From the NCBI GenBank assembly GCA_902500995.1, contig CABVSR010000001.1, forward strand, positions 1 to 64,000: 64,000 nucleotides of DNA, in the 5' to 3' direction. Numbering within the stretch: position 1 is the stretch's first letter; the number at the start of each line of letters is the position of its first letter. The DNA is from an uncultured Nitrospira sp. GTDB lineage: Bacteria; Nitrospirota; Nitrospiria; Nitrospirales; Nitrospiraceae. A program made the position numbers and the translations under genes. Below, one piece after another: positions 1-64,000 of this stretch. The notes under the pieces were generated by a model. It ran no database searches. It had not been told where the DNA came from and worked only from the letters and a program-made list of their open reading frames with translations.

Positions 1-59
1 ACGACGCAGATGCCGGCAGATCGTTCGTCACAGCAGAATGGCATGACTCGGACAGGCTC

Positions 60-920
60 CTAAAGCCCCTCTTCGCGCTGCTCACAGCCCAATATCTCCA
101 CAAACCGCGGCAAGCGGTTCTTCTTCAGCGGTTCATCGAGCTTATTGTATATGGCGAGGAGATTTTTGATCATGCGGGCGAGAATCGCGCGGGTCGGGCT
201 TTTTTGCAGGAACCGGTCTTCGAAGCCGTAGCCGGCTTCGGTCAGAAAGCGCGCGCAGTTTTTTTCTGTCAGCAGCGCGCCGCCATTGAAACAATCGATG
301 AAAATCTTGTACCGGTCCGAATCGAACTTCACGAGGAAGTGGCCCGGCATTCCGATCCCGTGCACAGGCAACTGCAACCGCCGGCCGATCAACAGATACA
401 CCGTCGACAGACTGATCGGGATGCCCGTCCGGCGATCGATCACACAATTCAGATAACTGTTCTCGACTTCATAATAGTTCTTGGTGTTGCCTTTGAATCC
501 CGCTTCCGTGAACAGGTACCGATTGAGCGCTTTGACCGTCTCCTCGCCGGACACACGGGATCCGATCTGTTCCCGCACGTCCTGCGCCATGCGATCCAAT
601 TGCCGGCGATAGGCCTGGACGTCCAGCGCGGGATAGGCATAGCGCGCGAGGATAAACGCCCCGGTTTCCAAATCAACCTGGTCATCCGGGAAGGCGATCA
701 GGTCGCGGAGTTCTTCCTCCAACTTCGTCCCCCGAATCTCCTCCAGCACGGTGCTGATACGATCCGCCATTTCCGGCTGCTCGATTTCCGCCTCTTGTAG
801 CAAGGGCACGGCGCAATCGCCGAAATCAATCAGTTTCCCGCTGATCGTTTTGACGATCCGCTCATCCTCGTCACCGAGGAGCCGGATTAGGGCGCGGATT
901 TGGCTTTCGTTCACGAACAT
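60..920 (-). CDS. SirB1-type transglutaminase-like protein
   Basis: A 286-aa protein in two parts. The N-terminal ~90 residues are helical and HEAT-like. The middle part matches the SirB1/transglutaminase-like family: NRYLF about residue 130, then the Cys-containing segment with GIPISLS, then GIGMPGHFLVKF. These proteins keep a papain-like fold but their substrate is usually unknown. An upstream in-frame start at 995 would run into the permease gene, so the Met at 920 (MFVNESQ) is preferred; it lies 29 nt after the permease stop and has no clear ribosome binding site. It is the last gene of a minus-strand run with the LON-domain and ABC-2 genes. The family call is firm; the role is unknown. 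Confidence 0.8.
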   Translation of the reverse strand: MFVNESQIRALIRLLGDEDERIVKTISGKLIDFGDCAVPLLQEAEIEQPEMADRISTVLEEIRGTKLEEELRDLIAFPDDQVDLETGAFILARYAYPALDVQAYRRQLDRMAQDVREQIGSRVSGEETVKALNRYLFTEAGFKGNTKNYYEVENSYLNCVIDRRTGIPISLSTVYLLIGRRLQLPVHGIGMPGHFLVKFDSDRYKIFIDCFNGGALLTEKNCARFLTEAGYGFEDRFLQKSPTRAILARMIKNLLAIYNKLDEPLKKNRLPRFVEILGCEQREEGL

Positions 921-949
921 GGAAGAAGATCCCCGGTGCGTCACGGTGC

Positions 950-1729
950 TCACCCGATCGCCCGCCGGAAAGCCCGTGCACCACCATAGAGACACAGGGC
1001 ATCAAACAGGACCATCACGCCGATCACCATGCCGACATGCGGGAGCGCCTCGGCCCATCCCTGGAGAATGAGGGGACGGACGGCATCGATGGCCCAGGTC
1101 ATGGGATTGAACTGAGCCAGAAATCCCATCCAGCCCGGCATAGCCGACAAAGGCACCAACGCTGAGCTCAGGAAAATCATGGGCAGAGAAAGAAATCCCA
1201 GAACGGAAAAGAAATCGCCGTGACTCTTCACGGAGAAGGCCATGGCCATGGAAATGGCCGTTAACCCCACTCCGAACATCATCCCGATCAGCAAGATGGT
1301 TGCGACGCCCGCCAGGCCGGTGACCGGTTGCACGCCGAAGAGCCAGGCGACAGCCAGGATGACCAACACTTGCAGCGAGGTGATAGTCGTCACAAAAATG
1401 AACCGGCTCAAGATAACCGAGGTCCGGTGGATCGGCGTGGACATCAATCGTTCCAAAAAACCATTTTCTTTGTCGAAAAGGAGATCGACGCCGCCGGCCA
1501 AGCCGTTATTGAGCACCGTCATGACCACGACCCCGGCGGTCAGAAAACTGATGTAACTCGCCGATTGAGTCACCTGCAGGTCCGCCGCGCGCTGAAACAG
1601 GTTGCCGAAGAAAATCAGCCAGAACAGCATCGGCTGCACCAGCGTAAACAGCATGCTGAACTTTTCCCGGCTCAGCCGCCGCACCCACCGCATCGTCAAT
1701 GCACGAATTTCCTGCCAATATTCTTTCAT
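950..1729 (-). CDS. ABC-2 type (DrrB-like) transporter permease
   Basis: A 259-aa integral membrane protein with about six hydrophobic segments, of the ABC-2/DrrB family that pairs with a DrrA-type ATPase. The conserved stretch around FDKENGFLERLMSTPIHR in the first third is typical of the ABC2_membrane domain. The Met at 1729 (MKEYWQE) is chosen because it places the gene 28 nt after the ATPase stop; the longer start at 1786 would overlap the ATPase and add an Arg/Gly-rich tail without homology character. It probably forms a homodimeric export channel with the preceding gene. The substrate cannot be deduced; lipid, polyketide or other hydrophobic export are all possible. Confidence 0.88.
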   Translation of the reverse strand: MKEYWQEIRALTMRWVRRLSREKFSMLFTLVQPMLFWLIFFGNLFQRAADLQVTQSASYISFLTAGVVVMTVLNNGLAGGVDLLFDKENGFLERLMSTPIHRTSVILSRFIFVTTITSLQVLVILAVAWLFGVQPVTGLAGVATILLIGMMFGVGLTAISMAMAFSVKSHGDFFSVLGFLSLPMIFLSSALVPLSAMPGWMGFLAQFNPMTWAIDAVRPLILQGWAEALPHVGMVIGVMVLFDALCLYGGARAFRRAIG

Positions 1730-1757
1730 GCCCGACCCGCCTGCTCCTCGACGACCG

Positions 1758-2729
1758 TTAGGAATCTTCCGTCTTCGGCTGATCATCCTTGATGGACCGC
1801 CCGGTGTGGGCGATAAACACGTCGTCCAACCGCGGGCGATGATAATCGATGAACTCCAGCTGGCACGTCAGGCGGTTTGCCGCTTCCAGAATGGCCGGCA
1901 AGGCCTTTTCGGGAGAGTCCACTCGAATGTCCAGTCCGTTCGGCCTCGTCGTGACGGCCCGGATCGCCGGAAGGTCTCTGACCGCCGCCGCCAGCTTCTC
2001 GACGCGATCTTCTTCGCGCACCGTCAGCGACACCAGATCGCCCCCCAATCCGGCCTTCAATTCGTTCGGCGCTCCCAGGGCTTTGATCCGCCCGCCGTCG
2101 ATGATCGCGATCCGATCGCACAGTTGATCAGCCTCATCGAGGTAGTTAGTCGTCATCACGACCGTGATCCCTCGCTCCCGCATCGCCCGCACGTGGTCCC
2201 AGATACGCAAACGGCTTTGCACGTCCAACCCGAGCGTCGGCTCATCCAGAAAGAGAATGTTGGGATCGGGCAGTAAGCCGCAGGCAATATCCAGCTTGCG
2301 CTTCATGCCACCCGAATAGGTTTTCGCCGGACGGTCGGCCTGCTGCTCCAGCTCAACTAATTTTAACAGTTGAGGAATTCGTGTGGCCGCGTCTTCGGCT
2401 GAGAGGTGATAGAGGTCGGCCAGCAGTTCGAGATGTTCACGGCCCGTCAGGAACCGATCAATGGCCCGTTCCTGCGGCACATACCCGATCGTCTGCCGGA
2501 CGCGGTCGGCGTCCTTCACGGAATCCAACCCGAAAATCCTGGCGGATCCGGACGTCGGGGTGAGCAGGGTAATCAAAATGCGTAGCGTGGTGCTCTTGCC
2601 TGCGCCGTTCGGTCCCAGCAACCCGAAAATTTCCCCGGTGTAGACCTGAAACGAAAGGTCATCGACGGCCCGCACCTTGTCGTAGGTTTTTCCGAGGTGG
2701 GAGACTTCGATGGCGACCGGCCGAGACAT
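1758..2729 (-). CDS. DrrA-type ABC transporter ATP-binding protein
   Basis: A 323-aa cytoplasmic ATPase. Walker A is GPNGAGKST at residues 39-47, the signature is YSGGM at about 138-142, and Walker B with its Glu is LFLDEPTLGLD at about 159-169. The C-terminal ~90 residues form the extra domain of DrrA-type ATPases. The start at 2729 is chosen because GGAGG lies about 9 nt upstream; the Met at 2738 would leave only 1 nt. The chosen ATG overlaps the stop of the LON-domain gene as TGATG, so translation is probably coupled. It energises the downstream permease. Confidence 0.92.
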   Translation of the reverse strand: MSRPVAIEVSHLGKTYDKVRAVDDLSFQVYTGEIFGLLGPNGAGKSTTLRILITLLTPTSGSARIFGLDSVKDADRVRQTIGYVPQERAIDRFLTGREHLELLADLYHLSAEDAATRIPQLLKLVELEQQADRPAKTYSGGMKRKLDIACGLLPDPNILFLDEPTLGLDVQSRLRIWDHVRAMRERGITVVMTTNYLDEADQLCDRIAIIDGGRIKALGAPNELKAGLGGDLVSLTVREEDRVEKLAAAVRDLPAIRAVTTRPNGLDIRVDSPEKALPAILEAANRLTCQLEFIDYHRPRLDDVFIAHTGRSIKDDQPKTEDS

Positions 2730-3418
2730 CAGCCCCATCCTCCGGCGCCGCGCCGCTCCGCCAGCTTGAACTGGATCAAATCGCTCAGGCGGCGAGCCTG
2801 CTGCGGCACATGCTCGGCTTCCAGGAGGAACTGCTTTTCCAGTGGCGTACAGTCGAGATAGGTGGAGAGCGAGTTGACAAACACCTCGTCACTCACGTCA
2901 GGCCGGATCAAACTGTGCAGCGGCGAGGCCTCCTCGTCGGCTTTCAGATATTCCTCCAGCACTCCCAGCAGATAGCGGCGCAAGGCCTGATCGAGGGATA
3001 AGGACCCGTCGCGCGGCTTCAACGTGACACGGGCTTCGCGGTAGCTTTTTTCGAAGAATTCTTCGTGGATTTCGTAGCGTTCGAGGCCTTGCAAGAGGAT
3101 GTTGGAGCGACCATCGGGAAGCATTTGGACGCTCGCCAGTCGCCCGACACAGCCGACGGAGAAGATCGGCGGGTTGCCCTCATACTGCTCTTCCCAGCCT
3201 TCCTTCAACAAGGCCATGCCGATGCATTGCCCTGTCGCAGCCGCATCCGCTACCATCTGGCGGTAACGCGGCTCAAACACATGGAGCGGCAGATAGGTCT
3301 TGGGAAAGAAGACGACGTTCGGCAGCGGGAACAATGGAATGCGTTCAGGGACGGGAAATGGCTGGACCTTTCCCGAGAATTCCCGGTTCGACGGCTCGCG
3401 TTCAGGCTCAGGAAACAT
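2729..3418 (-). CDS. LON substrate-binding-domain protein (stand-alone)
   Basis: A 229-aa protein made only of the N-terminal domain of Lon protease, starting at IPLFPLPNVVFFPKTYLPLHVFEPRYRQMV (a motif run at about residues 27-57, given in part). No AAA+ or Ser-Lys protease domain follows, so it is a stand-alone LON-domain protein, possibly an adaptor or substrate binder. It opens the operon with the ABC-2 transporter and SirB1-like genes. No Shine-Dalgarno is visible; a TTGACA/TATCGT pair ends 5 nt before the ATG, which suggests a leaderless transcript. Confidence 0.85.
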   Translation of the reverse strand: MFPEPEREPSNREFSGKVQPFPVPERIPLFPLPNVVFFPKTYLPLHVFEPRYRQMVADAAATGQCIGMALLKEGWEEQYEGNPPIFSVGCVGRLASVQMLPDGRSNILLQGLERYEIHEEFFEKSYREARVTLKPRDGSLSLDQALRRYLLGVLEEYLKADEEASPLHSLIRPDVSDEVFVNSLSTYLDCTPLEKQFLLEAEHVPQQARRLSDLIQFKLAERRGAGGWG

Positions 3419-3423
3419 GGCTC

Positions 3424-3453
3424 ACGATAGCTGATGCTTTGCAAAATTGTCAA
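3424..3453 (-). promoter_or_regulatory. Candidate promoter of the LON-domain operon
   Basis: On the minus strand TTGACA (3448-3453) is followed by an 18-nt spacer and TATCGT (3424-3429), only 5 nt before the ATG. The -35 box lies in a palindrome, TTGTCA-N4-TGACAA (3447-3462), which could be an operator. It is a match by eye; the start site is inferred. Confidence 0.4.
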
Positions 3454-3596
3454 CGCTGACAACGGTGCTCGTGATAGGACGCATGATCACAAAACCTGCA
3501 TGAATACTGCGTTTTATCAACTACGCCTCAAAAAAGACCGGCGTGCAACCGTCGAGACCCTGCGAGACGGCAGGAGGGCTGGTCATTGATTCACCC

Positions 3597-4736
3597 ATGA
3601 CGAAATTACGTCTCGCCGCTATGACGGGGCTTCTGCTCTTGGCGGGACTGCCGGCCTTTTTCAGGCAGTCCATTGCCGCCGACGAGGCCCCTCTCGCCTT
3701 CGACAGGGCCGCCCCGGGATATCAGTACCGGTTTCCCGGCGACCACGGGGCGCATGAACGGTTTCGGACCGAATGGTGGTATTACACCGGACAGGTCGTT
3801 GCAGCCAACGGCCGCCGGTTCGGATTCCAACTCACCTTTTTTCGCCGGGCCATTCCTCCTGATCAGGTTCAGACGCTGCCGTCCAAGTGGTCTATTCAAC
3901 AACTCTATCTCGCCCATTTCGCTCTGACCGACCTGGGTGCCGGCCGGTTTTATTACGCCGACAAGGTCAGCCGGGAAGGATTCGGCAAGGCCGGCGCGGA
4001 GACGGGCCGGTTGCATGCCTGGGTCGATCGATGGTCTGTGCTGATGGATGAGCGGACCGCGCCGCACCATCACCTGCAGGCCTCGACGGAAGACGTTGCG
4101 ATCACGCTCGATGTCGTGCCCGAAAAATCGCCGGTTCTGCATGGCCGGGACGGCATCAGCCGAAAAGGCGCCGATCCGGGACAGGCCTCTCACTATTATT
4201 CGCTTACTCGTCTCGCGACTGAAGGACAGATTCGCGTCGGCACGGAGACCTTTGCCGTCACCGGCCTCAGCTGGATGGATCACGAATTCGGCTCCGCCGA
4301 TCTCGGGCCGCACGTGGTGGGGTGGGATTGGTTCAGCCTCCAGTTGAGCGACTCGACGGAACTGATGTGGTACTCCCTGCGGCGTGCCGATGGATCGAGC
4401 GATCCGGTTTCGAGCGGCACCCTGGTCCTGGCCGACGGGCGCGCGCAGCCGCTCGGCGCACAGGACCTTACGATTGAACCGCTGGCCTATTGGACCAGCC
4501 CGCGATCCAAGGGGCGGTACCCTCAACGGTGGCGACTCACCTCGCCTGCCTTGGGTCTCGATGTGACCGTGGAGTCGCTGCTCGCGGACCAGGAGTTGGA
4601 TACGGCCCGCAGTACCCGCGTGACCTATTGGGAAGGGGCGGTGTCCGCCTCCGGCCGGTCGCGAGGCGCGCCCGTGACTGGACGAGGCTATGTCGAATTA
4701 ACCGGCTATGCCGAACGCTTCACTCCGAAACTCTGA
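3597..4736 (+). CDS. Exported lipocalin-like (CrtC/AttH) protein
   Basis: A 379-aa protein with a signal peptide (MTKLRLAAMTGLLLLAGL, cleavage near SIAADEA). The mature part has the features of the carotenoid 1,2-hydratase/AttH lipocalin-like family: EWWYYTGQV near residue 58, FGFQLTFFR near 73, and a later SWMDHEFGS. Family members hydrate carotenoids (CrtC) or have unknown lipid-related roles. No carotenoid gene is nearby, so a CrtC activity is not claimed. A GTG start at 3543 would add 18 residues before the signal peptide; the ATG at 3597 fits better, although AGGAGG lies rather far upstream (about 19 nt). Confidence 0.8.
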   Translation: MTKLRLAAMTGLLLLAGLPAFFRQSIAADEAPLAFDRAAPGYQYRFPGDHGAHERFRTEWWYYTGQVVAANGRRFGFQLTFFRRAIPPDQVQTLPSKWSIQQLYLAHFALTDLGAGRFYYADKVSREGFGKAGAETGRLHAWVDRWSVLMDERTAPHHHLQASTEDVAITLDVVPEKSPVLHGRDGISRKGADPGQASHYYSLTRLATEGQIRVGTETFAVTGLSWMDHEFGSADLGPHVVGWDWFSLQLSDSTELMWYSLRRADGSSDPVSSGTLVLADGRAQPLGAQDLTIEPLAYWTSPRSKGRYPQRWRLTSPALGLDVTVESLLADQELDTARSTRVTYWEGAVSASGRSRGAPVTGRGYVELTGYAERFTPKL

Positions 4737-4808
4737 CCGTTCACGTCCTCTCCCCATGTCTCACCTTGACTCAACCGTGACGCTGTGGTTAGGTCTGCGA
4801 CCACTGTG

Positions 4809-5858
4809 ATGTCCTTACGAACTCGAATGGCGACCTGGCTCCGGCCATCGATCTGCCTGATCGGCCTGTTGTTGCTGGCCTGCGGGAGCCGTGAATCGGC
4901 CGTGGTCTCAATCGCGCTCCATCCCTCGAATCCCAACATTGTCTACGTGGCCACGAACGATGCCGTCCATAAAACGCGGGACGGCGGCGCGACCTGGGAA
5001 CAGTTTCCGGCATTCACCGCTCGACGAGTCACCACGATCGCCATCGACCCGAAGCTCCCCGCTACCGTCTATGCCGGCACCATGGGCGATGCCATTTACA
5101 AGAGTCCCGACGGCGGGCAGCATTGGCTCCCACACAATGTCGGTCTCAAGGAGCATGTGTCGTTCATCAACGAAATCATTTTCCATCCCGACAATACCGA
5201 ACTGATCTATCTCGCCACCACGGTCGGCGCCTTCCTCTCCAAAAACGGGGGGCGGGAATGGGAAGAGCGGATGGCCGGCATGAAGGAAGTGCACATTGTG
5301 ACCTGCATCACCATGGACCATCAGCACCCCCGCGTGTTGTACGCCGGCACCACCGGCGGCACCTATCGCAGTGAAGACGGCGGCACGAGTTGGCAGAAGA
5401 AGAATAACGGGCTCATTCCCGACGACGTGCTCAACGCCGCCATGGCGCTGGGCGTGAATGTGCTGGCGGTGGATCCGCGGAACTCCGAGATGGTCTATGC
5501 TGCGACCACCAAAGGCCTGTTTCGATCCGCGGATCGCGGTGAGCACTGGGAACAGATCGGGCAAGGGCTATCGAACCAATTCATCAGCACGCTGGCCCTG
5601 CATCCGGCGGACGCCGATATTTTTTACATCGGTGGCCCGGACGGCGTGCACAAAACTACCGACGGCGGAAAAACCTGGCGCCCGCACAATGAGGGACTCG
5701 CCACATTGAATATTCGCACGATCAGCCTCAGCCAAAGCGACCCCCAGCTGCTCTATCTCGGTACCAACGGGAGCGGGTTATACCGATCGACCGACGGGGG
5801 TCTGCATTGGGCGCCGGTTCCGCTGACCGGCACGGGCCAATCCGCACCTTCCCCTTAA
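4809..5858 (+). CDS. Sortilin/YCF48-type beta-propeller lipoprotein
   Basis: A 349-aa protein with a lipoprotein signal (hydrophobic LIGLLLLAC, lipid-attachment Cys near residue 25). The mature part consists of repeats containing Asp-box-like units such as SPDGGQHW, SEDGGTSW, SADRGEHW, TTDGGKTW and STDGGLHW, each followed by HPxxPxxxYxGT-like strands. This is the VPS10/BNR propeller pattern seen in YCF48-like proteins. It is probably anchored in the envelope; the ligand is unknown. The start could be 4785 (GTG), 4809 or 4827; 4809 is a compromise. The histidine phosphatase follows 18 nt downstream. Confidence 0.8.
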   Translation: MSLRTRMATWLRPSICLIGLLLLACGSRESAVVSIALHPSNPNIVYVATNDAVHKTRDGGATWEQFPAFTARRVTTIAIDPKLPATVYAGTMGDAIYKSPDGGQHWLPHNVGLKEHVSFINEIIFHPDNTELIYLATTVGAFLSKNGGREWEERMAGMKEVHIVTCITMDHQHPRVLYAGTTGGTYRSEDGGTSWQKKNNGLIPDDVLNAAMALGVNVLAVDPRNSEMVYAATTKGLFRSADRGEHWEQIGQGLSNQFISTLALHPADADIFYIGGPDGVHKTTDGGKTWRPHNEGLATLNIRTISLSQSDPQLLYLGTNGSGLYRSTDGGLHWAPVPLTGTGQSAPSP

Positions 5859-5876
5859 ACAGGCCACACGATCACG

Positions 5877-6485
5877 ATGCCGACTTTATTTTTGATCCGA
5901 CATGGAGAAACCGACTGGAACCGATCGGGACAAGTCATGGGAAACCAGCCGATCCCTCTGAACCAGACCGGCGAACAGCAAGCCCTGGCCTGTGCCGAGA
6001 TGCTCGCCACGACCCGGATCGCCGGGATCGTAACCAGTCCCGTGCTGCGGGCCGTGCAAACGGCGGAGATCATCGGGCGGACGCATGCGGCCCCGTTGCA
6101 TCATGCGCCGGGGCTGAGCGAGATCGGGGTGGGCGACTGGCTCAATCGGTACTGGAAGGATTTGGCGGACGATCCGGCCAAGCGCGACTGGTACAGTCAC
6201 CCGGACCGTGCCCGTCCTTCAGGCGGTGAAACGCTTCGCGAGGTACAACTGCGCGCCGTCGCGGCGGTCGAGCAGGCCCTGCAGATCGAGCAGGAGGCAC
6301 CCTACGTGTTCGTGTCCCACGGCGACGTCATTCGCGCGCTGCTGGCCCATTATCTGCGACTGGACCTGAATGCGCTGCGCCAGGCGCGCATCGACCATGC
6401 AGGGGTCAGCGGAGTGGAGGTGACCGGAGACGGCACGCACCTGCTGTTCCTGAACCATCGACCTGGCCTACAGCGGCTGGCCTGA
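5877..6485 (+). CDS. Histidine phosphatase family protein
   Basis: A 202-aa branch-1 histidine phosphatase. The catalytic RHG motif is in LIRHGETDWNR (residues 5-15), and the second His is in VFVSHGDVIRALL near residue 145. This architecture covers cofactor-dependent phosphoglycerate mutases, alpha-ribazole phosphatase and broad phosphatases. Its sequence is unlike the GpmA encoded at 38.6 kb, so mutase activity is unlikely; the substrate is unknown. It follows the propeller lipoprotein closely and may be co-transcribed. Confidence 0.87.
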   Translation: MPTLFLIRHGETDWNRSGQVMGNQPIPLNQTGEQQALACAEMLATTRIAGIVTSPVLRAVQTAEIIGRTHAAPLHHAPGLSEIGVGDWLNRYWKDLADDPAKRDWYSHPDRARPSGGETLREVQLRAVAAVEQALQIEQEAPYVFVSHGDVIRALLAHYLRLDLNALRQARIDHAGVSGVEVTGDGTHLLFLNHRPGLQRLA

Positions 6486-6504
6486 ACCAAACCCGGATTC
6501 CCGG

Positions 6505-6981
6505 CTAGTGAGCGGAACCGGCGTCTGGGCCTTTGCCGTAGTAACGGCTACCATACCGCTTCAGCTCTTCGGACAGCGCCGTCCATTCCTCGGCCGTCAA
6601 GAGCGCTTTCATCTTGAACCGGAGCCCCAGGATTTTGGCGGCGGAACGCATCCGGTTGTTATTCAATTCGTCGAGGATTTTCGTGAACTCCTCCGGCGAG
6701 GCCGAATAGTTCGCATTCAATTCATAGAGCGCGCGATGAGATTGGCGCTGTTGTTCCCGGGCCGACTTGATCTCGGTGATCATTTCTCCCATGACCACAT
6801 TCACCTGCTTGACGGTCTCCGGATTCTTGACATGTTTTTCAACCAGACCACTCACATCCTGAGTGGCCTTGCCCCAGTAATAGTCTCCTTTGGCATGCTG
6901 ATAACTTCCATGGTGGTGAGAACAACCGGCCAGCCCGGTGACCAACAGGCCGACGAGAACCAACAGGGATCGACAGCTCAT
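6505..6981 (-). CDS. Helical lipoprotein, Spy/CpxP-like
   Basis: A 158-aa protein starting at 6981, where GGAGG stands 5 nt before the ATG. A lipobox LAGC is at about residues 17-20 and is followed by a His-rich patch (CSHHHGSYQH). The rest is helical, with a segment of the Spy/CpxP LTxxQ type (ALLTAEEWTAL), as in periplasmic chaperones and heavy-metal sensors. The His cluster would suit metal binding, but that is inference. It is convergent with the histidine phosphatase gene. Confidence 0.65.
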   Translation of the reverse strand: MSCRSLLVLVGLLVTGLAGCSHHHGSYQHAKGDYYWGKATQDVSGLVEKHVKNPETVKQVNVVMGEMITEIKSAREQQRQSHRALYELNANYSASPEEFTKILDELNNNRMRSAAKILGLRFKMKALLTAEEWTALSEELKRYGSRYYGKGPDAGSAH

Positions 6982-7087
6982 CAGAACCTCCATATAAAAA
7001 AATGACCGCGGTGCATGAAACGCGTTGCGCCCCGCTTCGTGTCTCCCGTAAGCTTCCCGGAACATCTCACAAGCCAAGGAGTCGGGC

Positions 7088-7444
7088 ATGGGCGAGCAGA
7101 AGACAGCTCAACGTGGAGCCGGGCCGGTCGATGCACTGCGGAATGAATTCCGCGGGCATCTCGATCTGTTTTACAGCCGCCTGAATTTGGCGGCTCCCTA
7201 CGACAGCGTCGAAAAGGCCTTGGGAACCCTCACCGCCTCGCTGAAAGCCTTGCCGCCGGAGCAACTTGAACGCCTGGGAACGGACACCACCCAGCGATGG
7301 ACCTGTTTTCGACAGGCGTTTGTCGAATCAGGCTTGAGCCAGAAACATCGCGGGATCATTGCAGGCCTGGTGCGATCCGGAGCACTGCGCGACCTGCCGC
7401 CCGAATTCACCCATCTGCTCGATCTGTATCGCCCCCAAGCCTAG
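7088..7444 (+). CDS. Hypothetical protein, 118 aa
   Basis: A cytoplasmic-looking, mostly helical protein without a recognised domain. It has no signal peptide and no cysteine pair. The coding potential is supported by its length, by a lone ATG start after a plausible leader, and by placement between a divergent lipoprotein gene and a convergent membrane-protein gene. No function is proposed. Confidence 0.6.
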   Translation: MGEQKTAQRGAGPVDALRNEFRGHLDLFYSRLNLAAPYDSVEKALGTLTASLKALPPEQLERLGTDTTQRWTCFRQAFVESGLSQKHRGIIAGLVRSGALRDLPPEFTHLLDLYRPQA

Positions 7445-7498
7445 CCTGGTGCGTTCCCATGGCGTGCTGGGCACCGACCGCGCCTGGCTGGTCGCCGG

Positions 7499-8128
7499 TC
7501 ATGGCCGCTGGGCGGCGCCTTCGTTGTCCACCGCCACGGCTCTGAGTTCCGTGAACACCAGCATCAGGCGCGTGTTTTCGATGCGATAGGCGACCGTGAC
7601 CGTGAGCAGGCCGAAGGCGACGACGATCAGTCCCACCCCGGTAACGCCGATCCCGAGCAACACACTCCCCAACGATTCGAGCCCGCCTTGCAGGACGTAG
7701 GTGACGAGGAAGCCGAGCGTTCCGAATCCCACCAGGCTGAACCAGAGCAATGTCAGGATCGAGGACGACCATGGCACCCGCTTTGTGCACACCATCCGGA
7801 GCCCCTCCGATTCCGATGCCAATTCGATGCAGCCCTTCAGCGGCCAGGCGGTGCGAAAGCGCATGGAGAAGAGGCGATGGGTCGGCCGGATGATCATCCG
7901 ATTCGCTTCGGGAAACACACGCGCGACCCCGTGGGGCAAACTCAAGAACCCATTGCCGTCGAATGCGCGCAGCAGCTTCGGGACGGTCAGAGCGACAAAC
8001 CGGTCTTCCACCTGCCCGATTCCATACCCGTACCGGCTGGCATCGGACGACAGGCGGGTGAAGTACATCCAATCGCCGACGATCAGTCCGAGAAACAGCA
8101 CGATGGCAAACGCACCGGCGAGCATCAT
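7499..8128 (-). CDS. Hypothetical membrane protein
   Basis: About 209 aa, with an N-terminal membrane segment (MLAGAFAIVLFLGLIVGDWMYF) and two more hydrophobic segments near residues 120-180. The loop between is soluble-looking. It resembles no family I can name. The start is uncertain: a TTG at 8191 would lengthen it by 21 residues, while the ATG pair at 8128/8125 puts the first membrane segment at the N-terminus. It is convergent with the 118-aa gene. Confidence 0.55.
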   Translation of the reverse strand: MMLAGAFAIVLFLGLIVGDWMYFTRLSSDASRYGYGIGQVEDRFVALTVPKLLRAFDGNGFLSLPHGVARVFPEANRMIIRPTHRLFSMRFRTAWPLKGCIELASESEGLRMVCTKRVPWSSSILTLLWFSLVGFGTLGFLVTYVLQGGLESLGSVLLGIGVTGVGLIVVAFGLLTVTVAYRIENTRLMLVFTELRAVAVDNEGAAQRP

Positions 8129-8208
8129 TGCCGAAACTTCCCACAGGCCTTCCCGAAGAATCAAGCCCGAACAGTTGGTGAGGGCAGGCAAAAACCGCGA
8201 GGAACCTG

Positions 8209-8238
8209 TTGACTAGCCATCAGTGCATTGGCTACATT
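8209..8238 (+). promoter_or_regulatory. Candidate promoter of the methyltransferase gene
   Basis: TTGACT (8209-8214), an 18-nt spacer and TACATT (8233-8238). It would give a leader of about 140 nt before the ATG at 8385. I found no known riboswitch consensus in that leader. Confidence 0.45.
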
Positions 8239-8384
8239 ATGCCCGTTCTTATCCGGCGGGTGAGGACGAGTCATCCGAGTTACGTTCCCGCCTTCATAGA
8301 TTTTTCCACGCCACACTTCTTATCGCCGTCACTTCTGCACTGCAGAGTTGTGCGGGCAGAGAGGCGTGATTTTGCGGAGGGACG

Positions 8385-9077
8385 ATGGATATCGCCAAAG
8401 TCGAGCGAGTGTACACGAGTTATTCCGGCGTCTACGATCACATTTTCGGGAAAATCTTTCATGAGTCGCGCGAAGCGTGCGTGCGCAACCTGAGGATCCG
8501 GCCGGAAGAAAACATCCTCGAAGTCGGCGTGGGAACGGGCATCGCCCTCGAATACTATCCCAAAAACTGCAACATCACGGGTATCGATCTTTCGTCAGGC
8601 ATGCTGGCCAAGGCGCGGCAACGCCAATCGCATTATCACCTGGACCATGTTCGGCTCATGTTGATGGACGCGGGGAAAATGGACTTCCCTGATGATACCT
8701 TCGATACGGTCATGGCGGCCTATGTGGTCACGGCTGTGCCCGACTATCGGAAGGTCGTCAACGAAATGATCCGCGTATGCAAGCCGGGCGGCCGCATCAT
8801 CATGCTGAATCACTTCAGCAACGGCAATAAGCTCATCGCCGCGGTCGAGAAAGTCATTTCTCCGCTCTGCAAACACATCGGTTTCCGGACCGATCTCTCA
8901 TTGAACACGGTGCTGGAAGGCACCGAGCTCCACGTCGCCCGCAAAGAAAAAGTCAATCCGATGAAGTTCTGGCACCTGGTGGAATGTGTCAACCGGAAAG
9001 GCGCGAAGAACGGTCGTGGGAACGGGAGCATGAATGGGAACGGGAATGGAAACGGTCGGCACGGGCACGTCAGCTGA
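8385..9077 (+). CDS. SAM-dependent methyltransferase, PmtA/UbiE-like
   Basis: A 230-aa class I methyltransferase. Motif I is ILEVGVGTGIAL (about residues 44-55), motif II contains ITGIDLSSGML, and the post-I/III parts are DAGKMDFPDDTFD and KPGGRIIMLNHF. The overall pattern fits the PmtA/UbiE group (phospholipid or quinone methyltransferases); the substrate is undecided. GGAGG lies just upstream of the ATG. The last ~25 residues are a low-complexity Asn-Gly-rich tail ending in HGHVS, coded by a short imperfect DNA repeat, and are not part of the fold. Confidence 0.85.
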   Translation: MDIAKVERVYTSYSGVYDHIFGKIFHESREACVRNLRIRPEENILEVGVGTGIALEYYPKNCNITGIDLSSGMLAKARQRQSHYHLDHVRLMLMDAGKMDFPDDTFDTVMAAYVVTAVPDYRKVVNEMIRVCKPGGRIIMLNHFSNGNKLIAAVEKVISPLCKHIGFRTDLSLNTVLEGTELHVARKEKVNPMKFWHLVECVNRKGAKNGRGNGSMNGNGNGNGRHGHVS

Positions 9078-9093
9078 CGCCCGAACTCCTCCC

Positions 9094-9870
9094 TCACCAT
9101 TCCCCGCTTGATACGACCGTCTCTCCCGTCAGGTACGTCCCTGCAAACCCTTGCGTCACCACGTCGGTGACCGCTCGCATGAGCCGCCGATCGAGCCGAC
9201 CGGAAGTCTGTCGCGGCTGAAGTCTGATACCGAAGCCGGCCCCGTCGATCGGTTCATAGGCGCGTACCAGGAGCGCTGCCGGTGAACCAGCATGTACGCC
9301 GGCTGCGGCCATCAATTCGCCTTCCCAACACAAGGCCCGCGGCGCTTCTGACCGGCGCGCCGCTGTTTTCCATACGCATGGCAGCCCCGCCTGATCGAGG
9401 GCATTGAGCAGCCAGTCGACGGTGGGCGGATCCCCGGCTTCAGCCTGGAAAATCCACTCTGCGGCACCCGGATCCAGGTCCGTCTCGCTGTGCGGCAACG
9501 AGACCTCCTCCAGCAGGGCCTCCTCACACACCACATAAAAGTTCCCCTCCGGATCGAACCAGAAACGCAATGTGCCTTCATGGCACTCCACATGAATCGT
9601 GCCGAGCGACGTGCAGTCCGCGCCGTCCTGCTCAAAGATCGAGACATCGGACACCGCTTGGAGCGCGAGTTTCGCAATCCGGAGGATGCCCTGCAGGTGG
9701 TATCGTATCACCACCGTCACGAGGCTCCCTGCGGTTACCTCCCGGCCTGACTCTTCGTCGAACATCCACCGTTTGGCCAGATGCACCTCCGCCACGCGCC
9801 CGCCACGAAACCCCTGCGTGTGCGTGAGCAACCAGCGAACGTCCTCGGCCGTTTTGATGAGATGTGTCAT
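9094..9870 (-). CDS. Hypothetical protein, 258 aa
   Basis: A soluble protein with no signal peptide, no membrane segments and no motif I recognise. It is rich in acidic residues in the middle and ends 17 nt from the convergent methyltransferase gene. The long open frame and typical codon use support a real gene. No function is proposed. Confidence 0.65.
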   Translation of the reverse strand: MTHLIKTAEDVRWLLTHTQGFRGGRVAEVHLAKRWMFDEESGREVTAGSLVTVVIRYHLQGILRIAKLALQAVSDVSIFEQDGADCTSLGTIHVECHEGTLRFWFDPEGNFYVVCEEALLEEVSLPHSETDLDPGAAEWIFQAEAGDPPTVDWLLNALDQAGLPCVWKTAARRSEAPRALCWEGELMAAAGVHAGSPAALLVRAYEPIDGAGFGIRLQPRQTSGRLDRRLMRAVTDVVTQGFAGTYLTGETVVSSGEW

Positions 9871-9993
9871 GGCGACGTGAGGCCCTCAGGGGCCCTCTCT
9901 GGAGACCTGAACGCACTACTGTATCACGAAGGCGCTATTGAAGAAGAGCTGGAACGGCCATGCGGGGAAGAAGCGGAAGCTGTCTCGGGGGGA

Positions 9994-10197
9994 TTAGAAC
10001 AGGACCTGCTGCTGTGTGATTTCCGCCAATCTGCGCTCTAGTTCTTCGACACGTTCTTGCAGGCGCTGATTATCGAGGCGGAGAAGATCGAGGCGGTCCA
10101 ACAACTGTTCGCGTTGAATGTTCGTCCATTTCAGCGTGCGCTTCAAACCGGCTAATTCGAGCTGTGCCTGTTGACCGTCTTCGAACCCTGACCCCAT
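9994..10197 (-). CDS. Small coiled-coil protein
   Basis: A 67-aa protein almost entirely predicted as one coiled coil (heptad Leu spacing in REQLLDRLDLLRLDNQ and LQERVEELERRLAEI), similar in build to SlyX or bZIP-like microproteins but not assignable to them. GAGG lies 7 nt before the ATG, which supports translation. It is flanked by non-coding stretches on both sides. A partner-binding or scaffold role is a guess. Confidence 0.6.
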   Translation of the reverse strand: MGSGFEDGQQAQLELAGLKRTLKWTNIQREQLLDRLDLLRLDNQRLQERVEELERRLAEITQQQVLF

Positions 10198-10342
10198 GCG
10201 TACGCCTCAGCCGACCCCATCCGGAATGATAGGGCAAATCGTAACGCACTCTTGGTCAGTTGCGGAGCGATTAGTGATTTATCGACGAGGGTCATGCAGG
10301 CAGGAAGGGCCGGGTGGCTGATCGAAGAGTGGTTCGACCAGC

Positions 10343-11641
10343 TTATCCTTGGCGAGCGGAAAACGGCACCGTATTGCCCTGGCGTTTGTCGCTGGATTCC
10401 CAACCATACCGAACCAGCACGCCGTTGGCTTCCCAGCCGGGCGGGCAGAGGTTGCCTGTGCCGTAGTAATCGGCATCGAGCACCGAAAATGGCGCGACGT
10501 TCTTGATCCAGTCCTGGGCATGGCCGTTGGCCTCGATATAGGACTGGAAAAAGTACGCCCCCCCGGTCAAGGGCAACTCGGGCACGATGAAATCCACGTA
10601 TCCCTCTCCCCGCAGGGTCAATGGCGTCGGATCCACAATATCCGTCGAAAGGACGAAGAGATCCTGGCCCTTCCGCCCGTTGACGGAAATACTGACCCGG
10701 CAGTTGCGGAACTCTTTGCCTTCCGCGCAGCGATAACGCATCCGGATAATCACATCGCGGCCCGTAATGGCCGCCGCCACGGAATGCCGATCCTTGTCCA
10801 ACAGATCGATCTCGGTGAGGAGGATCTCTCCGAGTCCCACGCGGTCCGGGCGGTCGCCGATCGCCATGCTCGCCTGGCTGCGAATCGCATCGGCATACCC
10901 CTCCACCACGCTCTGTGTCTTGCCGATTTTTGCCACCCGGCCCTTCTCCAGCAGAATCGCCCGCTCGCACAGACCTTCAATGATGCCCATATTGTGGCTG
11001 ACGATGAGGACCGTGCGCCCGCTCCGGCTCACCTCTTCCATTTTCCCGAGACACCGCTGCTGAAAACTCGCGTCGCCCACCGCCAGCACTTCGTCTACGA
11101 TGAGAATCTCCGGCTCCAGATGCGCGGCGACGGCAAAGGCTAATCGCACATACATCCCGCTCGAGTACCGTTTGACCGGCGTATCAATGAAATCTTCCAC
11201 GCCTGAGAAGGCGACGATCTCGTCGAATTTTCTGCGGACTTCATCCCGGCGCATGCCCAACATCGCGGCGTTCAAAAAAATGTTCTCTCGCCCGGTCAAC
11301 TCGGAGTGAAAGCCCGTTCCGACTTCCAAGAGCGAGCTGACGCGCCCGTAGATATCCACCGTGCCCTTGGTGGGCTGCGTGATGCGGGATAGAATCTTGA
11401 GCAACGTGCTTTTCCCGGCCCCGTTGTGTCCGATGATGCCGAGCACTTCGCCCTGCTTGACCTCGAACGAAACATCCTTCACCGCCCAAAAAGACGGATC
11501 GGATTCAGGCCCTGCAGAACCCCATCGTGTGAGGGCTTTGAGACGATGCATGACTTGATCGCGGAGGGTATTGTGCTGAACCGCTGCCCCGAGCCGATAG
11601 TGTTTGGACACCCCTTCTGCGCGAATCGCGATCGTACTCAT
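10343..11641 (-). CDS. wzt: Polysaccharide ABC exporter ATP-binding protein (Wzt)
   Basis: A 432-aa ATPase of the O-antigen/teichoic-acid exporter type. Walker A is GHNGAGKST at 71-79, the signature is YSSGMYVRLAFA near 158, and Walker B is ILIVDEVLAVGD near 181. The C-terminal ~170 residues form the Wzt-type carbohydrate-binding domain that recognises the glycan end. Its ATG directly abuts the stop of the wzm gene with no spacing. The pair should move an undecaprenol-linked glycan across the inner membrane. No glycosyltransferase cluster is inside the window. Confidence 0.92.
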   Translation of the reverse strand: MSTIAIRAEGVSKHYRLGAAVQHNTLRDQVMHRLKALTRWGSAGPESDPSFWAVKDVSFEVKQGEVLGIIGHNGAGKSTLLKILSRITQPTKGTVDIYGRVSSLLEVGTGFHSELTGRENIFLNAAMLGMRRDEVRRKFDEIVAFSGVEDFIDTPVKRYSSGMYVRLAFAVAAHLEPEILIVDEVLAVGDASFQQRCLGKMEEVSRSGRTVLIVSHNMGIIEGLCERAILLEKGRVAKIGKTQSVVEGYADAIRSQASMAIGDRPDRVGLGEILLTEIDLLDKDRHSVAAAITGRDVIIRMRYRCAEGKEFRNCRVSISVNGRKGQDLFVLSTDIVDPTPLTLRGEGYVDFIVPELPLTGGAYFFQSYIEANGHAQDWIKNVAPFSVLDADYYGTGNLCPPGWEANGVLVRYGWESSDKRQGNTVPFSARQG

Positions 11642-12499
11642 TTAAATCACATCCGCAAATGTTCGCTCCATCGAGCGGAAATAGATCAATCCGCCGACGA
11701 AGACGACAAAGACGATGCCCAGACTGGGAAGCGCCATTGAAAAATCCACCTGAAATCCCGGGATCAACGCCCAACGAAATCCCTCCACCACGCTGACCAC
11801 CGGATTCAATGAGTAAATGGCGCGCCAGGCTTCCGGCACCTTGCTGACCGGGTACAGGATCGGTGACACAAACATCCATAATTGAATGAACATGGGGAGG
11901 ATATGCCCGACATCCCTGTACCTGACGTAGAGCGCCGACACCCACAGCCCTGCGGCCAAGGTGATCAGCGCGCCCAATCCCGCAAAAAGCGGCAACAGAA
12001 GGATTCGCCAGGTCGGCACGACGCCAAACCAGGCCATGAGGCCGAGGAACGCGATAAAGGCCAGAAACAGATCGACCAGCGGGGCAATCGTCGCGGAGAG
12101 CGGCAGGATGAGCCGTGGGAAATACACTTTGCTGATGAGGGGCGCTTCGCCCACGAGGCTGGTCCCGCCCCGGCTCAAAGCCTGCGAAATATAAAACCAG
12201 GGCAACAGACCGGCATAGAGAAACACCGGATAGGGAAAGCCGTCGGAGGGAATTTTCCCCATCACGCTGAAGACGACCGTAAAAATCAGCATGGTCGCCA
12301 CAGGTTGAAACATAGCCCAGGCCACGCCGAGGAGGGTCTGCTTGTACCGCACGGTCACATCGCGCCAGACGAGAATATGAATCAGCTCCCGATACTGCCA
12401 CAGGCTGGCCAAATCCAATTCCAGCAAGCCCTTCGCCGGCTGAATTCGAACATGGGGCAACACCGCCTGGTGCTGCTGGTCGACATTTACGACAGACAT
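11642..12499 (-). CDS. wzm: Polysaccharide ABC exporter permease (Wzm)
   Basis: A 285-aa ABC-2 membrane protein. A short amphipathic N-terminus with WQYRELIHILVWRDVTVRYKQ is typical of Wzm/TagG, followed by six membrane segments. It pairs with the Wzt ATPase encoded immediately downstream. A promoter-like pair with a palindromic spacer lies about 120 nt upstream (12617-12645), giving a long leader. Confidence 0.9.
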   Translation of the reverse strand: MSVVNVDQQHQAVLPHVRIQPAKGLLELDLASLWQYRELIHILVWRDVTVRYKQTLLGVAWAMFQPVATMLIFTVVFSVMGKIPSDGFPYPVFLYAGLLPWFYISQALSRGGTSLVGEAPLISKVYFPRLILPLSATIAPLVDLFLAFIAFLGLMAWFGVVPTWRILLLPLFAGLGALITLAAGLWVSALYVRYRDVGHILPMFIQLWMFVSPILYPVSKVPEAWRAIYSLNPVVSVVEGFRWALIPGFQVDFSMALPSLGIVFVVFVGGLIYFRSMERTFADVI

Positions 12500-12616
12500 C
12501 GTATGTTATGTGTCCCTAAGGGTCCACGCACGAAAGATATGGATGAAGAACGAAATGCGGAAAGTTTTAGTCCCGGGGTGCCGCACATTGATCCTAACTC
12601 GAACGGAATATGGTCT

Positions 12617-12645
12617 GTTATGTCAAATTTGTGACATTCGGTCAA
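12617..12645 (-). promoter_or_regulatory. Candidate wzm-wzt promoter with palindromic spacer
   Basis: On the minus strand TTGACC (12640-12645), a 17-nt spacer and CATAAC (12617-12622). An inverted repeat ATGTCA-N6-TGACAT (12620-12637) covers the spacer and part of the -10 box, the usual place for a repressor operator. The half-site TGTCA also occurs in the palindrome at 3447-3462, with N4 spacing. Confidence 0.45.
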
Positions 12646-12732
12646 GAAACTTGGCTCACGACGCACCCTTTTAATGTAGCAGATATTTTTGAGGAAGGAC
12701 GCGGCAACGACCTCAGCAGTGATGAAACGCAG

Positions 12733-13263
12733 CTATGGCGTGGAGGGAGCTGTACGGGTGGCGCGCAGTTCGTCTTCTGACAGGTACCGAATGGCGAGTC
12801 CGGACATGTGAAGCATCCAACCTTGTCCGCCGCCGGCACCTTGGGTAAAACTCCAGGCATCCATCCGGAACGGATTCCAATACCCGCCGCCGCGGTAAGA
12901 ATTGTTATTGTTCGCCACTCCTCCCGGCACCCCCGTCCCCATCGTCGATTGAAACGTAGGGCCCCGGTCTGCCAGGCGCCGGACGTCCGCCTCCCCGAGC
13001 ACGACGGCGTCTGCGCCCAATTCCTTCGCTCGTGCCAGGATGCGGTCGCGCAAGGTCTCTTCACTGGCGTATTCACTGGTGGCGACAATACGGGCGATCT
13101 GCACATGGCCATGGTTGGGCTCGCGCTGTAACGTCGTCACGCCCTCGGCTCCCGCGCGCGGTTCGAATTCTTTGGTCGTCAGCGGATCCACCTGCACGGA
13201 GACACAGGCGCTCAAGAGGGCTAGGCACAACAGGGATATGAGATGGATCACTCGTCTGATCAC
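12733..13263 (-). CDS. Exported lipoprotein, DUF4156-like
   Basis: A 176-aa protein with a lipoprotein signal (VIHLISLLCLALLSAC, lipid Cys near residue 18). The start is a GTG at 13263 with GAGG 7 nt upstream; the longer ATG reading adds an Arg/Cys-rich stretch with no signal. The mature part has the TTLQREPNHGHVQIARI and AKELGADAVVLGEADV pattern of DUF4156-like envelope proteins, then an Asn/Gly-rich stretch. Function unknown. Confidence 0.7.
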   Translation of the reverse strand: MIRRVIHLISLLCLALLSACVSVQVDPLTTKEFEPRAGAEGVTTLQREPNHGHVQIARIVATSEYASEETLRDRILARAKELGADAVVLGEADVRRLADRGPTFQSTMGTGVPGGVANNNNSYRGGGYWNPFRMDAWSFTQGAGGGQGWMLHMSGLAIRYLSEDELRATRTAPSTP

Positions 13264-13418
13264 AGCAGAACCTCGTCTATTCCTATGACGGCAGTCCCGT
13301 TTCTCGCTCAAACCTATCTTGACGCCCTCGATCGACCAAATCAACCCCCGCCGTCCGTCAAGACACGCGACGCTTCGGGAAACGCTCACGCCGGCAGGAC
13401 ACTCTATCCGATGTTTCA

Positions 13419-13880
13419 CTACAACTTGCCTTCGACCAAGCTGCGGATGTCCTCCATCCGCCGTCGATTCACGCCAAGGTCGCTATAGCCTGTCCGGGAG
13501 GCTGAGCGAAACTGAACCAACTTGGCCCCCTCATCAAAAACAAATTCCACGTCATCCACGAATCGTAGCAAGAAGCTGGTGAATTCATAATGGAGGTAAC
13601 CCTCCGTCTCCTCGACCAGTTTGGTGCGAGGCAACAGACTCACGATGGACTTGAGCCGGTCCTTTGCGCCGGCCAGACTTTGTTGATACCGAAACGGGGC
13701 CATCCAGCGGCTCTGATCCGTTGCCTGCGTCGAGACGCAGTTAGGACTTGACGGACAAGGCGCGAGTGCTTTCATGGCAGCGCGATCGGCAATCGTAAGC
13801 GAGACAGACAACAGGCCGTCTGATCGGGAGTCTGCCTTGACTGTAATGAGCGACGCCACCCCTGTCAACCGCCCGGCCAT
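13419..13880 (-). CDS. DUF1499 family protein
   Basis: About 153 aa. The DUF1499 hallmark PCPSSPNCVSTQ is near residue 40, followed by the conserved segment around HYEFTSFLLRFVDDVEFVFDE and RSASRTGYSDLGVNRRRME. The family function is unknown. The start is uncertain: the Met at 13880 overlaps the acyltransferase stop by 16 nt and has AGGGA 11 nt upstream; the Met at 13775, immediately before the family motif, is the alternative. Confidence 0.75.
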   Translation of the reverse strand: MAGRLTGVASLITVKADSRSDGLLSVSLTIADRAAMKALAPCPSSPNCVSTQATDQSRWMAPFRYQQSLAGAKDRLKSIVSLLPRTKLVEETEGYLHYEFTSFLLRFVDDVEFVFDEGAKLVQFRSASRTGYSDLGVNRRRMEDIRSLVEGKL

Positions 13881-15094
13881 GCAGATCGTGATCCCTGCCG
13901 GCCGACCGGCAATACGGCGGGGCCAGGGTTTGACCGGCGAGCGACCAGCCAGGCATGCCAGCGTGGCACGGCATCCATGCCCGGCTTTTCCACGAAGCGA
14001 AACGTCGCAAAGCAGATGAGGAGGAGGACGGGGACCTGGCAGAGCACAATGGCCCAATGTTCCACCGGGGAAAAGGCTGCGGCCCATTCGGCAAGCAGAA
14101 TTCGGTAGGTCACAAACAAGACGATACTGTGCAGCAGGTAGATACTGTAGGCCATTTCACCTAAAGCCAGCGATGGGGGCCATGCGAGAATGCCGTAGAG
14201 AGAATTCCCGCAAGCGATGATGAGAAAGGCCCCTGACAGGAGCAGAACGGCCGGAACCGTATAGGCCGTGGGAAACAGCCAGAAGGTCGTCACGAGGCAC
14301 AGGACCGCGATGGCTCCCCATACGCCACGGGCAAGCATGACCCGGATGGCAGCAACTCGCACCAGACCGGCCGCTGCGATCCCTCCCCCGAACGCATAGA
14401 GAACGGGCAGATACATCTGTGGCATGACCAGCACTAGGATCACCACAGCCGTGAGACTGACGATCACCCAGTGTGCCGGGGGGCCTGTGCGAAGACAGAA
14501 GCCGGCTACAGGCAACCAGGCATAGAACAACCATTCATACGGCAGGGACCATACGGCTCCCGCCAGTGGAACCGTTTCCGTAAATCCATTGATGGCCGAG
14601 ATACCGGGAATCGTGAACAAAAGCCATTGTGCGGCCTGTCCGGCAACGACCGCCGGAGCCTCGCGCAAGCCAAAACCGGCGCGGCCGAACGACATGAGGA
14701 AGACGCATACCACCGTTACGAAATACAACGGCCCCAGCCGGAGGGCCCGGGACAGATAGAGGCGCGACCAGTCGATCGGCTGCCGGCGTCCCTCCAGAAC
14801 CTTCGACCAGAACAGAAACCCTGTGATCATAAAGAAGAGGGTCACGCTGCCTTGTCCTAGCTGTGTGTACATATTGGATGGAGGAACATCCCAGGTCCCC
14901 GATCGCAGATAGAAGTACCAGACGGACGAATGGCTGAGAAACACAGCCAAGGCCAGATATCCTCGAAGTCCGTCGAGGGACGGACAGTGCGTCGTCGCCG
15001 AGACCTGGCGTGGACGGGCGGGGGGAAGGACCATCGCCGTCGCGAGCGCGAGCATCAGGACTGCGGCTGCGGGCCACAAGCTGGTGGCATCCAT
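13865..15094 (-). CDS. Acyltransferase 3 (OafA/YrhL-type) membrane protein
   Basis: A protein of about 409 aa with ten or more membrane segments. LDGLRGYLALAVFLSHSSVW near residue 40 carries the start motif and active His of acyltransferase-3 proteins, which O-acetylate surface glycans or lipids. The Met at 15094 is preferred over 15193 because it starts directly before the first membrane segment. Position near Wzm/Wzt is compatible with glycan decoration, but the link is inference. It is divergent from dapL. Confidence 0.85.
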   Translation of the reverse strand: MDATSLWPAAAVLMLALATAMVLPPARPRQVSATTHCPSLDGLRGYLALAVFLSHSSVWYFYLRSGTWDVPPSNMYTQLGQGSVTLFFMITGFLFWSKVLEGRRQPIDWSRLYLSRALRLGPLYFVTVVCVFLMSFGRAGFGLREAPAVVAGQAAQWLLFTIPGISAINGFTETVPLAGAVWSLPYEWLFYAWLPVAGFCLRTGPPAHWVIVSLTAVVILVLVMPQMYLPVLYAFGGGIAAAGLVRVAAIRVMLARGVWGAIAVLCLVTTFWLFPTAYTVPAVLLLSGAFLIIACGNSLYGILAWPPSLALGEMAYSIYLLHSIVLFVTYRILLAEWAAAFSPVEHWAIVLCQVPVLLLICFATFRFVEKPGMDAVPRWHAWLVARRSNPGPAVLPVGRQGSRSAWPGG

Positions 15095-15354
15095 AGGCTC
15101 ACGACACCATAGGATCGGGAATTTGTCTAACCTTTCCCGCAACGACGCAAGGCCCGTCTCGATCTCCGGAAAGCTCACGCCGCTGCTTGTCACAAAGCGC
15201 TACGCGTTGCCCGGTCTTCTGTACCACTCCGTTGATTGCAAGACTGGTCCTGAGGTAGGCTAGCCTCTTCCGATTCCCGGCTGGCAGTGGCCGGCCGCCA
15301 TCTGTCGTATACCGCTGAGCGCCGCCGCTCGGGTTAACAAAGGAGTGCTCTCGC

Positions 15355-16530
15355 ATGGCCGGTTTTCCGATTGAAGTCGCGACCCGCATCAAAACGCTGC
15401 CTCCCTATCTCTTTGCCGCCATCGATAAGATGAAACAAGAGGCACTTGCGCGCGGGGTCGATATCATCAACCTTGGCATCGGAGATCCGGATCTGCCGAC
15501 ACCAACGCCCATCATCGAGAGCCTGTATCAAGCGGCAAAGAATCCCAAACATCACCAATACCCTTCCTACGAAGGCATGCTCTCGTTCCGCAAGGCCGTG
15601 GCCGACTGGTACAAGCGACGGTTTAATGTCACGCTCGACCCGGCCCATGAAGTTCTCACTCTCATCGGCTCCAAAGAAGGGATCGGGCATGTTCATCTGG
15701 CGTTTATCGACCCAGGCGACATCGTCCTGGTGCCCAGCCCCGGCTATCCCGTCTATCCGGTCGGGACCAGCTTTTGCGGCGGGGTCTCGCACATCATGCC
15801 CCTCACAAAGGCCAACGGCTTCCTGCCCGATCTCAATGCCATCCCGAAGGATGTGGCGAAGAAAGCCAAACTGATGTGGCTGAACTCCCCGAACAACCCG
15901 ACATCCGTGATCATGAGCAAGGACTATTTCAAGCGTGTCGTGGAATTCGCGCAGGAGAACCAGATTATCGTCTGCCACGATGCGGCCTATTCGGAAATCT
16001 TCTACGACGGTCAACGGCCGGCCAGTTTCCTCGAAGTCGACGGCGCGAAAGAGGTCGGCGTGGAATTTCACTCCCTTTCCAAGACCTACAATATGACCGG
16101 CTGGCGGATCGGATTCGCCGTCGGCAACAAAGAGGTTCTGGCCGGACTCGGCCGCGTGAAAAGCCAGCTGGATTCGGGCGTCTTCGAAGCCGTGCAAGCG
16201 GCCGGCATCACGGCGCTCGGGCTGGATGACTCCGTCACGGACGGATTACGTAAGATTTATCAAGAGCGGCGCGACACGCTCGTCCCGGGCTTGAAGACGT
16301 TAGGCTTAGAGGTCGATCCGCCTCCCGCAGCCTTTTACATTTGGGTCACGGTGCCGAAGGGGTATACCTCTGCCTCCTTCACCGCCCATCTTCTGGAAAA
16401 GGCCGGTATCGTGACGACACCGGGCAACGGATTCGGGGCGCCTGGCGAGGGCTACATCCGCATGACCGTCTGTACGACGAAAGAGCGGCTCGCGGAAGCG
16501 GTGGAGCGCATCCGCAAGACGGGATTCTAG
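15355..16530 (+). CDS. dapL: LL-diaminopimelate aminotransferase
   Basis: A 391-aa fold-type I aminotransferase. The PLP lysine lies in SLSKTYNMTGWRIGF (near residue 245), with NSPNNPTS near 178 and a CHDAAYSE strand near 205. The start region (MAGFPIEVATRIKTLPPYLFAAIDKM, given in part) fits the DapL group, which converts tetrahydrodipicolinate straight to LL-DAP. The dapA, dapB and lysA genes at 28-31 kb support this reading; no dapD/dapE is visible here. An aspartate aminotransferase activity is the alternative. AAAGGAG precedes the ATG. It is followed by folK after 45 nt. Confidence 0.82.
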   Translation: MAGFPIEVATRIKTLPPYLFAAIDKMKQEALARGVDIINLGIGDPDLPTPTPIIESLYQAAKNPKHHQYPSYEGMLSFRKAVADWYKRRFNVTLDPAHEVLTLIGSKEGIGHVHLAFIDPGDIVLVPSPGYPVYPVGTSFCGGVSHIMPLTKANGFLPDLNAIPKDVAKKAKLMWLNSPNNPTSVIMSKDYFKRVVEFAQENQIIVCHDAAYSEIFYDGQRPASFLEVDGAKEVGVEFHSLSKTYNMTGWRIGFAVGNKEVLAGLGRVKSQLDSGVFEAVQAAGITALGLDDSVTDGLRKIYQERRDTLVPGLKTLGLEVDPPPAAFYIWVTVPKGYTSASFTAHLLEKAGIVTTPGNGFGAPGEGYIRMTVCTTKERLAEAVERIRKTGF

Positions 16531-16575
16531 CTTCGAGCGTGGCTGACACAGGACACTGAAAGCCGGCTTTACCCT

Positions 16576-17139
16576 ATGGCCACAGCATTTATCGGGTTCG
16601 GCTCTAACCTGGGTAACCGGATCGATTTTTGCGATCGAGCCGTTACCCTTCTGGGTCTCCTGCCGCATTCACGGCTGGAGGCCGTTTCGTCGCTGTATGA
16701 AACCGAACCCATAGAAGACGGCGCGGCTCTCGGGCCCGCCTGGTTCCTGAATGGGGCTGTGCAAATCGAAACGAACATTACGCCCAAGAGCCTGCTGGAG
16801 GTGTGCCGTGAAATCGAACGGGCATTGGGGCGGGATCAGGACAATCGCAAGGGGCCGCGCACCCTTGATCTCGATCTCCTCTTGTACGATGACCTGGTGC
16901 TGAAGGAGACGGACCTCACCGTGCCCCATCCGCGTCTCCATCAACGCCGATTTGTGCTGGCGCCGTTGGTTGAGCTCGATCCTGAGCGGCACCATCCGGT
17001 GCTTGGCAAAAGCCTCCGCGAGCTCCTGGACAGGCTGGCTGATCGATCGGTCGTCCGCTTGCTTGATCCGCAGCCGAATTCGCGTTACGGGTCGAGACCG
17101 GCCTGCAGTCCACCTCCGATTCCGAGTCCCCACGCGTGA
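16576..17139 (+). CDS. folK: HPPK, 2-amino-4-hydroxy-6-hydroxymethyldihydropteridine pyrophosphokinase
   Basis: A 187-aa HPPK that transfers pyrophosphate from ATP to hydroxymethyl-dihydropterin in folate synthesis. It shows GSNLGNR near the start and the signature GRDQDNRKGPRTLDLDLLLYDD near residues 87-108, including the metal-binding DLDLLLYD. A short Pro/Arg-rich C-terminal extension is unusual. Its stop overlaps the panC start by 4 nt (GTGA), so the two are translationally coupled. Confidence 0.95.
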   Translation: MATAFIGFGSNLGNRIDFCDRAVTLLGLLPHSRLEAVSSLYETEPIEDGAALGPAWFLNGAVQIETNITPKSLLEVCREIERALGRDQDNRKGPRTLDLDLLLYDDLVLKETDLTVPHPRLHQRRFVLAPLVELDPERHHPVLGKSLRELLDRLADRSVVRLLDPQPNSRYGSRPACSPPPIPSPHA

Positions 17140-17993
17140 AGACCATTCGCACGACGTCGGCCATGGCCGACTGGAGCCGCCGTCTGCATCGCGAAGGAGT
17201 GACGATCGGATTTGTCCCGACCATGGGGGCCTTGCATGAGGGACATCGCGCCTTGATTCGGGCCGCGCGCTTGGCTTGCGACGCCGTGGTCGTCAGCATT
17301 TTTGTCAATCCAACCCAATTTGGCCCGACGGAAGACCTCGCGAAATATCCTCGCCGGTTTCGACTCGACCGTGCGCTATGCGCGAAAGAAGGAGTCGATG
17401 CGATCTTTGCCCCGACGGCCGCAGCGATGTACCCGGCCGGTTTTCAGACCATCGTCGCGGTCCCGCCACTGGCACGGCGCTGGGAAGGTGAGGCACGCCC
17501 GCACCATTTTCAGGGCGTCTCCACCGTCGTGACAAAATTGCTGTCGCTGGTCCAGCCTGACACGACTTGGTTCGGGCAAAAAGATTTCCAGCAGGCCGCC
17601 CTCGTGCATCAACTTGCGAAGGACCTCAACCTCCCGGGTGCGCTGAGAGTCCATCCGACCGTGCGGGAACGTGACGGGTTGGCGCTGAGTTCTCGCAACG
17701 TCTACCTCTCCGCTCAGCAGCGGGAGGCCGCACCTGTTCTCTATCGCGCACTGCAGGCGGGCGCTGCCGTCATTCGTGAAGGAGAACGCCGGGGGGCGCG
17801 TATACAACGGGTGATGGCGCGTGTAGCGGCAACCGAGCGAGCGGTGAAGGCAGAATATCTGGCCGTCTGCGATCCTTCCAGCCTGGAACCGGTACGGACG
17901 GTTCAGCGCGAAGCCATTCTCCTCGGCGCGATTCGGATTGGAACCATCCGGCTTCTCGACAATCTGCCGGTCACGATCAGAGCGAAGTCCTGA
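17136..17993 (+). CDS. panC: Pantothenate synthetase
   Basis: A 285-aa enzyme that joins pantoate and beta-alanine. It has PTMGALHEGH (residues 28-37), FVNPTQF near 54, GQKDFQQAALV near 147 and LSSRNVYLS near 182, all expected for PanC. It starts with GTG at 17136, overlapping folK. The dapL-folK-panC run links DAP, folate and coenzyme A precursors in one transcript. Confidence 0.95.
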   Translation: MKTIRTTSAMADWSRRLHREGVTIGFVPTMGALHEGHRALIRAARLACDAVVVSIFVNPTQFGPTEDLAKYPRRFRLDRALCAKEGVDAIFAPTAAAMYPAGFQTIVAVPPLARRWEGEARPHHFQGVSTVVTKLLSLVQPDTTWFGQKDFQQAALVHQLAKDLNLPGALRVHPTVRERDGLALSSRNVYLSAQQREAAPVLYRALQAGAAVIREGERRGARIQRVMARVAATERAVKAEYLAVCDPSSLEPVRTVQREAILLGAIRIGTIRLLDNLPVTIRAKS

Positions 17994-18073
17994 CCTTTCC
18001 AGCAGATTGACTCTCCCGGCCGCAGCGGAGAGCCGACCTCTCTACATGGAAACCGCTCGGCTGAGTCTTGAGA

Positions 18074-18583
18074 TTAGACGGAAATGCGGGGAGGCGCTTG
18101 TTGATCCGCAAGGAGCTCAAGGATCAGCTGCCCCATGCGCTGCTTATCTTCAGGCTGAAATTCCAGGAACTTCATCCCGATCGACTGAGGTTGGATCGAA
18201 CAGATCATCGCGGCGTCGACCTTGATGTCCGGACGGCCGGCCGGGCCGTGTAACACGAACCTCACGAAGGTGCCGCGGGGAAGCGATGTGGTCGCCTGCA
18301 AGGTACATCCGCCCATCGAAATGTCGGTGACGACCCCTCCGGCCGCCGGTTGATCCAGAATCAACGTGGCAGCGAAGTTCACAGACAGTCGACGGTACTC
18401 GCGGCGATCGAATTCCTGCGTCGTCAAGCGGTTCCCCGGCCTGCGGGCCTGAAAACGAGTCGTGCACAGCTGGCAACGAACCTGAAAAATAGACAACCGG
18501 TTCAGCGTCTTCTCGATAAGACTGGTGCCGGATGTCACTCTGACGCAGGGCGTGCCGCAGGCCGGACAATACAACTCTTTCAT
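18074..18583 (-). CDS. Zinc-ribbon PilZ-domain protein
   Basis: A 169-aa protein. The N-terminal zinc ribbon has CPACGTPC (residues 6-13) and a second pair CQLC near 37-40. The PilZ domain begins with FDRREYRRLS (the c-di-GMP-binding RxxxR) and continues to the DISMGG motif near 86-91. A zinc ribbon fused to PilZ suggests a DNA- or protein-contacting c-di-GMP receptor. It is separated from the MazG-like gene by 1 nt and probably follows it on the same transcript. Confidence 0.85.
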   Translation of the reverse strand: MKELYCPACGTPCVRVTSGTSLIEKTLNRLSIFQVRCQLCTTRFQARRPGNRLTTQEFDRREYRRLSVNFAATLILDQPAAGGVVTDISMGGCTLQATTSLPRGTFVRFVLHGPAGRPDIKVDAAMICSIQPQSIGMKFLEFQPEDKQRMGQLILELLADQQAPPRISV

Positions 18584-18584
18584 A

Positions 18585-19013
18585 CTACGCTTCTGACTCC
18601 TGCATCCCGGTGTCCACTTGAGAAACCGGGCTCACACGTTGGGACAATTGTCTGGCGAGCAGGGGCTGCACATCGGCCGGAGAATAGGTCGGTGGTTTCA
18701 CCCACTTGCCGTCTTCCCGCTTATAGCCCCCGACTTTGCTCAAATTCGACCGGTGCACCTCGCGAAAGACCGGATCCATATCCAGCCCGTAGGACACGGC
18801 CGTGCCATAGACCACATACAAAAGGTCGGCTAATTCCTTGGCCACCGCCGGCAGGTCCTGCGCGGCCATGGCTTCCTGAAGCTCGGCGAATTCTTCGTGA
18901 ATCAGCCGCACACGCAACTGACGCGTGGCCTCGGTCGGAATGGACGGCCGGTCGCCGACCAGAATATCGAACTTGCGATGAAACTCGGCGACCATGTCCT
19001 GGGGCTGCATCAT
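18585..19013 (-). CDS. MazG-like all-alpha NTP pyrophosphohydrolase domain protein
   Basis: A 142-aa protein with the all-alpha NTP-PPase pattern: [11 protein letters not shown] near residues 39-49 supplies the metal-binding EExxE, and [14 protein letters not shown] near 59-72 supplies the second acidic pair. Related proteins are described as phosphoribosyl-ATP pyrophosphohydrolase-like and may clear noncanonical nucleotides. Its ATG overlaps the stop of the RmuC gene by 4 nt. Confidence 0.85.
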
Positions 19014-20425
19014 CCTGACGTCCTCACCTCTTCAGCCACAAAAGGAATTCCCGTCCTTGGGTCGACGCCGGAGGTTTCCAGCATCGCGATCTCTTTCTCA
19101 GATGATATCCCGAGGTCTTTAAATTTTCTAGCGGCAGGCAAGACCCTCGATTCCAACGATCCCACCGCCTTGTTATAGGCCCCGACACTTTTCCCGAGCG
19201 CCTGTCCGATCTCATTGAGGTGATCGGTGAGGACCGCCATCCGCTCGTAGAGGTCCTTCCCCAGCCGGCCCGCCTGCTCGGCATGTTCGGTCAATTGCTC
19301 CTGCCTCCACCCATAGGCCACGGCGCGCAAGAGCGCCATGAGTGTCGCCGGCGTCGCGAGGACGACCCCCTGCGCGAAGCCGTCCTCGATCAGGGTGGGA
19401 TCCTGCTCCAGCGCGGCGCCGAGAAACTGTTCGCCGGGGAGAAATAACACGACAAATTCCGGAGTCTTTCCAAACTGCGCCCAATAGGCCTTCAGGCTGA
19501 GCGCATCCATTCTGGTCCGCACCTGGGTGGCGTGGCGACGCAAGTGCCCCTGCCGCTGCTGGTCATCCTCCGCTTCATAGGCATCGAGATAGGCTGCGAG
19601 GACGGTCTTGGCATCCACCACGATCTGCCGGCCCGCAGGCAAATACACAACCATGTCGGGCCGGAGCAATCCTTCCATGGAGTCGACCGAGTCCTGCTCC
19701 ATAAAGTCGCAATGCGCCACCATCCCCGCCAGTTCAGCCACACGGCGGAGGGTCATTTCCCCCCACCGCCCCCTCACCGCGGGGGCCCGTAACGCTTTCA
19801 CCAGATTACCGGTTTCCTGCTGGAGCCGCTGGTGGGATTCGGCCATGAACTTCAACTGCTGGTCCAGCCCGCCGTACTCGCGCTGGCGAATGTGTTCCGC
19901 CTGTTGCAATTGCGCCTGGTAGCGCTGGAGCGATTCCTCCAGCGGCTTCACCAGTTCACCGATAGCCTGCTGGCGTTGCGACAATTCCCCTTTGGCTTCC
20001 GCGTGCAGCGTGTCAAATGAGGCGCGGGCAAGATTCAGAAAGGCCTCATTGTTGTGTTTCAGCGCTTGCCCAGACAAGGCTTCGAAGGATTCGTGCAATT
20101 CCTGCCGCGCCTGGCTGAGCATGGTTCTCTGGTCTTCCACGCTCCGACTGAGCTCTTCCAGCCGCGTTTCGGCTTTGGTTCGGCGCTCTTGAGAGTCGGC
20201 CAGCGCCTGCCGCAGCTGTGCGACTTCGACCTGTTGGTCATCCAGGCGCTGTTGCAGCACCACCGCCAGGGCATCGGCTCGTTGGGCGCGTTCCCCGCTT
20301 TCGAGCACCTGTGCCTGGACCCGGGAATAGGTGCGAGTCGTCACCCACCATCCGGTGACTAAGATGCCGATCCCGATGCCGGCCACCCCACCCGCGACAA
20401 AGGCTGCGGAGGTGAGATCAATCAT
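19010..20425 (-). CDS. rmuC: DNA recombination protein RmuC
   Basis: A 471-aa protein with an N-terminal membrane segment ([19 protein letters not shown]), a long coiled coil to about residue 200, and the RmuC nuclease-like domain beginning with [18 protein letters not shown], with [13 protein letters not shown] and later [14 protein letters not shown]. RmuC limits inversion at short inverted repeats in E. coli. It is the first gene of a run with the MazG-like and PilZ genes. Confidence 0.92.
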
Positions 20426-20520
20426 GATCGGTCCTCACGACCACAGAACACCGCCGTCATCCCTCTCAGCCGCACGTTGTAGGGAAATCGCGTAGAGGGT
20501 ACGAGAAAGCCGATGAAACG

Positions 20521-23154
20521 TCAAGGGACCAGGCGTCGGATTGTGCCTGTTGCACTGATAATTTGGACCGGCTCATCTTCGCGCAATCGGCTCATGGCAT
20601 AGGGCACATTGACCAGGACCGGAAGGCCGTATTCCCGCGCGATAATGGCGCCGTGCGAGAGCGTACCTCCCAGTTCAGCAATGAGGCCGGCCACCATACC
20701 GAATAAGGGCGCCATCCCTGGATCGATCACCGGAACGACGAGAATGTCGCCTGGCCGCACTCGCTTCCAGTCGTCGGTCGAGCGAACGATGCGAACCGGA
20801 CCGGTGGCCGTTCCGGCGCTGACGGCAATGCCGCCGAGCCGCCCCTCGCTCGCTCCGCCTTCTGGGAACGTAAGGCCCTGCTCGAGAACCGCCTCCCAGT
20901 CTCGAATCGTGTCAGGAACCTGCCTCCGGTGATGGCGTGTCCATTCATCCCGACGTTCGTGGGCGAGCCGTTGCCAATCACGTTGGACTCCCTGACTCAC
21001 CAGCGCCTGCTCTTCGACCGTCAGAAAAAAGAGATCGTCACGCCGGCTCAAGACTCCCTGCTCTACCATCCGCTCGCCGAGCTGGAGCAGGAGATGGCGA
21101 ACCGCCGTGGAGTAATACAGTAAATGATGGCGATTCGCTTCGCGTAGCGCGCAAAAACGGCTGAGCCGCCGGTACCACCAACGAAAAACGAGCCCCCGGT
21201 GTTGCCGCCAGCCAAACCGTCGATGAATCTCTGCAAGCGCCTCTTGGCGCCGCTGCGTTTGCTGGGCAGTGAGGACTCCTGGTGAAACGGCCTTCCCGGC
21301 GCGCAACTGCGTCTGCAACAGGACCAGGACCGCATCCGGCTCATCCGCGATCCGCGGGGTCATGATGTCCGACTCTCCGACTGCGCGGTGGCCATAGTCA
21401 GCCAGATAGTCCTCGAACCGGCGCAGGAACCTGGTGCCTGCCAACGCCGCACGGAACGCCGGAGCCTCCCAGCCTTCGGAGAGAAACCATCGCTGCACAG
21501 CGAGCTCATCCCTCGCAACCTCGACCAATTCCGCCATGCGCAGAATGTGTTGGGCACTGATCACGCTGCCCTGACCTTGCAAGGAGGCGTTCAACAGCTC
21601 GCGCCAGTCGGCTCCTAACCAGCCAGGCAACAATGTGCCCATCGCCTGGAGGCTCTGCGCGACTCCTCCCACTATCCCGAAGGTCATCTCGTGCCTGCTA
21701 AGCCAATCTCCCAAGCGATCAAGGGCCCCAGTGAGTTCCGTCGTTGAAAGATTTTGGATGTGGATGGGTTGATATGTCTCCGCCATCTGTTTCATGGCGG
21801 CAAAATAGGCCGGGGCCTCTCGCACAACTCTTCGCCATTCCCGCAGCATGACTAGCCCTGCGCGGGCGAGGGCGAGGCCATTCAAAGGGCGCACCGGCGG
21901 CGTCACACCCAGCGGTTCCCCGCCCATCTGCTCGGTTAAAAAGGAGGGATTCCCACGGAGTTGGGCGACCAACGTGTACAACAACGTGACATTGAGATAG
22001 GGGCGCCCGTGCAAGACCCGAACGGATGACAGTCCATCAGGTACCGTGCAGCCGAGGCGGCGATAGGGCCCGATGATATAGGCGTCCATGAACCGCTCAA
22101 GAAACGAGAGCCCCAATGGGCTCGGCAACTCAGGCATGGTTTCTTTCAGATTCGCCCGCGTCCACTCGCACTCATCGTTGGTCAGCGCTGAGGAAGGGTG
22201 GACGCCGGTGATCGGTCGCGCCTGCACGACCCACAACTGTTCCGCGTCCCACACCCACTCGAGGTCTATCGGCCGGCTTAACGCAGCCTCGATGCGCTTC
22301 GACAGGCGGGCCAATTCGACGAGTTGCGCGTCGGATAATGAGGACTGCTCCTGGGCGGCATCCGCAATCCTCTCGACCCGTACTCCAGCGGGCGTGGAGA
22401 GTAACTTCTGCTGCTTCCTCGCCAACACCCGTCGCCGGATGCGGATGGGCCTGGCCTCGCTTTCTGCCACTTCAACGACGTACTGGTCCGGCGTGACCTC
22501 GCCGCTCACCAAGGATGCAGCGAGTCCGGGCACGGCGTTGACGACGACGTGGGAGGTGCGCCCAGTCACCGGATGAATCGAATAGGCCACGCCCGCGGTA
22601 CTGGCCTTGAGAAGCGGCTGGATCACCACCGCCATGAGCGGGCAGGCTCGCTCGCCTCCAGCTCGCATGGCATACGCAACCGCCGCATCCGTCCACAGCG
22701 ACAACCAACAATCGTAAACGCCCCGTACCAACTCTGAAGACCGCAGGCCGAGGGAGGTGCGATAGAGCCCCGCTCCACTGGCATGTGCGACATCCTCATT
22801 CGTTGCCGAAGATCGCACGGCCCATCGGATGTCAGGATCCTGAGTCAACTCGGCCAACCGCCGTTCCAATTCAGCCGGCAATCCTGCAGGCCAGGCCTGC
22901 CTCATCACACAGTCCCGAATTCGCGATAGTTCCCAGCTTCGCTCCGCGGGAGTCGCGTGCGGCAATCGACGCCACACCTGTTCAGGATCAATCTCTGCCC
23001 CGGCCAGGACATCCCGGTACACAGCGGTTGTGACGCATACCCCGCGAGGCACAGCGAACCCGGCCGCGAGCAACCGACTCAAGCCCATGGCCTTACCGCC
23101 GACGAGGCGCGGATCGTGGCTCTCCTCCAGAGAGAGAATACGTGACGGAATCAT
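20521..23154 (-). CDS. PEP-synthase-like dikinase (Rph-type, no PEP-binding barrel)
   Basis: An 877-aa protein. The N-terminus is a PPDK-type ATP-grasp domain (GGKAMGLSRLLAAGFAVPRG at residues 19-38; RSSATNEDVAHASGAG near 114-129). A long middle domain follows without a recognised family. The C-terminus is the swivelling phosphohistidine domain, with GGTLSHGAIIAREYGLPVLV near 830. The TIM-barrel PEP-binding domain of true PEP synthase is missing. This ATP-grasp/middle/His layout is that of rifampin phosphotransferases and other dikinases that phosphorylate small molecules; the substrate is unknown. It starts 14 nt after the glycerate kinase stop. Confidence 0.85.
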   Translation of the reverse strand: MIPSRILSLEESHDPRLVGGKAMGLSRLLAAGFAVPRGVCVTTAVYRDVLAGAEIDPEQVWRRLPHATPAERSWELSRIRDCVMRQAWPAGLPAELERRLAELTQDPDIRWAVRSSATNEDVAHASGAGLYRTSLGLRSSELVRGVYDCWLSLWTDAAVAYAMRAGGERACPLMAVVIQPLLKASTAGVAYSIHPVTGRTSHVVVNAVPGLAASLVSGEVTPDQYVVEVAESEARPIRIRRRVLARKQQKLLSTPAGVRVERIADAAQEQSSLSDAQLVELARLSKRIEAALSRPIDLEWVWDAEQLWVVQARPITGVHPSSALTNDECEWTRANLKETMPELPSPLGLSFLERFMDAYIIGPYRRLGCTVPDGLSSVRVLHGRPYLNVTLLYTLVAQLRGNPSFLTEQMGGEPLGVTPPVRPLNGLALARAGLVMLREWRRVVREAPAYFAAMKQMAETYQPIHIQNLSTTELTGALDRLGDWLSRHEMTFGIVGGVAQSLQAMGTLLPGWLGADWRELLNASLQGQGSVISAQHILRMAELVEVARDELAVQRWFLSEGWEAPAFRAALAGTRFLRRFEDYLADYGHRAVGESDIMTPRIADEPDAVLVLLQTQLRAGKAVSPGVLTAQQTQRRQEALAEIHRRFGWRQHRGLVFRWWYRRLSRFCALREANRHHLLYYSTAVRHLLLQLGERMVEQGVLSRRDDLFFLTVEEQALVSQGVQRDWQRLAHERRDEWTRHHRRQVPDTIRDWEAVLEQGLTFPEGGASEGRLGGIAVSAGTATGPVRIVRSTDDWKRVRPGDILVVPVIDPGMAPLFGMVAGLIAELGGTLSHGAIIAREYGLPVLVNVPYAMSRLREDEPVQIISATGTIRRLVP

Positions 23155-23168
23155 GGAGAGGATCGTAC

Positions 23169-24509
23169 CTAGAGTGCGAGGAGGAGGTAAAGGTCGTTGA
23201 CGTTGGTCCCGGTAGGACCAGTGACAATGTGGCCCTGGAGTTTCTCGAAGAAGGGATAGGCATCGTTCTCTTGCAACGCACGGGACAGATCGAGCTGTTT
23301 CCGGCGCGCACGGACGACTGTTTGGCCATCGACAAGGGCACCCGCAACAGAAGTGGGCCCGTCAGTGCCGTCCGTAGCAAACCCGGCTATCCACATGTCG
23401 GGCAACCCGGCAATTTCGGTTGCGGCCGCGAGGGCAAACTCCTGCGCCCGTCCGCCCGTCCCCTCACCTCGGATCGTGACCGTCGTTTCTCCTCCCGCGA
23501 TGATACAGCAGGGCCGTTGAAGGGGACGTCCATGACCGGCAATTTCGCGGGCCATGGCGCCGAACGTTTTTGCGAGCTCCCTCGCCTCTCCGGTGACCGT
23601 GGTGGACAGGATCAATGTGCGCAGGCCCTGTTGCTGAGCAGCCCTAGCGACCGCATCGACCGCTGCTTGGTTGTCTCCGATCAATATGTTGTCGACCCGG
23701 CGAAACAGCGCAGCGCGGGGTTTAGGCGTCTCCTTCACGCGATGCTGCATGCCCATCTTGAGACGCTTTCGCACGGAGGCGGGAATGGTTTTCGAAACCC
23801 CATAACGCTCGACAATCTCCCACGCCTCTCCGAATGTCGTGGGATCAGGCGCGGTGGGCCCTGATCCAATCGTCCCGAGGTCGTTGCCGATCACGTCGGA
23901 CAGAATCACACTTGCCACGCGCGCCGGAGTCGCCGCGGCAAGCTGCCCACCTTTGAGGCTGGAGAGGTGTTTGCGCACCGCGTTGATCTCATGGATGGTG
24001 GCTCCGGACCGGAGTAATAGTTTGGTGGTCTGCTGTTTGTCTTCAAGATGAATACCGGGAGCAGGAGCAGGAAGCAGGCTGGAGGCCCCACCCGACAGGA
24101 GCACGATCAACAGATCAGCAGCCGTGAGTCTGTTGACCATCGCCATGAGTTGACGGCTGGCCTCAAGACCGGCGGCATCGGGAATGGGATGCCCCGCCTC
24201 CACGATACGAATGGTGGTGGTCGGCGCGCCATGCCCGTACTTCACCACGACCAAGCCGTCGTCGATCCGCGGCCCTAGCTTCTGCTCCAGCGCCAGGGCC
24301 ATGCGAGCCGAGGCCTTGCCCGCCCCCACTACGACAATGCGTTGAAATTTCTCAAGAGCGTACCGGTGGGAACCGATGGTGAGGTGCCTGCGTCCGACGC
24401 CGACCTGACGCCGCACGGCCTCGTACGGATCAACCGCCTGCAATCCCGCTTGCAACAGCCTTGCGAGGAGGGCTCTGGTGCGAGGCTGCGGGACGCCGAT
24501 CTGTATCAT
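23169..24509 (-). CDS. Glycerate 2-kinase, DUF4147/MOFRL family
   Basis: A 446-aa member of the GckA/TtuD family that phosphorylates glycerate to 2-phosphoglycerate. The N-terminal DUF4147 domain shows VVVGAGKASARMALALE and VEAGHPIPDAAGLEAS; LLSGGASSLL follows near residue 140. The C-terminal MOFRL domain ends with ATDGTDGPTSVAGALVDG and GPTGTNVNDLYLLL. It lies between a lytic transglycosylase gene and the dikinase-like gene with 5- and 14-nt gaps, so all three are probably one transcript. Confidence 0.9.
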   Translation of the reverse strand: MIQIGVPQPRTRALLARLLQAGLQAVDPYEAVRRQVGVGRRHLTIGSHRYALEKFQRIVVVGAGKASARMALALEQKLGPRIDDGLVVVKYGHGAPTTTIRIVEAGHPIPDAAGLEASRQLMAMVNRLTAADLLIVLLSGGASSLLPAPAPGIHLEDKQQTTKLLLRSGATIHEINAVRKHLSSLKGGQLAAATPARVASVILSDVIGNDLGTIGSGPTAPDPTTFGEAWEIVERYGVSKTIPASVRKRLKMGMQHRVKETPKPRAALFRRVDNILIGDNQAAVDAVARAAQQQGLRTLILSTTVTGEARELAKTFGAMAREIAGHGRPLQRPCCIIAGGETTVTIRGEGTGGRAQEFALAAATEIAGLPDMWIAGFATDGTDGPTSVAGALVDGQTVVRARRKQLDLSRALQENDAYPFFEKLQGHIVTGPTGTNVNDLYLLLAL

Positions 24510-24514
24510 GCGGA

Positions 24515-25591
24515 CTACGGGAGCTTGTCTTGCTTGAAACAGCGGTTCGGACAGGTTTGCCGGGGCACCTTAACCTGATAACTGCCCTTTGGCAAGTAAT
24601 CCTTCGTGAACTCAGGATTCAGCATCTTCAATTCAAGAAAATAGGTTCCATATTCCTCGGCGATCGATGTCAGGCGGCGCTGGGCTTCCTTTATGGTGAC
24701 GGTGACCGTTTCTGTCTCCAGCGGCGGATACAGGTCCTTCTTCGTCAAGCCGAGATATTTTTCCGGCTGGGAATAGATTTCCTTCGCCGCAATAATTCGC
24801 GCGACATACCGCATGGTTTCCCGCGGGCCATGCATGCGCCAGTAATCATGCACATTCTGCTCTTTGATCAACTTGCGCACGCGGTCTTCGCCGGCATTAT
24901 AGGAGGCCATGGCTAAAAACCAATCTCCCTGATACAAATCCCGGAGGTAGCGCAAATATTTGATGGCGGCTTCGGTAGACATCTCGAGATTGCGTCGCTC
25001 ATCCAGCCAGCGTTCATTGTGCAACTTATAGCGCCGTCCGGTGGAGTTGATGAATTGCCAGGGGCCCGAAGCCTTGGCGCGAGAATAGGCGGCGGCGATG
25101 CACTTGCTCTCCACCAACAACATGTATTTCAAATCGTCCGGCAAGCCCGCTTCAGACAATTGCTTTTCCGCGGGGGCAAAACACCGCCCCGTCCGTTTCG
25201 CGAGAATGATGCTCTCTCCCTGGTCTTCCAGGAATTGATAGAACTCATACTCGATGCGTTCACGGACCTGCCAGTTATCCAATGGAATCGACTGCCCCGC
25301 GAAGGTCAACTTGTCGGGCAGTTTGAAGGAACTCAAGAAGAAGCGCTCACCCTCCCGTTTGATTTCAGGGAGAATCACCAACCGGTCTTCCAGCTCCTGG
25401 ACACCGTCCGGTTCGGTTGCGGCGGAGCTGCCCGCGCGGTCTGCCCCCTGGGGACGCTGATCATCCGCCGGAACGGCCGAAGGCGCCGAGGATTTTGAAT
25501 CACTCGACACTTCTGCAAACAACGGTGCCAATCCCAGCACCATGGTGAGACCGACGACAAACGCCCGAAGCCCCCAATCATTGTTCCGCAT
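24515..25591 (-). CDS. Membrane-bound lytic murein transglycosylase, MltD-like
   Basis: A 358-aa exported protein with signal peptide (LRAFVVGLTMVLGLAPLFAEV). The SLT catalytic domain has its Glu in LLVESKCIAAAYSRAKASGPWQF, followed by ASYNAGEDRV and ETMRYVARIIAAK. The C-terminal ~60 residues look LysM-like (RRLTSIAEEYGTYFLELKML), suited to peptidoglycan binding. The catalytic segment has Lys-Cys where most homologues have a small residue and Phe, but the Glu is kept. It cleaves glycan strands in the periplasm. Confidence 0.88.
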   Translation of the reverse strand: MRNNDWGLRAFVVGLTMVLGLAPLFAEVSSDSKSSAPSAVPADDQRPQGADRAGSSAATEPDGVQELEDRLVILPEIKREGERFFLSSFKLPDKLTFAGQSIPLDNWQVRERIEYEFYQFLEDQGESIILAKRTGRCFAPAEKQLSEAGLPDDLKYMLLVESKCIAAAYSRAKASGPWQFINSTGRRYKLHNERWLDERRNLEMSTEAAIKYLRYLRDLYQGDWFLAMASYNAGEDRVRKLIKEQNVHDYWRMHGPRETMRYVARIIAAKEIYSQPEKYLGLTKKDLYPPLETETVTVTIKEAQRRLTSIAEEYGTYFLELKMLNPEFTKDYLPKGSYQVKVPRQTCPNRCFKQDKLP

Positions 25592-25671
25592 GCCCTGCGT
25601 ATCCTTTCGTCACGCTGAAAGACCCATGCTATCAATAAGCCCCTTACGGGACAAGAAAGTCGTCGGTTTGG

Positions 25672-25677
25672 TACACT
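25672..25677 (+). promoter_or_regulatory. Candidate -10 box of the UDG gene
   Basis: TACACT lies 7 nt before the ATG at 25685, with GGGACA 18 nt upstream as a possible -35. No Shine-Dalgarno stands before the ATG, so the transcript may be leaderless. Confidence 0.35.
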
Positions 25678-25684
25678 GCCCGTC

Positions 25685-26392
25685 ATGTCGGCACTTGCAA
25701 TGTTGAATACGGAAATCGTTGCCTGCACGCGGTGTCCCAGGCTCGTCGAGTATCGCGAATCTATCGCCGCTACGAAACGCCGGCAGTACCGGGACTGGTC
25801 CTATTGGGGAAAGCCGATTCCGGGGTTTGGCGATCCAACAGCCAGACTGTACATTCTGGGCTTGGCGCCGGCGGCCCACGGAGGCAACCGGACAGGGCGG
25901 GTGTTCACCGGAGATCGCAGCGGGGATTGGCTCTATGAGGCCTTGCATCGATTCGGATTTGCCAACCAACCCACGTCCACACACCTGGGTGATGGCCTGA
26001 TTTTAACGGACTGTTATATCGGCGCCACGGTGCGATGCGCGCCGCCGGCGAACAAGCCCTTGCCGGACGAGTTCAGCGCTTGTCGGCCGTTTGTGTTGGG
26101 GGAGCTGCGTCTGTTGGAGAAGGTGACGGTCGTGGTGGTACTGGGCAAAATTGCCTTTGATCACTATTTCAAAGCGTGCCGTGAAATGGGGCGCGCACTC
26201 CCCACGCCCTGCCCGAAATTCGGTCATGCTGCAACCTATGAGTTGCCGTGGGGAGTGTCGCTGATCGGCTCCTATCATCCCAGCCAGCAGAATACCTTTA
26301 CGGGCAAACTGACCAGACCGATGTTTCACCGCATTTTTTCCGCCGCCGCACGCCGCCTCGCAGATAGCCGGCTCAGGCGCCCGTCGGCGTAG
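25685..26392 (+). CDS. Type-5 uracil-DNA glycosylase (UDGb, Fe-S)
   Basis: A 235-aa enzyme. An iron-sulfur set begins with CTRCPRL (C14, C17) and later Cys (RCAPP near 118, CRPF near 136). Motif A is GLAPAAHGGNRTGR near residues 58-71, lacking the usual Asp/Asn of type-1 enzymes as expected for UDGb, and motif B is HPSQQNT near 198-204. Type-5 enzymes remove uracil, hypoxanthine and related lesions. It is divergent from the lytic transglycosylase gene. Confidence 0.92.
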   Translation: MSALAMLNTEIVACTRCPRLVEYRESIAATKRRQYRDWSYWGKPIPGFGDPTARLYILGLAPAAHGGNRTGRVFTGDRSGDWLYEALHRFGFANQPTSTHLGDGLILTDCYIGATVRCAPPANKPLPDEFSACRPFVLGELRLLEKVTVVVVLGKIAFDHYFKACREMGRALPTPCPKFGHAATYELPWGVSLIGSYHPSQQNTFTGKLTRPMFHRIFSAAARRLADSRLRRPSA

Positions 26393-26398
26393 GAACGA

Positions 26399-27046
26399 CT
26401 ACTTTTTTCCCATTGCCTCCCAGTCCGCCAGGAATTTTTTCAGGCCGATATCGGTCAACGGGTGTTTGACCAATTGCTGGAACACGGAGTATGGCATCGT
26501 ACAAATATGCCCCCCTGCCAGCGCCGCCTCCACGACGTGTTGCGGATGCCTGACGCTCGCGACCAGCACCTGAGTTTTGTAGTCATAATTCTTATAAATC
26601 GTCACGATCTGCCGGATGAGTGCCATGCCATCGGAGCTGACATCGTCCAGTCGGCCGATAAACGGGGACACGCACCACGCACCGGCTTTCGCAGCCAGCA
26701 GCGCCTGCGTGGGAGAAAAACACAACGTCACATTCACACGGATACCTTCGGCAGCAAGTTTCCTTGTGGCTCGAAGCCCTTCAGGAATGAGCGGAACCTT
26801 CACGACTATATTCTTGTGGACTTTCGCCAGGTCTCGGCCTTCCTTAATCATGGCCTCGGATTCGACCCCGACGACCTCCGCACTAATGGGACCGTCGACC
26901 ATGTTGCAGATCTCCAGCAACATTTCTTTAAAACTGCGCCCCTCCTTGGCCACCAAGGACGGATTCGTCGTTACCCCGTCAATCAGACCGAGGCTGGCTC
27001 CTTCTTGAATTTCCTTTACGTTGGCCGTATCCAGATAGAGTTTCAT
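26399..27046 (-). CDS. tal: Transaldolase / fructose-6-phosphate aldolase (Fsa-type)
   Basis: A 215-aa enzyme of the short transaldolase/FSA subfamily. The Schiff-base Lys83 is in [10 protein letters not shown], with [14 protein letters not shown] at 23-36 and ARCH-like [10 protein letters not shown] near 130. It acts in the non-oxidative pentose phosphate route, or as an F6P aldolase. AAAGGA stands 7 nt before the ATG. The glucose-6-phosphate dehydrogenase gene is found separately at 45.7 kb. The 6-nt gap to the convergent UDG gene leaves no room for a separate terminator. Confidence 0.93.
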
Positions 27047-27097
27047 GTAAAAGTCCTTTCTTTTCTCTTCAACTTTCTACCTCTTGTACCACGTTTT

Positions 27098-27126
27098 ATT
27101 GTAGAAGTAAGTCACAGGCAAGGCAA
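27098..27126 (-). promoter_or_regulatory. Candidate promoter of the transaldolase gene
   Basis: On the minus strand TTGCCT (27121-27126), a 17-nt spacer and TACAAT (27098-27103). The expected leader is about 45 nt and ends with a good ribosome binding site. Confidence 0.5.
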
Positions 27127-27238
27127 CGGGTCGGCCTCACTATGCTAGACTCGTCCTACGACAGAAGAACGATTCGTTATTGCCCGACTATGCATGGCTC
27201 ATCCGCACCGGGCGGACGACACGGAAGGAACACGCAAA

Positions 27239-27541
27239 ATGCACGCAGCCGTCTATCTCCTTGCAATCGGCCTTTTCTTGGGAGCCTGCAGCCACAATCC
27301 TTACCTCGAAAACTCATTGACCCGTTATCAAGGCAAAGACCGGGCGTGGATCGAAAAGGAATTGGGGCCTCCAGACGCGAAAACTACTCGCTTTTTCGGA
27401 GGAGAGAAGTGGACGTACAATCGGATTGCAGGGGGAAAAGCAGGCCCGCCACTGTTTAATTTTAAGGCCAATGAATGCCAGATGGTTTTGTTTTTCGATA
27501 AGGACGAGACGGTCTCGGATTCCACTTACACAGGATGTTAG
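27239..27541 (+). CDS. Small lipoprotein, 100 aa
   Basis: Starts at 27239 with AAGGA about 10 nt upstream. The signal is MHAAVYLLAIGLFLGAC with lipid Cys at residue 17. The mature part has WIEKELGPPDAKTTRF, reminiscent of SmpA/BamE-like small lipoproteins (a helix then GxP), and two Cys near the end. A BamE-like role is possible but not shown. Its stop overlaps the convergent YHS gene by 4 nt. Confidence 0.75.
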   Translation: MHAAVYLLAIGLFLGACSHNPYLENSLTRYQGKDRAWIEKELGPPDAKTTRFFGGEKWTYNRIAGGKAGPPLFNFKANECQMVLFFDKDETVSDSTYTGC

Positions 27542-27798
27542 GCCGAGAGTTGCTTTTCAAATGCCGTTGCACAACCACGGCTGCAAAAAAAGTAGGTTTG
27601 CCCGCCTATCGACTCCTTTACCGCATGATCGCGAGGAATAAAGACACGGCAGACCGGATCTTGTACCATGTGGTTTCCTAGCGCCCCGCCGTCTTTAGGC
27701 TTTTCCAACGCACCCTCCTGCCCGGTTTTTCTGATGGCCCGCCGGATCAGGTAGTAAAGGATGATTAACAGCGCAAGGATCAAAAAAAATCTATACAT
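27538..27798 (-). CDS. Membrane-anchored YHS-domain protein
   Basis: An 86-aa protein starting at 27798 (GAGG about 10 nt upstream). One N-terminal membrane helix (FFLILALLIILYYLIRRAIR) is followed by a linker and a YHS-type metal-binding domain with DPVCRVFIP, TYFFCSRGC and a final helix. YHS domains occur in copper and other metal-handling proteins. It may hold a metal ion at the membrane face. Confidence 0.82.
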   Translation of the reverse strand: MYRFFLILALLIILYYLIRRAIRKTGQEGALEKPKDGGALGNHMVQDPVCRVFIPRDHAVKESIGGQTYFFCSRGCATAFEKQLSA

Positions 27799-28001
27799 GG
27801 TGGTGTTTCCTCTCTCACCCACGAAATGTTCCGTTGACTCAACTCTCCATTCTAGGGCTACCTAGACAACTTACCAGCCTGGAACAATCCCTTAAGGGCA
27901 TTACTAGGACCAAATGGCCCAGATACTTTCATTCCGATGAGGGTCTTTTCCCCTCTCTCTTGCAGTACTTCAGATGGATGGTTTATCCTACAGCGCAATG
28001 A

Positions 28002-28007
28002 TATAAG
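28002..28007 (+). promoter_or_regulatory. Candidate extended -10 of a 50-aa zinc-ribbon gene
   Basis: TATAAG preceded by TGA (27999-28001) makes an extended -10. It ends 6 nt before the ATG at 28014, so the mRNA would be leaderless. The expected -35 position (TGGTTT) is poor. Confidence 0.35.
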
Positions 28008-28013
28008 CCAGCC

Positions 28014-28166
28014 ATGCATAAATGTGACAAATGCCGCGGAACGATGTTGCCGGAACGGGCGGTTGATCTGAATGCTGGTTTGGCGATCACAGTCCTTGCT
28101 TGCCTGAATTGTGGACGCCGAAAAGCAGCTGATGCAGAGCCGCGACCGATTACGTCACGACATTGA
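28014..28166 (+). CDS. Zinc-ribbon microprotein, 50 aa
   Basis: A small open frame with an ATG start and a TGA stop, coding for a protein with two CxxC pairs: C4/C7 near the start (MHKCDKC) and C30/C33 (CLNC) further on. This is a compact zinc-ribbon layout. It has no Shine-Dalgarno; an extended -10 stands 6 nt upstream of the ATG. The conserved spacing of the four Cys is the main evidence. Function unknown; RNA, DNA or protein binding is possible. Confidence 0.6.
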   Translation: MHKCDKCRGTMLPERAVDLNAGLAITVLACLNCGRRKAADAEPRPITSRH

Positions 28167-28483
28167 CCCGTTGCAGTAACAATCTTCCTCAGAGCGCTCA
28201 CATGCGATGAGTAGCGGGTGTCTCAACACCACCTGCTACTGAGTACCGTCCTAGGCTGGACCTCCGTACCATCCCATTGCACGATAAGCCTCCTCTGTTC
28301 TTCAGTTTGGCCACCGTACAGAGCCACCTGCTAGGTGCGCCCGTCCGTATCAACAGTCTGCCCGATCCATTCCCAATAGATGAGAGTGGACGCGACTGGG
28401 GATGCTCCAATGGTTTTTCGTCAGAAATCTCCCTGCAGTTCCAGGAGAGCGGGAGCGAGGAGAGAGAGCTCGTGCAGTACCGG
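28167..28483. other. Gene-poor stretch between the zinc-ribbon gene and dapB
   Basis: I see no convincing gene here. One imperfect hairpin (28210-28220 with 28227-28240) has no T tract. A plus-strand frame with a TTG start and a minus-strand frame exist but neither shows domain features. It may hold a decayed gene. Confidence 0.4.
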
Positions 28484-29287
28484 CTATTTGAGACTTAACA
28501 CATCCAGCATGTCGTAGAGACCCGGTGGCTGCTTCACAACCCATCGCGCCGCCCGTAACGCCCCGCGTGCGAATGTATCTCGACTGCTGGCTCGGTGAGT
28601 CAGCTCGATCCGTTCGCCCATGGTTCCAAACATCACCGTGTGGTCTCCGACAATGTCGCCGGCACGAATGGTTTGGATGCCGATTTCTCCCTTTTGACGT
28701 TCGCCGATCAGCCCCTTGCGCGAGTAGACCCCGACCTGTGCAAGGTCCCTGTTGACCGCTCGAGCAAGAACCTCCGCCATTTTAAGAGCCGTACCGCTGG
28801 GGGCGTCCTTTTTGAGTCGATGGTGCGCTTCGATCACTTCGATGTCGTAGTCCTCGCCGAGCGTCTTCGCCATTTCCGCGATCACTTTGTAAATGACATT
28901 CACCCCCACGCTCATGTTGGGCGAAAACACGCACGGGATCTGCTTACTGACGCTTCGAAGCTCATCCAATTCCGACGGGGAGAACCCGGTGGTTCCGACC
29001 ACAATCCCCCGCCGATACTGAGCCACGATTCTTAAATGGCCGAGCGTCGCTGCAGGAGTCGTGAAATCGACGACGACCTCCGCTCGTTCCATCAGGCTTG
29101 AAAGATCCTCGACGATAGGCACACCTGTTCGACCACAGCCAGCTACCTCTCCCGAATCCTCCCCAAGAGCGTGATGGCCTTTGCTCTCTACCGCTCCCGC
29201 CAGGGTAAGAAATGCTGAATCTTTGACGAGGGACACGAGACGAGAACCCATTCGTCCGGCAGCCCCAGTGACAACAACCTTGATCAT
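28484..29287 (-). CDS. dapB: 4-hydroxy-tetrahydrodipicolinate reductase
   Basis: A 267-aa enzyme with NAD(P)-binding GAAGRMG at residues 8-14, VVGTTGFS near 98, and the catalytic segment EAHHRLKKDAPSGTAL near 152-167. It reduces the DapA product in lysine/DAP synthesis. The start at 29287 (MIKVVVTGAAG) is chosen for AAGGA 8 nt upstream and for the usual family length; an upstream frame to 29383 would be unusually long. It is the last gene of the arg-lys run, 29 nt after dapA. Confidence 0.95.
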   Translation of the reverse strand: MIKVVVTGAAGRMGSRLVSLVKDSAFLTLAGAVESKGHHALGEDSGEVAGCGRTGVPIVEDLSSLMERAEVVVDFTTPAATLGHLRIVAQYRRGIVVGTTGFSPSELDELRSVSKQIPCVFSPNMSVGVNVIYKVIAEMAKTLGEDYDIEVIEAHHRLKKDAPSGTALKMAEVLARAVNRDLAQVGVYSRKGLIGERQKGEIGIQTIRAGDIVGDHTVMFGTMGERIELTHRASSRDTFARGALRAARWVVKQPPGLYDMLDVLSLK

Positions 29288-29316
29288 GGCACCATCCTTC
29301 AGGACTGAGAGGCCGA

Positions 29317-30189
29317 TTACACCAGGCCGGCGGCCTTCAGCACAGCCAGCAGCTTGGCTTTGTTTTCGTTTCCCATGGAGCACAGCGGCAACCGTAGTTC
29401 AGGCGCAATTTTGCCCATGAGATGTAACGCTTCTTTGACAGGAATGGGGTTGGTCTCATAAAAGAGGGCGGTAAAAAGCGGGTACAGCTCATAGTGCATC
29501 GCGCGTGCGGCCTCAATCCGGCCCTCCCGAAAGTCATTGACCAATTGAGCCATCTTCGTTGGAACGAGATTGGCCGTGACCGTAATCACGCCCTTTCCGC
29601 CAACTGCCATCATCGGCAGGGTGAGCGCGTCGTCCCCCGCCAGCACAGTCAGACGTTCCCCGCAGAGCTCGATGATTTCGGAGGCCTGCTGGACCGCCCC
29701 GCTTCCCTCCTTAATAGCCACCACTGTCGGGCAAATGGTCAGGCGCGCGATAGTGGCGGGCATCATGTTGACCCCGGTTCGACCGGGAATATTGTAGATC
29801 ACGAGCGGGAGGTCGACAGCCTCAGCCACCGCCTTGTAATGCCGAAACAGGCCTTCCTGTGTGGGCTTGTTGTAATAGGGCGTAATCAGTAAGGCTCCGT
29901 CGACGCCGGCTGCTTTGGCGTGCTTCGTCAGCGCAATGGCTTCTTCCGTGCTGTTGGATCCTGTCCCCGCGACTACCGGAACCCGGCGTTTGACCACTTC
30001 CACGGTAAAGGCCACCACGCGATCGTGTTCGGCATGTGTCAGTGTGGCGGATTCGCCGGTGGTGCCGCAGGGAACAATCCCGTGCGTCCCGCTGGCGATT
30101 TGCCATTCAATGAGGTCACCGAGCGCACGCTCATCCAACTTGCCGTTCTTGAACGGCGTCACAATGGCAACGTAAGACCCTGTAAACAT
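29317..30189 (-). CDS. dapA: 4-hydroxy-tetrahydrodipicolinate synthase
   Basis: A 290-aa aldolase-type enzyme. It has GTTGESATL near residue 44, YNIPGRTG near 132 (active Tyr) and the Schiff-base Lys in AIKEGSG near 160. It condenses pyruvate and aspartate semialdehyde. The Met at 30189 (MFTGSYV) has GGAG 6 nt upstream, so it is preferred over the Met at 30201. It lies 36 nt after lysA. Confidence 0.95.
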   Translation of the reverse strand: MFTGSYVAIVTPFKNGKLDERALGDLIEWQIASGTHGIVPCGTTGESATLTHAEHDRVVAFTVEVVKRRVPVVAGTGSNSTEEAIALTKHAKAAGVDGALLITPYYNKPTQEGLFRHYKAVAEAVDLPLVIYNIPGRTGVNMMPATIARLTICPTVVAIKEGSGAVQQASEIIELCGERLTVLAGDDALTLPMMAVGGKGVITVTANLVPTKMAQLVNDFREGRIEAARAMHYELYPLFTALFYETNPIPVKEALHLMGKIAPELRLPLCSMGNENKAKLLAVLKAAGLV

Positions 30190-30225
30190 GGGGCGCTCCA
30201 TCAAGGAAGACAATGAACACTCAGC

Positions 30226-31488
30226 TTACGTCAGAAACTCCGGCACCTGTTCGCCTCGCACCAAATCCTCGTAACTCTCGCGCGACCGGATCACATGATA
30301 CTGCCCTTCGTGCACCAAGACCTCCGGCACGCGCGGGCGCGAGTTGTAATTGGAAGACATGACGAATCCGTAGGCGCCCGCACTCATCACCGCCATCAGA
30401 TCACCGCCGCGCATTTCCGGCAAGACCCTGTCTTTCGCCAGAAAGTCGCCCGATTCGCATACGGGGCCCACAACATCGACGGTCTTCTTTTCCGCTTGCG
30501 CCACTTTTTCATATACCGGCCGAATATCGTGATAGGCATCGTACAGACTGGGACGGATGAGGTCGTTCATCGCCGCGTCGACGATCAGGAAGCGTTTGGC
30601 CTCGCCCTCTTTCGGATACAACACTTTCGTGAGCAACACTCCGGCATTCCCGACAATCACCCGGCCGGGCTCCATAATCAGCACACACTTCAAATCGCGC
30701 ACGAGCGGAGCAATCGCCTCGGCCAAATCTTTCGGTTCCGGAGGAGTCTCGTCGGAATAGGTAATCCCCAACCCACCGCCGATATTGACATACCGAAGCG
30801 ATATCCCTTGCTCGGCCAGTGCCTGCACCATCGTCAACACTTTTTTCAGCGACTCGACGAAGGGGGTCACCTGCGTCAATTGGGATCCGATATGGGCGTG
30901 AAGTCCCACCACTTTGATGTGGCTAAACGCGGCGGCACTCTTAAATTCTTCAAGCGCCCGATCGGCCGCAATGCCGAACTTGCTTTTTTTCAAGCCGGTG
31001 GAAATGTAGGGGTGTGTTTTGGGATCGATGTCGGGATTGATCCGCAACGCCACCCTCGCCTTCATTCCCATGGAGGCCGCCACGTCATTGATGGCCTGCA
31101 ATTCCGCGGACGATTCGACGTTAAACATGAGGATGTCGGCCTTCAAGGCTTCGCGAATTTCTTCCGGTTTCTTCCCGACCCCGGCAAACACGATCTTTGA
31201 GGCCGGCACGCCGGCCTTCAGCGCGCGAAAGAGTTCCCCGCCCGAAACGATGTCGGCACCGCTCCCCTCCTTCGCCATGAGCCGGAGAACCGCCAGGTTT
31301 GAGTTGGCTTTCATCGCGAAAGCCACAATGTGCGGGATGTTTGTAAACGCGCCGTCGTAGACGCGAAAATGCCGGACTAATGTGTGATGGCTATACACGT
31401 AACAGGGCGTGCCCACTTCCTTCGCAATACGCGAGAGCGGCACATCTTCGCAATATAGTTCCCCTTGCCGATATTGAAAGTCATGCAT
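30226..31488 (-). CDS. lysA: Diaminopimelate decarboxylase
   Basis: A 420-aa fold-type III PLP enzyme that makes lysine from meso-DAP. The PLP Lys is in FAMKANSN near residue 60; HAHIGSQ near 196 and GGGLGITY near 233 bind PLP phosphate; CESGDFLAKDR near 346 carries the active Cys. It is preceded by a 101-nt gap after the lipoprotein gene and followed by dapA. Confidence 0.96.
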   Translation of the reverse strand: MHDFQYRQGELYCEDVPLSRIAKEVGTPCYVYSHHTLVRHFRVYDGAFTNIPHIVAFAMKANSNLAVLRLMAKEGSGADIVSGGELFRALKAGVPASKIVFAGVGKKPEEIREALKADILMFNVESSAELQAINDVAASMGMKARVALRINPDIDPKTHPYISTGLKKSKFGIAADRALEEFKSAAAFSHIKVVGLHAHIGSQLTQVTPFVESLKKVLTMVQALAEQGISLRYVNIGGGLGITYSDETPPEPKDLAEAIAPLVRDLKCVLIMEPGRVIVGNAGVLLTKVLYPKEGEAKRFLIVDAAMNDLIRPSLYDAYHDIRPVYEKVAQAEKKTVDVVGPVCESGDFLAKDRVLPEMRGGDLMAVMSAGAYGFVMSSNYNSRPRVPEVLVHEGQYHVIRSRESYEDLVRGEQVPEFLT

Positions 31489-31589
31489 GGTTACAATCCT
31501 TGATCAACATTTCTGAACTGGCCCCTGAAACCTCGGGCAACAGCCGCGAGGCTTTAGGCTCCTCGCTATCGGGTCCTGCCCCCTTACCC

Positions 31590-31892
31590 CTACCTGGTCC
31601 CCATCGACCTCCAAGGCAGAACCGGCAATGGATCAGGGTCTGCCGGCAGCGGCGCCTCTTCGATGGTCAGCCCGCTCGGAGCGTTCGGCCGTGAAGCCGA
31701 TCCCGTGACACTGGCACCAACGGCCAACAACCCTTCCCGCCTCAACTGCCGTTCGATGACCGGCGCTACACCGACATCTTCAGGTGGAATCGGAGCGCCC
31801 AAGACTCCGCAGCCGGCCAACAGGGTGAACCCTCCCACCACCAAGAGGACAGGTTGCCGGATGGCCACGCGCCTTCCACCGGCGGCTCTCAT
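31590..31892 (-). CDS. Small lipoprotein embedded between argH and lysA
   Basis: A 100-aa protein with hydrophobic QPVLLVVGGFTLLAGC and lipid Cys at about residue 28, followed by GVLGAPIPPEDVGVAP and a Pro-rich tail. The Cys-Gly-x-x-Gly-x-P-x-P start resembles the LptM/YifL lipoproteins often found next to lysA, although the resemblance is short. Its ATG overlaps the argH stop by 4 nt, so it is translationally coupled to argH. If LptM-like, it would help the lipopolysaccharide transporter LptD mature. Confidence 0.65.
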   Translation of the reverse strand: MRAAGGRRVAIRQPVLLVVGGFTLLAGCGVLGAPIPPEDVGVAPVIERQLRREGLLAVGASVTGSASRPNAPSGLTIEEAPLPADPDPLPVLPWRSMGTR

Positions 31893-33343
31893 CCCTTCAG
31901 CGCCTTTTCGAGTTCCTTGATCCTCGCTTCCACGCGGCGCCGCGCCGTCCCCCCGATCTGCGCTTTTCGATCGATCGCGCCGCGCACCGTCAGACAGCTC
32001 AGCACATCCGGCTGGAACTGCGTTGAAAAGGCCTGCAATTCTTTGAGCGTCAGCCGTTGGAGGGGCCGCCGTTTCTCGAGTGAGAATCGCACAATCTGTC
32101 CGGTAATGGAATGGGCCTCCCGGAACGGAACTCCCTTCGTCACCAGATAATCCGCCAGCTCCGTCGCCAGCATGCCGCCGCCTTCGGCCGCTTCAGCCAA
32201 CACATCCCGATTGACGGCCAGCCGCCGCACCAACTCCGTGCAGAGGACCAGCGATTGCCCGGTGGTATCCACCGCGTCGAACAGCGCTTCCTTATCTTCC
32301 TGCAAATCCCGGTTGTAGCTCAACGGCAATCCCTTGAGCAGGGTCAAGGTGCCCATCAAATGACCGTAGACCCGCCCGGTTTTGCCGCGGACCAACTCCG
32401 GCACGTCAGGATTCTTTTTTTGCGGCATCATACTGCTGCCGGTACAAAAGGTATCGGGCAGGTCCACGTACCGGAACTCCTGCGAGGCCCAGAGAATCAA
32501 TTCTTCGCTCAATCGCGAGAGATGCATCATGATCAGCGACAACGTGCTGAGCACTTCCACGACCCCATCGCGATCCGACACGGCGTCGAGGCTATTATGC
32601 GTGACCGAGGGAAAATCCAGCAACGCGGCCGTGTAACGTCGATCCACCGGATAGTTCGACCCGGCCAATGCACCGGACCCCAATGGCATGACGTTGAGCC
32701 GTGCCCGGCAATCGTGGAGCCGCGTCCTATCCCGGTCGAGCATCTCCACATAGGCGAGGAAGTGATGGGCCAACAACACCGGCTGGGCCCGCTGCAAATG
32801 CGTATACCCCGGCATCACCACATCGACATGCGCCCGCGCCTGTTCCACCAGCACCAGCCGGAAGGCCTGAACCTGTGCGATCAGGGTCGATAACACATCG
32901 CGCAGGAACAAGCGCAGATCCAACGCCACTTGGTCGTTGCGGCTTCGGCCTGTATGAAGTTTTCCACCCACAGGGCCGATCAACTCCGTCAACCGGCGTT
33001 CGATCGCCATGTGAATATCCTCGTCCTGCGGCGAGAAGGGAAACCGATCGCCATCCAACTCCACTTTCACAAACTGCAGGCCTCGCACGAGTTGGGCCGA
33101 CTCCCGGCCGCTCAGCACCCCTGCCCGCTCAAGGGTCTTGCAGTGCGCAATGCTGCCTTGAATGTCGTAAGGATACAGGCGCCGGTCATAGGCGATCGAT
33201 GAGGTGAACTGCTCCACGAGACGATCGGTGTGCTCGGCAAAGCGTCCCCCCCAGGCCTTGCCTTTGGGCAAGGTTCGGCCTTTGCGTTGCGGAGAACGGA
33301 CCTCTTTGGGTACACGAGCGCCGGGAGAGACGGATTTCGCCAT
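31889..33343 (-). CDS. argH: Argininosuccinate lyase
   Basis: A 484-aa fumarase/aspartase-superfamily enzyme. GGRF near residue 33, HTGRSRNDQVALDLRLFL near 130, and the signature GSSMMPQKKNPDVPEL near 300 are all present. An N-terminal basic extension of about 25 residues is longer than usual. It converts argininosuccinate to arginine and fumarate. Its ATG overlaps the argG stop by 1 nt. Confidence 0.96.
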   Translation of the reverse strand: MAKSVSPGARVPKEVRSPQRKGRTLPKGKAWGGRFAEHTDRLVEQFTSSIAYDRRLYPYDIQGSIAHCKTLERAGVLSGRESAQLVRGLQFVKVELDGDRFPFSPQDEDIHMAIERRLTELIGPVGGKLHTGRSRNDQVALDLRLFLRDVLSTLIAQVQAFRLVLVEQARAHVDVVMPGYTHLQRAQPVLLAHHFLAYVEMLDRDRTRLHDCRARLNVMPLGSGALAGSNYPVDRRYTAALLDFPSVTHNSLDAVSDRDGVVEVLSTLSLIMMHLSRLSEELILWASQEFRYVDLPDTFCTGSSMMPQKKNPDVPELVRGKTGRVYGHLMGTLTLLKGLPLSYNRDLQEDKEALFDAVDTTGQSLVLCTELVRRLAVNRDVLAEAAEGGGMLATELADYLVTKGVPFREAHSITGQIVRFSLEKRRPLQRLTLKELQAFSTQFQPDVLSCLTVRGAIDRKAQIGGTARRRVEARIKELEKALKG

Positions 33344-34560
33344 TATCGAGCCGACCTCTTCTTCCGTTGCGCGCGAATCGCCAAGCGGAGCGCATTGAGC
33401 CGAATGAACCCCTCCGCATCTTTCTGCCGGTACACATCATCTTCTTCAAACGTTGCCATGTCCAGGCGATACAACGAGCGGGGAGATTTCCGCCCGACGA
33501 CCGTACAGGTTCCCTTGTAGAGCTTCACCCGGACCGTGCCCGTCACATCCTTCTGGGCTTCATCGAGCGCCACCTGCAGCATTTCCCGCTCGGGAGCATA
33601 CCAATAGCCGTAGTAAATCAGTTCGGCATATCGCGGAATGAGACTATCCCGCAGATGCAGCACTTCCCGATCCATCGTCAAGGATTCCAAGCCCCGATGC
33701 GCCGCGTGGAGAATGGTCCCGCCGGGCGTCTCATACACGCCGCGCGATTTCATGCCGACATAGCGATTTTCCACCAGATCGACACGGCCCACGCCATGCG
33801 CGCCGCCCAATGTGTTGAGGTGGGCCAATAAGGCCGCAGGGCTCAGTTTCTTGCCGTCCACCGCGACCGGATTGCCAGCGACATACTCGATCTCGACTTC
33901 ACGGGCCTTGGCCGGCGCCCGCTCGGGCGAAACGGACATCACAAAAATTTCTTCCGGCGGGGCTTCCCACGGATCCTCCAGAATGCCCCCCTCATAACTC
34001 GTGTGGAACAGATTCATATCCATGCTGTATGGCTTGGCCTTGGTCGCCGTGACCGGGATGCCATGCTTCTCCGCATATTCGATCAACTCACGCCGCGAAC
34101 GCATGGTCCATTCACGCCACGGGGCAATGATCTTGATCTGCGGATGCAGCGCCATATATGTCAGCTCGAACCGGACCTGATCGTTGCCCTTGCCGGTGGC
34201 ACCGTGGCAGACCGCTGCGGCGCCTTCCTTGGCGGCAATCTCGATTTGCCGTTTCGCGATGAGCGGACGCGCGATCGACGTTCCTAGGAGATAACTGCCT
34301 TCGTAAATCGCATTCCCACGCAACATGGGAAAGACATGATCCTTAACGAAGGTCTCGCGCAAATCCTCGACATAGATCTTCTTCACGCCCAGGGACTGCG
34401 CCTTTTTCTTGATGGCTCTTAAATCCTCGCCCTGGCCCAGATCGGCGCAAAAGGCCACCACTTCGCAGCCATAGACTTCTTCCAGCCATTTGAGAATGAC
34501 CGAGGTATCCAATCCCCCCGAATAGGCCAGCACCACTTTCTTGTACGACGACTGACTCAT
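33343..34560 (-). CDS. argG: Argininosuccinate synthase
   Basis: A 405-aa enzyme with the N-type PP-loop [15 protein letters not shown] (residues 11-25), [13 protein letters not shown] near 125 and the [16 protein letters not shown] stretch near 186. It ligates citrulline and aspartate. Starts 15 nt after the argF stop and overlaps argH by 1 nt. Confidence 0.97.
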
Positions 34561-34575
34561 ACCACTCCTTTTCCC

Positions 34576-35565
34576 TTACGTCTTCCGTGCGGTTTTCTTT
34601 CCGAGGAGCCTGACCAGAATCGCCTTCTGCATGTGCAATCGGTTTTCGGCCTGATCGAACACGACCGACTGCGGGCCATCCAACACCTCGGCGCTGATTT
34701 CCTCCCCGCGATGGGCGGGCAGGCAATGCATCACGAGCGCATCCGGCTTCGCGCCCTTCAACAATCGTGCATTGAGCTGATAGGGAGCGAGAATTTTGAG
34801 GCGCTTGGCTTGCTCACGTTCTTGCCCCATGCTGATCCAGACATCCGTATAAACGACGTCGGCATCCTTGACCGCCACGAACGGATCCGCCCCGATTTCA
34901 ATCACGGCGCCCGTCTGCCGCGCCTCGATCCGGGCCTGATCGACAATCGTGCGGTCCGGCTGGTATCCGGGCGGACAACCCACCGCGATCGTCATGCCCA
35001 TTTTGGCGGCAGCCTCGATGAGCGAATTCGTGACATTGTTTCCATCCCCGACATAGGCGAGCTTGATGCCCTTCAGCCGCCGTTTCTTCTCCTGAATCGT
35101 CAGCAGATCGGACAAGGCCTGGCAGGGATGGTTCAGATCGGTCAGGCCGTTGATGATGGGAATGCTGGCTTCCCGCGCCCACTCCTCCGCGATGGCATGG
35201 TCGAAGGTCCGCAAGACAATCGCGTCCAGGTACCGGGACAACACATGCGCCGTATCGGCGATGCTCTCGCCGCGGGACAATTGAATGTCCCCCATCGGCA
35301 ACACCATCGCCTGGCCGCCGAGCTGATTCATGCCTGCTTCGAATGAGACGCGGGTCCGCGTCGAAGGTTTCTGAAACAGCAGCCCCAGCATGCGGCCTTG
35401 CAACAGGGGATGAGGCAGGCCGCGGCGCTGCTTGACTTTCAACTGTGCCGCGAGGCGCAACAATCCGGCCAACTCTTCGATGGGAATCGAGAGTAAATCC
35501 AGAAAATCTTTCCCGAGGCCGGTCCCGGGAACCGACCGCCGTGGACGCCGCAACATACGCGCCAT
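34576..35565 (-). CDS. argF: Ornithine carbamoyltransferase
   Basis: A 329-aa enzyme with carbamoyl-phosphate site KPSTRTRVSFEAG near residue 66-78, NGLTDLNHPCQALSD near 142, and the ornithine-side HCLPAHRGEEI near 275. It makes citrulline. The first ~17 residues (Arg-rich) are longer than in most relatives, and the true start may be downstream; no clear ribosome binding site is seen. It starts 7 nt after the argD stop. Confidence 0.95.
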   Translation of the reverse strand: MARMLRRPRRSVPGTGLGKDFLDLLSIPIEELAGLLRLAAQLKVKQRRGLPHPLLQGRMLGLLFQKPSTRTRVSFEAGMNQLGGQAMVLPMGDIQLSRGESIADTAHVLSRYLDAIVLRTFDHAIAEEWAREASIPIINGLTDLNHPCQALSDLLTIQEKKRRLKGIKLAYVGDGNNVTNSLIEAAAKMGMTIAVGCPPGYQPDRTIVDQARIEARQTGAVIEIGADPFVAVKDADVVYTDVWISMGQEREQAKRLKILAPYQLNARLLKGAKPDALVMHCLPAHRGEEISAEVLDGPQSVVFDQAENRLHMQKAILVRLLGKKTARKT

Positions 35566-35572
35566 GACACAA

Positions 35573-36778
35573 TTAATGGGTTGAGGTGGATCGTTGACTC
35601 AAAATCTGCGCGAGCGAGGCCAGCAGGCGATCGATCTCCCGTTCCGTGATGATCAGCGCGGGCACGAAGCGCAGCACCCGGTCCCCGACGCAGTTGATCA
35701 ACAACCCTCGCGTCAGGCAATCGGCGACCACGGCCTTTCCATCAATGTCCAATTCCATGCCCTGCAGGAGGCCCATGCCGCGCACCTCCTTGATGCAGCG
35801 ATGCCGCTCTTTGAGCGTGGCCAGTCCTTTCGCGAGGCACTCGCCCATCCGCCGTCCATGATCCAGAATCTTGCCGTCCAGCAAGACTCGCAGCACGGCC
35901 AGCGCAGAAGCGCAGGCCAGGGGGTTCCCCCCGAACGTCGAGGCATGGGTTCCGGGTCCGAAGGCACGGGCAACGGTATCCGTGGCCAGGCAGGCGCCGA
36001 TCGGAACGCCTCCGCCCAGGCCTTTCGCCAGCGTCATGATGTCGGGCTGCATGCCGAATTGCTCGTAACAAAACAGGGTGCCTGTGCGGCCCATGCCGGT
36101 TTGCACCTCATCAAAGATCAATAACACGTCACGGTCCCTGCACAACTCTCTCAACCCCTGCAGGTAGCCTCGTTCCGCCACATGGACGCCGCCTTCGGCT
36201 TGAATCGGCTCCAGCATGATCGCGGCGGTTCTCGGCGTGATCGCCCGCTCGACAGCCGACAGATCGTTAAACGGCACATACGAAAAGCCCGGCATCAACG
36301 GCGCGAACCCTTTTTGAACCTTCTCCTGGCCGGTCGCGGTCAGCGTCGCCATGGTGCGTCCGTGAAACGAGCTCGTCATCGTGATGATCTCGTAACGGTC
36401 GGCGCCGTATTTGTCGTACGAATATTTTCGGGCCAGCTTGATCGCCGCCTCATTCGCTTCGGCGCCGCTGTTGCAAAAGAACACCTTCTGCGCAAACGAG
36501 TGTTCGACCAAGGTCTGGGCCAACCGCACCTGCGGCTCGGTATAATAAAGATTCGACGTGTGGAGCAGGTGTTGCGCCTGCTTCTGAATAGCCAACACCA
36601 GATCCGGATGCCCATGCCCGAGCACGTTCACCGCAATGCCGGCCACGAAATCGATGTATTCCCTGCCTTCCAGGTCGTACACCTTCGAGCCGCGCCCCCG
36701 CACGATCGAAATCGGCTGGCGCTGGTACGTATTCATCAGGTACTGCTCGGCATTGAGACGCAACTCACCCGTCGGCAT
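35573..36778 (-). CDS. argD: Acetylornithine aminotransferase
   Basis: A 401-aa class III aminotransferase. FCNSGAEANEAAIKLARK near residue 104 binds PLP phosphate, IFDEVQTGMGRTG near 220 precedes the PLP Lys in TLAKGLGGGVPIGA near 250. It acts in arginine synthesis and may also serve as an N-succinyl-DAP aminotransferase in other organisms. The start at 36778 (MPTGELRL) has GAGAGG about 7 nt upstream; a longer frame to 36835 has no support. A TATGAT sequence about 55 nt upstream may be a -10 box for the whole arg-lys run. Confidence 0.95.
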   Translation of the reverse strand: MPTGELRLNAEQYLMNTYQRQPISIVRGRGSKVYDLEGREYIDFVAGIAVNVLGHGHPDLVLAIQKQAQHLLHTSNLYYTEPQVRLAQTLVEHSFAQKVFFCNSGAEANEAAIKLARKYSYDKYGADRYEIITMTSSFHGRTMATLTATGQEKVQKGFAPLMPGFSYVPFNDLSAVERAITPRTAAIMLEPIQAEGGVHVAERGYLQGLRELCRDRDVLLIFDEVQTGMGRTGTLFCYEQFGMQPDIMTLAKGLGGGVPIGACLATDTVARAFGPGTHASTFGGNPLACASALAVLRVLLDGKILDHGRRMGECLAKGLATLKERHRCIKEVRGMGLLQGMELDIDGKAVVADCLTRGLLINCVGDRVLRFVPALIITEREIDRLLASLAQILSQRSTSTH

Positions 36779-36948
36779 GACACACCTCTCCCATCGTGAG
36801 TCGGCGAAGCTATCATAGGGCACAGGTGAAAGCAACCGAACGAGCGCCGGTTCGCGGCTCCCAGCGCGGCAGAGAGAGGGATCGAACCGGCGGTTTCGAC
36901 GCGGCGTCCCTTGACGGGAAGAGACGGCGAATGGGATAAGGGGACGAT

Positions 36949-37593
36949 ATGAAATCCTGCACGCAATGCCGGCAAGAAAACCGTGACGACGCCCGATTCT
37001 GTCACCAGTGCGGGGGGGCCTTTGCCCTCGAAGCGCGCGCGGCCGCCAGTGAGCCGGACCAGGTCGTCGCCCCGCAGACGGATACCGAACTCTGGAAAGC
37101 CTTCATCGGCCCCAATGCCAACCGGTACCTGGAGACGTTCAAGAAATTTTCAGGCCCGGGCGGACCCCAATTCGCGCTGACCTGGCACTGGCCCGCCTTT
37201 GTCTTCGAGCCGTTTCTCTGGTTTCTGTACCGGAAAATGTATGTCTACGCGCTCATCTATGCCATCGGGCCGGCCATGGCCTTTTATATGACTCAGGACC
37301 TGTCGGCCGACATTGTCTGGCGGGTCATTGCAGGTGGGAGCGCCAACTACATTTATTTCTGGCATGCCAAGGAACAGCTCGCCAAAATTAAAAGCGAACG
37401 GGCCACGGGCGGGGAATCCCGGCAGCAGCTGTTAGGAGAACTGGGGGGAGTGCAGCCCTATGTCGTGTGGGTGGGCGTGGGCCTGCTCGTGCTGAAAATC
37501 GGGCTGGTCGTCGCGATGTTCAAGGAAGGCCCACCGGACGGATCGAAAGGGACTCCCGCAAAACCGCACCCTGCCGGCCTGACCCGCGTCTGA
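36949..37593 (+). CDS. Zinc-ribbon membrane protein, DUF2628-like
   Basis: A 214-aa protein. The N-terminal zinc ribbon has CTQCRQENRDDARFCHQCGG with C4, C7, C19 and C22. A DUF2628-like part follows, with FIGPNANRYLETF and then WHWPAFVFEPFLWFLYRKMYVYAL, and three or four membrane helices. Such proteins are thought to sit in the inner membrane; no function is established. It is divergent from argD and convergent with the 285-aa gene. Confidence 0.75.
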   Translation: MKSCTQCRQENRDDARFCHQCGGAFALEARAAASEPDQVVAPQTDTELWKAFIGPNANRYLETFKKFSGPGGPQFALTWHWPAFVFEPFLWFLYRKMYVYALIYAIGPAMAFYMTQDLSADIVWRVIAGGSANYIYFWHAKEQLAKIKSERATGGESRQQLLGELGGVQPYVVWVGVGLLVLKIGLVVAMFKEGPPDGSKGTPAKPHPAGLTRV

Positions 37594-37613
37594 TGCCTGT
37601 GTGCCGGCATTGA

Positions 37614-38471
37614 TTAGCCCTCCGAACTGCGCTCCCGCTGCCATTCGATCCACGAGACGAACCATTCAAAATCCTGTTGGTAGGCCGCCCCGCTGAGATC
37701 GGGCGCCGCCTGCGTCTGTTCGAGTTGGGTATAGGTGCGCGGCCAGTTTTTCTGCCACCACGACTTCAGCTCGTCCGGCCCGTAAGGCTGCCCGTTAGGG
37801 TTAGCGATTCCAGCCGCCGCGCAAAGGCCCGCCACCAAGGGCCAATAGCGATCCTTGCCGATCCCGAGGCTCCGGAAGTGCTCGCGCAGCAGAAACACCA
37901 CCCACAATTCGGCGCTGTTTTTCTTGTTGTGCTTAAAAGGCTGGGTCTGGCGCAAAGGCACCGGATCGAAGGTTTTGATCACGGACGTATAATCGGGCCC
38001 CCCATAGCTGCCGGCCGATTCCGCAATCCCCTGCAGCATATTTGCCAGTTCGACCTCCACCATCGGTGGCCTGGCAGAGGGCGGCTCAGGCGTCCCGGCG
38101 CTGAGCGGATTGCTGGCCGTCAGCAGTTCGATCAGCGGCTTGAGTTCCCGCAAGCGCACGGCAGCCGCTTTGAGGATCTGTTCGGACTCCAGCCAGTAGT
38201 CCGGATCGCCCTTGGACGCCCGCTCCCGTCCTGCCGGGGGGAGTACCACGGGAATCCAATAGCGAACCAGCACAAAGAGGATGTATTCGACTTCCCCCCC
38301 AACTTGCACCACCCCGGCAAGCGCCTGACTGACTCCCATGGCCCGGCGAAAAAATGCTTCCACCCGATCTTCGACCTGCAGGCGGCGCCCCATCGCCTGC
38401 CACCATTGCTGCAAGGAAGACCAGTCCGCGGGGGAGACGTCCGGCATCGATCGGTTCCACAGGTGAGACAT
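37614..38471 (-). CDS. Hypothetical protein, about 285 aa
   Basis: A long soluble protein with Trp-rich patches (WWQAMG near the start; SWWQKNWPRTY near residue 240) and no recognised domain. The start is uncertain between 38555, 38471 and 38447; none has a strong ribosome binding site. Real because of its length and its position opposite a convergent gene. Confidence 0.6.
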   Translation of the reverse strand: MSHLWNRSMPDVSPADWSSLQQWWQAMGRRLQVEDRVEAFFRRAMGVSQALAGVVQVGGEVEYILFVLVRYWIPVVLPPAGRERASKGDPDYWLESEQILKAAAVRLRELKPLIELLTASNPLSAGTPEPPSARPPMVEVELANMLQGIAESAGSYGGPDYTSVIKTFDPVPLRQTQPFKHNKKNSAELWVVFLLREHFRSLGIGKDRYWPLVAGLCAAAGIANPNGQPYGPDELKSWWQKNWPRTYTQLEQTQAAPDLSGAAYQQDFEWFVSWIEWQRERSSEG

Positions 38472-38563
38472 TCGACTGGATAAACCGGCGGCATGGTACT
38501 GACTGCCAGGTCTGATTGCAACCGAGCCGCGCTGCTCAATGCATGCTTGAGGCACCAGAGAAC

Positions 38564-38592
38564 TTGACAGGGTGAAGGGGAAATCGCATAAC
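38564..38592 (+). promoter_or_regulatory. Candidate promoter of gpmA
   Basis: TTGACA (38564-38569), a 17-nt spacer and CATAAC (38587-38592). The leader would be about 40 nt and ends with AAGGAG before the ATG. Confidence 0.55.
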
Positions 38593-38638
38593 CTGTCGCG
38601 ACAAGGTCGTATCCCCTCGGATAAGGAGACGCAACACG

Positions 38639-39244
38639 ATGAGCAAACTGGTTCTCATTCGCCACGGCGAGTCGCAGTGGAATCTGGAAAACCGCTTCAC
38701 CGGCTGGGTGGATGTCCCCCTCTCGCCGAAGGGGATCGAAGAAGCGAAAGCCGCGGGCAAAAAACTGGCAGGGTTCACTTTCGATCGCGCCTTCTCCTCC
38801 GTGCTGGCCCGCGCCAACGAAACCTTGCGCTTCATTCTCGAAGCGATCGGGCAGACGGCCATTCCCGTTGAAAAGGACAAGGCGCTCAACGAACGCATGT
38901 ACGGCGAGCTGCAGGGTCTGAACAAGGCCGAAACGGCGAAAAAGTTCGGCGACGAGCAGGTGAAAATCTGGCGGCGCAGTTACGACGTGCGCCCTCCGGG
39001 AGGAGAAAGCCTGAAGGATACGGCGGAGCGGGTCCTCCCCTATTACGAGAGCCGCATTAAGCCCTATGTACTCAAAGGGGAAACCATCCTGATCGCCGCC
39101 CACGGCAACAGTTTGCGGGCGCTGGTGATGCAACTCGAACAGTTGACTCGCGAACAGGTGCTGGAACTCAACATTCCCACCGGCGCGCCCTTGCTCTATG
39201 AACTCGACAACAGCGGGAAGGTGCTGTCACATCGCTATCTGTAG
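38639..39244 (+). CDS. gpmA: 2,3-BPG-dependent phosphoglycerate mutase
   Basis: A 201-aa glycolytic mutase. [16 protein letters not shown] (residues 8-23) carries the phosphorylated His, [15 protein letters not shown] near 80 is the dPGM signature, and [15 protein letters not shown] near 150 holds the second His. At about 200 residues it is shorter than the usual 230-250, missing part of the C-terminal tail loop. AAGGAG stands upstream, after a good promoter. Confidence 0.94.
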
Positions 39245-39336
39245 ACGCGAGCCATGCCCTGAGATCATCACGGTGCGGGAGGCGCCATCGGCGGCAGCTG
39301 AGTGGACGTGAACCGGCGACGCTCGCCGGGGAAGCC

Positions 39337-39831
39337 CTACACACACTGGCTCAGGAGTTCCTGATACTTATCCAGCGGGACGAGGTCAGGTAGTAAAACC
39401 AGCAGCTTCGGCCGATCTTCCGGCTGGATCAATCCCTCGGTTTCGAGCAGATCCGAGATTTCTTCAGACGCCGCCATCGCGCCGCCCTCGTAGTCTCCGA
39501 CCGGCGCATAGTGCGCGCGACGGTCTTCGACCTCATCGAGGTAGGCCTCCCATTTCACCGCCCCCAGTTTGTATTCCTTTTCCCAATCGGCGTGAATCAG
39601 GTCCATCACCCGGTGGAACACCAGGTCGCGATACTTGCGCGGAATGTGCGCATTGATGGCAGCCAGGACCCAGTAGAGCGTGAAAGACAGGACTTCGCGC
39701 GTCATGGCGTCTTCATGCGCTGCTTCTCCCTCAATCCCGTAGTCGCTCAACATCTCCACGGTAATCCGGCGCGGAATCAGCTTGTACAAGGCGTCGGCGG
39801 CCTCAGCCGGTGTCATGGATTCTCTTTTCAT
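39337..39831 (-). CDS. Hypothetical protein, 164 aa
   Basis: Starts at 39831 with GGAGG 6 nt upstream. The protein is helical and acidic (ASEEISDLLETEGLIQPEDRPKL near the end), with IPRRITVEMLSDYGIEGEAAHE in the N-terminal third. No domain recognised. The preceding frame to 39909 is unlikely to be translated. Confidence 0.65.
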   Translation of the reverse strand: MKRESMTPAEAADALYKLIPRRITVEMLSDYGIEGEAAHEDAMTREVLSFTLYWVLAAINAHIPRKYRDLVFHRVMDLIHADWEKEYKLGAVKWEAYLDEVEDRRAHYAPVGDYEGGAMAASEEISDLLETEGLIQPEDRPKLLVLLPDLVPLDKYQELLSQCV

Positions 39832-39922
39832 GCCGTCCCTCCCCCTCCCGGGAATCGCAGCATACTGGAGCCGCGCGCGCATTGACAACCCTGAGCCGCG
39901 CAAGGGCATGAGGCAGCGTCGC

Positions 39923-39951
39923 TTGTCCGGGGCAAGGGCCTATGCTACATA
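39923..39951 (+). promoter_or_regulatory. Candidate promoter of the outer-membrane protein gene
   Basis: TTGTCC (39923-39928), a 17-nt spacer and TACATA (39946-39951) preceded by TGC, an extended -10. The ATG at 39979 lies 27 nt downstream of the -10. Confidence 0.45.
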
Positions 39952-39978
39952 CAGACCATCATTTCGAACCCCGGGACA

Positions 39979-40530
39979 ATGAAAAGCTTACGTCAGATCC
40001 GGCGCCTTCTTGTCAGCCTCGCCCTGTTTGGAGTCCTGTGGCCCTGCGCCGCCCGATCCGCGGATCAGCAGGATCCACATTGGGGTTTTGCCACCGATCT
40101 CGGCCTCTGGACCGGAACGACGAATGATACGACCTTCGCGATGGGCTTCGGTCTCGACTACTACATGGACCCCAATTTTTCCTTCGGTGGAATGGCACTG
40201 TTCACCCCGGTTGGAGACCTTACGCAAGTCGGGGTGGCCGGTGTCGCCAAATATCATCTTCGCCTGAATGGGGGATTCAATCTCGTCCCCTTTGCGGGAC
40301 TCGGCATCCTCCATGCCGATCTCAATCGCGGCAGCGGCCCCTCCAAGGTCGATCGCAACGACACCAGCCATTTCATTCCACTCGGCATGTCGCTGGAATA
40401 TCAGGTCGGACCGAAGATCGCGTTTTCCACAACCCTCATGGTGAATCTGCATCGTATCAACCTGTCCCCGCCAGTCCCCGACGACAACAGCAGCGTGGCG
40501 CTGCTGTTCGGCATTCGCTGGGGGCCGTAG
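39979..40530 (+). CDS. Small outer-membrane beta-barrel protein
   Basis: A 183-aa protein with signal peptide (LLVSLALFGVLWPCAARSA). The mature part shows alternating hydrophobic strands (WGFATDLGLWTG, FSFGGMALFTPV, FNLVPFAGLGIL) and ends with an aromatic-rich strand (VALLFGIRW), the usual signature of an eight-stranded outer-membrane barrel. Role unknown. It is followed by the hairpin repeats. Confidence 0.75.
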   Translation: MKSLRQIRRLLVSLALFGVLWPCAARSADQQDPHWGFATDLGLWTGTTNDTTFAMGFGLDYYMDPNFSFGGMALFTPVGDLTQVGVAGVAKYHLRLNGGFNLVPFAGLGILHADLNRGSGPSKVDRNDTSHFIPLGMSLEYQVGPKIAFSTTLMVNLHRINLSPPVPDDNSSVALLFGIRWGP

Positions 40531-40583
40531 TCGTCATCCCGCCGATCGTGTGTTGCCTATGTGGTGGGGTGTGCTTTCCAAAC

Positions 40584-40759
40584 GCGGCAGCCGCTCAAAC
40601 GGGTTTCCAGCAAGGCCGCAGCCGAGCGAGGAGGCGAGGCGTACCCTTCTTACCCGCCCACCCCGAGCTTGCCGAGACAAGCTCTTTTCCCATGCGCGGG
40701 ACGTTGAGCCTTGGAGCGAGGTGAGAACGCAGCTGGGGAGCCGTTTCAGCGGCTGCCTC
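40584..40759. repeat. Hairpin-forming repeat, copy A
   Basis: An imperfect inverted repeat of about 175 nt. Its ends are GGCAGCCGCTCAAACGG (40586-40602) and the complement of the same sequence at 40741-40757, with one C/C mismatch. Inside is a hairpin GAGCTTG-N6-CAAGCTC (40665-40684) followed by TTTT, terminator-like on the plus strand. The core is shared with copy B (CAAACGGG, GAGGCGTAC, ACGTTGAG, GAGAACGCAG). Confidence 0.75.
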
Positions 40760-40760
40760 A

Positions 40761-40882
40761 GCGGATGTTCAAACGGGTCTTGCGGCCAGGCCGCAGCAAG
40801 TGAAGGGCCGAGGCGTACTGAGAAGTACGTTGAGGGCCTGAGCGCAGCGAGAACGCAGCCGCAAGCCCGTTTCAACATCCGC
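40761..40882. repeat. Hairpin-forming repeat, copy B
   Basis: A second copy of about 122 nt. Its ends are GCGGATGTTCAAACGGG (40761-40777) and the complement of it at 40866-40882, with a mismatch at the same place as in copy A. It contains a GGCC-rich palindrome (40782-40796) and a hairpin CGTACT-GAGA-AGTACG (40814-40829). It lies against the stop codon of the ATP-grasp gene. Confidence 0.75.
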
Positions 40883-41904
40883 TACGCGGCTTGGGCGGGA
40901 CGCCATCGAAGCCCCACCTGCAACAATTCCTGCAGCAGGTCTTTGTAGGCAAGGTCGGCTTTTTCGGCCGAGTCGGCGAAGTCTTCACCGCTGGCGATTT
41001 GGGGATTGGGATTGGCTTCGATCACATAGACGGTTCCCGCTTGATCCATTCGCATGTCGATACGGGCATAGCCGCTTAGTCCCAAGGCGCGATACACGCG
41101 TTTGGCCAGATGCTGGATATGGTCGACCACCCCGTCCGGCAAATTCCTCGCTTCGCAGGAACGGATGCCGTATTTGTCCTGGTACTTGCGACTCCATTTC
41201 ACCCGCTGAGTCGCGATGCGCCGCGCCTCGTCCGGCATCTTGTCCATCACCAATTCCCAAACCGGAAACACCTGCAAATGCGCATTGCCCATGACGCCGA
41301 CATACAATTCACGCCCCTCGATATAGCGTTCAACGAGCGCGCCGGTTCCTACACTGTCATGAATGAAGGCCACCCGCTCGCGCAACTTCTCATCGTCCTC
41401 GACGATGGAGGCTTGCGAAATGCCCAGCGAAGCTTCTTCGGTGATCGACTTCACGATCAAGGGAAACGGAAGGTACTTGGGCCGCCGTACCATGCGGTGA
41501 AGGGGGACCACCATAAATTCCGGATAGGGAATCCGGTGGTACGACATCACTTGCTTGGCGAGAGCCTTGTCCCTCGCCAGCATGAGCCCGCGCGGATTGC
41601 AGCCGGTGTAGGGAATCCGCATCAATTCGAGATACGACACGACATTCTGATCGTACACCGCCATGCCGTCGAACTCCTCCAGCAGGTTGAAGGCGATGTG
41701 CGGCTTCCAATCCTCTACCGCCGCGCGGATGACTTCCAAGTCACTTTTCACGCCCAGCGCCTGCACGTCGTGCCCGAGTTTGCGTAAGGTCGAAACCACG
41801 TCGTATTCGGTTCTCCACGCAGCCGTTTCCAGATCCTGCCCGTTGAGCTGTTCCGGAGGGACCAGATCCTTATGCATGAGCACGAGCACGCGCATTCGTC
41901 TCAT
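40882..41904 (-). CDS. ATP-grasp ligase, D-Ala-D-Ala-ligase-like
   Basis: A 340-aa ATP-grasp protein. The N-terminal part has VLVLMHKDLVPPEQL and YTGCNPRGLMLARDKALAKQV near residue 99; the nucleotide-binding part has FPLIVKSITEEASLGISQ near 150; and the metal-binding end is ARIDMRMDQAGTVYVIEANPNPQ near 290. This is the fold of D-Ala-D-Ala ligase and other peptide ligases, but the N-terminal substrate region differs. Its ATG overlaps the stop of the zinc-peptidase gene by 4 nt, so the two form a coupled pair. An amide-bond-forming enzyme acting on an unknown peptide or amino acid is likely. Confidence 0.85.
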   Translation of the reverse strand: MRRMRVLVLMHKDLVPPEQLNGQDLETAAWRTEYDVVSTLRKLGHDVQALGVKSDLEVIRAAVEDWKPHIAFNLLEEFDGMAVYDQNVVSYLELMRIPYTGCNPRGLMLARDKALAKQVMSYHRIPYPEFMVVPLHRMVRRPKYLPFPLIVKSITEEASLGISQASIVEDDEKLRERVAFIHDSVGTGALVERYIEGRELYVGVMGNAHLQVFPVWELVMDKMPDEARRIATQRVKWSRKYQDKYGIRSCEARNLPDGVVDHIQHLAKRVYRALGLSGYARIDMRMDQAGTVYVIEANPNPQIASGEDFADSAEKADLAYKDLLQELLQVGLRWRPAQAA

Positions 41905-42962
41905 AACGCCACCTTATGTCTCCCGCTGTGCAGATAGTTCATGGTCTGCACGGTCAGCAGTATCGCGAAGTCGAGTTTGGCCTGCTCCTTCTGCTGGGTC
42001 AGGTGCAGCTTCGACGCATGGCACCGTTCGATCATCCCTTCAAGCACTTGATCGATCGTGTAGTGATATTCGCCCGTCCACTCGGCGACCCGGCGGCGAA
42101 TCTCTTTCCTCGTGCGGCGGAGAAACTCGGCAGCGCTGGGGTTTTTGGCGTAGGCAGGGGCGGCCGAAAACAACTTGTTCAGGTCCGTGTCGTAGGAGGG
42201 GGCCCGGCCGATTCCGTAGTGCTTCCGCTTCTCCTCGTAATGATCGCGCAGCGTCTTATAAATGCGCGGCAACGGATCGAGCTGCTGCCGGCCCGTGACC
42301 ATCGGCGCGGCCCCGGCCAGTTCACCCATGAGCCGTTCCATGAAATCCAGCTTCTTCATGACCGGCCATCCGCGGTACCGGTCTCTCCATTGCGACCCGG
42401 AGTCCAGCCACACGGCAAACGTTTCGGCAAAATCCTCGTCCGGATGGCTCTGGGCGTACCAGACATCGAGATGGCGCACGAAACTCCGGCTATAGGGCCG
42501 CGGAGTGTAATATTCCGGATAGGGCTGGGAGGAACGGCCGAAGAGTTTCTGCCGTCGCCGGCGGCGCCGCAGCAAGAAGGCGTTTTCAATCGCATGCCCG
42601 GCCTCATGGCGCAGGATGCGCATGCACCAGTCGTGCGTGCCGCCTTCCACTTCCAACATCTGGCTGGCTTCCAACTTCGCCAATCGCGGATGCGCAAGAT
42701 AGAAGGGCACGGCAATACCGGGCACTCCGTCAGGCGTAAACCATTCATCCGACAACCAGAAGTGCGGCCTGAAGACCAGCCCGCGCCCGTCCAATTCTCG
42801 ATAGAGTTGTTCGATCGGCTGCTGATAGAAGGTGCCGTCAAGGCGCAGATCGAGATCGCACATGCGCAGGTCGAGTAACTGCTCGTCGGCCCACTCTGCC
42901 CACAGGGGTGCCGCCTCGCCCGTCCCGGGGCTCTGTCGTCGATGAATCTGTGTACGCCCCAT
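41901..42962 (-). CDS. Putative zinc metallopeptidase (Peptidase_Mx-like)
   Basis: A 353-aa protein. The zinc motif [11 protein letters not shown] is near residue 125, and a second acidic part [15 protein letters not shown] near 180 supplies further ligand or catalytic residues, in the pattern of the 'putative zinc-binding metallopeptidase' family. A Lys/Arg-rich loop ([13 protein letters not shown]) lies between. No signal peptide, so it is probably cytoplasmic. It is translated together with the ATP-grasp gene downstream. A TATAGT extended -10 at 43011-43016 may be its promoter. Confidence 0.82.
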
Positions 42963-43010
42963 CGTTCAACCAGCAAAAAGCCCCGTCCGGCGCCATTTTG
43001 TGCTGTTTCA

Positions 43011-43016
43011 ACTATA
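43011..43016 (-). promoter_or_regulatory. Extended -10 of the metallopeptidase/ATP-grasp pair
   Basis: On the minus strand TATAGT preceded by TGC, within the 11-mer TGCTATAGTTG (43009-43019). The same 11-mer stands upstream of pal (51231-51241). Confidence 0.45.
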
Positions 43017-43155
43017 GCAGCTCACAAGAATTGCGCTGCCGATCTGCGGCCCGGTCTCTTCTCTGATCAGGGAAAACCCTCGGGTCTTGTGCCTCTGGCG
43101 AGGGTCGGTGTGCGGCGAAGTCTTCCGCCTATCCCATTCGCAACCTGTCTTGAGA

Positions 43156-43161
43156 TAGAAT
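43156..43161 (+). promoter_or_regulatory. Candidate -10 of ttcA
   Basis: TAGAAT ends 8 nt before the ATG at 43170. It shares TAGAATGCCG with the trmI start. The -35 position is poor. Confidence 0.3.
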
Positions 43162-43169
43162 GCCGGACC

Positions 43170-44042
43170 ATGCAACCGATCGGCACAGGATCCAGTCCGT
43201 CACGCGTACGCCCGTCACAGTCCGAGGATCTCGAACGCCTGGAGATCCGCCTCTGCCGTCTCATGGGGCAGGCTATCGCCGATTACCGCATGATCGAGGA
43301 CGGCGACAAGGTCATGGTGTGCTTGTCGGGAGGAAAAGACAGTTACGGCCTGTTGGACATTCTGCTGTCGCTCCGCAGCCGCGCACCGATTCATTTTGAG
43401 ATCGTCGCCGTGAATCTGGATCAAAAGCAGCCCGGATTCCCGGCGCATGTACTCCCGGAATATCTGACACGGCGCGGCGTGCCGTTTCACATTGAAACCC
43501 GCGATACCTATTCCGTGGTGAAACGCTTGATCCCGGAAGGCCAGACGACCTGTTCGCTCTGTTCCCGCCTCCGCCGTGGCCACCTCTATCGCCTCGCCAC
43601 GGAATTAGGCGCCACCAAAATCGCGCTGGGCCACCATCGTGACGACATTCTGGAGACCTTGCTGTTGAATCTCTTCTTCACCGGCAAGATGAAGGCAATG
43701 CCGCCGAAGCTGCGCTCAAAGAGCGGGCGCCACGTGGTCATTCGGCCCTTGGCCTATGTGAAGGAGGCCGACCTGGCCCGTTTTGCCGACTTGATGCAGT
43801 TTCCGATCATCCCTTGCGACCTCTGCGGTTCGCAGGAAGACCTGAAACGAAAACAGGTCAAACAGATGCTGCAAGACTGGAATCAGCGCTTTCCCGGCTC
43901 CAACGACAGCATGTTCGCCGCGCTCGGGAACATCGCTCCGTCGCTGCTCCTGGATCGCTCGCTCTTCAACTTCGCCGATCTTAAGGCTGATACAGCCTCG
44001 CCCGCAGAAGCGGTGAGCGATGCGGAGGAAGACCTGTTGTAG
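43170..44042 (+). CDS. ttcA: tRNA 2-thiocytidine biosynthesis protein TtcA
   Basis: A 290-aa PP-loop thiouridylase-family protein that thiolates C32 of certain tRNAs using an Fe-S cluster. It has the PP-loop [15 protein letters not shown] near residue 51, the CSLC pair near 131, and a third Cys in IPCDLCGSQ near 223. The start at 43170 fits the family; the frame upstream to 42942 crosses the divergent promoter. No ribosome binding site; a -10-like box ends 8 nt upstream. Confidence 0.95.
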
Positions 44043-44057
44043 GAACTGAGGAGGAGA

Positions 44058-44201
44058 TCAGACGCGTTGGCGCAGATGGGTGCGCCGGCCGCACCGCAGA
44101 CAGCGGTAAGGATAGTAGCCGATCAGGAAAAAGAGAAAATCCAGCAGCCCTTGGCGGCGTGAACGTTTGGTATAACCCGAGCACTTACCGCAGTACGACA
44201 T
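44058..44201 (-). CDS. Zinc-ribbon microprotein, 47 aa (paralogue 1)
   Basis: A 47-aa open frame with ATG and TGA. Four Cys at C4, C7, C34 and C37 (YCGKC and RCLRC), with a hydrophobic middle (FLFFLIGYYPY) and a basic C-terminus. It is 23/47 identical by eye to the neighbour at 44380-44523, with the same length and the same Cys positions, so both are very likely genes. A TTGCAT/TAGGAT promoter (44250-44279) lies upstream. Function unknown. Confidence 0.72.
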   Translation of the reverse strand: MSYCGKCSGYTKRSRRQGLLDFLFFLIGYYPYRCLRCGRRTHLRQRV

Positions 44202-44249
44202 TTCCACCACCCGCTTGCGCAAAAGCCATCCGTGACCACCGAAGGAAGA

Positions 44250-44279
44250 ATCCTACTGAAAGACCCTAGGTACATGCAA
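44250..44279 (-). promoter_or_regulatory. Candidate promoter of zinc-ribbon paralogue 1
   Basis: On the minus strand TTGCAT (44274-44279), an 18-nt spacer and TAGGAT (44250-44255), giving a leader of about 42 nt. Confidence 0.45.
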
Positions 44280-44379
44280 GTCCAGTTTGCACGACGCGTC
44301 CCTCGTCGAGAGGCCGAAGCTCTGTGACACATGGGCACAGAGCCGTCCCGACTTGGCACAGAACGTTTCCCGACAGGCA

Positions 44380-44523
44380 TCAGGCGCGGCGGCGCAAACG
44401 GAAGCGGTAAAGGCAGAGGGTGCATCGAAACGGATAGAAGCCGATCATACGCATTACGAAATCACGCCAGCCATGACGCGTCACCCGCTTGGCGCTGCCG
44501 GAGCACATTGGACAATAGACCAT
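44380..44523 (-). CDS. Zinc-ribbon microprotein, 47 aa (paralogue 2)
   Basis: A 47-aa open frame with ATG and TGA. Cys at C4, C7, C34 and C37 (YCPMC and RCTLC), as in paralogue 1. Conserved positions include CSG after the first pair, KR at 12-13, DF at 21-22, IG and YP before the second pair. The tandem pair is separated by 178 nt, so paralogue 1 may have its own promoter. No Shine-Dalgarno is clear here. Confidence 0.68.
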   Translation of the reverse strand: MVYCPMCSGSAKRVTRHGWRDFVMRMIGFYPFRCTLCLYRFRLRRRA

Positions 44524-44647
44524 GGAGACCGTCGCGGCGCGCCTTTCTGCCTCGCATCAGGTAAGATGAGCCCCGTGCGGGGGAGCTGAGTGTGAAACAG
44601 TTTGCGCGTGGACGCAAGTCCCAACTGAGGGAGGCCGGACGGCAGGC

Positions 44648-45085
44648 ATGAATCGGGCGACCCAGTCCTCCCGGCAGGGAGCCGAGCCTCCGCTCTGGTC
44701 CATCGCGGCTGCAGCAGCGGTCATTCTGTTAACGCCGATGCTGCTGTATTCTCTCGCACCGGACGGACCGATTCGCGAGGGCGATACGGTCTTCTCCACG
44801 GGGGCCCATAAGGTGCCACTCTTTAAGCCGGCGCAGCATCGCCAGGCCGGCTACGATTCCACCTGCCTCTTGGACCCGAAGGATCCGATGATTGTCCTCC
44901 ACGCGCCGGCCGAGGGATCGGATGAAGAGGGCATCATTGCGCAGGTCCAAGGCAAAAACACCATCGAATGGCCCTTTTGCCCGCCCCAGGCGGAACTTCT
45001 CGTCAAACCCCACCAGGTCACGCAGCAACCCAGCGTGATCAAAGATCTGCGGGACGGCCTCATGAGGCTGCTCAAGTCTTCCTAG
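44648..45085 (+). CDS. Hypothetical membrane-anchored protein, 145 aa
   Basis: One N-terminal membrane segment (IAAAAAVILLTPMLLYSLA) and a soluble part of about 110 residues with two Cys and VFSTGAHKVPLF near residue 48. Probably exported and anchored. No family recognised. It is convergent with msrA. Confidence 0.65.
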   Translation: MNRATQSSRQGAEPPLWSIAAAAAVILLTPMLLYSLAPDGPIREGDTVFSTGAHKVPLFKPAQHRQAGYDSTCLLDPKDPMIVLHAPAEGSDEEGIIAQVQGKNTIEWPFCPPQAELLVKPHQVTQQPSVIKDLRDGLMRLLKSS

Positions 45086-45107
45086 CTCGATCCCGTCGCA
45101 GGCAAGC

Positions 45108-45653
45108 TCACCCTTTCCGCAATGCCAGAAACCGCTCGCGGAATTTCGCCACCTTCGGCCCAACCACATACGTGCAGTAGCCCTCGTGGGGATTGCGCGC
45201 AAAATATTCCTGGTGGTACGCCTCGGCTTCAAACCACCGGGTCGCGGGCACCACTTCAGTGACGACCGGATTGGGATACAGGCGTTCGTGATTCACAGCG
45301 GCGATCATTTCCTGCGCCGCCTGCTGCTGTTCTGGCCCGTGATAGAAAATCGCCGAACGATACTGGGTGCCGACATCGTTTCCTTGCCGATTCCGGGTCG
45401 TCGGGTCGTGGATCACGAAAAATATCTCGAGAAGCTGCCGAAAGCTGACCACGGCAGGGTCAAACGTCACCCGCACCGCTTCGGCATGCCCCGTTCGCCC
45501 CCCACAGACCTGTTCATAGGTCGGCTCGTCCACCTGCCCGCCGATATAACCCGATTCAACCGACTGCACACCGTTGACCTGGTCATAGACCGCTTCCAAA
45601 CACCAAAAGCAGCCGCCCGCCAGAGTCGCTATCTCCATCCCCGCCTGCGCCAT
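45108..45653 (-). CDS. msrA: Peptide methionine sulfoxide reductase A
   Basis: A 181-aa MsrA that reduces methionine-S-sulfoxide. The catalytic GGCFWCLEA is at residues 13-21, with GYIGG near 36, GRTGHAEAV near 52 and YHQEYFARNP near 148. The start at 45653 has GAGG 5 nt upstream; the long upstream frame is not needed. It follows zwf by 31 nt, so an NADPH-forming enzyme and a repair enzyme share a transcript. Confidence 0.95.
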   Translation of the reverse strand: MAQAGMEIATLAGGCFWCLEAVYDQVNGVQSVESGYIGGQVDEPTYEQVCGGRTGHAEAVRVTFDPAVVSFRQLLEIFFVIHDPTTRNRQGNDVGTQYRSAIFYHGPEQQQAAQEMIAAVNHERLYPNPVVTEVVPATRWFEAEAYHQEYFARNPHEGYCTYVVGPKVAKFRERFLALRKG

Positions 45654-45684
45654 TATGACCTCGCTGTTGACTCCCGGCCGCCGC

Positions 45685-47214
45685 CTACGCCTGCCCGCCG
45701 TTCCACCACTCGCGGCCTTCACGCTGTAACAGCGCGTCGGCTTCCGGCGGTCCCCAGGTTCCGCTCTGATAATTCGGAAAGGCCGCCGGCCCGGGAAGTG
45801 ATTTCCACACATCCAGAATCATTTGGACGACCGCCCAACCCAATTCGATATTGTCCGCCCGTTGAAACAGCGTCGCGTCGCCGGCCATCGCATCGTGGAG
45901 CAGCGTTTCGTAGCCCGTATTCGGCGCGTTACCGAAATAGTCGGCATACTGAAAATCCATATTCACTTCCCCGATCCGCACGGTCGGCCCCGGGACTTTG
46001 GCATCAAACCGGAGGCAAATGCCTTCGTCCGGCTGGATGCGGATGACGAGCACATTCGGGGCCAAGCGATCAACCTTGGTTTTTCGAAACAACATGAAGG
46101 GCGCTTGTTTGAATTGCACCACAATTTCGGTCAATCGCTGGGTCATGCGTTTTCCGGTCCGCAGATAAAACGGCACTCCGGCCCAGCGCCAGTTGTCGAT
46201 GAAGAGTTTCATCGCCACGAATGTTTCCGTCGTCGACTCAGCCCCCACATGCGGCTCCGCTCGATACTCGACGACAGGCTTCCCGTCGATCGAACCCCCG
46301 CCATATTGGCCGAACGCCACATAACGCAAGACGTCGAGCGAACTGAGCGGGACGACGCCGCGTAAGACCTTGGCCTTCTCATCGCGCACGGCATCGGCGG
46401 CAAAGGAGTTCGGTGGCTCCATCGCCAGAAAGCAAAGGAGCTGCAGGAGATGATTCGGCACCATGTCCCGCAATGCGCCGGCCTGCTCATAATAGCGGCC
46501 CCGATGCTCGACCCCGAGATTTTCGGCCACCGTGATCTGCACGTGGTCGATGTACCGGCGGTTCCACAAGGGCTCAAAGATGCCGTTGGCAAACCGGAAT
46601 ACCAAAATGTTCTGAACCGTTTCTTTTCCCAGATAGTGATCGATGCGATAGATCTGGCGTTCCTGGAGCGCTCGCTGGAGCTCATGGTTGAGCGCTCGCG
46701 CCGACTCCAGGTCATGCCCGAACGGTTTTTCGATGATGACGCGCCGCCAGGTGCCGTCCCGCTCCACCGTCAGGCCATATTCCCCCAGATGCGTCACAAT
46801 CCGGCCGAACAATCCCGGGATGGTCGCCATATAAAACATGTAATTGCCCTGGGTCCCGGCGGCGGCATCCACCTCCTGAAGCAGATCATTCAGCCGGCGA
46901 TAGGTCGCGCCCTCCTGGAAATCACCGGCCATGTAATGCACCCGCTGGGATAGAGCCTGCCAGACCGAACGATCGGCCTTTTCGGGCAGATATTCGGGCA
47001 TGACGCGATCCAGCTTGGCTCGGAATTCGTCGGTGCTCATCTCCGAGCGGTCCAGTCCCACAATGGCAAAGCTTTCAGGGAGAAAACGTCCCGCCATCAG
47101 GTTATAGAGGGCGGGCAGCAACTTCCGTTTGGCAAGGTCGCCATCGACTCCAAAAATAACCATCACGCAGGGCGTGCGTAGTTGCGCCAGGTCCATGGCA
47201 TGATCCTGCTTCAT
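45685..47214 (-). CDS. zwf: Glucose-6-phosphate 1-dehydrogenase
   Basis: A 509-aa enzyme. The coenzyme motif is [16 protein letters not shown] near residues 21-36 (GxxGDLA), [11 protein letters not shown] is near 163, and the active-site [13 protein letters not shown] is near 192-204. It produces NADPH in the oxidative pentose phosphate route. Its leader contains a short CCCTAA/TTAGGG inverted repeat. Confidence 0.96.
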
Positions 47215-47483
47215 ATCCGACCTCGTTCCAGAGACATGTTGGTATCCTGCCTGATCCCTCCCCTAACCGCAACCACTGCAGGGACTTCTTAGGGTTGTGT
47301 CGGATGTCTTGCCGCATGTGATGGTGAGGGTGCTCGACAAGATCCAGTCATGGGGGCATGTCGCCGGAAACAGGGCTCATCGATGGCGGGAGGAACAGGA
47401 ACAGCGGGTGAGCTTTGAAAGGAACATTGCACCGAGAAAGAAACGAGCGAGCCGCAGCGAGGTCAATCGCGACCCATGCGGCG

Positions 47484-47804
47484 TCAATTATTGTGGGTTC
47501 GTTTCAACCAGTCGATAAACCGCTGCAGCCGCGCATGCTCTTCATCGTGCACGTGCACGAAGGCCAAACCGAAGCCGGTGGCATTCGTCCAACGCACTTC
47601 TGCGACTTCAACGATCATCGGCTCATAGGGAGCGGGGAACTGCACATGGAGCGACACATTGGCGCGCATGGGAAGCGATTCCTCGCTCGTGACATGGCAG
47701 CCATCTTTGGAAAGACTGGTCACCATCCCGCTCCCATCGACCGCCTGGCCGGAGAACGTGAGGGGCACGCGTATTTCATACCGAGGCGTATCGCGGCGCT
47801 CCAC
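47484..47804 (-). CDS. PilZ-domain protein
   Basis: A 106-aa single PilZ domain. RRDTPRY near the start gives the c-di-GMP-binding RxxxR; the second motif is SLSKDG, with Ser in place of the usual Asp/Asn, so binding may be weakened. It faces another PilZ gene across a 280-nt gap. Confidence 0.82.
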   Translation of the reverse strand: MERRDTPRYEIRVPLTFSGQAVDGSGMVTSLSKDGCHVTSEESLPMRANVSLHVQFPAPYEPMIVEVAEVRWTNATGFGLAFVHVHDEEHARLQRFIDWLKRTHNN

Positions 47805-48084
47805 ATGAACCTTTCATGACGACGGGGTGATCTCTCAGCGTCCGGAGATGGATACGCTCTTCCGTCCTCGAAATCAATGACCTTCCGTGAGCGAGGGTCA
47901 GCTTTGACTGTTGGCCGGCAACTGCCGCGTCCCGGAGGTCATCGGCGTCCATCCCACGCGTTCCTCAGGATCGTCCAGTGCCACATGGAGCGGTTTCCGG
48001 CCTTTCGGGCTCAAGTTCGGGAAATACCCTACCGAAAAGGTCTATACGCCCTCAGAAAGAGGGCCAAGGCAAGGAGGCCTTCAC

Positions 48085-48447
48085 ATGGACACGGATCTTC
48101 GTTCATCCGCTCGCGTCACCGTCACCTATCCAGTCCGGCTGTCCGGCGATTCGATGATCGGCCAGGGCACGGTCGTCAATCTCTCCGCCCCCGGTTGCGC
48201 CATCGAAACGGCGCTTCCTGTCCAGCCGGGCGACTACCTTGAACTGCACGTCATGGCACCGGACCAGGCCCGGCCGTTGACTGTGGGGCTGGCGAAGGTT
48301 CGCTGGGCCACTGAACAGAAAGCAGGCGTCGAGTTCATCCGGGTGCGCCGGGACGAACAGAGCCGGCTTCAACGCTTGATCGGTCAGGTTCTCGAAGCAT
48401 CCGCCGGCGAACAGGTCAAAGCCGGGCAGGAACTGACCGCCGCCTGA
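48085..48447 (+). CDS. PilZ-domain protein
   Basis: A 120-aa protein starting at 48085 with AAGGAGG 7 nt upstream. The first motif is RSSAR at residues 6-10 and the second is NLSAPG near 35. The C-terminal ~30 residues are helical. A c-di-GMP receptor is likely. The frame upstream to 47911 has no ribosome binding site and is not part of the gene. Confidence 0.82.
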   Translation: MDTDLRSSARVTVTYPVRLSGDSMIGQGTVVNLSAPGCAIETALPVQPGDYLELHVMAPDQARPLTVGLAKVRWATEQKAGVEFIRVRRDEQSRLQRLIGQVLEASAGEQVKAGQELTAA

Positions 48448-48531
48448 TCGGCGTTGCCGGCAGAATCGCCGCCGGAACCGCCATGCACGCATGACGGCGC
48501 GGCTCGCCGGGGACACCGTTTCGACTATGGG

Positions 48532-49923
48532 CTAGTGACCGGCAGAGTCGCCGGTGGGATTCGCCATCCGTTTGACGATGATCTTTCGCCCCACGGTCAT
48601 GAGGGTAAAGGAAATTCCGAAGGCGATCGGCACAAAAATCGCCGTCGCCACGTTGGCATTCTTCACCCACCCCAGCTCGTAGCAGGCCTTCAACACGTAG
48701 CTGCCCAACCCCGTCAGATAATACGTGATGACGATCACGGAGAGACTTTCGACCGTGCGCTGCAGAATCGCCTGCGCCCGCGTCGTCGAATCCACGCTGG
48801 CCAGCAACTTCATATTCTGATCCTGCAGTTGGATATTCTGTTCCTGCAGCCGCAATTCAATGTGCGTGCGCAGCACCGCCACGGTCGCTTCAAAATCCTT
48901 CTCCATGGCATCAATGCGGCGGAGCAACTGCTGATAGCCGTCAGTGACACCGGTAATCTTCCAGCTGACGTATTCTGAAATTTGACGCAGGGGAGGATAG
49001 GGCCGCTCCTGTAATGCGACCAGGTTGCTCTGCACGATGCGGTCGTAAGGGACGGAGGCCGAGAGCCGGTATCGCATCGACTCCGCCAGCCGGCTCACCT
49101 GCAACAGGTCTTGCGTGAGCACCGTCAGCCATTTCTGCATCGTCGGTGGAGTGGTCCCGCCCAGCTGCTCGATCAGGACAGCCCGTTGATAGAGGTGGCG
49201 CTGCTCGTAGTCGTGGATTTGATCGACCGCCCGGGAAAAGGCTTTCATCGGCAGCATGACGAGATGGTAATAATTTTCGATCGCCACGATCGTATCGACG
49301 ATTTTCGCCACCTGTTGCCGCAGCGCCTGCTCGGAGGTGGAACAAATCAGATACCGTTCCCGATCGAACTCATCGGGCGTAAAACTCGTGACCGCCACGA
49401 TCTCGTCTCCGAGAATGCGGCTGCCATACACCGTGGCGCCGGGAAGCCGCGCGGGTAATTCGCGTTCGAGGGGTAACTCTTGCGGCAGAAACAACAGATC
49501 GAGCGCATTGACGCGCAGACCGAGGGGGCAGAGCGGCATCTGATAGTCGGGAAACGTGATCGGGCCGAAATCGAGCGGCTTGCTCGAATCTGCTACCACA
49601 TGCCAGACCTGATAACTGTAATACTCCGTGTGCGCCTCCCAGACGACGACGAGGCGATCGCCGTTGGAAGCCGTCTTGAATCCATAGCCGAACCGCTCCT
49701 CGATGGCGCCTTCCGAAATCTCCAGGGCCTGGAGCAGATGCTGGAACTCCCGCCGGCTATTGGGCCGTTCGACCGGCGGATTGGCCATGCGGTACGCCAC
49801 ATGGTGAATGTGCGCCGGCACGCCAAGCCACTGCGGCAGGTACTGCTTGTTCGATTGGTGGATCCGGTTTAAAAATCCCGGTGGGCGGGCATGCGTACCG
49901 GTCGACTCGACGGTATCCGTCAT
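48532..49923 (-). CDS. DUF3422 family membrane protein
   Basis: A 463-aa protein with a long soluble N-terminal part (VPAHIHHVAYRM near residue 36; RFGYGFKTASNGDRLVVVWEAHTEYYSY near 78, given in part), coiled-coil helices, and two membrane segments near residues 390-450. This is DUF3422, a family of membrane-anchored proteins without known function. It is well separated from neighbours. Confidence 0.85.
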   Translation of the reverse strand: MTDTVESTGTHARPPGFLNRIHQSNKQYLPQWLGVPAHIHHVAYRMANPPVERPNSRREFQHLLQALEISEGAIEERFGYGFKTASNGDRLVVVWEAHTEYYSYQVWHVVADSSKPLDFGPITFPDYQMPLCPLGLRVNALDLLFLPQELPLERELPARLPGATVYGSRILGDEIVAVTSFTPDEFDRERYLICSTSEQALRQQVAKIVDTIVAIENYYHLVMLPMKAFSRAVDQIHDYEQRHLYQRAVLIEQLGGTTPPTMQKWLTVLTQDLLQVSRLAESMRYRLSASVPYDRIVQSNLVALQERPYPPLRQISEYVSWKITGVTDGYQQLLRRIDAMEKDFEATVAVLRTHIELRLQEQNIQLQDQNMKLLASVDSTTRAQAILQRTVESLSVIVITYYLTGLGSYVLKACYELGWVKNANVATAIFVPIAFGISFTLMTVGRKIIVKRMANPTGDSAGH

Positions 49924-49971
49924 ATCACCCCCGACTCCGACCGAACCCGGCGCATGGCACAGGCCTCGTCA

Positions 49972-50136
49972 TTACTCGTCTTCCTCTTCAATATCCTCAA
50001 TGCCCTCGTAGCTGACATCCCCTTCGTGGATGGACGACGCCATTTTTTCACAACCGGATTCAATAATCTCTTCAGCCTCCTCGGGAGAGTCGGCCGAAAT
50101 CAAAAACTTCACGGTAATTCCAAAGCGCTGGTTCAC
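49972..50136 (-). CDS. Small acidic protein, 54 aa
   Basis: Starts with GTG at 50136; AAGGAG stands about 7 nt upstream, better than any upstream Met. The sequence has FGITVKFLISADSPEEAEEIIESG and a Glu/Asp-rich end, suggesting a small alpha-beta protein. The frame extends to 50247 but the extra part is Arg-rich and lacks support. No function known. A 9-bp hairpin lies 24 nt upstream. Confidence 0.65.
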   Translation of the reverse strand: MNQRFGITVKFLISADSPEEAEEIIESGCEKMASSIHEGDVSYEGIEDIEEEDE

Positions 50137-50159
50137 AATCGTGCTCCTTCGGCGAAATA

Positions 50160-50180
50160 GGCGGCAGAACGTCTGCCGCC
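50160..50180 (-). other. Perfect hairpin in the leader of the 54-aa gene
   Basis: Nine-base-pair stem with a 3-nt loop, 24 nt before the GTG start. It could be a terminator for a transcript from upstream, or a structured leader. There is no T-run after it on the minus strand, so a terminator is doubtful. Confidence 0.45.
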
Positions 50181-50413
50181 TGCTGTGGCTCAATACCATA
50201 AGCTCCCGCGTATTGTCACCCTCTGTGACGGGACGAGAACATCGCATCGGGTTGGTCGGCCCGCGCGGGTGCCGACAAATCTTCAGGGAGACTGTGAGAA
50301 TGAGCCTACCTGCGCACTTTGGAACGACGGGATTCTGTGAAGGTTGGTCCTGATGCGGTCTGGATCGTGATCAAGGAAGGATATGGGAAAGAGCCGCTCG
50401 CGGAAACCTGGCC

Positions 50414-50438
50414 CCGGCGCCCCGCAGGCAGGCGCCGG
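50414..50438 (-). terminator. Possible terminator after pal
   Basis: An 8-bp perfect stem CCGGCGCC/GGCGCCGG with a 9-nt loop begins 11 nt after the pal stop on the minus strand. The following T content is low, so termination may not be efficient. Confidence 0.4.
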
Positions 50439-50448
50439 AGACTCTCGG

Positions 50449-51186
50449 TTATTTGCGCAGCAACATGTGGCCGCGCCGGTTCTGTTGATAGCAGACTTCG
50501 TCATGGTCGGCGCAGAACGGGCGATCTTTGCCGTAGGACACGACCGCCACCTGCTTTGCGCTCACGCCCATGTCAATCAGAAAGCTCCTGGCCGCCTTGG
50601 CGCGTTTTTCACCCAGCACGAGATTGTAATCATGGGTTCCGCGCTCATCGCAGTGTCCGGAGATCTTCAGAAGGGCCTTCGGGTTCTCCTTGAGCCATGC
50701 CGCATTGACCGTCAGCGAGGCCGCACCGTCATTGTCCGATACGTTATAGCGGTCATACCCGTAGAACACATCCTTGAGGCCGGCTTCCAACGCCGCCGCT
50801 TCTTCTCGCCGGATTTCTGCCGCCCACTTCTGGTCCCGTTCATTCGCGGTCAACATCGAGCCGAAGTTGCTTCGGCTCAACCGTTCTTCGCCGGCGATCT
50901 GCCCGTTCACTAGAGGAGAAAAGCCCCGCAATTTGCCGCCTTCCTCTTCTGAGAGCTCCTGCTGGAGGCCCAGTGAAGGATGTTGCCCGTCACGCCCGGC
51001 CTCTCCCTTGCCGTACCCGCCGGAAGCGCCGCCGGACCCACCGGCTGACGCTGACAAGGAGGGATCCGAACTGGAGGACTCGTCCGAGCCGGACTGAAAC
51101 CATTTCATGCCGCTGCAACCAGGTGCCGTTAACAGAACCACTGCCACTCCGCCCAACATCAGCTGCGACACGCCGCGGTACTTCAT
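50449..51186 (-). CDS. pal: Peptidoglycan-associated lipoprotein (Pal)
   Basis: A 245-aa lipoprotein, lipid Cys at 24 in APGC. A Ser/Gly-rich linker follows. The C-terminal OmpA-like domain starts near VFYGYDRYNVSD and contains ISGHCDERGTHDYNLVLGEKRA, the peptidoglycan-binding motif. It links the outer membrane to peptidoglycan in the Tol-Pal system; no tol genes are in this window. It is longer than a typical Pal because of the linker and the first ~100 residues. Confidence 0.92.
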   Translation of the reverse strand: MKYRGVSQLMLGGVAVVLLTAPGCSGMKWFQSGSDESSSSDPSLSASAGGSGGASGGYGKGEAGRDGQHPSLGLQQELSEEEGGKLRGFSPLVNGQIAGEERLSRSNFGSMLTANERDQKWAAEIRREEAAALEAGLKDVFYGYDRYNVSDNDGAASLTVNAAWLKENPKALLKISGHCDERGTHDYNLVLGEKRAKAARSFLIDMGVSAKQVAVVSYGKDRPFCADHDEVCYQQNRRGHMLLRK

Positions 51187-51524
51187 GAACCTTGCTCCTT
51201 GCGAGGGGGTGTAACCTGTGCTGTACGTAACAACTATAGCACCGGCCGCGTTTTACGCAGGTTTCACCGCGGCGGCATCATGGAAGGCGCAGTATTCCAG
51301 GCGATTGCACCGATTGTCCGGGGCAGGGCTCGGCCAGGTCTCGCTTCATAACCTCAGCAGATTCAAGGGGTTTCAAATGGCTGCGTGGCAACTGACCGGC
51401 CAAGCTCCTCCCCGAATCAAGGAGACCGGAGCGGAACGCTCGATGGAATCGCAGGGGCAGAAGTTAGGAGAGCGGCTATCGCAACGGCGGATTCAACGTT
51501 GAAGATTCCCAGCCTACCGCGCGC
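51187..51524. other. Non-coding stretch between pal and tRNA-Arg
   Basis: It holds the pal promoter region, including the extended -10 at 51233-51238. A short plus-strand open frame is present, without domain features or a ribosome binding site. No integrase or attachment-site remnant was seen beside the tRNA. Confidence 0.5.
51233..51238 (-). promoter_or_regulatory. Extended -10 of pal
   Basis: On the minus strand TATAGT preceded by TGC, in the same 11-mer TGCTATAGTTG as at 43009-43019. The leader to the pal ATG is about 45 nt. Confidence 0.5.
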
Positions 51525-51601
51525 TGGTGCGCCCGGAGGGACTTGAACCCCCAACCCTCGGATCCGAAGTCCGATGCTCTATCCAATTGAGCTACGGGCG
51601 C
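51525..51601 (-). tRNA. tRNA-Arg (anticodon UCG)
   Basis: A 77-nt cloverleaf with encoded CCA. The acceptor pairs GCGCCCG with CGGGCGC. The anticodon stem is TCGGA/TCCGA around loop CTTCGGA, with anticodon TCG, reading CGA. The T-arm has GGTTC-like GTTCAAGTC. A run of A/T-poor sequence follows on the minus strand. Confidence 0.95.
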
Positions 51602-51663
51602 GCGCCGGTATAAGAACCACGTTACTGAGGGGATGTCAAGAAACGCGCAGGCACCAGGCCCGC

Positions 51664-52182
51664 TCACTGGCTTGTCTCGGGCGCGATCAGCCGCAGAATG
51701 CGGTCGGCCACTTCTGCCGTGGAAACGCCATCGGTTGGGACCACATGAGTGGCCGCGGCCTGGTACTTGGGCGTCCGTTCGGTCAGCACGTCACGAATCT
51801 CTTCCGTGAAGGATTTGGTTCCCGTGAGCGACGGCCGCTGCGTATCGCCGCCGATCCGGCGCGTGATGGTCTCGACCGTCGCGGTCAGCCAGACCACCGT
51901 GCCGTTCTTTCGCAACGCCTCCACATTCTCAGGCCGCAAGATGGCGCCGCCGCCGGTATCGATGATCAACCGATCCCGCGCGGCAACATCCCGGCAAACG
52001 GCCGACTCCAAATCGCGAAAATGGTCCCACCCGAATTGCTTGACGATCTCGGGCACGGGCAGGTTGGCGCGCTTCACAATCTCGGCGTCCGTCGAGACGA
52101 CCGTGCGCGCAAGCTTGCGGGCCAGGAACTTTCCGACCGTGCTCTTGCCGGTTCCACGATATCCGATCAGGACGAGATTCAT
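51664..52182 (-). CDS. aroK: Shikimate kinase
   Basis: A 172-aa P-loop kinase. Walker A GYRGTGKST is at residues 7-15, STDAEIVKR near 30 includes the shikimate-binding Asp, and DTGGGAIL near 75 is typical. It phosphorylates shikimate in aromatic amino acid synthesis. It follows aroE after 66 nt. Confidence 0.94.
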   Translation of the reverse strand: MNLVLIGYRGTGKSTVGKFLARKLARTVVSTDAEIVKRANLPVPEIVKQFGWDHFRDLESAVCRDVAARDRLIIDTGGGAILRPENVEALRKNGTVVWLTATVETITRRIGGDTQRPSLTGTKSFTEEIRDVLTERTPKYQAAATHVVPTDGVSTAEVADRILRLIAPETSQ

Positions 52183-52248
52183 GAGACGTTCCAGGTGGTC
52201 ACAGGCGAAGTCGTGACCCGGGCTTGTGCGCGGCGGAAGGCCGGGGGG

Positions 52249-53103
52249 TTACACAAAGTGTGACTCCAGCACATGCCGCATGACATCGACCGGAGCCGGC
52301 TGCTTAGTCCACAACTCAAATTGCAGCACGGCTTGATTGAGGAACATCTCCAAGCCCGAAATGGTCCGGCAGCCGCCGGCCTTGGCTTCTTGGAGGAGTT
52401 TCGTTTCGCGCGGGTTATAGACAATATCCATGACGGTCAGCTCCGGCCGGAACAAGTTGGCCGGGACGCAGGACTCCTCCACCTTGGGCGACATGCCGAC
52501 CGGCGTGCAGTGAATCAACGTGCGGACGTGCGGGACCCAGTTGCGAAGCATATCCAGCGTCAGCGGCCCGTCTTCGATCGGCACTCCGGTCTTGTCCCGC
52601 AGGTCCTTCACCAGCTTCTGCCGCTCCGCTTCTTCGATTCCCAGAATGGTCAGCCCGGCAATTCCCGTCTCGGTGGCCAAGGCAAAGGCAATGGCGCGCG
52701 CGGCCCCGCCGGAGCCCAGGATCAACACGCGATGGCCGACCAGCAGCGCGCCGCCTTCTTTGAGTGCCCGCAGCGCCCCCGACGCATCGGTATTGTAGCC
52801 TTTGAGTTTTCCCTCTTCGGCGACGATGGTATTGATGGCCCCGATGTGCTTGGCCGTGGGCTCCACCTCGTCCAGTAAGGGAATGGCCGCAACCTTATGG
52901 GGAATCGTCACGCTGAATCCGCGCGCATTCCCCAGGGCTCGTATGCCTTTCAACGCCTCCGCGAGCGCTTCCACGCGAAAGGCCAGATACACGAGATCGA
53001 GCTCCATCTTCTGAAAGGCCGCATTGTGGATCGCCGGTGAGAGTGAATGCTCGACCGGGTTGCCGATGATGCCGCACCATTGAGTGTGAGTCGTGATGTT
53101 CAT
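52249..53103 (-). CDS. aroE: Shikimate dehydrogenase
   Basis: A 284-aa enzyme with NPVEHSLSPAIHNAAF (residues 15-30), VTIPHK near 65 (catalytic Lys), YNTDASG near 104 and the dinucleotide-binding LGSGGAARAIA near 128. It reduces dehydroshikimate with NADPH. Lies 13 nt after the small exported protein gene and before aroK. Confidence 0.95.
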   Translation of the reverse strand: MNITTHTQWCGIIGNPVEHSLSPAIHNAAFQKMELDLVYLAFRVEALAEALKGIRALGNARGFSVTIPHKVAAIPLLDEVEPTAKHIGAINTIVAEEGKLKGYNTDASGALRALKEGGALLVGHRVLILGSGGAARAIAFALATETGIAGLTILGIEEAERQKLVKDLRDKTGVPIEDGPLTLDMLRNWVPHVRTLIHCTPVGMSPKVEESCVPANLFRPELTVMDIVYNPRETKLLQEAKAGGCRTISGLEMFLNQAVLQFELWTKQPAPVDVMRHVLESHFV

Positions 53104-53116
53104 ACGCGAGAACCTT

Positions 53117-53452
53117 CTACTTCTTGAGCGTGACGTTCAGGGCCACATATTGAGATCCTTGCACCTGATACAGCACCATCACATGATCGTCTTTTTTCAG
53201 ATCCTTCACGGCTTTCGCCCCGCCGTCAAATTGGGTTTTTTCATTGGCAACGAAGGTGAATCGGCTTCCCCCGCCGTCTTTCTTGACGGCAAATTTTCCG
53301 GATGCCGTATCCACCGACAAGATCGTGCCTACGAATTCCGTCCCACCTTCCGCTCGCACCGGCTCCACGCTTGGTTCCAGCAATCCTGACACGATGGCGG
53401 CCAAGAAGAGAGCCGGAACCACCACTCCGCTCATACGTGACATGCCCCTCAT
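53117..53452 (-). CDS. Small exported protein, OB-like
   Basis: A 111-aa protein starting at 53452 with AAGGAGG 5 nt upstream. Signal peptide VVPALFLAAIVSGLL and a mature part of about 75 residues with EFVGTILSVDTASGKFAVKK and DLKKDDHVMVLYQV, a beta-rich pattern like DUF5666-type domains. Function unknown. Confidence 0.7.
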   Translation of the reverse strand: MRGMSRMSGVVVPALFLAAIVSGLLEPSVEPVRAEGGTEFVGTILSVDTASGKFAVKKDGGGSRFTFVANEKTQFDGGAKAVKDLKKDDHVMVLYQVQGSQYVALNVTLKK

Positions 53453-53541
53453 GATCGCCTCCTTGGTTCCGGCGATCCGGTGCCGCAACATCCTTTCCGA
53501 GGCCTGGCCGTACGCTGCGACAGAGCGGTCGCCCTCTGTTG

Positions 53542-54303
53542 CTACCCCTTGCTGATCGTCATGCCGCCATCGATAGGAAAAGTGCCGCCGGTGACCCATG
53601 CCGATTCGTCGGAAGCTAGATAGAGCACCATCTTGGCGACTTCTTCCGGCTTCCCGGGCCGACGAATGGCATACTGCGCCATAATGGGCTCCAGACTGGC
53701 CGGGTCCGCCATGAGCGGCGCCGCCATCGGCGTATCGACCAGTCCGGGGTTCACCGCATTACACCGGATGTTGTCTGAGGCGTAATCGACGGCCAGGGAG
53801 CGGGTCAAGGCATCAACCCCGCCTTTGGATGCGGCATAGGCCGACAGCCCGCGAATGCCGATCAGGCTCGCCACGGTGGAAATGTTGATGATCGACCCGC
53901 CGCCGGCCTTGATCATTTCGGGAATCGCGGCGCGCGTCATGCGGAAGACGCCCGTCAAATTGATGTCCAACACCTTTGCCCAGGTGGCGTCATCCGTCTC
54001 ATGGAGCCGCTTGCCAAAATCGCCGATCCCGGCATTGTTCACCAGAATATGCACTTTGCCGAACGTGCGCGTCGTTTGCGCCACCACGTCCTGCACATGA
54101 GCCTCATCCGTGACGGATCCGGCCACGGCCAGCGCCCGCCCTCCATTCACGCCGATGCCTTTGACCACCCGGTCGAGTTCTTCTTTCCGGCGACCGGTCA
54201 CGACGACATGCGCGCCTTCATCCGCAAATAGCTTCGCGATGGCCTCGCCGATCCCTGCGTTTCCGCCGGTGATGATGGCCACTTTTCCCTGTAACCGGTT
54301 CAT
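53542..54303 (-). CDS. Short-chain dehydrogenase/reductase
   Basis: A 253-aa classical SDR. Cofactor motif GGNAGIGEAIA at residues 13-23, NNAG near 91, catalytic Ser in NISTVAS near 144, and Tyr-Lys in YAASKGG near 156. C-terminal WVTGGTFPIDGG is typical of this family. Substrate not deducible; FabG-like or glucose-dehydrogenase-like enzymes are both possible. Its ATG overlaps the trmI stop by 4 nt. Confidence 0.92.
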   Translation of the reverse strand: MNRLQGKVAIITGGNAGIGEAIAKLFADEGAHVVVTGRRKEELDRVVKGIGVNGGRALAVAGSVTDEAHVQDVVAQTTRTFGKVHILVNNAGIGDFGKRLHETDDATWAKVLDINLTGVFRMTRAAIPEMIKAGGGSIINISTVASLIGIRGLSAYAASKGGVDALTRSLAVDYASDNIRCNAVNPGLVDTPMAAPLMADPASLEPIMAQYAIRRPGKPEEVAKMVLYLASDESAWVTGGTFPIDGGMTISKG

Positions 54304-55178
54304 GCCGTGCTGTCCTCCCCCTCCTGCTTCTCGTGGTCCGTTTCGCCACGCGCCTCCGTGTCGGCAGTCCTGGTTGGACGCGACCACCAGCCCTCTTCGA
54401 CCTTTCTCGCGACCGTCAAGAATCCTGAGTGCGCCACCATGCGATGATCAGGGCGGACACTGCGTCCTTGGATCGACCAGGTCCGCAGCAGGGTCTCAAA
54501 GGTTTCGATATTGCCGAAGACCGACGTGCGTTCCAGGGCCTCCACGGTCTGCATGACTTGCGGAATCGTAGGCACAAAACTCAAATAAATGCCGCCGGAG
54601 CGCAAGACCTTCGCCGCGTGCGGCACTACTTGCCAGGGCTCCGGCAAATCGAGCACCAGGCGATCGAACGGACGGCCGTCTTCGAGAAGGTCGATGCCTT
54701 CATAGGCATTCTTTCTCATGGGCATCAGAGTAGACACCGGTCCCATATAGCGTTCGATATTGGTCAGGGCGGTGCGGGCGAAATCATCGCGAGCTTCGTA
54801 GGTCACGACCAGCCCGGTCGGACCGACGGCCCGTAACAGGGCCATCGTGAGCGCTCCGGAGCCGGTTCCCGCCTCGAATACGCGCGCGCCGGGATACACG
54901 TCCGCCCACATAGGGATCAGGGACAAATCCTTGGGATACAAGACCTGCGCCCCGCGGGGCATTTTGAGGACATATTCGCCGAACGTGGGCCGCAGCGCCA
55001 GGAATCGCTTGCCTTTCGACAGGGTCACGATCGACCCGTCGGGCTTGCCGATCAACTCATCATGCGCAATCGTCTCGCCGCTGAAGTGATAGATATCCCC
55101 GGCCTTCAAGGTCACGGCGTACTGACGCCCCTTCTTATCAACCAGGTGAACCCGCTCTCCGTTTTGTAGATGTGACAT
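54300..55178 (-). CDS. trmI: tRNA (adenine-58-N1)-methyltransferase
   Basis: A 292-aa enzyme that methylates A58 of tRNA. A beta-rich N-terminal domain (GDIYHFSGETIAHDELIG near residue 28) precedes the methyltransferase fold with EAGTGSGALTMALLR near 104 and LDLPEPWQVVPHA near 178. An acidic C-terminal tail (EARGETDHEKQEGED) is extra. The start at 55178 follows a TTGAAA/TAGAAT promoter whose -10 ends 8 nt before the ATG; no ribosome binding site. Confidence 0.92.
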   Translation of the reverse strand: MSHLQNGERVHLVDKKGRQYAVTLKAGDIYHFSGETIAHDELIGKPDGSIVTLSKGKRFLALRPTFGEYVLKMPRGAQVLYPKDLSLIPMWADVYPGARVFEAGTGSGALTMALLRAVGPTGLVVTYEARDDFARTALTNIERYMGPVSTLMPMRKNAYEGIDLLEDGRPFDRLVLDLPEPWQVVPHAAKVLRSGGIYLSFVPTIPQVMQTVEALERTSVFGNIETFETLLRTWSIQGRSVRPDHRMVAHSGFLTVARKVEEGWWSRPTRTADTEARGETDHEKQEGEDSTA

Positions 55179-55186
55179 AGCTCGGC

Positions 55187-55216
55187 ATTCTAGGAGATGG
55201 GCTCGGACGTTTTCAA
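55187..55216 (-). promoter_or_regulatory. Promoter of trmI (leaderless candidate)
   Basis: On the minus strand TTGAAA (55211-55216), an 18-nt spacer and TAGAAT (55187-55192). The expected start site falls on or next to the ATG at 55178. Confidence 0.5.
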
Positions 55217-55261
55217 CCGAACCGCCATTGTTTGCGGCACCCCATCCATCCAGCCTGTCCC

Positions 55262-55289
55262 TTGACAGTTCACCGCCCAGCCCTATCTG
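55262..55289 (+). promoter_or_regulatory. Candidate promoter of the sigma-factor gene
   Basis: TTGACA (55262-55267), a 16-nt spacer and TATCTG (55284-55289). The leader would be about 170 nt, long for this window. Confidence 0.35.
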
Positions 55290-55464
55290 AATGAAGAAGA
55301 AATCTACTCGGCTCTGTGCCCCGTAGTATGGCAAGGGACGGGCGGAGAGCGGGATGAACGGCTCGAATCCTTTTCCTTACTCTTGGTCTCTCACATATAC
55401 GGGGAGTCTTCCTCAAGGAATCCCGCAGGCTAACCATCCCCGGCGAGGGGAAAAGGGGTGACTC

Positions 55465-56721
55465 ATGATGAAACATGCGATGGCGGTTCAAGACGATACA
55501 GATCCCACGGTGACCGTAGAAGTCGACCCGGACGCCGATGACGCAGAAGCCAGCACGTTGCTGGATAGCATCGCGCAGGGCGACCAACCTGAAGCAGAGG
55601 CCGAGGAAGCGGTACCCGAAAAGCCCTTGCGTTCGGCATCGTCTCCTTTTCTTTTGGAGTCTTTATATTTTCGTTCGTTCGGCGAACGGGGACTGCTGGA
55701 GCGGGATGAGGAAATCCGGCTCGCCAAGCAACTCGACCTCGGCACACGGCAAATTCGCCAGACCCTCCAGCAGGCGGTGAAAGCCTGCGCAGGGGTGAAA
55801 CGCTCGGAAGCGGTCACCGAACGCATCCAGACATTGCAGACGGTCCGGCGACTCAGCGGTCTGTCGGCCACGGCGCTGAACGACGCCGACCGCGCGCTGG
55901 CCCAATTGCTGTCGGACCAGATCATCGGCGTGAAGATTCCGGCTGCGGTACGGAGGGAGTTGGAGTCCTGCCTCGCCACTCTGCGACAGTCCCGCATCAC
56001 CCTGGAAACGGCAAAGGATGAACTGGTGCGCTGCAACCTCCGGCTTGTAGTGAACGTCGCGAAGCATTACACGGGACGGGGCCTCACATTGCTGGATCTG
56101 GTGCAGGAGGGCAATATCGGCTTGATGAAAGCCGCCGAGCGGTACCAGCATCGCAAAGGATTCAAATTCAGCACCTACGCCACCTGGTGGATCCGGCAGG
56201 GCATCACACGCTCCCTTGCGGATCAGTCGCGCACCATCCGGATTCCGGTGCACCAGACCGAAGCATCGAATCGGATTCTCCGGGCCTCGCGCCGCCTGGT
56301 GCAGCAGTTAGGGCGCCAGCCTCGGCTGGAGGAAGTCGCCTCGATGATGCGGATGCGCCCCGATCGCCTGCATGAAACCATGCAAGCGTTCCAAGAACCG
56401 GTGGCGCTGGAACATCATGTCGGCGATGGTGGGACGGAACTGGGTGAACTGCTCCCGGATCAACAAGCGGTCCCGCCGGATGCCCATGTGAACCGCACGG
56501 AACTCACCCGCGAGATGGACCGGATTCTCGGCACGTTAACGCCCAGGGAGCAGACGGTTATCCGGTTACGTTTCGGTATCGGCGAGGATCAGGCCCGCAC
56601 CCTGGAGCAGGTGGGCCAACATTTGTCGGTTACGCGCGAACGCATCCGGCAGATCGAAGCCAAGGCGTTGAAGAAGCTCAAGACCCCCATGGTGAAGGAA
56701 ATGTTCGCCGCGCTGAAGTAA
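55465..56721 (+). CDS. RNA polymerase sigma-70 factor, RpoD/RpoS-like
   Basis: A 418-aa group-2 type sigma factor. After an acidic N-terminus (DPDADDAEASTLLD, EAEAEEAV), region 1.2 starts near residue 64, and a ~90-residue insert precedes region 2, which has LRLVVNVAKHYTGRGLTLLDL and the -10-reading FKFSTYATWWIRQGI near 236. Region 4 ends with LTPREQTVIRLRFGIG and VTRERIRQIEAKALKKL. A strong terminator follows. It is probably an alternative rather than the primary sigma factor because its N-terminus is short. AAGGGG precedes the ATG. Confidence 0.92.
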   Translation: MMKHAMAVQDDTDPTVTVEVDPDADDAEASTLLDSIAQGDQPEAEAEEAVPEKPLRSASSPFLLESLYFRSFGERGLLERDEEIRLAKQLDLGTRQIRQTLQQAVKACAGVKRSEAVTERIQTLQTVRRLSGLSATALNDADRALAQLLSDQIIGVKIPAAVRRELESCLATLRQSRITLETAKDELVRCNLRLVVNVAKHYTGRGLTLLDLVQEGNIGLMKAAERYQHRKGFKFSTYATWWIRQGITRSLADQSRTIRIPVHQTEASNRILRASRRLVQQLGRQPRLEEVASMMRMRPDRLHETMQAFQEPVALEHHVGDGGTELGELLPDQQAVPPDAHVNRTELTREMDRILGTLTPREQTVIRLRFGIGEDQARTLEQVGQHLSVTRERIRQIEAKALKKLKTPMVKEMFAALK

Positions 56722-56746
56722 CGACGGCGGGCGCCACTTGCGCATG

Positions 56747-56782
56747 ACACGGGCGAGGCCTCGGCCTCGCCCGTGTTGTTTT
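56747..56782 (+). terminator. Rho-independent terminator after the sigma-factor gene
   Basis: A 13-bp perfect stem ACACGGGCGAGGC with loop CTCG (56747-56776) is followed by TGTTTT (56777-56782). It is the clearest terminator in the window. Confidence 0.9.
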
Positions 56783-56843
56783 GCCCGCGCTTTCGCCCTA
56801 CGCGTGAGTGTGAGAGAATGCGCCGGCGGAGGATCGGCTTTCC

Positions 56844-57911
56844 ATGCTGACAGGCTTCCACGGTTGCGGCAGACTCTTCACAGGCGGTACGACTCGCCTA
56901 TTGGCTTGGCCCTTCCTGTTCCTCTTCATTTTTACGGGAACGATTTCTGCGCATGCTCTGGAGCAGCTGTCCGCGACATTGACCGAGCTTCCGGTTCCCG
57001 CCATCGTGTCCAAGGTGCGACCGTCGGTGGTAACCGTGTTGACGCGCGGAATCCCGGCGGGAGGCTCGCAACATGGCGCGCCGTCTGGATCCGGTTCCGG
57101 CGTCATTCTCGATACCAGCGGCTACATCCTCACCAATAACCACCTGGTTCAAGGCGTGACCAGCGTGGTGGTGGGCTTGTCCACGGGCCGGCTGACGCCC
57201 GGGCGGGTGGTGGCTCGTGACTTTCTCCTGGATCTGGCGCTTATCAGAATCACGGCGCCCGACCTGGTCCCGGCGGAATTCAGCCGGCGAACCGCCCTGG
57301 AGATCGGCGAAACCGTCATCGCCATCGGCAATCCCTTGGCCTTGAAGGGTGGCTCCACCGTGACCGTCGGTGTCATCAGCGCCTTGGACCGTTCGGTCCT
57401 GACGCCGGAAGGAGAAACGCTCTACGACTTGCTCCAGACCGATGCGGCCATCAATCCGGGAAACAGCGGCGGCCCGCTCGTCGATCGCTTCGGCCAGGTC
57501 GTCGGTATCAATGTCGCCATCGCCCCCTCGGCTCAAGCCATCAGTTACGCCATTGCCATCGAAGCCATGACGTCTCATATCGAATCGATGATGGCGCGCG
57601 GGACCGTCGAGCGGCCGGACCTTGGCTTGATCCCGCTGACCATTACCCCAAGTGTGGCGGCGAGTTTTGACCTGGAGAGCGATCGAGGCATTCTTGCCCT
57701 GCAGGTAGACCAGGGCAAACCAGCCGGACAAGCCGGCTTACAATCCGGGGATGTGGTCACGGCCATTGATAACCATCCCCTCTACAACATGGGCGATTTC
57801 TGGCATGCCATTGCGCGCGCCAACGGGCAGATGTCATTCCAAGTCGCGACGCAGGGCAAATCCGGTACGGCCACGATCATCATTTCACGACCTGGCCTGC
57901 CACGCCCCTAA
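56844..57911 (+). CDS. Trypsin-like serine protease with PDZ domain (HtrA/DegP-like)
   Basis: A 355-aa protein with a signal or anchor (LLAWPFLFLFIFTGTISA). The catalytic triad is in NNHLV (His near 104), LLDLALI (Asp near 134) and GNSGGPL (Ser near 211). A PDZ domain fills the C-terminal ~95 residues, with LQSGDVVTAIDNHPLYNMGDF. Acts in envelope protein quality control. It begins a run with lipB and gdhA. Confidence 0.93.
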   Translation: MLTGFHGCGRLFTGGTTRLLAWPFLFLFIFTGTISAHALEQLSATLTELPVPAIVSKVRPSVVTVLTRGIPAGGSQHGAPSGSGSGVILDTSGYILTNNHLVQGVTSVVVGLSTGRLTPGRVVARDFLLDLALIRITAPDLVPAEFSRRTALEIGETVIAIGNPLALKGGSTVTVGVISALDRSVLTPEGETLYDLLQTDAAINPGNSGGPLVDRFGQVVGINVAIAPSAQAISYAIAIEAMTSHIESMMARGTVERPDLGLIPLTITPSVAASFDLESDRGILALQVDQGKPAGQAGLQSGDVVTAIDNHPLYNMGDFWHAIARANGQMSFQVATQGKSGTATIIISRPGLPRP

Positions 57912-57914
57912 GCC

Positions 57915-58754
57915 ATGAGCCTCAACCATTCCATCCATGATGCAGGAGCGGCCCCGTTGGCAAGCCATGAGGCCTCTGACCAGGGCGATGACTTACGGCC
58001 AGGAACACTCGTGTACGGAACGGCGCTGCCGTATGACGCAGCCTGGGATCTCCAACGAACCTGCCGCACCGAACGGGCCGCCGACCGCTGCCGCGATTTG
58101 CTCCTGCTCATCGAGCACCATTCCGTCTACACCGTTGGACGCACCACGCACGATCAACATTGGCCGGGCGAACAACGGTTGACTCAACAGACAGGTATCC
58201 CCGTCATCCGAACGGAGCGCGGCGGCTCGATTACGTACCATGGGCCGGGACAGCTGGTGGGTTATCCCATTCTTCGCTTGACCGATCACTGCCCGGGGCC
58301 CAAAGCCTACGTTCGCCGGCTCGAAGAGGTCATGATCGCCACGTTAGCCGAATGGGGCATCACAGCCCACCGGCGCGAGGGCTTGCCGGGCGTGTGGGTC
58401 GGCGGCGATCGCCCCGCCAAAATCGCGTCGATCGGAGTGCGTATTTCTCAAGGTATCACCACGCATGGCTTCGCACTGAATGTCTGCCCTGATCTGGAAC
58501 CCTTTTCCCATATCGTTCCCTGCGGCATTGCCGATTGTCGCGTCACCTCGATGGCCGCCCTCCTGACTGTTGCGCCCGACCTCCATACCGTGCAGCAACG
58601 GCTGGCCGCGCAGTTTGCCGACCGGTTTCATCTGACCTGGACGGAGAGCATGACCCCTGAACAGTTGACGGCGCTCCTGGAACGATCGGGCGCCGATGTT
58701 CACCCTACAGCCGTTCATGCGCCATCCACCCCGAAGGAGCCCCTTGATGACTGA
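57915..58754 (+). CDS. lipB: Lipoyl(octanoyl) transferase
   Basis: A 279-aa LipB with RGGSITYHGPGQLVGYPIL near residue 97, AKIASIGVRI near 170 (catalytic Lys) and PCGIADCRVTS near 196 (catalytic Cys). It moves octanoyl groups from ACP to lipoyl domains. About 20 N-terminal and 30 C-terminal residues extend the usual length. It starts 3 nt after the protease stop and overlaps the GDH gene by 8 nt. Confidence 0.94.
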   Translation: MSLNHSIHDAGAAPLASHEASDQGDDLRPGTLVYGTALPYDAAWDLQRTCRTERAADRCRDLLLLIEHHSVYTVGRTTHDQHWPGEQRLTQQTGIPVIRTERGGSITYHGPGQLVGYPILRLTDHCPGPKAYVRRLEEVMIATLAEWGITAHRREGLPGVWVGGDRPAKIASIGVRISQGITTHGFALNVCPDLEPFSHIVPCGIADCRVTSMAALLTVAPDLHTVQQRLAAQFADRFHLTWTESMTPEQLTALLERSGADVHPTAVHAPSTPKEPLDD

Positions 58755-60003
58755 ATTGAACACGCACACCTTCCGTTTGGCCGTGGCGCAATTTAATGAA
58801 GCGGCCGAAGCGATGCAGCTGGATACCAACCTGCGCGAGCGGCTGAAACTTCCACAGCGGTCCCTCATTGTCAGCGTGCCGGTCCGAATGGATGACGGCC
58901 GTGTGGAGGTCTTCACGGGATATCGCGTCCAGCACGATACGGCGCGTGGTCCTTCGAAAGGCGGCATCCGGTACCACCCGGAAGTAAATTTAGGCGAAGT
59001 GGCCGCCCTCTCCATGTGGATGACGTGGAAATGCGCGTTGGCTGACCTGCCCTACGGCGGCGCCAAAGGCGGCGTGCGGGTGGATCCCAAACAATTGAGC
59101 CGCGGCGAGCTCCAACGCCTCACAAGGCGATATGCGGCGGAAATTTTTCCTCTCATCGGGCCGGACAAGGACGTGCCCGCGCCTGACGTGGGCACCGATC
59201 AACAGGTGATGGCCTGGATCATGGATACGTATAGCCAGCAAGTCGGCTATGCCGTGCAAGGCGTGGTCACAGGAAAGCCATTATCCATCGGCGGCAGTTT
59301 GGGGCGGGAAGAGGCGACCGGCCGAGGCGTGGTGTATGTGACCCTGGAAGCACTCCAGCACTTAAAGCTGGATGTCTCAAAAGCCACGGTGGCGATTCAG
59401 GGATTCGGCAACGTGGGCTCCCATACCGCACGTATCATGCAGCAGGCCGGCGCGCGGGTGGTCGCCGTGAGCGACGTGACCGGCGGCCTCTACAACCCTC
59501 AGGGCCTGGACATCGCGGACCTGCTGCACCGCTACCATCAGAAACACGAGCCGCTTCACGAGATCACACTCGGCGACACCATCACCAACGCAGAACTGCT
59601 TCAACTGGACTGTACCGTCCTGGTGCCGGCCGCCCTCTCCGAGCAAATCACCGGCGCGAATGCGGGGAAGTTGCGTTGCCGCATTCTGGCCGAAGGCGCC
59701 AACGGCCCCACGACGTTGGAGGCCGATCGCATCCTGACCGACAAGGGGATCTTTATCATTCCCGATATTTTGGCCAACTCCGGCGGCGTGATCGTCTCGT
59801 ATTTTGAGTGGGTGCAGGACGTGCAGCGATTTTTCTGGAAAGCCAAGGATATTCAAGACCGATTACAAGACATCATCACCAGCGCCTTCCACAGAACCTT
59901 GCACTTTTCTCTCGAACGGCGAACAACGATGCGGATGGCGGCGCTCATGTCGGGCATCGACAAGGTGGCCCAGGCTCATCTCCAACGCGGGCTCTACCCG
60001 TAA
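58747..60003 (+). CDS. gdhA: Glutamate dehydrogenase
   Basis: A 418-aa Glu/Leu/Phe/Val dehydrogenase. GPSKGGIRYHP near residue 60, WKCALADLPYGGAKGG near 92 (active Lys) and the nucleotide-binding QGFGNVGSHTA near 218 are all present. It links ammonia and 2-oxoglutarate. The start at 58747 has AAGGAG just upstream; the upstream frame into lipB is not needed. Confidence 0.95.
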   Translation: MTELNTHTFRLAVAQFNEAAEAMQLDTNLRERLKLPQRSLIVSVPVRMDDGRVEVFTGYRVQHDTARGPSKGGIRYHPEVNLGEVAALSMWMTWKCALADLPYGGAKGGVRVDPKQLSRGELQRLTRRYAAEIFPLIGPDKDVPAPDVGTDQQVMAWIMDTYSQQVGYAVQGVVTGKPLSIGGSLGREEATGRGVVYVTLEALQHLKLDVSKATVAIQGFGNVGSHTARIMQQAGARVVAVSDVTGGLYNPQGLDIADLLHRYHQKHEPLHEITLGDTITNAELLQLDCTVLVPAALSEQITGANAGKLRCRILAEGANGPTTLEADRILTDKGIFIIPDILANSGGVIVSYFEWVQDVQRFFWKAKDIQDRLQDIITSAFHRTLHFSLERRTTMRMAALMSGIDKVAQAHLQRGLYP

Positions 60004-60035
60004 GCCGTGATCATGCCGAGCCGGCGGTTCCGACC

Positions 60036-60422
60036 ATGACCCGCTACATTCTCGCGGCGATTGCCGGCCTGTGGATGGCCGACGGCCTCGCCCTGCTGAG
60101 CGCCCCTCTGCTCGTGATGAAGCGGTTGCAAGACTCCCTCGAACAGAGTCCGAATCTTCTCCGCTGGCAAGGGATTGGGATCGCTCTCGGCATCATCCTG
60201 CTGGTCTGGTCGAGCCCCCTGCCCTATCAACCGCTCTGGTGGCTGACGGGCAGCGCCATGGTCATCAAAAGCGGCTTCCTCTTGTGGGGCAAGCCTGACT
60301 GGCGGATCCCGCTCTTGCGTTGGTGCTTCACGCGCGAGGCGGTGGACTATCGATTCTTCGGCCTCTGGCTCTGCGCGCTTGCCGTCCTGCTCCTGCATGC
60401 GTTAGGGTTGCTGCACGGGTAA
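60036..60422 (+). CDS. Small membrane protein, 128 aa
   Basis: Starts at 60036 (MTRYILAAIAGL). Three to four membrane helices with a loop containing RLQDSLEQSPNLLRWQ. No family recognised. It follows gdhA by 32 nt and may be part of that transcript. Confidence 0.65.
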   Translation: MTRYILAAIAGLWMADGLALLSAPLLVMKRLQDSLEQSPNLLRWQGIGIALGIILLVWSSPLPYQPLWWLTGSAMVIKSGFLLWGKPDWRIPLLRWCFTREAVDYRFFGLWLCALAVLLLHALGLLHG

Positions 60423-60459
60423 CACTTCGACCCCGTTTCACCTTGGCCGGCACCATCAT

Positions 60460-60753
60460 ATGAGTCATCAATCCATCGCCTCTCTCTGGGAAGAACACAG
60501 CCGCGACGGCTGGCCGCAATTTTCCAGCCCGAACGAAGGCCAGTTGATGACGCTGGATACCGTGATCGGCGGATGCGCGGTGTTTTATCTCGACGGGCAA
60601 CCGGAGATGGACAGCCACCGTCTCGCGATTCTTGAAGATTGTGTGACCGACCTTGATGGCCTGCTCGAAGACCTGTCGGATGACACTCTTGTCTATTTCC
60701 AGCGCCTTCGCCGACTCGCGACGGCCCTCGTGGACGTCGGCCGGGAGCCTTGA
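60460..60753 (+). CDS. Hypothetical protein, 97 aa
   Basis: A small acidic protein, helical in its second half (ILEDCVTDLDGLLEDLSDDTLVYFQ). No known domain. It is 37 nt after the membrane-protein gene and convergent with the globin gene. Confidence 0.6.
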   Translation: MSHQSIASLWEEHSRDGWPQFSSPNEGQLMTLDTVIGGCAVFYLDGQPEMDSHRLAILEDCVTDLDGLLEDLSDDTLVYFQRLRRLATALVDVGREP

Positions 60754-60810
60754 TCCCGTTCAACCGAGGCCCGAGGACCGGCCATCAGACCGGCCCTCGC
60801 CGCTTCCTCC

Positions 60811-61287
60811 TTACGGCACTTCGACGATGTCTTTCTTCATCGGCCCGAGCAGAGCTAGGAGCTCGCCCTTTTCTCCCGCCGGAACATTGAATCTGTCGAG
60901 CGCCGCCACCAGGTCCTGGACCAATGCCCCGAAATCTGTGGAGCTGATCTGCATGCCGAGATGCGTGGCCTTCATATCGCGCCCCTGGTACGTACAAGGC
61001 CCGCCGGTTGCCTGGCACACTTGGTCAACGAGATGCCCCTTCAATTTGGGGATATCGGTCGTCGCAAACCGGTTGTTGATTCGCCCGTCGGCCGCAACGT
61101 TCGCGACAAACTGATCCACCACCGCCGTAATCGCAGGCTTCCCTCCCAAGCGTTCGTACAAGGACTTCGCGGCATGGGCGCCGGCTGCCGGGCGCTGAGT
61201 CCCGTTCGCCGTTCCCGTTTCAGCGCATCCGGCAAACATGGCCACGGCCCCCAAGAGCATCACGCCCACTCCATACTTCCCTACCAT
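60811..61287 (-). CDS. Exported truncated haemoglobin (group 1) lipoprotein
   Basis: A 158-aa protein starting at 61287 with AAGGAGG 6 nt upstream. A lipoprotein signal precedes Cys21 (AMFAGC). The mature part is a group-1 truncated globin: LYERLGGKPAITAVVDQF near residue 43, RFATTD near 73, KGHLVDQV near 83 and the proximal His109 in KATHLGM. Two Cys (91 and 98) could form a disulfide. Globins of this type bind oxygen or NO; export to the envelope is unusual. Confidence 0.85.
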   Translation of the reverse strand: MVGKYGVGVMLLGAVAMFAGCAETGTANGTQRPAAGAHAAKSLYERLGGKPAITAVVDQFVANVAADGRINNRFATTDIPKLKGHLVDQVCQATGGPCTYQGRDMKATHLGMQISSTDFGALVQDLVAALDRFNVPAGEKGELLALLGPMKKDIVEVP

Positions 61288-61426
61288 CGCCGACCTCCTT
61301 TGATGTGAATAGTTCGGCTGCTCACCTCGCTTCCGACAGGAACGCAAAGCACTGTGGCGCGGCAGCCCGATTGACCTCCAGACCTTAGGAGATTATGATC
61401 CATTCGTCTAATATATAGTTTTCATG

Positions 61427-61453
61427 ATCGCTATAGGTTTTGACTATAGCGAT
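61427..61453. promoter_or_regulatory. Palindromic operator, OxyR-like (ATAG-N7-CTAT)
   Basis: A perfect inverted repeat ATCGCTATAG-N7-CTATAGCGAT, immediately upstream of the LysR start. It contains ATAG-N7-CTAT, the half-site of OxyR. It lies in the 180-nt gap between the globin and the regulator genes and overlaps the likely leader. Confidence 0.75.
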
Positions 61454-61467
61454 AAGGAAGCGGACTT

Positions 61468-62475
61468 ATGGAGCTACGGCAACTCGAATACTTCATGGCC
61501 GTCGCGGCGCACCAGAATTTCAGCCGTGCCGCGGAACAGGTGCATGTGTCGCAACCCTCGCTGTCGATCCAGATCGGCGGATTGGAAAAGGAGCTCGGCG
61601 CGCGCCTGTTCGACCGCCTCGGGCGAAAGGTCGTGCTGACGCAGGCCGGCGAGCTTTTTCATGTCCATGCCGAGCGAGCGTTACGTGAAGTGGAACAGGC
61701 GCAGCAGGCGGTTCACGAGCTCCTCGGGGCGAAACGCGGCCGCTTGGTCGTCGGGACGCTGTCGACAGTCAATTCCTATCTGATTGCCCCGCTGGTCTCT
61801 CGATTCAAACAGCGTTTTCCGGACGTGCATCTTCAGGTGCATGCCCAACCGTCTTCCGAGATCGTCACCGGTCTGCTCCACAGTCGCCTCGATATCGGGA
61901 TTTGCCTGCTCCCGCTGGCCCATGCGCACCTCACCACCGTACCGTTGTTTGAGGAACGACTCGCCCTCATCGCGTCCGCCGGCATGAAGCTCGGAAAGCG
62001 CCGCGCGCGCATGCAGGATCTTGCGCAAGTGCCTCTCGTCCTGATGCCGGCGGACTATTGCCTGAGGAAAATGGTGGAAACCGAATGTGCGAAGGCGGGC
62101 GTTCACCCGCGGGTGGTGCTGGAAATGAGTTCGCCGGAAGGCATTCTCCAGGCCGTGGCGGAAGGCACCGCCGCGACAATCCTCCCGGAGCTTTACGTCA
62201 AATCCCGGCTTCCGGCATCACGGCTGCAGATCATCGACCTGTACGATCCCACGCCTCGCCATACAGTCGGACTGGCGTACCTGACCAAGCGGCATCGTGG
62301 CCGAGCTGCCGAAGAGTTTGCCACGCTCTGCGTCTCCACCATGCGTGATCTGCAATCCGGCTCCAACATGCTTCCCCGGGACCGCCACCTCAAGCGGAAA
62401 TCGGACCATTCGAGACGGGCACGGAGGCCGGCCTCAAGCCTCCCTGATCCTCGAGAAGCGCCGTCGCGAGCTTGA
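61468..62475 (+). CDS. LysR-type regulator, OxyR-like
   Basis: A 335-aa protein. The N-terminal winged HTH has LRQLEYFMAVAAHQNFSRAA and VSQPSLSIQIGGLE. The C-terminal domain has two Cys, C198 and C207, in YCLRKMVETEC, with the spacing of the redox pair C199/C208 of E. coli OxyR. The regulator may thus sense peroxide. AAGGA precedes the ATG. It is divergent from the globin gene. Other LysR types are possible if the Cys are not redox-active. An Arg-rich C-terminal tail (30 aa) is extra. Confidence 0.88.
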   Translation: MELRQLEYFMAVAAHQNFSRAAEQVHVSQPSLSIQIGGLEKELGARLFDRLGRKVVLTQAGELFHVHAERALREVEQAQQAVHELLGAKRGRLVVGTLSTVNSYLIAPLVSRFKQRFPDVHLQVHAQPSSEIVTGLLHSRLDIGICLLPLAHAHLTTVPLFEERLALIASAGMKLGKRRARMQDLAQVPLVLMPADYCLRKMVETECAKAGVHPRVVLEMSSPEGILQAVAEGTAATILPELYVKSRLPASRLQIIDLYDPTPRHTVGLAYLTKRHRGRAAEEFATLCVSTMRDLQSGSNMLPRDRHLKRKSDHSRRARRPASSLPDPREAPSRA

Positions 62476-62598
62476 AAGTCAGACAGCCGCTTGGATAGAA
62501 TGCCCTGTTGCCTGACTCTCCTTTGTGTCATTCGATCGGTCATGGTTACCCAGCCTGAGGTTTCAACACAGGCTTTCATGGGCTCTATGGAGGCATTC

Positions 62599-63129
62599 AT
62601 GATGCAGCGTACGCGGACGTTCACAGCGTTGATGACTTTGCTGGGGTCCTTCTGCCTCGCTGCGATCGTCACTGCCGAACCGTACGAACTCAGCAAAAAC
62701 GACCTGACCGACCCGAAGGGCATCTCCAGCCAGGATGTCTCGCTGTTCGGCATCAAATTGGGAGATGATGAAGGGAAAGCGCTCGACGGGTTGGTGAATG
62801 AAAAGATTCCCGGCATCAAGGCAGAACAAGAAGCCACCTTCATTTTTCTGCTCGATCAGCGCAAGCCGACGGGGCCGATGGCCGGCGTGCGGGTGCAAGA
62901 CGGCAAAGTCGATCTGATCTTCATCAACAATCGGTTTGCGTTTAAGACGCGCGGCATTTTCCGCAACGTGCTCAATAGCGAAAGCCCGGACGATGTGCGC
63001 AAGATCCTCGGCAAGGAAGATTACGGGGATGAGAATGTCATGGGCGCCATGCTGGCCTATGACAAGCAGGGCTTTCAGGTGAATTATCTCGGCAAGGACG
63101 TCAACGTGGAGTTTTCACTTCCCCGATAA
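62599..63129 (+). CDS. Exported protein, 176 aa
   Basis: Starts at 62599 with GGAGG 5 nt upstream. Signal peptide FTALMTLLGSFCLAAIVTAEP. The mature part has DVSLFGIKLGDDEGKALDGLVNEKIPGI and KILGKEDYGDENVMGAMLAYDKQGF, a repeated mixed alpha-beta pattern without a known family. Probably periplasmic. Confidence 0.7.
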   Translation: MMQRTRTFTALMTLLGSFCLAAIVTAEPYELSKNDLTDPKGISSQDVSLFGIKLGDDEGKALDGLVNEKIPGIKAEQEATFIFLLDQRKPTGPMAGVRVQDGKVDLIFINNRFAFKTRGIFRNVLNSESPDDVRKILGKEDYGDENVMGAMLAYDKQGFQVNYLGKDVNVEFSLPR

Positions 63130-63290
63130 ATCAGACGGACAACCGATTCGCGCTCCGGCGATAACTTCTTTCCCGCTCTCACCTTCCTGCCTCCAGCCGT
63201 CATACCCTTTGCTATCAAGAGAACGCGCCCGTGCCCGCCCCGCTCAAGGCGAGACCGGCACAGAGACATACCATCGTAACGAGGCAGAGA

Positions 63291-64000
63291 TTATCGGGCC
63301 AGGGCCGCGCGGCTATCGCTTAGCCGCAGGCCGTAATTGATGAGGCTGGTCGCCGTATTCCAGCGCCGCTTGGAGTTGAGGATCACCAGCAGCAGGTCGC
63401 TGCCGTCCTGGGAGACTTTCGCAATCAGGCATCGGCCGGCCTTGGACGTAAATCCTGTCTTGACCCCCTGCACGCCGGGTATTCGGCCGAGCAACCGGTT
63501 GGTCGTGCGCAAGACATAGGCGCGATGTTCATTAATCGGCATGATGATTTCCCGCTCTTCGCGGACCAGTTCCTTGAAGACAGGATGGTGCATGGCAATC
63601 TCACTGAGCTTGGCCAGATCTTCCGCGGTCGAGTAGTGACCCGGCGCATCAAAGCCGCAGGCATTGCTGAAATGGGTATTGCGCAATTCGAGCGCCGCCG
63701 CCTTGGCATTCATCAGATCGACAAATCGTGCTTCATCGCCGCCGACATGCTCGCTGGCGGCCAGGCAGGCATCGTTCGCGGAGACAATCAGCATGGCCTT
63801 TAATAAATCTTCCAGGCGAAAAATTTGTCCCGTCCTCAAGCGCAGGTGTGTTTTATGGGCGCGAGCGGCCTTGGGGCTGACGGTCACTTCGTCATCAAGA
63901 TGGCCATATTCGAGAATCACCAGCGCAGACATGATTTTGGTCAGGCTTGCCGGCGAGAGACGCTTCTCGCTTTCAAATTGATATAACGTCGTGCCGGTCT
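63291..64000 (-). CDS. D-alanyl-D-alanine carboxypeptidase (DacA/PBP5-like), 5' part missing
   Basis: The gene runs off the right end of the window. The three penicillin-binding motifs are visible: SLTK (63945-63956 region on the minus strand), SAN in SANDACL, and KTG in VKTGFTSKAG. It trims the stem peptide of peptidoglycan in the periplasm. The stop is a TAA at 63291. The N-terminus and any signal peptide lie outside the window, as does the PBP5 C-terminal domain question, which the short end suggests is absent. Confidence 0.88.
   Translation of the reverse strand, partial: TGTTLYQFESEKRLSPASLTKIMSALVILEYGHLDDEVTVSPKAARAHKTHLRLRTGQIFRLEDLLKAMLIVSANDACLAASEHVGGDEARFVDLMNAKAAALELRNTHFSNACGFDAPGHYSTAEDLAKLSEIAMHHPVFKELVREEREIIMPINEHRAYVLRTTNRLLGRIPGVQGVKTGFTSKAGRCLIAKVSQDGSDLLLVILNSKRRWNTATSLINYGLRLSDSRAALAR

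Follow-up and report, generated by a model that had tools for sequence, protein, structure and literature searches.

A CynR-like LysR regulator and an exported globin form a conserved divergent unit with a three-site operator in Nitrospira

A divergent regulator and globin pair

The window, by which we mean the whole 64-kb stretch of Nitrospira DNA that was analysed, carries a LysR-type regulator gene that is transcribed divergently from the gene for an exported globin. The features of the locus are as follows.

60811–61287, minus strand: exported truncated-type globin lipoprotein, 158 aa, divergent from the regulator; PF01152, 59.4 bits (cut-off 21)
61371–61399, plus strand: regulator promoter, sigma-70-type, TTGACC-N17-TATGAT
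61382–61411, minus strand: putative globin promoter, −35 TTAGAC at 61411–61406 and −10 TAAGGT at 61387–61382
61402–61416: inverted repeat IR3, here ATTC-N7-ATAT, centre 9 bp from that of IR2
61411–61425: inverted repeat IR2, ATAT-N7-TCAT, centre 22 bp from that of IR1 in every orthologue
61427–61453: perfect 10+7+10 palindrome, ATCGCTATAG-N7-CTATAGCGAT, outer bases not conserved
61433–61447: inverted repeat IR1, ATAG-N7-CTAT, the core of the palindrome
61468–62475, plus strand: LysR-type regulator, CynR-like by profile and fold, 335 aa, PF00126 and PF03466
62059–62061, plus strand: codon of Cys198, which corresponds to OxyR C199 and begins helix 198–209
62086–62088, plus strand: codon of Cys207, equivalent to OxyR C208

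The regulator has the two domains of its family, scoring 82.1 bits for HTH_1 (PF00126, cut-off 26.6) and 167.6 bits for LysR_substrate (PF03466, cut-off 28). The globin begins with a signal sequence that ends in an invariant Gly-Cys lipobox, and its candidate proximal His, in THLGM, is invariant as well. Two further invariant cysteines lie five residues apart in the globin (QVC-x5-C, the second in ATGGPC) and could be linked by an extracytoplasmic disulfide.

We collected 38 orthologues of the regulator: 26 from 61 related genomes, 11 from a family-wide search and one from a search of the phylum. The nearest named loci are those of Nitrospira MAGs, at 87–90% identity, and the most distant orthologue, at locus L201 of a genome from another family of the same order (G358), is 49% identical. 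In 38/38 loci the globin is placed divergently beside the regulator. The regulator is missing from five Nitrospira genomes that look complete (G003, G007, G017, G021 and G027), and these also have no linked globin, carrying only paralogues of ≤64% identity or a fragment. In G029 (L197:1983–2320), a single deletion has taken most of the regulator, the operator and the start of the globin, so that the ends of the two genes are now joined; the flanks are intact. Thus, the two genes are kept and lost as a unit.

The regulator orthologues of G020 (L009) and G010 (L019) contain an early in-frame TAA and are possibly pseudogenes or assembly errors. Downstream of the regulator lies an exported protein of 182 aa (62581–63129) with no Pfam match, whose homologue is still at the site in G029 despite the deletion of the pair. 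The globin and this uncharacterised protein are the regulator's neighbours, and no cyanase genes adjoin it. In G007, a paralogous exported globin is flanked on one side by an ECF sigma factor and on the other by a ChrR-type cupin-domain protein, probably an anti-sigma factor (L198:455–3070); such a layout is familiar from oxidative stress control. Elsewhere in the window, a perfect long inverted repeat, ACACGGGCGAGGCCTCGGCCTCGCCCGTGT (56747–56776), follows a sigma-factor open reading frame ending at 56721 and is probably a terminator.

The operator and the promoters

The first-pass annotation had described a perfect 10+7+10 palindrome containing ATAG-N7-CTAT upstream of the regulator, and this element is indeed present at 61427–61453. 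It is the only N7 palindrome with 10-bp arms and the only ATAG-N7-CTAT in the 64-kb window, and ATAG-N7-CTATAG has a single match in the 3.97-Mb genome, at the same site. Among 140-bp regions, ATAG-N7-CTAT occurred in 24 of 26 real upstream sequences versus 0.55% of dinucleotide-preserving shuffles. Window-wide uniqueness and the shuffle tests together reject a chance palindrome. As a match to be expected upstream of orthologues, the palindrome held up in its core, which recurs in all 37 family-level regions (31 exact, 6 with one mismatch), but not in its full 10+7+10 extent. Its outer bases are particular to this genome, and ATAG-N7-CTAT is the conserved part.

The conserved operator is larger than the palindrome and reaches left to about 61402. 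A conserved block to the left of IR1, ATTCGTCTAATATATTGTTTTCAT, holds IR2 and IR3 in the same register; in several more distant orthologues IR3 reads ATAG-N7-ATAT. The spacing of the three repeats (IR1-22-IR2-9-IR3) is invariant in 37/37 family-level orthologues and recognisable in L201, at 49% protein identity. Three-site scores reached 19–23 of 24 in 25 real regions and were mostly 10–14, never above 18, in 3000 shuffles, a contrast that overstates significance because the scoring consensus came from the same regions. L201, a distant locus left out of consensus building, scored 20.

This arrangement matches the group-two layout of divergent LysR regions, with three inverted repeats whose centres are 22 and 9–10 bp apart, in all 37 orthologues and in L201. 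Three-site divergent regions have been described for OxyR, IlvY and CynR, with centres at −65/−43/−34 for ilvC (22 and 9 bp) and −66/−44/−34 for cynT (22 and 10 bp) (PMC5002191). The window region shares the layout and spacing of these systems and differs from them in its target, an exported globin, and in its host, Nitrospira.

A search for the composite operator, allowing up to three mismatches and using the reversed motif as a control, gave one match in each of 21 of the 25 Nitrospira genomes; 16 further genomes of the order, and the reversed control, gave no match. Because the composite operator occurs only at this locus in Nitrospira, it points to a dedicated local switch. With one composite site per genome, a wide regulon in Nitrospira is rejected; E. 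coli OxyR, in contrast, has a regulon.

In the OxyR operator, four ATAG-type elements lie in consecutive major grooves. The string ATAT-N7-TCAT-N7-ATAG-N7-CTAT in the window has this four-element spacing, and ATAG-N7-CTAT is shared with the E. coli OxyR operator; the same string also agrees with the general LysR consensus and with the CynR layout. The general consensus, CTATA-n9-TATAG (PMC5002191), is present exactly at 61431–61449 as CTATA-GGTTTTGAC-TATAG. In L201, the IR1 sequence is ATAA-GAAATAG-TTAT, that is, the form ATAA-n7-TTAT of the E. coli CynR operator. Since the motif is that of LysR proteins in general and L201 carries the CynR form, ATAG-N7-CTAT does not single out OxyR. It is also absent from the upstream regions examined for the Nitrospira OxyR group in related genomes, which carry a different conserved block, AGTCCAATTGAT. 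On these three grounds, an OxyR-specific operator is rejected.

A promoter scan found the sigma-70-type promoter of the regulator (one found versus 0.1 expected in shuffles), and its TTGAC is conserved in orthologues. The globin promoter matches the consensus poorly and was not picked up by the scan; we place it from conservation and from the CynR model (PMC5002191), which predicts a transcription start 66 bp away from the centre of IR1. Its −10 element is TATNGT in most orthologues. The conserved spacing of the operator could also preserve overlapping promoter elements. The invariant divergent arrangement and the conserved footprint lend good support to control of both the globin and the regulator's own gene, one of the options raised in the first-pass annotation.

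Family placement and the cysteine pair

By profile HMM, the regulator scored 245.8 bits against the CynR model NF008416 (cut-off 277) and 157.1 bits against the OxyR model NF008361 (cut-off 329), both below cut-off, and its orthologues behave in the same way. An AlphaFold2 model (mean pLDDT 89.3) gave as its top VIA-align match the regulatory domain of E. coli CynR, with or without the CynR effector azide (Z 26.6; 203 residues, rmsd 1.9). For the P. aeruginosa OxyR regulatory domain in its reduced form Z was 23.6, and full-length C. glutamicum OxyR chains reached Z up to 26.4, with an rmsd of 5.6. In a tree of 58 rows, from which the two cysteine columns had been taken out, the OxyR-like proteins of Nitrospirota grouped with E. 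coli OxyR in a 99/99 clade; the best tree places the window orthologues outside it, near CynR and its Bacillota relatives. The closest sequences outside Nitrospirota in the genome scan were also Bacillota LysR proteins (Paenibacillus, Compostibacillus, Oceanobacillus), at 30–41% identity. A joint clade with OxyR was left unrejected by the AU test in the 58-row set (p = 0.156) and in a reduced tree without long branches (p = 0.227), in which deep-node support was 73/29. CynR is the closest family by profile, fold and best tree, although the deep tree position is not firm. Membership of OxyR is unlikely even though the tree test leaves the joint clade standing, and the OxyR label is not justified. 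Taken as a check of the initial OxyR-like description, this placement is mostly unfavourable.

Only three full LysR regulators are encoded in the genome. The second is an OxyR (contig C41:6276–7100, G000) that scored 241.5 bits on the OxyR model, below its cut-off of 329, has the motif GHC-x8-C and lies divergent from a di-haem cytochrome c peroxidase (PF03150; L132:5187–7554). In a comammox Nitrospira genome study, oxyR is recorded for most of the Nitrospira genomes (PMC5596200). Given this separate, better OxyR beside a peroxidase, the only features that would link the window protein to peroxide are its two cysteines. The third LysR protein (contig C30) is a paralogue with 43% identity; it adjoins a MOSC-domain gene and belongs to a group with Cys198 and Phe207. 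Cys198 can therefore persist without its partner.

The first-pass annotation had noted that Cys198 and Cys207 have the spacing of the redox pair of E. coli OxyR. Alignment bears this out column for column (C199 and C208, with eight residues between), and the two proteins also share a CLR motif and a divergent arrangement. The pair, or its equivalents, is conserved in 38/38 orthologues, within the near-invariant stretch P-x-DYCLRKM-x8-C; its loss among close relatives, which would have spoken against the initial reading, was not seen. Among the 24 uninterrupted orthologues, however, 143 of 295 columns (48%) are invariant and so are all four cysteines of the regulator (146, 198, 207 and 288). 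Cysteine conservation as proof of redox function is rejected on this count, because it does not single out the pair.

Cys198 is the unusual member of the two. A cysteine at position 207 is widespread, occurring in E. coli CynR, which has Ala at position 198, and in most Bacillota relatives, in which position 198 is Phe, Tyr, His or Gln. Mapped on the tree, a minimum of three changes is needed to explain Cys198, and two to explain the pair. The origin of Cys198 thus appears independent of that in OxyR, an assignment that depends on the unsettled deep position of the regulator. Around the peroxidatic cysteine, OxyR has Thr100, Thr129 and His198. The window regulator retains Thr100 and replaces Thr129 by Ser and His198 by Tyr; Arg266, the proposed thiolate stabiliser of OxyR (PMC2881104), is replaced by His. 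In the model, Cys198 opens helix 198–209 and Cys207 lies near its end, so a disulfide between them could form only after local unfolding, as in OxyR, where the two cysteines are about 17 Å apart in the reduced fold (PMC8063818).

The proposed switch and its signal

The regulatory unit is real, conserved and dedicated. Very probably it works as a local switch, in which a CynR-side LysR protein binds 61402–61447 and controls its own gene and the exported globin lipoprotein. The conserved pairing, the three-site operator, the single target site and the invariant cysteines are observed; binding, the direction of regulation and the signal are what we infer from them. By analogy with the group-two model, the regulator without its signal would occupy IR1 and IR3, which overlap the start region of the regulator and the putative globin −35 element, and both promoters would be held down. 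With its signal, it would move to IR1 and IR2, and the globin would be activated. As its signal, the regulator may respond to a thiol reaction involving Cys198 and Cys207 or to a small molecule bound in a CynR-type pocket, and we lean slightly toward the latter.

A small ligand is the usual signal for most LysR proteins, and we consider it somewhat better than an even prospect here. That the regulator is a ligand-sensing protein of the CynR type, in which the cysteine pair is structural or incidental, is about evenly balanced. CynR is its best match both by profile and by the fold of the regulatory domain (Z 26.6, rmsd 1.9), and the paralogue that keeps Cys198 with Phe207 fits a pair of this kind. 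E. coli CynR, with its divergent cynTSX target and its three inverted repeats, resembles the window system closely, but its cyanase genes have no adjacent counterpart here, nor is there an adjacent catabolic gene. This reading also leaves the invariant Cys198 at the end of the pocket with no evident reason.

Thiol redox sensing is a serious possibility that falls short of probable. The regulator would then be a redox switch with an evolutionary origin separate from that of OxyR, an idea we hold with less than even confidence: Cys198 would be oxidised by peroxide, by NO-derived species or by another oxidant, would form a disulfide with Cys207, and would turn the globin on. Both cysteines are present in every orthologue, they are apart in the modelled reduced fold, as in OxyR, and the pocket Thr100 is retained. 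Against this, so many other columns are invariant that the pair does not stand out, Cys207 occurs in CynR and in many relatives without Cys198, and three residues of the OxyR pocket are replaced. The peroxide-responsive switch put forward initially is supported in part: the cysteines are in the OxyR register, but the operator is not specific to OxyR and a better OxyR lies elsewhere in the genome, next to cytochrome c peroxidase and without ATAG-N7-CTAT upstream. Peroxide sensing, as judged from sequence, is possible.

That the regulator is a true second OxyR with a small regulon is very improbable, since the C199/C208 register, the ATAG-N7-CTAT operator and the AU values (0.156 and 0.227) are set against an OxyR profile score of 157 bits versus 242 for the other Nitrospira protein, a best tree that joins that protein and not this one with E. 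coli OxyR (99/99), a fold nearer to CynR and different pocket residues.

In the literature searched, we found no paper that treats Nitrospira, LysR proteins and globins together. A dedicated switch has the advantage that a single target and its operator are both fixed, so its function is directly testable. Tentatively, and with slightly less confidence than we give to thiol sensing as such, we suggest that a LysR protein of the CynR side independently gained an OxyR-like cysteine switch and controls an exported globin. Nitrite-oxidising Nitrospira would then have a second thiol-based sensor of oxidant or NO beside a true OxyR in control of cytochrome c peroxidase. If the cysteine pair is not a switch, the locus is a caution that an OxyR-like pair together with ATAG-N7-CTAT is insufficient to identify OxyR. 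If it is a real switch, the mechanism of OxyR would have arisen again in another branch of the LysR family, and the locus would reveal a way in which nitrifiers detect oxidant or NO at their envelope.
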